DNA of 21,703 nucleotides, from IMG/VR virus record IMGVR_UViG_3300035698_020380, positions 1 through 21,703 of that record. One strand, given 5' to 3'. Source of the DNA: a virus. The translations under genes and the position numbers were made by a program. The notes beneath the pieces are model-generated. The model had not been told where the DNA came from, made no database searches, and saw only the letters and a list, made by a program, of their open reading frames with translations. Of this stretch, positions 1 through 21,703 are shown piece after piece; position 1 is the stretch's first letter, and each line of letters starts with the position of its first letter.

Positions 1-963
1 AGAAACATGTAATAAGATCATGAATATGTTTTCTATTAAACGTTCTTTAATTTCTTCGAACGTTAAAGGTGTCTTTACATTATTTTTAATCATTGTAGAA
101 ATATCATTACGATACTCATCTTCAAATAAGTATATCGAAGACATACGCTTATGTTTACGTTTGAATTCAGTTAAAACCTTAGCTGCTGTCTTTTCACCTA
201 AACCTCTTGTAACAGGCATGATATTATCACCCTTATCACCTCTTATGATTTTAAGGAATACAAATTCATCGCAGAATACTTTAATATTCTTAAGTTTATT
301 TCTTTCAATAAAAATACTGAGCTTATTTTTTGCAATATCTTCAGCATACAGATCAGATGACATATCGAATATATCAATTTCTTTTTCATCTGACTTAGAA
401 CTAAGCCATCTATCAAATCCTGGATATGTTGCTATCCTTGATCTAGTATTATCGTACCAAATTGTATATGAGTTTGTTGATGGACTATAATTAACTAATT
501 GCATTAAATCTTTATCTCCACTCCATATGATACAATTTTCATCAATTGAATTTAAATGTGTCGACCACGCAAATACTAAATCATCACCTTCGGCACCATG
601 TACTTTTTGAATAACTACACCTTGCTTTTCAATGATAGCAGAGAACTCGGCAACTGCAGCGTATACACCTTCCCAGTTTACCTTTTCATCTTTGCTTCTA
701 TTACCTTTATAGTCTACGTTTTCAAAATAACCCTTTCTCCATGAGCTAAAGTCATTTACGAATACGAGTTTATTAATAATAGGTTTTAATTTTCTAAACT
801 CTGAAGCAAAATCCATTGCTAGTTTTCTTACGAATCCTGCTTGATCTTCTTCACTATCTAATAATCTAGGAGTTTCATCACCAAATGTTTTAGGTTTTGG
901 AAGTACGTATAATCTACTGAAGACAAAAAAGTTGCCATCAATTACAAGCGTTGTATTATTCAT
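1..963 (-). CDS. rnh: T4 RNase H-like 5'-3' flap exonuclease (3' end outside window)
   Basis: PIN/FEN-family nuclease expected to remove RNA primers and 5' flaps during lagging-strand synthesis. Only the first 321 residues are visible; the frame is still open at base 1. It starts at ATG 963 with TTLVIDGNFF, the first metal-binding Asp strand. GAEGDDLVFAW (middle) and WSGDKDLMQL supply the next acidic clusters, and IRGDKGDNIMPVTRGLGEKT is the helix-three-turn-helix DNA-binding segment that ends the catalytic core. T4 RNase H is about 305 residues, so probably only a short C-terminal tail is missing. It lies 17 bases downstream of the preceding small gene and in the same direction as the clamp loader, which fits a replication cluster. 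Family assignment comes from recognisable motifs and order; the symbol is by homology to T4. Confidence 0.85.
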   Translation of the reverse strand, partial: MNNTTLVIDGNFFVFSRLYVLPKPKTFGDETPRLLDSEEDQAGFVRKLAMDFASEFRKLKPIINKLVFVNDFSSWRKGYFENVDYKGNRSKDEKVNWEGVYAAVAEFSAIIEKQGVVIQKVHGAEGDDLVFAWSTHLNSIDENCIIWSGDKDLMQLVNYSPSTNSYTIWYDNTRSRIATYPGFDRWLSSKSDEKEIDIFDMSSDLYAEDIAKNKLSIFIERNKLKNIKVFCDEFVFLKIIRGDKGDNIMPVTRGLGEKTAAKVLTEFKRKHKRMSSIYLFEDEYRNDISTMIKNNVKTPLTFEEIKERLIENIFMILLHVS

Positions 964-980
964 ATTATTTGTTTTTATTT

Positions 981-1331
981 CTATAATTCTTCGTCGAATA
1001 TTTCTGAATTGTGTTCAATTGTATATGAATCACAGCCATATTTTTTTTGATCTTCTTCATCTTCTTTACGTAACCCAGTACCAGTGATCGTTTTTTCAAA
1101 TTTAATTTTACCATGACCATGATGTTCACTAATCATAGTCATAAACGCCTTTGTATCTTCTTTATCTTTAAACGCGGCTATGACCTTTACCTCCCCAGGC
1201 TTCGCACACAGCCTGATTTGCCAGAGTAATTCATCATTTGACATTTCTTTGGTCTTCCCATATTTATATGTGAATTTTTGTAATGGTTTATTATAACCTA
1301 TTGGACGATATTCGGCATGTATTTTACCCAT
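981..1331 (-). CDS. Small hypothetical protein coupled to clamp loader
   Basis: Protein of 116 residues that I do not recognise. An ATG 36 bases upstream (1367) is in frame, but I chose ATG 1331 because it shares its A with the TAA stop of the clamp-loader fragment (TAATG), an arrangement repeated at 16602 and 7711 and typical of translational coupling. The protein is charged, with a His-rich patch (SEHHGHGK), a hydrophobic strand KVIAAF and an acidic C-terminus. In T4 the genes after the gp44 gene are 62 (clamp-loader small subunit) and regA; position makes those candidates, but I see no convincing similarity to either. It is probably part of the replication module. Confidence 0.6.
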   Translation of the reverse strand: MGKIHAEYRPIGYNKPLQKFTYKYGKTKEMSNDELLWQIRLCAKPGEVKVIAAFKDKEDTKAFMTMISEHHGHGKIKFEKTITGTGLRKEDEEDQKKYGCDSYTIEHNSEIFDEEL

Positions 1332-2506
1332 TATTTGTTTATTATCGTTTGTATTTTGTAAACACATGAGAGTAATGATATTACTGCATCTACAACTTGT
1401 ACTCGTTGTGCTTGATGTTCAGCAACTGTTACGATTATTTCTGGAATACATTTTACCTTTTCAGGTTTTTCCATTTGAATATATTCTATAAAGTCATTTC
1501 CTAATGCACTTAACACATCATCAACTTTATTTTGATATTCAGATACTAGTAATTGATAGTTTTTAACAGGGTCAAGTGTATTAAAAATTAAATTGAATAC
1601 ATCTCTATAAACTCCGTGGAATTTCTTGACATCTTCAACTGTAATTTTAGTTTTGCCTTCTGCAGCATAACCTTGCAGGATATTAAGCATAGACCTTAAG
1701 TCTGGAAACTTTCTCTTTACTAATTCTAATAAAGCCCGGGGCTCAATATCTAATCCTTCAGCTTTACCTATTTCGTAAAGTCTTTTGATTTGTAACTTCG
1801 TAAGAGTTTTTTCTTCTTCTGAAGTAAAATCAAAATCAATGCACTCAAATCTAGATTGAACTGGAGCAGGAATCTTATTAATATAATTTGTAGTTGCTAT
1901 AAATCTACTGTTAACAGAGAACTGATCCATTGTAGCACGTAATGCTTTTATAAATTGATCACTTACTCCTTCAATTTCATCAAGTATAACTACTTTCATT
2001 CTATTCTGACCGTCCATTATAGATGATGTTGAACAAAAATCTTGAATCTTAGTTCTAATTACATCTACGCTTGTTTCATCAGAAGCATTTATAAAGATAT
2101 AAGGTAATCCTAAATCCTTTACCATTACTTTCGCTGAAGAAGTATTATGAGATAGGATATTATTAGTATAGTATCTTTTATTACCCATTTGATTTAATTC
2201 TAAATCAAACATATTTTCTTCATAACCTAAATCTATTATATTAATAATTTTAGATAAGCCTTCTTTAGTTATTATAGAATTTCCTATACTTAAATCTTTT
2301 AGATATATTTCTTTAAATTTTTCTAAAAAGAATATATGAGTATCTGCACATTTTACCATCAGTCCATTTTCTAAGAAAACTTCATATACTTTATATTTTA
2401 TAGTAGTATGTAATTTCTTAATATCTTCATATCCAGTATCAGTTAATACTTCATAATCATTTATATTAATTGTATTGATAAATTTTTTGTCTGTGTATTT
2501 ATTCAT
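1331..2506 (-). CDS. 44: Clamp-loader ATPase (gp44-like) C-terminal part with split-intein C-fragment
   Basis: Residues 1-121 are an intein C-fragment and residues 122-391 are the C-extein of a sliding-clamp loader AAA+ subunit. The intein part has a block-B-like stretch (LMVKCADTHIFF), a block-F-like MFDLEL and a block-G ending NNILSHN, with the terminal His-Asn needed for Asn cyclisation; the next residue is Thr. The extein resumes as TSSAKVMV, completing a Walker A motif that begins in the separate upstream gene at 3908. It then shows Walker B (VVILDEIEG) and the Arg-finger SRF segment. N-extein (49 residues) plus this extein (270) gives 319 residues, the same length as T4 gp44. The ATG at 2506 overlaps the endonuclease stop by eight bases, suggesting coupled translation. 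Function requires trans-splicing with the N-part. Confidence 0.92.
   Translation of the reverse strand: MNKYTDKKFINTININDYEVLTDTGYEDIKKLHTTIKYKVYEVFLENGLMVKCADTHIFFLEKFKEIYLKDLSIGNSIITKEGLSKIINIIDLGYEENMFDLELNQMGNKRYYTNNILSHNTSSAKVMVKDLGLPYIFINASDETSVDVIRTKIQDFCSTSSIMDGQNRMKVVILDEIEGVSDQFIKALRATMDQFSVNSRFIATTNYINKIPAPVQSRFECIDFDFTSEEEKTLTKLQIKRLYEIGKAEGLDIEPRALLELVKRKFPDLRSMLNILQGYAAEGKTKITVEDVKKFHGVYRDVFNLIFNTLDPVKNYQLLVSEYQNKVDDVLSALGNDFIEYIQMEKPEKVKCIPEIIVTVAEHQAQRVQVVDAVISLLSCVYKIQTIINK
2144..2506 (-). other. Split intein C-fragment (IntC, 121 residues)
   Basis: It runs from the start codon of the clamp-loader C-part to the Asn codon at 2146-2144; the first C-extein codon, ACT (Thr), is at 2143-2141. 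It contains everything from before block B to block G, so the break lies much nearer the N-terminus than in ordinary split inteins. The block-B His is present but the usual TxxH Thr reads as Ala (ADTH). No endonuclease domain is embedded. Confidence 0.88.
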
Positions 2507-3623
2507 TTTTTATAAAATTTAAACATTTAAGTAGAATTTCTTCTTTATTTCTATTATATTCATTTTCCCATATTATTAATAAATTATATCCTTTTTTTTC
2601 AATAAGTTTATTTTTAACAGCATCATATTCCCATATATCTGTAGCATTTTTATTTCTTCTAATTGTAGTAGCATTGTATATGCCAGGATTGCAATGCCAA
2701 TAATCACCATTAAATTCTATAACATTTCTGTTATAAAGAAAATCATATGCATAGGCCCTATTATTATTTTTATCGTATATATATAATTCTTTTTTAGGAA
2801 ATTCTATTTTTAAATTTATACATAAATATTCTATGATATCTTTTGCCCATTTACTTTGATAAGATCTACCATCTCCATTTTTAATAAAATTTGCTCTTAA
2901 AGATTTATTCCATTTCACTTGTCTTTCTTTCCACTTCTTTAAACCTTCTTCTTTGCCATATTTCTTAATACAAGTTTTCTTTGAAAAAGTTGTTTGACGT
3001 TCTTTAAGTTTAGCTTTAGCATCTGATGGTGAATATCCTTTTGCAATCCAATATTCAATCTTATTATCAAATTTTTCAGGATTACTCTTTCTTAGTTTTT
3101 TTAATTTTTCAACACTTTTAATGGATTGCGTTGTTTGAAATTCAGAAACTTTTTTAATTGCAGTATCATTTGAATATCCTTTATTAGTCCAGTGTATTAT
3201 AGTACTAGGGGGTGCAAACGCCTTTTTAATATAATCTTCTGAATATCCATTATCTGTTAAATATTTTTTACTTCTTTTAAATCTATTTTTGACTTTACTA
3301 TTAACAAAACTTTGGAATTCTGAAACATTTTTAGTGGCATCTTCAATTAAATATCCTCTATTAGTCCAGTATTCAATAGAATTTTTTCTTGAATATTTTT
3401 GGGCTAATTTATATTCTTCTATTACTCTATTAGCTATTATTTCAGGGAAAAATGCTTTAGCTTTATTAAAAAAACCTTTTTTTGAATCACATTTAATATT
3501 TGTACATCCTTCAATATGAATATATTTACTAGTATATCGCAGTTTTAAATCACTTTTACATAAATTACACTTTGGAATATATTCCAATTCAAAACGTACT
3601 CGCTGTTTATAAGAAAATAACAT
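2499..3623 (-). CDS. Vsr-like homing endonuclease inside the fractured clamp-loader gene
   Basis: Protein of 374 residues. Residues 17-45 have paired cysteines (CNLC and C-x4-C) resembling a zinc finger. Three related modules near residues 81, 141 and 188 share the pattern I-x-[YH]-W-x-x-[KR]-G-Y followed by about eight residues and a charged helix; these are likely DNA-recognition repeats. The C-terminal 110 residues match the Vsr-type (very-short-patch-repair) nuclease fold used by homing endonucleases of the I-Bth0305I/EDxHD type: D274 in YAYDF, then E283, D287 and H290 in VIEFNGDYWH, and a final LLIIWENE strand. It sits between the two halves of a gene interrupted by a split intein, the hallmark of fractured genes, and probably spreads the arrangement to intein-free alleles. 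It starts 15 bases after a TATATAA element, so it may have its own promoter. Confidence 0.85.
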   Translation of the reverse strand: MLFSYKQRVRFELEYIPKCNLCKSDLKLRYTSKYIHIEGCTNIKCDSKKGFFNKAKAFFPEIIANRVIEEYKLAQKYSRKNSIEYWTNRGYLIEDATKNVSEFQSFVNSKVKNRFKRSKKYLTDNGYSEDYIKKAFAPPSTIIHWTNKGYSNDTAIKKVSEFQTTQSIKSVEKLKKLRKSNPEKFDNKIEYWIAKGYSPSDAKAKLKERQTTFSKKTCIKKYGKEEGLKKWKERQVKWNKSLRANFIKNGDGRSYQSKWAKDIIEYLCINLKIEFPKKELYIYDKNNNRAYAYDFLYNRNVIEFNGDYWHCNPGIYNATTIRRNKNATDIWEYDAVKNKLIEKKGYNLLIIWENEYNRNKEEILLKCLNFIKNE

Positions 3624-3637
3624 ATATCTCTTTTATT

Positions 3638-3645
3638 TTATATAT
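3638..3645 (-). promoter_or_regulatory. TATATAA late-promoter-like element before the Vsr-like endonuclease
   Basis: The minus strand reads AATATATAAAATAAAA, about 15 bases before the ATG at 3623. It matches the element found upstream of other leftward genes. A late promoter here would let the endonuclease be expressed separately from the early clamp-loader gene. Assignment rests on recurrence of the motif. Confidence 0.5.
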
Positions 3646-3662
3646 TATTATTTTACGGGTGA

Positions 3663-3908
3663 CTAGGGCAAAAATCTCATTTTAAACTCGTCAATTGATA
3701 CTTCTTCTATTTTACCTGTATTTTTATTTCTTATATTAATTATAGTATTACCTAGAATACATTTACCTGAACCTGGTCCACCATGAAATAAAAGATGTTG
3801 ATATACACCTTTTTCTAGTTTTTCTTTGATCCTTTCGGGTAATAACATGTCAGAAAGTTTTTCTGGTCTGTATTTGTTTATAAATAATCCGTCTTCTATT
3901 ATACTCAT
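3663..3908 (-). CDS. 44: Clamp-loader ATPase (gp44-like) N-terminal part with split-intein N-fragment
   Basis: Protein of 81 residues: a 49-residue N-extein (FINKYRPEKLSDMLLPERI, then LLFHGGPGSGK) ending precisely at the Walker A lysine, followed by a 32-residue intein N-fragment starting CILGNTIINI, with catalytic Cys at position 1 and a block-A pattern, and ending in a TAG stop. The missing Thr and the rest of the AAA+ domain are supplied by the gene starting at 2506. The start is ATG 3908; the upstream sequence is A-rich without a Shine-Dalgarno. An N-fragment of about 32 residues places this among atypically split inteins, such as the terminase intein AceL-TerL, rather than the usual split of about 100 residues. 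Alone this product cannot bind ATP. Confidence 0.9.
   Translation of the reverse strand: MSIIEDGLFINKYRPEKLSDMLLPERIKEKLEKGVYQHLLFHGGPGSGKCILGNTIINIRNKNTGKIEEVSIDEFKMRFLP
3666..3761 (-). other. Split intein N-fragment (IntN, 32 residues)
   Basis: It begins at the TGT (Cys) codon 3761-3759, directly after the AAA codon of the Walker A lysine, and ends before the TAG at 3665. It carries only block A. Together with the 121-residue IntC it makes a mini-intein of about 153 residues, a normal size for an intein lacking an endonuclease domain. Confidence 0.88.
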
Positions 3909-3974
3909 GTTTTATTCTTTATGATTATATTAAAAGTATGCTAAAAGTTTCAATATATAATAAAATATTAAACT
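3909..3974. promoter_or_regulatory. Divergent intergenic region with rightward TATATAA element
   Basis: Sixty-six bases separate the leftward clamp-loader N-gene from the rightward cassette. The plus strand has CAATATATAATAAAATA ending shortly before ATG 3975 (core 3953-3960). It is nearly the same as the element before the tail gene at 20758 on the minus strand, including the TTAAACTAT that precedes the start codon. The leftward side carries TAATATAATCATAAAG, a different, possibly early-type promoter. Opposite temporal control of the two directions is inferred. Confidence 0.55.
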
Positions 3975-4378
3975 ATGGACTTAAAGTCATACACTAATTT
4001 TATCAATGAATCTAAAAGGTTTCTTATTCCGCAATAGTTCTTGATGAAAAATCTCATAAAGATCTATTAAGCAGGTATGATATACCTTCCGGATGGAAAG
4101 AATTTGCTCGCCATATGACTATAAATTTGGGCGAGCTGAAAGACAAATCTCTAATTGGCAAAAAAGTAACGATGAAAGTTGTTGGAATTGGCAAAGATGA
4201 TAAAGTTATTGCAGTAAAAATTGACAGCCCAGTTAAAAGAACAATTGGAGGTACTGAACATATTACAATTGCAGTGAATACTAAAGGTGGTGGAAAGCCA
4301 GTAATGAGTAATAATATTAAACAATTTAAACCTAGTAAAGCATTTACAATTACAGGTACAGTAAAAGAATTAACTTAA
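3975..4378 (+). CDS. 2H phosphoesterase-like protein with capsid-targeting N-terminus, frameshifted
   Basis: ATG 3975 opens MDLKSYTNFINESKRF and then stops at TAG 4035. The -1 frame is open from 4016 and encodes the body: SAIVLDEKSHKDLL, then two HxT motifs (HMT at 4112-4120 and HIT at 4259-4267) about 50 residues apart, and a C-terminal SNNIKQFKP...GTVKEL. Paired HxT motifs are the active-site signature of 2H phosphoesterases, which act on 2',3'-cyclic phosphates and related bonds and include the phage anti-CBASS enzyme Acb1. The only in-frame ATG of the body (4115) would lose the first catalytic His, and no ATG, GTG or TTG precedes it in that frame, so the N-terminus must come from 3975 by a frameshift or the gene is broken. 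The first residues resemble the T4 capsid-targeting peptide, with predicted cleavage after FINE. It is first of a three-gene cassette. Confidence 0.65.
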
Positions 4379-4379
4379 A

Positions 4380-4691
4380 ATGGATCTACAAAATTATAAA
4401 GACTTTTTAACAGAAGCTAATAGAATAGAAAAAGCAGGTGACGATAAAAGAAATGCTGCAAGCAAAGAAGATAAGTTTGATAATAAATCATCTGCAAGTA
4501 AAGTCGAGTATAAAATGCATGCTGACCGTGAAAAGATGGAAAAGAATGTACAGGAATTGAAAGCTAAACTTGAAACTTCTACATCTGATCAAGAAAAGGG
4601 AAAGATCAAAGACCAAATCCGTAATCTTAAAGGTGACTGGAAGAAAAGCAAAGAAAAATATAAGATCAAACTTAAAGCAATGAGATCATGA
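4380..4691 (+). CDS. Lysine-rich putative capsid internal protein
   Basis: Protein of 103 residues. The N-terminus MDLQNYKDFLTEA parallels the T4 internal-protein targeting peptide (MKTYQEFIAEA), with a predicted prohead-protease cut after LTE. The rest is highly charged and helical (Lys/Glu/Asp-rich, no Cys or Trp apart from one Trp near the C-terminus) and could form a coiled coil. T4 IPI-IPIII are small basic proteins of this kind that are packaged with and injected with the DNA. It starts two bases after the stop of the 2H gene and overlaps the next gene as ATGA, so the three genes are translationally linked. The role as an internal protein is inferred from the leader, composition and context. 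Confidence 0.7.
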   Translation: MDLQNYKDFLTEANRIEKAGDDKRNAASKEDKFDNKSSASKVEYKMHADREKMEKNVQELKAKLETSTSDQEKGKIKDQIRNLKGDWKKSKEKYKIKLKAMRS

Positions 4692-5182
4692 TATACCCAA
4701 AATTAAAAAGACGAAACTTCGGTTGGTATCGTAGAAAGTTCGGTATTTGTCTTGATAATTTAAAACCCTACCAACAAGATATCCTAGTTGAAAATCCACT
4801 TATCAGAGAATCTTCACAGAGTGATCAATTCGTATTAGCTTTATTTAAGCTTCATAATATGGAGAAGAATCATAAGTATAGAAATAAGTTTTATATTAAT
4901 CCGTATACTAATAATATTACTGTGTATGATGAGATCAAAGAAGCTTCTATTCGTACTGACTGGAAATGTGCAGTCTGTAGTACAGATATAGAATCCACTA
5001 TATCAAACTTTAATGTCAAGAATTTTTTATGTGATGAATGTGGAGACACTCATTCCTCAGAGGAATTTATAGATGAAAGAATAATTAATTCATCTATTAA
5101 TTTTAGAAAGCATTGTAAGAAAGTTTTAGTAAAGCAACAAAAAGATTTTATAAAATTTACTAAGAAAAGTTCTAAGAATTAA
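4688..5182 (+). CDS. Zinc-ribbon hypothetical protein
   Basis: Protein of 164 residues, unrecognised. It starts at ATG 4688 overlapping the previous stop (ATGA). The N-terminus is basic (KLKRRNFGWYRRKFG). A probable zinc ribbon spans residues about 97-120: CAVC, then about 20 residues, then CDEC. The C-terminus is Lys-rich. Unlike the two genes before it, it lacks the capsid-targeting leader. It converges with and overlaps by 11 bases the 3' end of the leftward gene at 5172. A nucleic-acid-binding role is possible but not shown. Confidence 0.65.
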   Translation: MIYPKLKRRNFGWYRRKFGICLDNLKPYQQDILVENPLIRESSQSDQFVLALFKLHNMEKNHKYRNKFYINPYTNNITVYDEIKEASIRTDWKCAVCSTDIESTISNFNVKNFLCDECGDTHSSEEFIDERIINSSINFRKHCKKVLVKQQKDFIKFTKKSSKN

Positions 5183-5930
5183 GAGCTTCTTCTATTGTAC
5201 ATTTAGGAATATCCTTAAGTGAACTAGTAGGACAGGCATTAAAAAGTTCAACGCCTTGCTGTTTTAAAGCTTCTGTAATTCCTAGAAAGTTACTTATCAT
5301 ATTACGTGCATATATCGTATGATCATGTCTGACAGCAGAATATCCGTCGTGGAAATGAGTATCAGTATTACTTGAATTCATATCATATCCTAATAGATAT
5401 ATTTTCTTAGCTCCCAAATGATATGCAACTCCTATTGCCGCGAATCCAGAGTTGGTTCCAGCTTTAATATAATTTGGTTTTGTTGAAAGTCCATTCTTAC
5501 CATTCGTAGGTACTACAATAACATCATCAACATATTCGTGAGAATGTCTACATGTAATCTTAAGACCTTTGAATAAATCTATACTTTTATTATACCATCT
5601 ATAGAATCTAGTATCAGTCCAATACATTACATCAGCCCAAGGAAGAAACTCATGAGCCCTATTGATTGCAATTACTTTTTTTCCTTTAAGTTTATTAAAG
5701 TCAAACCCTTTAAGCGATGGTCCACCTCCTACAATGTAAACAGTTTCATCATTCCATATTTTTGGAATAGTATCTTTAAATTCTTTCTTGTTACGACGTA
5801 TTGGGGGATTTGCCACGTTTGAGTTTGTCTTAGACTTATTAACTGTTGGTAATTTTACAGGACCCTGATTTACAGATACTGTCTTGGGTTTTATATAAGC
5901 GTTCTTGCTTTTGTTTCGTTTAATCGGCAT
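5172..5930 (-). CDS. DUF115/MptE-like Rossmann-fold protein
   Basis: Protein of 252 residues. The first 50 or so are basic, Asn/Pro/Lys-rich and probably disordered. From residue 63 it shows VYIVGGGPSLKGFD, the glycine-rich nucleotide-binding turn of the DUF115 / 6-hydroxymethylpterin-diphosphokinase-like family, then KKVIAINRAHEFLPWADVMY, TNSGFAAIGVAYHLGAKKIY and LLGYDM, all typical of these proteins. Related proteins occur in many phages and in surface-glycan loci, where some are thought to transfer or build sugars; the substrate here is unknown. It is the first gene after the terminator at 5944-5976, so it is probably transcribed separately. Family call fairly sure, function not. Confidence 0.7.
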   Translation of the reverse strand: MPIKRNKSKNAYIKPKTVSVNQGPVKLPTVNKSKTNSNVANPPIRRNKKEFKDTIPKIWNDETVYIVGGGPSLKGFDFNKLKGKKVIAINRAHEFLPWADVMYWTDTRFYRWYNKSIDLFKGLKITCRHSHEYVDDVIVVPTNGKNGLSTKPNYIKAGTNSGFAAIGVAYHLGAKKIYLLGYDMNSSNTDTHFHDGYSAVRHDHTIYARNMISNFLGITEALKQQGVELFNACPTSSLKDIPKCTIEEALNS

Positions 5931-5943
5931 AGTTACTTTTCAT

Positions 5944-5976
5944 AAAAAAAGCTCCAACTGTAATAGTTAGAGCTTT
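5944..5976 (-). terminator. Rho-independent terminator after the acidic core gene
   Basis: On the minus strand AAAGCTCTAAC (5976-5966) pairs with GTTGGAGCTTT (5958-5948), one G-T wobble, with a seven-base loop and a following run of seven T. It lies 18 bases after the stop at 5994 and ends the leftward transcript before the 5930 gene. Confidence 0.85.
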
Positions 5977-5993
5977 AAGATTGTGTTCAAATA

Positions 5994-6785
5994 TTATTCT
6001 TTATCTTCAATATCATCGGATTCACCGGCTGGGCCTGTATATCCTTCTGGATTTGGATTATCTTCTTCTGGTTCGTTAATCTCATGTTCGTCTTCTTCGT
6101 TAGCTGGTGTTGCTGCAGCTGCGATAGATTCCGCGTTTTTCTTTAACCAATTAATTAAAGCTTTACCTTTCATTCCATCTGGAATATGTAATTGTGTTTT
6201 ACCAGCCTTATCTGCTTGTACTGTAACTTTACCAACTTTAGTAGCTTTATCTTCTTCTACATCGTCTTCTTCAGTTTCTTCTTCACCTTCAGCTTCTTCT
6301 TCACCAGCTTCTGCTTCTTCTTCACCTGCTTCGGCTTCTTCTTCTCCAGCTTCTTCTTCTTCTGATTCTCCAGCTTCGTGTTCTTCACCTTCAGCTTCTT
6401 CTTCACTTTCAGCCCCTGCTTCAGCTTCTGCTTCTGCACCTGCTTCTTCTTCGCCTGGAATTTCTTCACCAGCTTCAGCTTCTACACCACCTTCAGTTTC
6501 CTCTTCTTCACCTTCGCCTTCTTCGCCAGTTTCTTCTTCGCCGCCGAATTCTTCTTCCTCTTCAGAATCAGCTAAGAATTCTTCAAAACTTTTAATAACT
6601 TGAAATTCGTTTAGTGTAACAACTGAACTTCCATCTTTATACTTAACGTATGCTTCAAAAACTTCTTCAGATACACTATTAGTGTTTTCTGCAGCTTCAT
6701 TCATAGGTTTAAAGTCTACATAGTTAGGAGATTTCCCATTCTGTAAACATTCTGTAATGTATTTGTCTAAAATTCGTATTTCCAT
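5994..6785 (-). CDS. Acidic Glu-rich prohead core-type protein
   Basis: Protein of 263 residues from ATG 6785 (a TTG two codons upstream is possible). The N-terminal 70 residues are ordinary sequence (MEIRILDKYITECLQ). Residues about 72-180 are a low-complexity run of Glu, Gly and Ala with EEEAEAGE-type repeats. A small globular segment follows (KVGKVTVQADKAGKTQLHIP), then another acidic tail. T4 gp67 is a short, very acidic prohead core protein cut by the head protease; this protein sits in the head operon and has a matching cleavage motif, PMNE-A, near residue 30. A scaffold or core role is inferred from composition and position only. Long Ser-rich frames on the other strand are by-products of the Glu codons. 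Confidence 0.7.
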   Translation of the reverse strand: MEIRILDKYITECLQNGKSPNYVDFKPMNEAAENTNSVSEEVFEAYVKYKDGSSVVTLNEFQVIKSFEEFLADSEEEEEFGGEEETGEEGEGEEEETEGGVEAEAGEEIPGEEEAGAEAEAEAGAESEEEAEGEEHEAGESEEEEAGEEEAEAGEEEAEAGEEEAEGEEETEEDDVEEDKATKVGKVTVQADKAGKTQLHIPDGMKGKALINWLKKNAESIAAAATPANEEDEHEINEPEEDNPNPEGYTGPAGESDDIEDKE

Positions 6786-6815
6786 GACCAAGGTTTTTTT
6801 ATAATTTGTATTTTT

Positions 6816-6823
6816 TTATATAT
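6816..6823 (-). promoter_or_regulatory. TATATAA late-promoter-like element before the acidic gene
   Basis: The minus strand reads GCAATATATAAAAAAATA, about 31 bases before ATG 6785. It shares 16 bases (AATATATAAAAAAATA) with the element before the prohead protease at 11601. Probable late promoter, by recurrence. Confidence 0.55.
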
Positions 6824-6837
6824 TGCAATATTTTCTA

Positions 6838-7572
6838 TTAAGCTTCTAAATTTTCTGATAAGGTATTATCTGCAGCATTAATGCCAGCAATATACCATTC
6901 TTTTAACTTTTCAGGTGTTATCTGATATGTATGTTCTGATAAGATATGTTTAGTAAATATCTTCGTGTTATCAATACTAAAATCTACTAATCCAGCATTA
7001 TCTAGTTTTTCATCTAAATAACCTGCCGTAGAATCAGTTACACTTGATTTTACGGTAGAACCTCCTCCAGTTGAAGGAGTTGTAGGAATCCATGCATTTC
7101 CGTTCCATGTAAGAACATCATCTTCTGCAGGTGGATTTGAAGTAGAAGTATCAACATCAAAAAGGTCGCCGATACTTGTTGCTGCAATTATATTATTTAC
7201 TTCAGTAGTAAAATTTGTTATTTGTGAAGCAGATATAGATATCTGGGCCTGAGTAAAGTGTATATTATTATTATCTATGTGAGTATCAATTTGAATATGA
7301 CTATACGTGCCTATATCAGCTAGGTTTAAATGACTATGTTCATGTAATGCATCTGCGTTACTTCCATCAGTTAAAGTTTCAATTCCACCGTACTGAGCTT
7401 CATTTAAGTGATAATATTCACCTAACTGTCCGCCCTGTTTCCCCTGTATATCATTATGTACATTATCTAATAAGAAAAATGTACTATCAAATAAATCGTA
7501 GAATTCTTGTTGAGTAGGTGTTGCACCTGTAATAAAAATTCCTTTACTATGATTTCTATTAAATATAGCCAT
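6838..7572 (-). CDS. Fibre-like virion protein
   Basis: Protein of 244 residues, start ATG 7572. It contains motifs common in phage fibre and decoration proteins: YYHLNEAQYGGIETL, ALHEHSHLNLADIG and DVLTWNGNAWIPT, the last being a short repeat typical of tail-fibre and head-fibre shafts. The centre is Asn/Thr/Ser-rich and beta-prone, with a Gly-rich hinge (STGGGST). It lies 13 bases downstream of a small gene in the capsid operon, which favours a head-associated fibre over a tail fibre, though either is possible. No enzymatic motif seen. Confidence 0.65.
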   Translation of the reverse strand: MAIFNRNHSKGIFITGATPTQQEFYDLFDSTFFLLDNVHNDIQGKQGGQLGEYYHLNEAQYGGIETLTDGSNADALHEHSHLNLADIGTYSHIQIDTHIDNNNIHFTQAQISISASQITNFTTEVNNIIAATSIGDLFDVDTSTSNPPAEDDVLTWNGNAWIPTTPSTGGGSTVKSSVTDSTAGYLDEKLDNAGLVDFSIDNTKIFTKHILSEHTYQITPEKLKEWYIAGINAADNTLSENLEA

Positions 7573-7585
7573 TATCTATATTATT

Positions 7586-7711
7586 TTATGTAACTGTTGC
7601 ACCACCGAAACCAGGCGTACCTATTTTATATAGGATGCCGATACCAATTGATGGTACTGGTCCTGCTCCAATTTGTACACTAGAGTCTAATACGCATATT
7701 CCTAATCCCAT
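7586..7711 (-). CDS. Small glycine-rich virion-operon protein (41 residues)
   Basis: Short gene reading MGLGICVLDSSVQIGAGPVP and ending GFGGATVT. Its ATG (7711) shares the A of the TAA that ends the upstream gene (TAATG), the same coupling seen elsewhere in this genome; an alternative ATG at 7720 is in the same frame. The product is Gly/Ile-rich, uncharged and beta-prone, like small decoration or plug proteins in capsid operons, but I cannot name it. Without it the stretch between 7573 and 7710 would be empty in an otherwise tightly packed operon. Confidence 0.6.
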   Translation of the reverse strand: MGLGICVLDSSVQIGAGPVPSIGIGILYKIGTPGFGGATVT

Positions 7712-8031
7712 TAAGTCCATTGTTGAGGTTGTTCTTCTAATATTTCTAAATGTTTATATACAATTACCGCACCTGTAAGTACAGTGATCTCCTTAAATTT
7801 CAATGGAATAAAAAGACCTGAAGGCAATGTTATGTTTTGCAAGCCGATAGTTTCATCATCTAATTGTTCAGTATCTCCTAAAATTACTTTAGCATCGTTC
7901 AGAACCGTTAACCCATAGAAACTAAAATCATATATTACAGTACCAGACGAAGAATCAACTATAACAGCTCCCGCTTCAGCGAAAAGCATGTTTAAATTTA
8001 TGTTAGGATCCTCTTTTAATCTTCTACCCAT
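7711..8031 (-). CDS. Small capsid-operon protein
   Basis: Protein of 106 residues, start ATG 8031. It is beta-rich, with GTVIYDFSFYGLTVLNDAKV in the first half and GLQNITLPSGLFIPLKFKEI and LTGAVIVYKH in the second. Small virion proteins of this look are common just after major capsid genes in T4-like marine phages, but the role is unknown to me. It is the first gene after the terminator behind the major capsid gene and has its own TATATAA element about 25 bases upstream. It is coupled to the following 41-residue gene through TAATG. Confidence 0.65.
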   Translation of the reverse strand: MGRRLKEDPNINLNMLFAEAGAVIVDSSSGTVIYDFSFYGLTVLNDAKVILGDTEQLDDETIGLQNITLPSGLFIPLKFKEITVLTGAVIVYKHLEILEEQPQQWT

Positions 8032-8055
8032 CCTATATTTTATTTTAGATTTAAG

Positions 8056-8063
8056 TTATATAT
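8056..8063 (-). promoter_or_regulatory. TATATAA late-promoter-like element after the capsid terminator
   Basis: The minus strand reads AGATATATAACTTAAAT between the terminator at 8081-8106 and ATG 8031. Its position immediately after a terminator supports a real promoter restarting transcription of the small virion genes. Confidence 0.55.
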
Positions 8064-8080
8064 CTTTCCTCTAGACATAA

Positions 8081-8106
8081 AAAAGGAAGTCTTTCGACTT
8101 CCTTTT
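8081..8106 (-). terminator. Rho-independent terminator after the major capsid gene
   Basis: A perfect ten-base stem (AAAAGGAAGT with ACTTCCTTTT) closes a six-base loop, followed on the minus strand by T residues. It lies 23 bases after the capsid stop at 8130. The A- and T-flanked stem could work in both directions. Confidence 0.9.
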
Positions 8107-8129
8107 GATTTTATATGGTTATTTTATTC

Positions 8130-9806
8130 TTATACCATTTGATAAGTACCGAAGTTTACACCGATTGTGTAATAGTTAAGCTGTGGGTGGAAACCAGCAT
8201 CAACTAATGCATAACGTGATTTTACTGCAATCTTTGGTGACATAGCACCTTCTGCGATAGTTTGTACTGACTCAGCCATTAAGTAAGGCATGAATACTAA
8301 ACCAGGAGATTGACCATCACCTTTACGTCCAACTAAGATTCTTGTATCAGACCATGTCATGTAAGGATCTACATAAATTGTTACGCCTGCTACTTGACCA
8401 ACTGGATATAATGAACCACCAGTTTGGTTAACTGTATTTGACATTGGGTAAGGTACAAAACCAGCGATATCTTGTAAAGCTGTTGCTACTTGACCGTTTG
8501 TGACTGCAAAGTCTGCTGCACCTCTTCTACCTCTAATAGCGATTAAGTTACTAGCTGCTAAAATCTTAGATAAGATTTTTCTTTGAAGAGTACCACCGTT
8601 ATCACCTGCTGTAGGAGTAACTGCGTTTACAGTTGAACTTACTAGGTTACCTTCTACATCAATACCTAAATTGAATGTATACGTACCTGAAGTTGCAATG
8701 TAAAGGTGTAATGCTGTATTATCGATAGCTTCTACTTGACCAGCGTTTGTTGCACCGTTAGCAAATAATCTTCCAAGGATATTCTTGTTAATAGACTGAG
8801 TAAGTTCATTAACTAAGATAGACTCAACTTGAGCTACTGCATCAATACCGAATTGCTTAAGATCTTGAATTTGTTCTCTGGTAACTGCTGCTGCTACTTG
8901 GAAAGTCTGAGCTACAATTGACTTGTTGAACAATGTAAGTCCCATAAGGTTATCTTGTGTAGATTCACCTTCTTGTCTTTGGTAAGGATCGTTGCTATTG
9001 AAATCCGCTGCACCTGCTGCTCTTTGCATACCAACTCCTGAGAATCCAGAAATATGATCTTCTAAAGCTTTAACAAGTTCTGCTGTTCCGTCTGCTTCTG
9101 AAACTGTAGCTCCAGTTGCGTCATAGATATCTGCACCTGCTACGATAGTATCACCTAATGTAGAACCTGGAGTATCTAAACCTGGCTTAAATGTAGTTGA
9201 AGCTGGAGCAGTTCCTACTAATACTCTAAAGATTGGATATCCATCAACTCTTGACTTACCAACGAATGTTAATTGGAAATCAGAATCAGCTGGAGTCGCA
9301 TCAGTATAGTATGCAGTACCCTCAGTCCATACAACGCCAGTTGCATTTGTTGCTGCGAATTTGATTAATAATGGAGATTCAGTTCCGTCTGTACCTAAAG
9401 ATACTGGACCTAATGTTCCACCTGCATAAACGAAATCAAGATAAGTTAACATACCAAGAGGTCCGTTCATAGGAACTACAGGTACTAGATCTAGACCTAC
9501 TGTTTGTGCTGCTACTTGCATAGCGATTGGTAATAAGCTAAACGCTTTGTCACCTGAACCAGTGTCTTGAGATGCAAATGCATTCTGTGATCCTGGATCA
9601 CCTGGGAAACTAATTGCTCCCATTCCTGGAACGTTCATCCCTGGATTAAGATGTACTACATTGTTTGCATCTTCATATAATTTATGATAGTGGCAATACT
9701 TTGACATCCAATTAAGTTTAGACGCTTCGTTGATTCCTGTTGCTTCTTCGATTACAGGTCCCCATCCAGCTCTTACTTCTGCTTCGTTAATTAATTGTTT
9801 TTGCAT
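8130..9806 (-). CDS. 23: Major capsid protein (gp23-like)
   Basis: Protein of 558 residues that forms the head shell. Order and sequence fit the T4 gp23 family: an N-terminal propeptide region (MQKQLINEAEVRAGWGPVIE), GLDLVPVVPMNGPLGMLTYL matching the 'DICGVQPMNSPTGQVFALR' region of T4, then a long HK97-type fold with VNELTQSINKNILGRL and a C-terminal MSPKIAVKSRYALVDAGFHP like the T4 'MGFKTRYGIGINPF'. The N-terminus has three [LI]-x-E sites before Ala (after residues 8, 21 and 27), candidates for removal by the prohead protease. It follows the protease gene by 33 bases, as 21-22-23 do in T4, and is followed by a terminator. No Shine-Dalgarno; the leader is A/T only. Confidence 0.93.
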   Translation of the reverse strand: MQKQLINEAEVRAGWGPVIEEATGINEASKLNWMSKYCHYHKLYEDANNVVHLNPGMNVPGMGAISFPGDPGSQNAFASQDTGSGDKAFSLLPIAMQVAAQTVGLDLVPVVPMNGPLGMLTYLDFVYAGGTLGPVSLGTDGTESPLLIKFAATNATGVVWTEGTAYYTDATPADSDFQLTFVGKSRVDGYPIFRVLVGTAPASTTFKPGLDTPGSTLGDTIVAGADIYDATGATVSEADGTAELVKALEDHISGFSGVGMQRAAGAADFNSNDPYQRQEGESTQDNLMGLTLFNKSIVAQTFQVAAAVTREQIQDLKQFGIDAVAQVESILVNELTQSINKNILGRLFANGATNAGQVEAIDNTALHLYIATSGTYTFNLGIDVEGNLVSSTVNAVTPTAGDNGGTLQRKILSKILAASNLIAIRGRRGAADFAVTNGQVATALQDIAGFVPYPMSNTVNQTGGSLYPVGQVAGVTIYVDPYMTWSDTRILVGRKGDGQSPGLVFMPYLMAESVQTIAEGAMSPKIAVKSRYALVDAGFHPQLNYYTIGVNFGTYQMV

Positions 9807-9839
9807 ATTATTATTTTATTTTATTTTTATGCGATGTTT

Positions 9840-11582
9840 TTAGAATTTTCTTCCCATTCTTCGTGCTACGTGATTGGATAAAGCCTTCTTATAATCATCA
9901 GTTGCTACTTTCGTAGTTTCTTCAGTTTGTTCAGATTCGTTTAACTTTTCAATCTTTTGCATTTTAACAGGTTCCGAACGTAAATCTCTCGTTTGCCAGA
10001 AATTCTTAATCCTATAAGATGTGTCTAAAACTTGAATTTGAGATTCAGCCACAATTTGTGCCTTTCTTCCTTCTTCTAGTTTATTCCAGCTATCTTTATA
10101 TTCTTCTGGCATATTAGTGATGTAGTTCAGTGAAGATTCCTTAGTGTCAATTGAAGAATTATCAATACTTTCTTGTATTGCTATAACTTTCTCCGCATGC
10201 TCTGCTACCATTTGCTTCTCGGCTGCTTCTATTAGTTTATCTATTTTTGAACCAATTTCTGTTTTGTATTCTTGTACTGTAGTTGTTTTAGTTGTTACTT
10301 CATCTTTAGTAGCTTCTTCAGTTTCGCTAACATTAAATACTTTCTTGTTAACTTTACTTAAGCTATTACCTAGATAATCACTATAACCGCCTACAGTTTC
10401 AATTCCTTCTTTTAAATACTCTGTGTATTTAACTATTTTATTTGAGCTTTCTCCAACATAGTTTGCATAATTAGCAACTGTATCAACAGATTCACCTAAA
10501 TAATTTGTATATTCTTTAATCTTATTAGATCCTTTAGCTACATGTTCAGTATACTTGATTGAACTGTTTAAGTTCTCTCCAATGTTTTCTGCATACTGTA
10601 TAGCATAATCAGTACTTTCTGCTACGTGCTTTGTGTACTCAATTGCATTAGCTAATGTCTCTGCAATATTTTCTGTATAAGCAATTCCCTTATCTGCGCT
10701 CTCTGCAACATGCTCAACATAATCCTTAACTGAAGTTAAACACTCTGTGATATAATCACTATGTGATATTGATTTGTCTAATTTTTCAGATAAGTATTTA
10801 ACATACTTTAAAGTTTCTTCTAATTTACCAGCGATGCCTTCTGAATATTTAATACTGTCACCTTCCTTTGAATTACTGAGTGCTTCTTTAATACCTTTAA
10901 GTTCTCCAGCAACATATTTAGAATATTTGTTAAAATCTTCTACTTTTACAATGTCTTTTTCGCTAACATCCATTTCATTAACTTTATTTTCGTCATTTAG
11001 ATATGTATCGGCGTTTTCGCCAGCATTTAATTCAAAAATCTGAATATTATCACTATCAGCAAAACCATACTGTTCGTTGACACGATTAAGTTGAGCATTT
11101 TCAAATCCAGGATCTGCTACTAAATCGTAAGTAAAAAGTTTTTTAATTTTAACGTGGCCGTTGCTTTCAACAACTCCGGCTGCTCTTGAAGAGATATGAA
11201 TAGGGATGCCTCCATCTACTAAAGCTTTAGCTTCTCTACCATTTGAAGTATCAAGTAATCTAATACGACCAATAATTTGTTTGCTTTCTTTATCGTATCT
11301 AAGTGACTCGATTACGTGTGAAGCTCTAGATAATGCTACATCAAACTTTTGAGGATGATCTAATTCACCTAATAACGTCTTAGCTTCTATTTTTGATTGA
11401 AGTGCTTCTATCTGTGGAAGATATTCACTTTCATCATAGATTCTATTATTCTTGTTTTTAACACCTAATTCTCCGAAAATTCCCTCAAGAATATATTCTC
11501 CGTTTTCGCCTTTCTCAACACTCATCGTTGAAGAAGACATTTCTAAAATCAGTAAGTTATAATTATCTTTAGGTTCAGACAT
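9840..11582 (-). CDS. 21: Prohead protease (gp21-like) fused to tandem-repeat scaffold domain
   Basis: Protein of 580 residues against about 212 for T4 gp21. Residues 1-180 are the herpesvirus-type serine protease that matures the head: GELDHPQKF (catalytic His76), IHISSRAAG (Ser131 or 132) and DLVADPGFENAQL with a possible third member at Asp157. Residues 240-407 are twelve 14-residue repeats of the type xxxxIxYTEHVAES, two heptads each, likely alpha-helical. Residues 420-580 are a charged, helical region ending RRMGRKF. No separate gp22 scaffold gene is present between here and the capsid gene, so this fusion probably replaces gp21 plus gp22. Most repeats end in [LIV]-x-E, the cleavage consensus of T4 head proteases. 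A TATATAA element lies 19 bases upstream. Confidence 0.9.
   Translation of the reverse strand: MSEPKDNYNLLILEMSSSTMSVEKGENGEYILEGIFGELGVKNKNNRIYDESEYLPQIEALQSKIEAKTLLGELDHPQKFDVALSRASHVIESLRYDKESKQIIGRIRLLDTSNGREAKALVDGGIPIHISSRAAGVVESNGHVKIKKLFTYDLVADPGFENAQLNRVNEQYGFADSDNIQIFELNAGENADTYLNDENKVNEMDVSEKDIVKVEDFNKYSKYVAGELKGIKEALSNSKEGDSIKYSEGIAGKLEETLKYVKYLSEKLDKSISHSDYITECLTSVKDYVEHVAESADKGIAYTENIAETLANAIEYTKHVAESTDYAIQYAENIGENLNSSIKYTEHVAKGSNKIKEYTNYLGESVDTVANYANYVGESSNKIVKYTEYLKEGIETVGGYSDYLGNSLSKVNKKVFNVSETEEATKDEVTTKTTTVQEYKTEIGSKIDKLIEAAEKQMVAEHAEKVIAIQESIDNSSIDTKESSLNYITNMPEEYKDSWNKLEEGRKAQIVAESQIQVLDTSYRIKNFWQTRDLRSEPVKMQKIEKLNESEQTEETTKVATDDYKKALSNHVARRMGRKF
10362..10865 (-). repeat. 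Twelve tandem 42-base units encoding 14-residue repeats
   Basis: They encode protease-scaffold residues 240-407. Successive units include LTSVKDYVEHVAES, ADKGIAYTENIAET, LANAIEYTKHVAES, TDYAIQYAENIGEN and VDTVANYANYVGES. Spacing is exactly 14 residues throughout, with Tyr at position 7 in most units and [LIV]-x-E at positions 11-13 in nine of twelve. The units have diverged at DNA level, so this is an old protein repeat and not a recent slippage array. Confidence 0.85.
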
Positions 11583-11600
11583 ATGTATAATAATATTTTT

Positions 11601-11608
11601 TTATATAT
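11601..11608 (-). promoter_or_regulatory. TATATAA late-promoter-like element before the prohead protease
   Basis: The minus strand reads GTAAATATATAAAAAAATAT, about 19 bases before ATG 11582, in the 67-base gap after the portal gene. The GTAAATATATAA portion also occurs before the late sigma gene (18406). Probable late promoter for protease and capsid. Confidence 0.6.
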
Positions 11609-11649
11609 TTACATTTGTCCAAGAAAATGGAGAATTTTTTAAAATACTC

Positions 11650-13266
11650 CTAGATGCCTAGATTGTCTATGTCATCTGCAGCACCTTCTGCACCGTCATC
11701 AGCAGCATCGTCAACTGCATCTTCTTCTGCATCATTTTTAGCTTTCATACGTGAGTTTCTTTCTAAATCAGTAACATCCATCTTTAAATATTTCTTGATT
11801 AAGAAGTCAAGATCGAAATAATGTTCTTCTTCCATTTCTGAGTTCTCTGAAACAAGTGTATTATACATTGACTCTATATGATCAATACGTTTTTGCATGA
11901 TTTCCATTTCTTTAAGTTCAGCGAACATATTTTCTTCGTTGTATCTTAAAGCAAGGTGACTTCTGAAAGAATCATCTTTAGCTAATTCCGGAAATTTTAA
12001 AGACATTTGAATAAATAAAGGCTTCAATAAAATTTCTTGGAATACTGAGCGTAATCTTGAAATAAACTTTGCATATTTTATTTCTTCTCTGATTAGACCA
12101 TCTGCAGACATTTCAAATGTAGCTGGACTCTCAGTATCAAATCTACTGAAAGGAATTTTAGAAGCTAGCTTTAATTTATCAGCAAAGTATTTAAGAGCTT
12201 CTGTATCACTCAAGTCAGGACCATCATTTGCAAGTGTATCAACTACAGGTTCTTCTCCTTCTTTAGAAGGTAACCAATATTCTTTATTGAATTGCATCAT
12301 AGGTTTACCATTAACTTCCATGGTACCTGATTCAGAATCAAAGTCAATTACTTCTTTATAGTTATGCATTAATTGAGCAAGGGATTGTTTTGCTCTAGTC
12401 TTAGATTTTCCACCAACTGGGATAATGAACTTCATTTTATATGAAGCATTAGTAACAGCCCAAATAACTCTAGTATGTTCCATTATTCTTAGTAAGTTAA
12501 ATGATCTTACTAATCTTTCAACATAAGATACTCTAGATGCAGTAGAAACGGACCCGTATGACAGATAGATCAACTGTGAATCATAGATCATACGTTCCTT
12601 ACCTGGAACGTCCTTGAACTGATACCAGACCTTTTTATTTGTACGAGGTTCAATACCGTATACAAGTGTTGCAGGATCAATTTCTTTGAATCCTATAATT
12701 TCTGTTTGTTCTTTGTTGTAAATTATTTCAAATGAAAGATATCCATCGATCAACCATTTTCTAAAATAATACCAAGCAGATTGATCTTGATTAAATCCAA
12801 AGTATTGGTAGATGTTCGCATAAGCTTTATGCATATAATCTTCTACTTCATCTTTTACTTTTACACCAGCACTTAAGAAAGCTGGAGATGCAAAGAAATT
12901 CTTTTCATCATATACAACAGTTTCATCGCACATTGTATCAAGAATATCTTCAATTTCATCCTGTAATGCAAAGACTCTAAGATCTTCTCTCTTTTGTATG
13001 TAAGCAATATCAAAGAAAGCTAATCTTTGCTTAGAACCAACATCTGACATTGACATCGCTGCAAATGGGTACCAGATATCGTCATCTGCTACTCCGAATG
13101 GATTTATTTGACCGAAGCCCATCTTATCTTCCATTACACCGATAGTCTGAGACTGTCGTATGACCATGTCGTCATATTTTAATCCAAGACTACTTAAGTC
13201 TTGTAATCTTTTTGAAATTTTGAAGTTGCCACTTAATGGGCCAAATCTGTCTAAAAAACCGCTCAA
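11650..13266 (-). CDS. 20: Portal protein (gp20-like)
   Basis: Protein of 538 residues (T4 gp20 is 524) forming the dodecameric DNA gate at the head vertex. It shows the conserved T4 portal order: REDLRVFALQDEIEDILDTM near the N-terminus, YYFRKWLIDGYLSFEIIYN, GFKEIDPATLVYGIEP, then SYVERLVRSFNLLRIMEHTR, KYFADKLKLASKIPFSRFD and an acidic C-terminus. The start is TTG 13266, six bases after the stop of the endonuclease gene and in the same frame, since a TAA lies two codons upstream. No in-frame ATG precedes it, so the original start may have been altered when the endonuclease inserted. Followed by the protease gene as in T4 (20 before 21). Confidence 0.92.
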   Translation of the reverse strand: MSGFLDRFGPLSGNFKISKRLQDLSSLGLKYDDMVIRQSQTIGVMEDKMGFGQINPFGVADDDIWYPFAAMSMSDVGSKQRLAFFDIAYIQKREDLRVFALQDEIEDILDTMCDETVVYDEKNFFASPAFLSAGVKVKDEVEDYMHKAYANIYQYFGFNQDQSAWYYFRKWLIDGYLSFEIIYNKEQTEIIGFKEIDPATLVYGIEPRTNKKVWYQFKDVPGKERMIYDSQLIYLSYGSVSTASRVSYVERLVRSFNLLRIMEHTRVIWAVTNASYKMKFIIPVGGKSKTRAKQSLAQLMHNYKEVIDFDSESGTMEVNGKPMMQFNKEYWLPSKEGEEPVVDTLANDGPDLSDTEALKYFADKLKLASKIPFSRFDTESPATFEMSADGLIREEIKYAKFISRLRSVFQEILLKPLFIQMSLKFPELAKDDSFRSHLALRYNEENMFAELKEMEIMQKRIDHIESMYNTLVSENSEMEEEHYFDLDFLIKKYLKMDVTDLERNSRMKAKNDAEEDAVDDAADDGAEGAADDIDNLGI

Positions 13267-13272
13267 AATAAT

Positions 13273-14049
13273 TTATTTTTTAAATTTATAATAATTTCCT
13301 TTATATAATACAGAATTTCTACATGCTTTAAACACCATTCTCTTATTTAAATCTTTGATGTTTTCTAAATCATTTACATCAAAGCGCATGAGCTCTTCCA
13401 TATCTTTATTGTATTGTATAATCTTTTCTGTATGTTTATTCCATGGAATATCTACACGTTTCTTATACTTCTGCTTTATATATTTCTTTTTATTCTTATA
13501 TTCCCAGATATATCCACCTGCAGTTCTGTTTTCTGATCTACAACATCTGTCAATATGTAGTATACCTGTTTTATCGTTTGCATCTTTTACACTTCCATGC
13601 TCTTTTACAAATACCCCATCTAGCGTATACTGTAATACAATACGCTTCTTATCAGAATTTAATGTTTTATTCTGTCTTAGCTTTAAGCTTATTAATTCAT
13701 AGTTTGATAATTGGGCGCCAGGTAAAACGTTTGATAAAGGTCCTTTCTTTTTAATAATTCGTCCTATCGTTGATATAATTTCTTTTTCTAAATTAAAAGC
13801 ATATACTTCATCTAGATTCTTATGTATTATTTCTATTACAGGCTCTAAATTATTATCAAGTATCTTTTGTATTATTCTACCTTTAATTTTATTTCTAACT
13901 CTTCCATTTTTAGTATTTCTTAAATGATGCTTATATCTATTCTTTAATTTACTTACACCAATATAAAATGGTTCATATTCAAATGAGTAAGAACCATAAT
14001 TAAATGTTCCAGGGTTAAGAGGATTTAAATACACATAGATATAATACAT
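13273..14049 (-). CDS. GIY-YIG homing endonuclease between dead terminase and portal
   Basis: Protein of 258 residues. The N-terminal GIY-YIG nuclease shows YYIYVYLNP, EPFYIGVSKLKNRYKHH with the catalytic Arg region, and EKEIISTIGR with the metal-binding Glu. A NUMOD/IENR-type DNA-binding segment follows: VLQYTLDGVFVKEHGSVKDA, then RTAGGYIWEY. The C-terminus is MVFKACRNSVLYKGNYYKFKK. It is paralogous to the endonuclease at 17078-17911: both share YVYL-P-x-x-PG and EPFY[VI]G and similar C-termini. It lies between the terminase-like and portal genes and is free-standing, so it probably targets one of the flanking genes in related phages. Confidence 0.88.
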   Translation of the reverse strand: MYYIYVYLNPLNPGTFNYGSYSFEYEPFYIGVSKLKNRYKHHLRNTKNGRVRNKIKGRIIQKILDNNLEPVIEIIHKNLDEVYAFNLEKEIISTIGRIIKKKGPLSNVLPGAQLSNYELISLKLRQNKTLNSDKKRIVLQYTLDGVFVKEHGSVKDANDKTGILHIDRCCRSENRTAGGYIWEYKNKKKYIKQKYKKRVDIPWNKHTEKIIQYNKDMEELMRFDVNDLENIKDLNKRMVFKACRNSVLYKGNYYKFKK

Positions 14050-14085
14050 AATCTATATATCATATTCTGCGTATAAATCCACCCA

Positions 14086-14814
14086 TTATTTAAAATTTAA
14101 ATCATATTCTTGATTGAAATATTCATTACCTATAACTTCAATTTGTTTATTTTTCCATATTTCATCTCTACTAGGTACTTCCCACCAATATGTTCTTAAT
14201 GTAGTAAAATTATTCTTTTCAGGATCTCCAAACGATCTTTCACTATCTTGTACTAATTTAATAAAATGATTATTTCCATTTGGTGTAGATTTAATTATTA
14301 TCTTAGAATCAGCTAATGCTGAAACTATTGGAATTATACTCTGATATACATTTTTAGTAGTACTAGGAATTGCTTTTGCAAAATTATCTAATATTACTTG
14401 ATTATAATTTCTTGCAAATGCCAATGACTTTGTATAAACAGTTGTATGTAATATTGAACTGTTATCAAATGATATATTTTTATTATTATAGCTTCTAGTT
14501 TTATTTTGCAAGAAACTCGGAAGCTGTTCGTAATATTTTCTAAAAATATGATTGAATTCTGTACTCTGACATCTTTTAGTACTTACATATATTACGCCTT
14601 TATCTACATTAAATGTTAAATAGTGTAATATAAGTATTGCAAGCGTATTAGTTGTCTCAGTTTGAGGAGAAGACATAAATATATTAAATTTATTTTGTTC
14701 GTAATGTTTAACTTGTTCTTTTTGATATTTATGTAATTTAATATTAAGATATTCTTCTATAAAATATTTAATATCATTCTTACACTTAATATATTCTTCT
14801 GTTATATTTTCCAT
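14086..14814 (-). CDS. Degenerate terminase large-subunit ATPase-domain protein
   Basis: Protein of 242 residues alignable by eye to the ATPase domain of T4 gp17: LHKYQKEQV, ILILHYLTFNVDKGVIYVS, YYEQLPSFLQ, ISFDNSSIL, YQSIIPIVSALADSKIIIKS and STPNGNNHF (the coupling motif). The catalytic residues are gone: the Walker A equivalent at 49-55 reads SPQTETT where gp17 has SRQLGKTT (Arg and Lys lost), and Walker B at 140-144 reads VILDN where the Glu is expected. The whole C-terminal nuclease domain is absent. It therefore cannot be the packaging motor. It has no internal stop, so it may be a maintained pseudo-enzyme, for example a portal-binding or regulatory decoy, or a remnant shortened by mobile-element activity. 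The true terminase must lie outside the window. Confidence 0.75.
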   Translation of the reverse strand: MENITEEYIKCKNDIKYFIEEYLNIKLHKYQKEQVKHYEQNKFNIFMSSPQTETTNTLAILILHYLTFNVDKGVIYVSTKRCQSTEFNHIFRKYYEQLPSFLQNKTRSYNNKNISFDNSSILHTTVYTKSLAFARNYNQVILDNFAKAIPSTTKNVYQSIIPIVSALADSKIIIKSTPNGNNHFIKLVQDSERSFGDPEKNNFTTLRTYWWEVPSRDEIWKNKQIEVIGNEYFNQEYDLNFK

Positions 14815-14828
14815 TATAATTAAATTTA

Positions 14829-15980
14829 TTATCTAAGAAGCTGTTTAAACTTATCTGCTTCTATTTCTCTTATCTTCTTTCCTATCTCTGCACCTTTAAA
14901 TCCTTGCTTCATTAATTCTTCACCTGAAGTTGAAGGACTATACTTAAGAAATGCTTTGATAAGCTTAGTATCAATGTTATTAAGTTTAGCATAAGCTAGG
15001 ATTTCTTTATCTTTTACTTTAGCTATCTTTACTTTATTCTTTATTGTTGCTGCAGTTTCAGGTGTAAGCGTGAGCAGTAGTATTAATGCTTCTATGCTTC
15101 TAATTTCATCTGTACCGTAAGTTAACTTATTAAGAGTCTTTTTAAGTTTATCTAAATCATTATTCTTTAGTAAAGTTGCAAGTTGAATAATCCAGTCGTT
15201 TGTATTAGCATACGTTTTATTAACTGTTAATCCTGGAAGTATAAGAGGCCAGAATCCAAATTTATCTAACATCTTATAATATTCCTTTACATCTTTAGCT
15301 TTAGAAATAGATTTACTAAATTCATCTCTAATTCTTTCAGGTGAAACTCCTTCTAATGAATTATCTTTAGTTAAAGCTTGTTCTACGCCTTTATCTAATT
15401 TACCACCCATTCTACCTGCAAATCTTAATGCTCTTAGTTTTCTTAAAGCATCTTCTGCAAATCTTTCTTCAGCTGCACCTACTGTACGTATATTGTTATC
15501 TTTAAGATCAGCTATACCTCCAACGAGGTCAACAATTTCTTTTGTACCAATATTGTAGAATAACGCATTGATTGTTAAGTCTCTTCGCTTTACATCAGTT
15601 GATATATCTGCAAACTTAACTGCATCAGGTCTTCTACCTGACGATAAATCTTTACGAAAAGTTGCTATTTCATGACCTTCTGGTTCTTCTTTAGTAATTA
15701 CAATAACTACTCCAAAACTTTTACCTACTTCTAATGTTTTATATCCAGCCTTGTGAACCATCTTTAATACATCATCTGGTTTTGCATCAGTCGCTAGATC
15801 AATATCTTTAGGTTTCTTACCAAGTAAAGCATCTCTGACAGCGCCGCCCACAATATATAATTTCTTCTTATTCTGCTTGAATAATTTATAAAGTCTTAGT
15901 ATATCTTTAGGCACATTAAGCTTAAGCGTATCTTGTGCTTCATTAACAGTGTTAAAATCTTTAAAATCTTTTAGTTCCAC
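14829..15980 (-). CDS. CCA-adding enzyme / class II tRNA nucleotidyltransferase with capsid-targeting-like leader
   Basis: Protein of 383 residues that should add or repair the 3'-CCA of tRNAs. Class II polymerase-beta-type motifs are complete: LYIVGGAVRDALLGKKPKDI with the metal-binding DID at residues 59-61, GRRPDAVKFADI, VKRRDLTINAL (motif B region), RALRFAGR and SPERIRDEF. The helical body and tail follow. Residues 1-15 (MELKDFKDFNTVNEA) precede the first core helix and resemble the T4 capsid-targeting peptide, with a possible protease cut after VNE. It begins with GTG 15980, one base after the stop of the previous structural gene, so it belongs to a late structural operon. Poly(A) polymerases share the fold; the CCA role is the likelier one. 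Confidence 0.88.
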   Translation of the reverse strand: MELKDFKDFNTVNEAQDTLKLNVPKDILRLYKLFKQNKKKLYIVGGAVRDALLGKKPKDIDLATDAKPDDVLKMVHKAGYKTLEVGKSFGVVIVITKEEPEGHEIATFRKDLSSGRRPDAVKFADISTDVKRRDLTINALFYNIGTKEIVDLVGGIADLKDNNIRTVGAAEERFAEDALRKLRALRFAGRMGGKLDKGVEQALTKDNSLEGVSPERIRDEFSKSISKAKDVKEYYKMLDKFGFWPLILPGLTVNKTYANTNDWIIQLATLLKNNDLDKLKKTLNKLTYGTDEIRSIEALILLLTLTPETAATIKNKVKIAKVKDKEILAYAKLNNIDTKLIKAFLKYSPSTSGEELMKQGFKGAEIGKKIREIEADKFKQLLR

Positions 15981-15981
15981 T

Positions 15982-16602
15982 TTACTTTCTTATTTTCTTT
16001 GTGTAATATCTTTTAAAATCTGCTCGTACTTGTCCTATTGATTTACCCTTTATATTTGCTAAATCTAGTAATGCTATTTGTTTCCATGTTTCATAGCTAC
16101 AAACATATTGACGAGCCTTTCTATTAGGAATATATCGTCTTATTGCAAATTCAAAACCTAATAATTTTAAAAGGTTTTTGATGTTATCATAATTTAATTT
16201 AACAAGTTCTCTTTGCATAAGTGCCGAGTTACTAGTCATTTTGTTAGATACAGTCTCATTAATAATACCTTTAAATGCATTATGAATTTTATCCATTACC
16301 ATTATTCTAACTTCATATGGTAGTAGATTTAAATTAATTCCTATATCAGTTCCTTCAAATTGACCTAGGGAAAGGACTACCGGATTTAAATCCCAGTAAG
16401 GAAGCTTTGCAGCTTTCACTGGATTCTCATATCTCAGTATGTATATCTTCCCTCGTTTAAATCGTTCCTTCGTTGAGCTGACGCTACTATATCTCTGGCT
16501 TCTTTTTGCATCATCGAACCATTTTTCAGATTCGGCCATCGCAGATTTTCTACTACCAACACTTCTAATATATTCATCCAATTCCCGTTTAAACTGAGCC
16601 AT
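15982..16602 (-). CDS. Virion-associated protein with LPYWD motif, possibly gp2-like
   Basis: Protein of 206 residues. Middle: FKRGKIYILRYENP, then KLPYWDLNPVVLSLG, GINLNLLPYEVRI, a pattern I associate with a structural family next to head- and baseplate-completion genes in T4-like phages. The C-terminal half is basic and helical and ends KRYYTKKIRK. The ATG at 16602 shares its A with the stop of the gp4-like gene (TAATG). In T4 the neighbour of gene 4 is gene 2 (DNA-end protector), so a gp2-like role is possible but rests on position and a vague pattern match. Confidence 0.6.
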   Translation of the reverse strand: MAQFKRELDEYIRSVGSRKSAMAESEKWFDDAKRSQRYSSVSSTKERFKRGKIYILRYENPVKAAKLPYWDLNPVVLSLGQFEGTDIGINLNLLPYEVRIMVMDKIHNAFKGIINETVSNKMTSNSALMQRELVKLNYDNIKNLLKLLGFEFAIRRYIPNRKARQYVCSYETWKQIALLDLANIKGKSIGQVRADFKRYYTKKIRK

Positions 16603-17075
16603 TACTTTATTGATTTTTCCGTCAATATTATATATTTCATTCCCCTCTCTTCGGCGTACTTCTTAGCGTATTTAGCCTTATAATAATTTTTAATATAAGT
16701 CTTTACTGCATATTGATAATTCTTGTATGCTTTTTTAGATTTCTTTTTTGGGGGAAGTGGCTTCCTAGTTTCACGTTCTGGCTTAACTTCTACAAGAAAT
16801 TCTTTAAAAGTCCCATCACTCTGTCTTGCCTTTACATAAAAATCTACATAATAGTTATGCATCTTCTTATCAACTGGATAAAAATATCTAATCTTAATAG
16901 GTTCAGAACTCCAGTTTACGATATCTGTGTTTCTATCACAGTACATACAATATTTTCGTTCTAATCCACTTCTGAAAATAATAGGATGAGGCCCTACATA
17001 TTTCTCCTCATTAATGAGGTCATAATATCCTTGATGATACTTAGGGTTATTAGGCTTAAGATTTTTAATTGACAT
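16602..17075 (-). CDS. 4: Head completion nuclease-like protein (gp4-like)
   Basis: Protein of 157 residues (T4 gp4 is 150). It matches the family closely: IFRSGLERKYCMYCDRNTDI (T4: YRSNWEKFFFEWLDKNPEI), WSSEPIKIRYFYPVDKKMHN, YYVDFYVKA, FLVEVKPERETRKP (T4: FFIEIKPKKETQPP) and AEERGMKYIILTE. The spaced Glu, Asp and ExK residues give a PD-(D/E)xK-type nuclease core. In T4 this product acts late in head completion before tail joining. The ATG at 17075 lies two bases after the endonuclease stop, which is in fact the original stop of the sigma gene. Confidence 0.88.
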   Translation of the reverse strand: MSIKNLKPNNPKYHQGYYDLINEEKYVGPHPIIFRSGLERKYCMYCDRNTDIVNWSSEPIKIRYFYPVDKKMHNYYVDFYVKARQSDGTFKEFLVEVKPERETRKPLPPKKKSKKAYKNYQYAVKTYIKNYYKAKYAKKYAEERGMKYIILTEKSIK

Positions 17076-17077
17076 AT

Positions 17078-17911
17078 TTACACAGTGTACACGCCGTCGC
17101 TATCCGTACTATGGCTGTCTAGACTTATAGTGCCCTTTTTATAAATTAATCCGTTGTGTTCTATTGAACCTTCTTCTATGCATTTATGTACTAACTTTCT
17201 ATTCATACGATGTTCTGAGTGTTTTAAATCTTTAGCTGATAGATATCGAGCTATCAATTTATTATTTTTATATATTTCAAATTCAGTTCTGTTTGGCATT
17301 GCAAGTTTTGTAGCTATAGAAATATTTTTCTTTCTATCTTCATCTAATTCTATACCTTTTAATTTTTCACTTATCTTTTTGCGAGTAGCCTTTGATAGAA
17401 TTTTACCAGTATGTTTATTATTTTCACCTACATACTTTCCTTTAAGTGCTTTGCTTATTTTTAAACGGGTCGTATTATTGTGAGTTTGACCTAGTTTAGA
17501 GTTTTTAATTTTATTTTTTGTTTCTTCAGTATGTTCATAACCTGAAGATGTTTCACCACCATTCGTTTGATTAACAAGAGGTCCTTCATGAATTAACCAA
17601 TTCTTATTTCTACCAATAGTAGCTATTAATTTTATCTCTAGATCTAATGCATCTCGTTCTAATAAATTATCAGTAACTTTGAAAATAATTGGATCAGTTC
17701 CTATTTCTCTTTTTATTTTCTTAATCTTATTAACTTTTTCAGAATGTTTAGTTTCGTATAAATGTCTGGTTAATCTATTAGTAGAACCTTTACCTACATA
17801 AAATGGTTCATGGTCGAAGCTGAATTCCCCGTATATATATTCACCTGGTTTTCTAGGATCTAAATAAACATACGTATAATACTCATTATTATTGGGTTTA
17901 ATATATGACAT
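17078..17911 (-). CDS. GIY-YIG homing endonuclease fused in frame to a duplicate sigma-gene tail
   Basis: Protein of about 277 residues from ATG 17911; an ATG at 17932 is also in frame, but a TATATAA element lies between them, so I favour the inner start. N-terminal GIY-YIG nuclease: YYTYVYLDPRKPGEYIYGEF, EPFYVGKGSTNRLTRH, DLEIKLIATIGR. The centre carries NUMOD3-type repeats (TEETKNKIKNSKLG, TTRLKISKALKGKY, ATRKKISEKLKGI), then a NUMOD1-like segment. The natural C-terminus appears to be HNGLIYKK, since the paralogue at 13273 ends YYKFKK. Here it continues into GTISLDSHSTDSDGVYTV, identical to the end of the neighbouring sigma protein, and uses that stop codon. Confidence 0.88.
   Translation of the reverse strand: MSYIKPNNNEYYTYVYLDPRKPGEYIYGEFSFDHEPFYVGKGSTNRLTRHLYETKHSEKVNKIKKIKREIGTDPIIFKVTDNLLERDALDLEIKLIATIGRNKNWLIHEGPLVNQTNGGETSSGYEHTEETKNKIKNSKLGQTHNNTTRLKISKALKGKYVGENNKHTGKILSKATRKKISEKLKGIELDEDRKKNISIATKLAMPNRTEFEIYKNNKLIARYLSAKDLKHSEHRMNRKLVHKCIEEGSIEHNGLIYKKGTISLDSHSTDSDGVYTV
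17081..17137 (-). repeat. Sigma-gene 3' tail, downstream copy
   Basis: Fifty-seven bases encoding KGTISLDSHSTDSDGVYTV, now the end of the endonuclease gene. It is directly repeated at 17956-18012 with six base differences, all synonymous. Because it directly abuts the gp4-like gene, it is probably the original 3' end of the sigma gene, displaced by the mobile gene. Confidence 0.9.
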
Positions 17912-17918
17912 TTTATTT

Positions 17919-17926
17919 TTATATAT
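17919..17926 (-). promoter_or_regulatory. TATATAA late-promoter-like element at the start of the endonuclease
   Basis: The minus strand reads CGATATATAAAAATAAAATG, with the final ATG at 17911. If active as a promoter it argues that translation begins at 17911, not 17932. Confidence 0.45.
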
Positions 17927-17952
17927 CGTCATCTTATTCTAACCCTTAGTGA

Positions 17953-18333
17953 TTATACCGTGTAAACACCGTCACTATCCGTACTATGACTGTCTAGACT
18001 TATAGTGCCCTTGTACTTTTTTGGATGCAGTTTATTCCACCCTTTGGCGAAACCCTTCTTAGAGATTTCTGTAAAGTATGCAAATGCATTCTTATATTTA
18101 GGATTAAAACTTCTCCAATATTTAAGTAAATCTAAGTACGCTGATGATAAACAATCGTCTCTATCATCTGTATTGATATACTTCATTTTTGTAATAGCAT
18201 GTTCTGCAATGTTAGTAAGCATACATAATGCGTCTGGTGTTAATTCATCCAATTCCTTACATTTAACAATCTCTGCGTACAGTAATTTGTTTTTGATAGG
18301 CCATTGAACATTTGATCCTCTAATTTGTGCCAT
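17953..18333 (-). CDS. 55: Late-transcription sigma factor (gp55-like)
   Basis: Protein of 126 residues (T4 gp55 is 185). It resembles the sigma region-2 core of gp55: DDRDDCLSSAYLDLLKYWRS, then FNPKYKNAFAYFTEISKKGF and GWNKLHPKKYKG (T4: [20 protein letters not shown]). This segment binds core RNA polymerase and the late -10 element. The C-terminus is GTISLDSHSTDSDGVYTV, duplicated downstream. The gene follows a terminator and a TATATAA element, so it starts its own transcription unit. The start is ATG 18333. It is shorter than T4 gp55, mainly at the C-terminus, where T4 carries its sliding-clamp-binding tail. Confidence 0.8.
   Translation of the reverse strand: MAQIRGSNVQWPIKNKLLYAEIVKCKELDELTPDALCMLTNIAEHAITKMKYINTDDRDDCLSSAYLDLLKYWRSFNPKYKNAFAYFTEISKKGFAKGWNKLHPKKYKGTISLDSHSTDSDGVYTV
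17956..18012 (-). repeat. Sigma-gene 3' tail, upstream copy
   Basis: Last 19 sense codons of the gp55-like gene, a direct repeat of 17081-17137 (51 of 57 bases identical). It was probably brought in with the endonuclease and restored the sigma reading frame at the insertion point. Confidence 0.9.
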
Positions 18334-18405
18334 TAAATTTTTATTTATGTTATGGTTGTTATACTGCTGTCTTATTCGGAAGTTTCAGCTAGTATATTCT
18401 TATCC

Positions 18406-18413
18406 TTATATAT
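18406..18413 (-). promoter_or_regulatory. TATATAA late-promoter-like element before the sigma gene
   Basis: The minus strand reads TGTAAATATATAAGGATAA, between the terminator at 18430-18456 and ATG 18333, about 72 bases upstream of the start. The first twelve bases equal those before the protease gene. The longer leader than at other genes leaves room for further control; nothing else is evident in it. Confidence 0.55.
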
Positions 18414-18429
18414 TTACAGGAGACCCTAA

Positions 18430-18456
18430 AAAGCACTGGAAATCTTCCAGTGCTTT
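18430..18456 (-). terminator. Rho-independent terminator after the 452-residue gene
   Basis: A perfect twelve-base stem (AAAGCACTGGAA with TTCCAGTGCTTT) with a three-base loop, followed on the minus strand by TTA. It lies 19 bases after the stop at 18476 and separates that gene from the sigma unit. Confidence 0.9.
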
Positions 18457-18475
18457 CTTTATAACAATTAAAGTA

Positions 18476-19834
18476 TTATACTACTTTATTTAATGATCTT
18501 TGATTATCAGCAATTTCTTCGTCTAACATTTTAATAGCTTCTAATACTGTTTCATTCTTAACTCCAGATTTACTAACTTTTTCTTTCTGTTCTTTTAAGA
18601 ATCCAATCTTTTCAAGTATCTGTGCTTTCTTAGTATCGAGTTCAGACTTTATCTTAGCTTCACCTTCAAGTAAATTTTCAACTACTGGTGTAATATCGTA
18701 ATTTACCATGCTCTTTACAGTTTCTATAGCTTCTGTTACGTTAGTAACTTCTTCTAATGTATTAACTTTCATTGCAGGGTTAATCTTATTAAGGAAGAAA
18801 CATTCGTTCATCTTAATAACATTTACTTGTACGCCAGCATACTTTCTAGAACTAATTGAATTAACAAAATCTAATTCAACAATGTTACTTAAGTTTTCGT
18901 ATACATCTACAAATAATTGAAGTTCAGCTTGTTCAGAAATTCTGAAGGCTGTAGAGTTAACTAAAAGTTGTTCGAAAGCTTTTCCGTTTGTAACTTTAGT
19001 ATCCTTATCATTAATAGTAACTTTAACATCACCATTTTCGTCTACTGCTAGTTTAACTTCATTTTTACCTTGGAATCGCGTTGCTGTACCTTCTTTAAAT
19101 GAGAAGTACTGATCAACATTCATCATTCTTTTGAAATTAGATGGAGCTACTGAAAGGTCCGCTTCTTCAAGTTTACCTTCTTTAATAGCATATGCTTTAT
19201 TTGCAATACTAAATAAATAAGATCCATTATGTTCAACTACATATGAAAATCTTGGAATAACAACATTATCAGCATTGTCTTTAAGATCATTGCTTAGAGA
19301 TAAATTTTGTTCAACTAAGATTTTAACGTGAGGGCACCATGTAAATGAAGGTAGAGTTTTCTTAACTGCTGTTCTTACTTCTTCTTCACTCTTCATTTCT
19401 TTAATAGCTTCAAGCTTTTCAATAGCTGATGCATAGAATTTTTGTTGTGGAGAAACTAGTAATGAGTTATATGCTTCATTGACATTAACTGCCATGATAT
19501 TCTCAAGAATTGATTTGCTTACATCACTAATAAATGATCCAACTGGAGCCATCCAGTCATATTGGTTTAATTCTCTTACCATTGATTTAGCAAGTGTTGA
19601 ATGACATACATTCTTTGATTGACTTCCAGCTAAAAATACATTTTCTAATTTAAGATTTTCTTTCTCTGCTGCAGCGGCTACTTCAGCAAGTTTGATAGGA
19701 CTTAAATATCTTTCACATATCTTATTAATATCATCTACATAGTATTTTTGTGATGATTTAAGTTCGTAGCTTTGAATATCTTCTTGTAATTTAGCAATCT
19801 TTTCTACAAGATTTAGTTTAGTATTAATACTCAT
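18476..19834 (-). CDS. Unrecognised 452-residue protein, probably virion-associated
   Basis: No family recognised. The N-terminus (residues 1-65) is a charged helix, LVEKIAKLQEDIQSYELKSS. The centre has alternating strands, including RFSYVVEHNGSYLFSIANKAYAI and a beta stretch VKLAVDENGDVKVTINDKDT. The last 90 residues are a strong coiled-coil prediction by eye (EGEAKIKSELDTKKAQILEK ... LKEQKEKVSK). It is a single-gene transcription unit: a variant TATATAC element lies about 40 bases upstream and a strong terminator follows. High expression and a structural role are plausible, given its own terminator and placement among head and tail genes. Confidence 0.7.
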   Translation of the reverse strand: MSINTKLNLVEKIAKLQEDIQSYELKSSQKYYVDDINKICERYLSPIKLAEVAAAAEKENLKLENVFLAGSQSKNVCHSTLAKSMVRELNQYDWMAPVGSFISDVSKSILENIMAVNVNEAYNSLLVSPQQKFYASAIEKLEAIKEMKSEEEVRTAVKKTLPSFTWCPHVKILVEQNLSLSNDLKDNADNVVIPRFSYVVEHNGSYLFSIANKAYAIKEGKLEEADLSVAPSNFKRMMNVDQYFSFKEGTATRFQGKNEVKLAVDENGDVKVTINDKDTKVTNGKAFEQLLVNSTAFRISEQAELQLFVDVYENLSNIVELDFVNSISSRKYAGVQVNVIKMNECFFLNKINPAMKVNTLEEVTNVTEAIETVKSMVNYDITPVVENLLEGEAKIKSELDTKKAQILEKIGFLKEQKEKVSKSGVKNETVLEAIKMLDEEIADNQRSLNKVV

Positions 19835-19900
19835 TTGCGCAAATATTTTTTTATTATTTCGTAATTTATGTATATATCATTGTAATTATGGACAAAAACA

Positions 19901-20758
19901 TTAATTATCATCTTCCTCATTAGGGTCTTGAGTAAGCTTCTGTTCAGGTGGATTGTTGCCGTAATGAAAATTATTAAAATTATCTGGTCCAGGTACTTCT
20001 CCTACTATGCTAGATTTCTCCGGCATTTTACCTGGAGGAACAGCTTCAGTGTTATTGTTTATGTTAAACATTCTGTTACCAGAGTACATTTCCGTACTAA
20101 AATCAATAGATGGAATGAAAGATAACATCTCAATTGTAAATGTAACTTTATATTCTTTCTTATCCGTAAATCCAAATTCTATAGGTCGTTCTTGTTCGAA
20201 ATCTTCTGGCATCTTATAATATGAAGCTAAACGATATGTTCCATCCTGAGGAGCTCCTACATCAACATTAAATGAATTACTTTTGTATAATTTCTTTATC
20301 AATGATTCAACTACTTTAAAAATATCAAGTTGACTATCAATAAAAAGCTCACAGTTGAAACTCATGTTAACTGGAATAGATTGAAATTGTGCTCTATAAG
20401 ATCTTAATTTATTATCAGCTTCTAATTTAGTATAAGTACCATAAACATATTTATTTAGAAGTGAACCTGAGTCGATACTCATTGATGTTGGATATACAAT
20501 ACCTCTTGGAAGTTTTTCATATGTTCCTATTGCAGTATTATGATCTGGATCTTCAAGATCATCAAACATGAAATAATCGTTAATCCATCCCTCATCACCA
20601 GTAATAGACATAAAGAAAGGAACTTCTATTTTCTTTCTAGTGTCAGCATCAGTTTGAGCCCAGAAAAATACTTTACTATTCAGATCAGCTAGTAACCCTA
20701 TTATGATATGTCTAATGACAGAATCATCATTGTTAAAGCGCAAATTATAGCTGCCCAT
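19901..20758 (-). CDS. Probable tail sheath stabiliser / tail completion protein (gp15-like)
   Basis: Protein of 285 residues (T4 gp15 is 272). The layout fits gp15-type proteins: N-terminal VIRHIIIGLLADLNSKVFFW (T4-like members start with a similar strand about a short internal loop), then KKIEVPFFMSITGDEGW, LPRGIVYPTSMSI, RAQFQSIPVNMSFNCELFID followed by IFKVVESLIKKLYK, and KKEYKVTFTIEMLSFIP. The last 60 residues are Pro/Asn-rich, acidic and probably disordered. gp15 caps the tail tube and sheath and joins the head. The assignment is from overall pattern, not a diagnostic motif. Its TATATAA element overlaps the stop of the upstream endonuclease gene. Confidence 0.6.
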   Translation of the reverse strand: MGSYNLRFNNDDSVIRHIIIGLLADLNSKVFFWAQTDADTRKKIEVPFFMSITGDEGWINDYFMFDDLEDPDHNTAIGTYEKLPRGIVYPTSMSIDSGSLLNKYVYGTYTKLEADNKLRSYRAQFQSIPVNMSFNCELFIDSQLDIFKVVESLIKKLYKSNSFNVDVGAPQDGTYRLASYYKMPEDFEQERPIEFGFTDKKEYKVTFTIEMLSFIPSIDFSTEMYSGNRMFNINNNTEAVPPGKMPEKSSIVGEVPGPDNFNNFHYGNNPPEQKLTQDPNEEDDN

Positions 20759-20775
20759 ATAGTTTAATTATTTTA

Positions 20776-20783
20776 TTATATAT
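20776..20783 (-). promoter_or_regulatory. TATATAA late-promoter-like element overlapping the endonuclease stop
   Basis: The minus strand reads TGATATATAATAAAATAATT, then TAAACTATATG. It forms the last codons and stop of the endonuclease gene and lies 18 bases before ATG 20758. It is almost identical to the plus-strand element at 3953. Confidence 0.55.
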
Positions 20784-21606
20784 CATTATTTCTATGCTTA
20801 CAATTGTCAAAATGCCATCTAGGCATTGTTGCATTACCACCTTCTTTACCGCAATGTGGGCATTTTACTATCTTTTGCTTTATACCCTTGTATTTACCCT
20901 TTCTGCTTTCACTCATTTTTTTTAACGTTTCAGCTGATCTTTTTTTACCTTTCCAATATTTAGGATTCTTATCTCCTTTTTTAGCATCAGACATTTTTTT
21001 CTTAGTTTCATCAGAATATGGATTTTCTAAATCATGAGTCCAATGTTTTTCACCAGATCTAGATTCACTCATAGCTTTCTTAGATTCTTCTGTATGTTTT
21101 TTACCAGTCATAGGACCAGTCTTACCATACCATATATTTTTATCTCCTTTTTTTGCCTCAGACATTTTCTGTTTTGCCTCATCAGAAAACTTTCGTCCTT
21201 TATTTATTTCACTTAATAATTTTCTAGTTGAATCTTTAATAACTCTAGATTTACTAGCTTCACTGATTTTTTGTAGAGCTTCTGGAGTATGCTTACATCC
21301 AGTAAAATCTGGACCAGACGCAGTCTGCTTGGCTTTATTATAAAAATTTTCATTAGCACCTACATCATATTTTTCATGAAGCCTGATTTCTTCTAACATA
21401 GATTCTTTACGAATACTATGATTACTTAAAATAGTATAATTATATTTTTGAGGATTTCTTTTCTGATCTCTTATAAAAGATTTATCAGTACTGCTTGAGA
21501 AATATTTAATACCTAAATCATTTTCGGGTTTACATCTAGAACTTCTAGTTCCAATATATTTTCTATTAAGCTTGATATTAGTAATTAGATATACGTAGTG
21601 ATACAT
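20776..21606 (-). CDS. GIY-YIG (SegA-like) homing endonuclease with zinc-finger tail
   Basis: Protein of 276 residues. GIY-YIG core: YHYVYLITNIKLNRKYIGTR, then SMLEEIRLHEKYDVGANENF with the catalytic Glu. From about residue 105, several NUMOD3 repeats (TPEALQKISEASK, SDEAKQKMSEAKKG, TEESKKAMSESRSG, SDETKKKMSDAKKG, SAETLKKMSESRKG) contact the DNA minor groove. The C-terminus is a zinc finger, CPHCGKEGGNATMPRWHFDN followed by CKH. The whole is typical of T4-type Seg proteins. It is free-standing between a gene beyond the right edge and the gp15-like gene, and has its own upstream TATATAA element. Confidence 0.9.
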   Translation of the reverse strand: MYHYVYLITNIKLNRKYIGTRSSRCKPENDLGIKYFSSSTDKSFIRDQKRNPQKYNYTILSNHSIRKESMLEEIRLHEKYDVGANENFYNKAKQTASGPDFTGCKHTPEALQKISEASKSRVIKDSTRKLLSEINKGRKFSDEAKQKMSEAKKGDKNIWYGKTGPMTGKKHTEESKKAMSESRSGEKHWTHDLENPYSDETKKKMSDAKKGDKNPKYWKGKKRSAETLKKMSESRKGKYKGIKQKIVKCPHCGKEGGNATMPRWHFDNCKHRNNDI

Positions 21607-21622
21607 TATGCTGTTTTTTATT

Positions 21623-21630
21623 TTATATAT
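21623..21630 (-). promoter_or_regulatory. TATATAA late-promoter-like element before the SegA-like endonuclease
   Basis: The minus strand reads TCAATATATAAAATAAAA, 17 bases before ATG 21606. The rest of the 97 bases to the window edge is A/T-rich and may hold the last codons of an upstream leftward gene, but two frames are equally plausible. Confidence 0.5.
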
Positions 21631-21703
21631 TGAAATATAAATTGTAACTAGGCATTATTTATTTTTAGTATATATCAACCTGTTTTAATATGATCTGCCC
21701 AAT

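What the first reader, a model, noticed from the sequence alone, without database searches (positions are those of the whole stretch)
1331..3908. Fractured clamp-loader gene: an atypically split intein in the Walker A motif, with a Vsr-like endonuclease between the halves
Seen directly: one gene ends its host sequence at GGPGSGK and continues CILGNTIINI (32 residues) to a stop; a second gene starts with 121 intein-like residues ending NNILSHN and resumes TSSAKVMV. Joining the exteins gives an uninterrupted Walker A (GPGSGK-TSSAK) and a 319-residue protein, the length of T4 gp44. Known: fractured genes with split inteins and intervening EDxHD/Vsr-type endonucleases were described from marine metagenomes (Dassa and colleagues, 2009), and N-terminally split inteins such as AceL-TerL exist. 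The combination of a very short IntN, a replication clamp loader, and insertion between the catalytic Lys and the following Thr makes phage replication depend on trans-splicing. I do not recall a described case in this gene.
Basis: partly seen in the sequence, partly recalled or inferred. Interest (0 to 1): 0.93.

Follow-up and report, generated by a model that had tools for sequence, protein, structure and literature searches.

The report
Phage clamp-loader gene broken by split intein
In an uncultured phage, the gene for an essential DNA-replication motor (the clamp loader) is broken in two exactly inside its ATP-binding site, with a mobile DNA-cutting gene in between, and the two protein pieces carry the halves of a self-splicing element that should join them; this arrangement is of a known kind but is new for this gene, and it belongs to a large family found here in seven groups of phage ATPase genes.

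Summary
On the minus strand gp44 is fractured into an 81-aa gene (49-aa N-extein ending GGPGSGK plus 32-aa IntN), a 374-aa EDxHD/Vsr-like endonuclease gene, and a 391-aa gene (121-aa IntC ending SHN plus a 270-aa C-extein starting T). The joined exteins give 319 aa that align with intact gp44 orthologues without a gap at the junction. IntC is a Hint fold (AlphaFold pLDDT 92; gp41-1 E 4e-7, VidaL 2e-6). The same fracture, at the same Lys|Thr bond, occurs in five other contigs (three further distinct sequences), against 83 contigs with intact gp44; one of the five has lost its endonuclease but kept the split intein.

The insertion is not peculiar to gp44. I found 126 distinct relatives of this IntC, mostly atypically split with this endonuclease, always with +1 Ser/Thr, and at GK| wherever the N-half was recovered (the search required that). 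Their hosts form seven groups: TerL, DnaB-like helicase, Clp D1, Clp D2, SbcC/gp46, gp44 and another AAA protein.

Best explanation: a split intein that trans-splices gp44, spread by homing. Splicing itself is untested. Novelty: a new host gene for a known kind; the Walker A-dedicated family is the larger result.

The parts
3762..3908 (-). gp44 (sliding-clamp loader) N-extein, 49 aa, ending in Walker A ...GGPGSGK
   Evidence: NCBIfam replication factor C small subunit match to residues 8-73
3663..3761 (-). IntN of the split intein, 32 aa (CILGNTIINIRNKNTGKIEEVSIDEFKMRFLP) plus stop codon; Cys1
   Evidence: the same C...T.I.IRNKKTGEI motif in the N-halves of other family members
3624..3662 (-). 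39-nt spacer between gene A and the endonuclease gene
   Evidence: spacers of 55-58 nt in the homologous loci L181-L183
2499..3623 (-). Intervening EDxHD/Vsr-like endonuclease gene, 374 aa; catalytic domain about residues 275-374 (YDF...IEFNGDYWH...YD..K)
   Evidence: profile vs I-Bth0305I 3r3p E 0.001 and Vsr 1vsr/1odg weakly; AlphaFold pLDDT 88 and Foldseek 3r3p prob 0.99, E 0.11; homologues in fractured genes
2144..2506 (-). IntC of the split intein, 121 aa, ending ...RYYTNNILSHN; block B His57, penultimate His120, terminal Asn121; its first 8 nt overlap the end of the endonuclease gene
1331..2143 (-). gp44 C-extein, 270 aa plus stop, beginning with the Walker A Thr (+1) TSSAK, Walker B VILDE, Gp44 lid domain
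   Evidence: Pfam AAA 1.8e-9 and Gp44_lid 5.1e-9; PDB 8unf E 1.1e-20; alignment to intact orthologues

Best explanation
The clamp-loader gene gp44 carries a naturally split, class 1-like intein in its P-loop. Two separately translated precursors, gp44(1-49)-IntN and IntC-gp44(50-319), associate through the intein halves into a Hint domain. Cys1 attacks the Lys49 carbonyl, the acyl group passes to the +1 Thr, Asn121 cyclises, and an O-to-N shift leaves a 319-aa clamp loader with an unbroken Walker A (GGPGSGKTSS). The free-standing EDxHD/Vsr-like endonuclease between the halves is the mobility partner: it would cut intein-less gp44 alleles near the Walker A codons, and double-strand break repair would copy the whole split-intein-plus-endonuclease block in. 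Shown here: anatomy, gap-free extein continuity, Hint fold of IntC, catalytic residues, recurrence at the identical bond, purifying constraint, empty sites in relatives, an endonuclease-lost derivative. Inferred: splicing activity, endonuclease activity and target, and dependence of replication on splicing.
For: Joined exteins give 319 aa aligned with intact orthologues of 317-319 aa, with no gap at the junction. IntC matches gp41-1 (E 2.5e-9; IntN+IntC 4.9e-10), a family profile adds VidaL (2.7e-11), and the model (pLDDT 92) matches inteins by fold. Same three-piece fracture in L181-L184, and in L105 with the endonuclease worn down to its last ~50 codons. 83 contigs have gp44 uninterrupted. 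Neither the L105/L181-L184 records nor the 462-kb LR756500.1 holds any gp44 besides its two halves. Cys1, His57, Asn121 and +1 Thr present; in 126 distinct family members His57 and Asn121 are invariant, the penultimate His is kept in 124, and +1 is always Ser or Thr. Where dS was finite, dN/dS between gp44 loci was 0.18-0.67 for IntN and IntC, but dS is near saturation. Endonuclease profile matches I-Bth0305I (E 0.001).
Against: No splicing, mass spectrometry or transcript data. The block F position that is His in 89 of 126 relatives is Lys in the window (8 other relatives also have Lys, 18 Arg), and block B has A-D-x-H instead of T-x-x-H, although Ala is invariant in the family. IntN alone gives no significant match to a library model; its assignment rests on position, Cys1 and the family motif. 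The window is a fragment, so an intact gp44 elsewhere in its own genome cannot be ruled out.
Confidence: 0.9

Rival explanations
1. Gene fission without splicing: the endonuclease broke gp44 and the two chains assemble non-covalently into a working ATPase, as in the split nrdA of phage Aeh1 or the split gene 43 of Aeromonas phage 25. The intein-like tails are inert remnants.
For: Endonuclease-split genes whose pieces assemble without splicing are documented (PMC2988022, read).
Against: The tails have an intein fold and keep the splicing residues (Cys1, block B His, HN, +1 Thr) in relatives 50-64% identical in IntC; fission between the Walker A Lys and Thr, leaving 32 and 121 foreign residues in the nucleotide site, would be expected to abolish ATP binding; L105 lost the endonuclease but kept both intein halves.
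Confidence: 0.04
2. Dead or very slow intein: the gene pair is a decaying copy and a functional gp44 is encoded elsewhere in the genome.
For: Block F His replaced by Lys in the window; the window is only a 21.7-kb fragment; one huge-phage relative has a TerL intein ending in SSQ rather than HN.
Against: All reading frames are open, the C-extein keeps Walker B and lid motifs, and Lys or Arg at the block F position is common among relatives. Records of five homologous loci and the 462-kb LR756500.1 contain no second gp44.
Confidence: 0.05
3. Assembly artefact joining unrelated phage fragments.
For: Metagenomic contig without read data available here.
Against: The same three-gene layout at the same codon boundary was found in other contigs from separate records, and the block sits in the neighbourhood expected for the clade: a 163-190 aa NFGW-type protein upstream, a 5'-3' exonuclease downstream.
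Confidence: 0.01

Closest known systems
Fractured genes with split inteins and free-standing homing endonucleases (Dassa et al. 2009, cited in PMC11766414; AceL NrdHF, PMC7891396)
   Same: Host gene cut into two ORFs ending and starting with intein halves, with a free endonuclease gene between them.
   Different: AceL NrdHF is a class 3 intein split at the usual place (98 + 48 aa) with a GIY-YIG enzyme; here the intein is class 1-like, split 32 + 121 aa, with an EDxHD/Vsr-like enzyme, in gp44. The 2009 paper itself was not readable here.
Atypically split phage inteins AceL-TerL, GOS-TerL (PMC11766414), PolB16 OarG (PMC10189870) and VidaL (PDB 6vgv)
   Same: Short IntN and long IntC; VidaL is among the nearest solved structures by profile and fold.
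   Different: The host is not a clamp loader in AceL-TerL, GOS-TerL or PolB16. From memory, not tested: AceL-TerL sits at a different TerL site (+1 Cys) rather than Walker A.
Contiguous TerL Walker A inteins of Ackermannviridae (Klebsiella phage Magnus, Vibrio phages Kuja, VPALA, VP-1) and TerL1-a of mycobacteriophages (PMC5050341)
   Same: For the cultured-phage set: the same Lys|Thr bond in Walker A, similar total length (Magnus 159 aa), 38-43% identity to IntC. TerL1-a shares the site according to the paper.
   Different: They splice in cis and sit in TerL. TerL1-a was not compared by sequence.
Intein-bearing archaeal RFC small subunits (NCBIfam PRK04132 models)
   Same: Homologous clamp-loader subunit; the models match both window genes, with matches running past the junction.
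   Different: Archaeal single-gene precursors (models of 852-1437 positions); here the intein is split, in a phage, with a free EDxHD-type enzyme. Their intein sequences were not compared directly; that these models are intein-bearing follows from their length and from prior knowledge.
gp41-1 split intein (PDB 6qaz)
   Same: Closest solved structure of IntC (33% identity, TM-score 0.77).
   Different: gp41-1 sits in the phage helicase gene and, from memory, is split at the usual place near the C-terminus.

Membership tests
Fractured gene with split intein and free-standing endonuclease | Host gene interrupted so that the two ORFs, once joined, give an intact protein | tested here: met
   319 aa aligned without a gap at the junction to intact orthologues
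Fractured gene with split intein and free-standing endonuclease | Both ORFs carry intein halves at the break | tested here: met
   IntC by sequence and fold; IntN by Cys1 and the family motif in 100 N-halves
Fractured gene with split intein and free-standing endonuclease | Endonuclease gene between the halves | tested here: met
   374-aa ORF 2499-3623; profile matches I-Bth0305I and, weakly, Vsr
Fractured gene with split intein and free-standing endonuclease | Trans-splicing of the host protein | not testable with these tools
   needs co-expression and mass spectrometry
Class 1 intein | Nucleophile (Cys/Ser/Thr) at position 1 and Cys/Ser/Thr at +1 | tested here: met
   Cys1 and +1 Thr
Class 1 intein | Penultimate His and terminal Asn | tested here: met
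   SHN|T
Class 1 intein | Block B T-x-x-H | tested here: inconclusive
   His57 present, but the Thr position is Ala, as in all 126 family members (A-D-x-H)
Class 1 intein | Block F His (common but not strictly defining) | tested here: not met
   Lys110 in the window; His in 89 of 126 relatives. This His is also missing in the active AceL NrdHF intein (PMC7891396), so I write class 1-like
Atypically split intein (short IntN) | Split near the N-terminus instead of at the usual endonuclease site | tested here: met
   32 + 121 aa; family median IntN 35 aa
T4-type gp44 / RFC small-subunit clamp loader | AAA+ ATPase with Walker A/B and gp44 lid, about 320 aa | tested here: met
EDxHD/Vsr-like homing endonuclease | Vsr-like catalytic domain with conserved acidic/His residues | tested here: met
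   C-terminal YDF...IEFNGDYWH...D..K consensus; 3r3p E 0.001 by profile, prob 0.99 but E 0.11 by fold
EDxHD/Vsr-like homing endonuclease | Cleavage of the intein-less allele and homing | not testable with these tools
   empty sites exist but cleavage was not assayed

The most novel reading that the evidence does not exclude
One lineage of atypically split inteins, travelling with its own family of EDxHD/Vsr-like endonucleases, has specialised on a single protein motif, the Walker A Lys|Ser/Thr bond, and has moved between at least seven different P-loop ATPase genes or domains of large phages (TerL, DnaB-like helicase, Clp D1 and D2, SbcC/gp46, gp44, an AAA protein). Several ATP-driven machines of these phages would then be made only by protein trans-splicing. 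The gp44 copy would be the branch that reached the replication clamp loader.
Probability: 0.65. Interest if true: 0.72.

Novelty: new member of a known kind. Interest (0 to 1): 0.6.

Why it matters
It adds the replication clamp loader to the genes that phages break with split inteins, at the most sensitive bond of the protein, and it comes with empty sites, endonuclease-bearing copies and an endonuclease-lost copy among related phages, so gain and loss can be followed. The wider set (126 distinct IntC sequences, 100 with a recovered short IntN) would be a source of short-IntN split inteins for protein labelling if they are active, and lets one ask how a mobile element that homes by DNA sequence comes to sit in the same protein motif in unrelated genes.

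Tried and rejected
IntC alone as a viral-contig query found nothing because the fixed peptide patterns were too specific; an alignment fixed this. A DNA-level signature at the insertion site was looked for in 107 junctions: codon choice at the Walker A Gly, Lys and +1 residues was close to background, so no sign that the target is defined by synonymous positions. The quick intein tree put the window's intein next to a TerL intein, but the test for one gp44 clade did not reject it and found a tree with log-likelihood 54 higher, so I do not read the quick tree as evidence for a separate TerL-to-gp44 jump. Assembly artefact and fission without splicing were considered and rejected (see rivals). 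No RNA family or tRNA was found in the window, so there is no hint that a group I intron causes the break. Dassa et al. 2009 is not in the paper library, so its gene list could not be checked. The GK| site in 100 split N-halves was required by my search pattern and is therefore not independent evidence; the +1 Ser/Thr in all 126 is independent of it.
Full report
Observation. On the minus strand of the window, gene A (3908..3663) encodes 49 residues that end in the Walker A sequence GGPGSGK and continue into 32 residues CILGNTIINIRNKNTGKIEEVSIDEFKMRFLP. After a 39-nt spacer comes a 374-aa ORF (3623..2499). Overlapping its last 8 nt, gene C (2506..1331) encodes 121 residues ending NNILSHN and then TSSAKVMV and the rest of an AAA+ ATPase. 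The window is the whole IMG/VR record, a 21.7-kb fragment.

What the exteins are. Gene C matches AAA, Gp44_lid and T4-type gp44 structures (8unf, 319 aa, E 1.1e-20). Joined, the two exteins make 319 residues that align with eight orthologues of 317-319 residues with no gap at the junction; seven of these are uninterrupted genes and one (L014) is itself joined from a gene fractured elsewhere. The break lies between the Walker A Lys and Thr. Of the gp44-bearing loci fetched, 83 have an uninterrupted gene.

What the tails are. IntC alone matches the gp41-1 intein (E 2.5e-9) and the 153-residue IntN+IntC gives 4.9e-10. A profile of 44 relatives matches gp41-1 (1.1e-11) and VidaL (2.7e-11). The AlphaFold model of IntC has mean pLDDT 92 and its best fold matches are gp41-1 (3.9e-7), VidaL (2.3e-6) and other inteins. 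The first splice residue is Cys, the last Asn, the +1 residue Thr. The block B motif reads A-D-T-H; Ala54 and His57 are invariant in 126 distinct relatives and Asp55 nearly so, so this is a family trait. The block F position is His in 89 of 126 but Lys here.

The endonuclease. A profile of 36 relatives matches I-Bth0305I (3r3p, E 0.001) and, weakly, Vsr. The predicted structure (pLDDT 88) gives 3r3p as best match (probability 0.99, but E 0.11). The conserved core is YDF...IEFNGDYWH...D..K. I therefore place it in the EDxHD/Vsr-like group; activity is untested.

Same fracture elsewhere. Contigs L181, L183 and L184 (near-identical) and L182 carry the same three-piece gp44 at the same bond, with 29-30-aa IntN, IntC 50% identical to the window's, and endonucleases 42-45% identical. 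L105 has the split intein with only 176 nt between the genes; that stretch still encodes the last ~50 codons of the endonuclease, so the endonuclease has decayed and the split intein stayed. Where dS was finite, dN/dS between gp44 loci is 0.18-0.35 for IntC, 0.19-0.67 for IntN and 0.07-0.27 for the C-extein; dS is near saturation, so these are rough. None of the five records contains another gp44, although all are fragments. In the 462-kb huge phage LR756500.1, whose gp44 is 60% identical over the compared C-terminal part, gp44 is fractured at a different place, after the Walker B VILDE, with a usual-type split intein (about 100-aa IntN, short IntC ending THN|C) and another ORF in between, and the two halves are the only gp44 in the record. 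gp44 has thus been fractured at two sites in this group of phages.

A family much larger than gp44. A profile of IntC over the fetched loci gave 126 distinct IntC sequences. Their C-exteins fall into seven groups: TerL 72, DnaB-like helicase 20, Clp second ATPase domain 17, SbcC/gp46 7, gp44 4, ClpB-type first domain 4, an unassigned AAA protein 2. The +1 residue is Thr in 96 and Ser in 30. For 100 an N-half was recovered ending GK| before an IntN of 27-70 aa (median 35); the GK was part of my search pattern. The interval is long enough for an endonuclease gene in 85 (endonuclease profile hit in 82) and shorter than 250 nt in 13. Eight were scored as contiguous, among them the TerL inteins of cultured Ackermannviridae; one of these (L152) has an implausibly long IntN and is doubtful. 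Among cultured phages the annotated relatives I could see all lie in TerL (60 best and 60 spread rows of 370 inspected). In GTDB genomes only eight loci were found, mostly on short contigs of metagenome-assembled genomes. More distant kin of the endonuclease sit in other fractured Walker A genes: PhoH in LR756500.1, a RecA/UvsX-like gene in Pseudomonas phage PA5oct and the gp41-like helicase of Vibrio phage VmeM-32, there two residues before the Lys (G|xGK).

History. On the IntC tree host labels are strongly clustered (16 changes against 50.9 for shuffled labels) but not perfectly (6 would be the minimum), which fits long association with one gene and occasional change of host gene; resolution is low (119 columns, quick method). 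The four gp44 inteins as one clade are not rejected and give a better likelihood than the free quick tree. I found no DNA-level bias at the insertion codons.

Mechanism. The best-supported reading is ordinary class 1-like trans-splicing of gp44 from two precursors, with the endonuclease as the homing partner. Steps shown: anatomy, fold, residues, constraint, empty and endonuclease-less alleles. Steps inferred: catalysis, homing, and dependence of replication on splicing. Because IntN and IntC interrupt the P-loop itself, unspliced gp44 should not bind ATP; this is an inference from the known role of Walker A.

Comparison with the known. Fractured genes with split inteins and an intervening endonuclease are known (Dassa et al. 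2009, as cited in PMC11766414; AceL NrdHF with a GIY-YIG enzyme, PMC7891396). Atypically split inteins with 15-37-aa IntN are known (PMC10189870, PMC11766414). The Lys|Thr P-loop site is called classic in PMC5050341, and the homologous archaeal RFC small subunit has intein-bearing NCBIfam models whose matches to the window genes run past the junction. The new points are gp44 as host and the size and breadth of the Walker A family. I found no paper on a split intein in a phage clamp loader or on such a multi-gene family, within an open-licence library. I therefore call the window's case a new member of a known kind.

Noticed in passing
window 17078-18333 (minus strand): The late sigma factor gene (gp55-like, 17953-18333) and the GIY-YIG endonuclease gene downstream of it (17078-17932) end in the same 60 nt (90% identical, tail ...KGTISLDSHSTDSDGVYTV), as if the endonuclease gene had inserted at the end of gene 55 and copied its 3' end.
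   Followed up: partly
window 14086-14814 (minus strand): A 242-aa TerL-like protein with only the ATPase half, and with Walker A (SSPQTETTN) and Walker B (VILDN) both lost, next to a GIY-YIG gene and the portal gene. LR756500.1 has a similar 272-aa degenerate copy directly downstream of its true, fractured TerL (L265), so the truncated copy may be a conserved partner rather than junk.
   Followed up: partly
L265 (LR756500.1 190000-200500): TerL of the huge phage LR756500.1 is fractured at Walker A with an endonuclease between the halves, and its IntC ends ...GILSSQ|T, i.e. Gln instead of Asn and no penultimate His; L017 and L225 end in LN instead of HN.
   Followed up: no
L014 (LR756500.1): gp44 fractured at Walker B (VILDE|CDGAS) by a differently split intein; with TerL and PhoH this single phage has at least three fractured ATPase genes.
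   Followed up: partly
L019, L022 (Vibrio phage vB_VmeM-32): Several fractured or intein-bearing genes in one cultured phage: TerL gene starting with an IntC plus a second intein at Walker B, RecA/UvsX-like gene and gp41-like helicase; the IntN of TerL was not found just upstream in the record.
   Followed up: no
L023 (Caulobacter phage Cr30): A relative of the endonuclease lies directly upstream of an uninterrupted terL, i.e. without any intein.
   Followed up: no
window 13273-14049, 17078-17932, 20776-21606 (minus strand): Three further endonuclease-like genes (GIY-YIG/NUMOD3 type), so this 21.7-kb stretch carries four mobile endonuclease genes.
   Followed up: no
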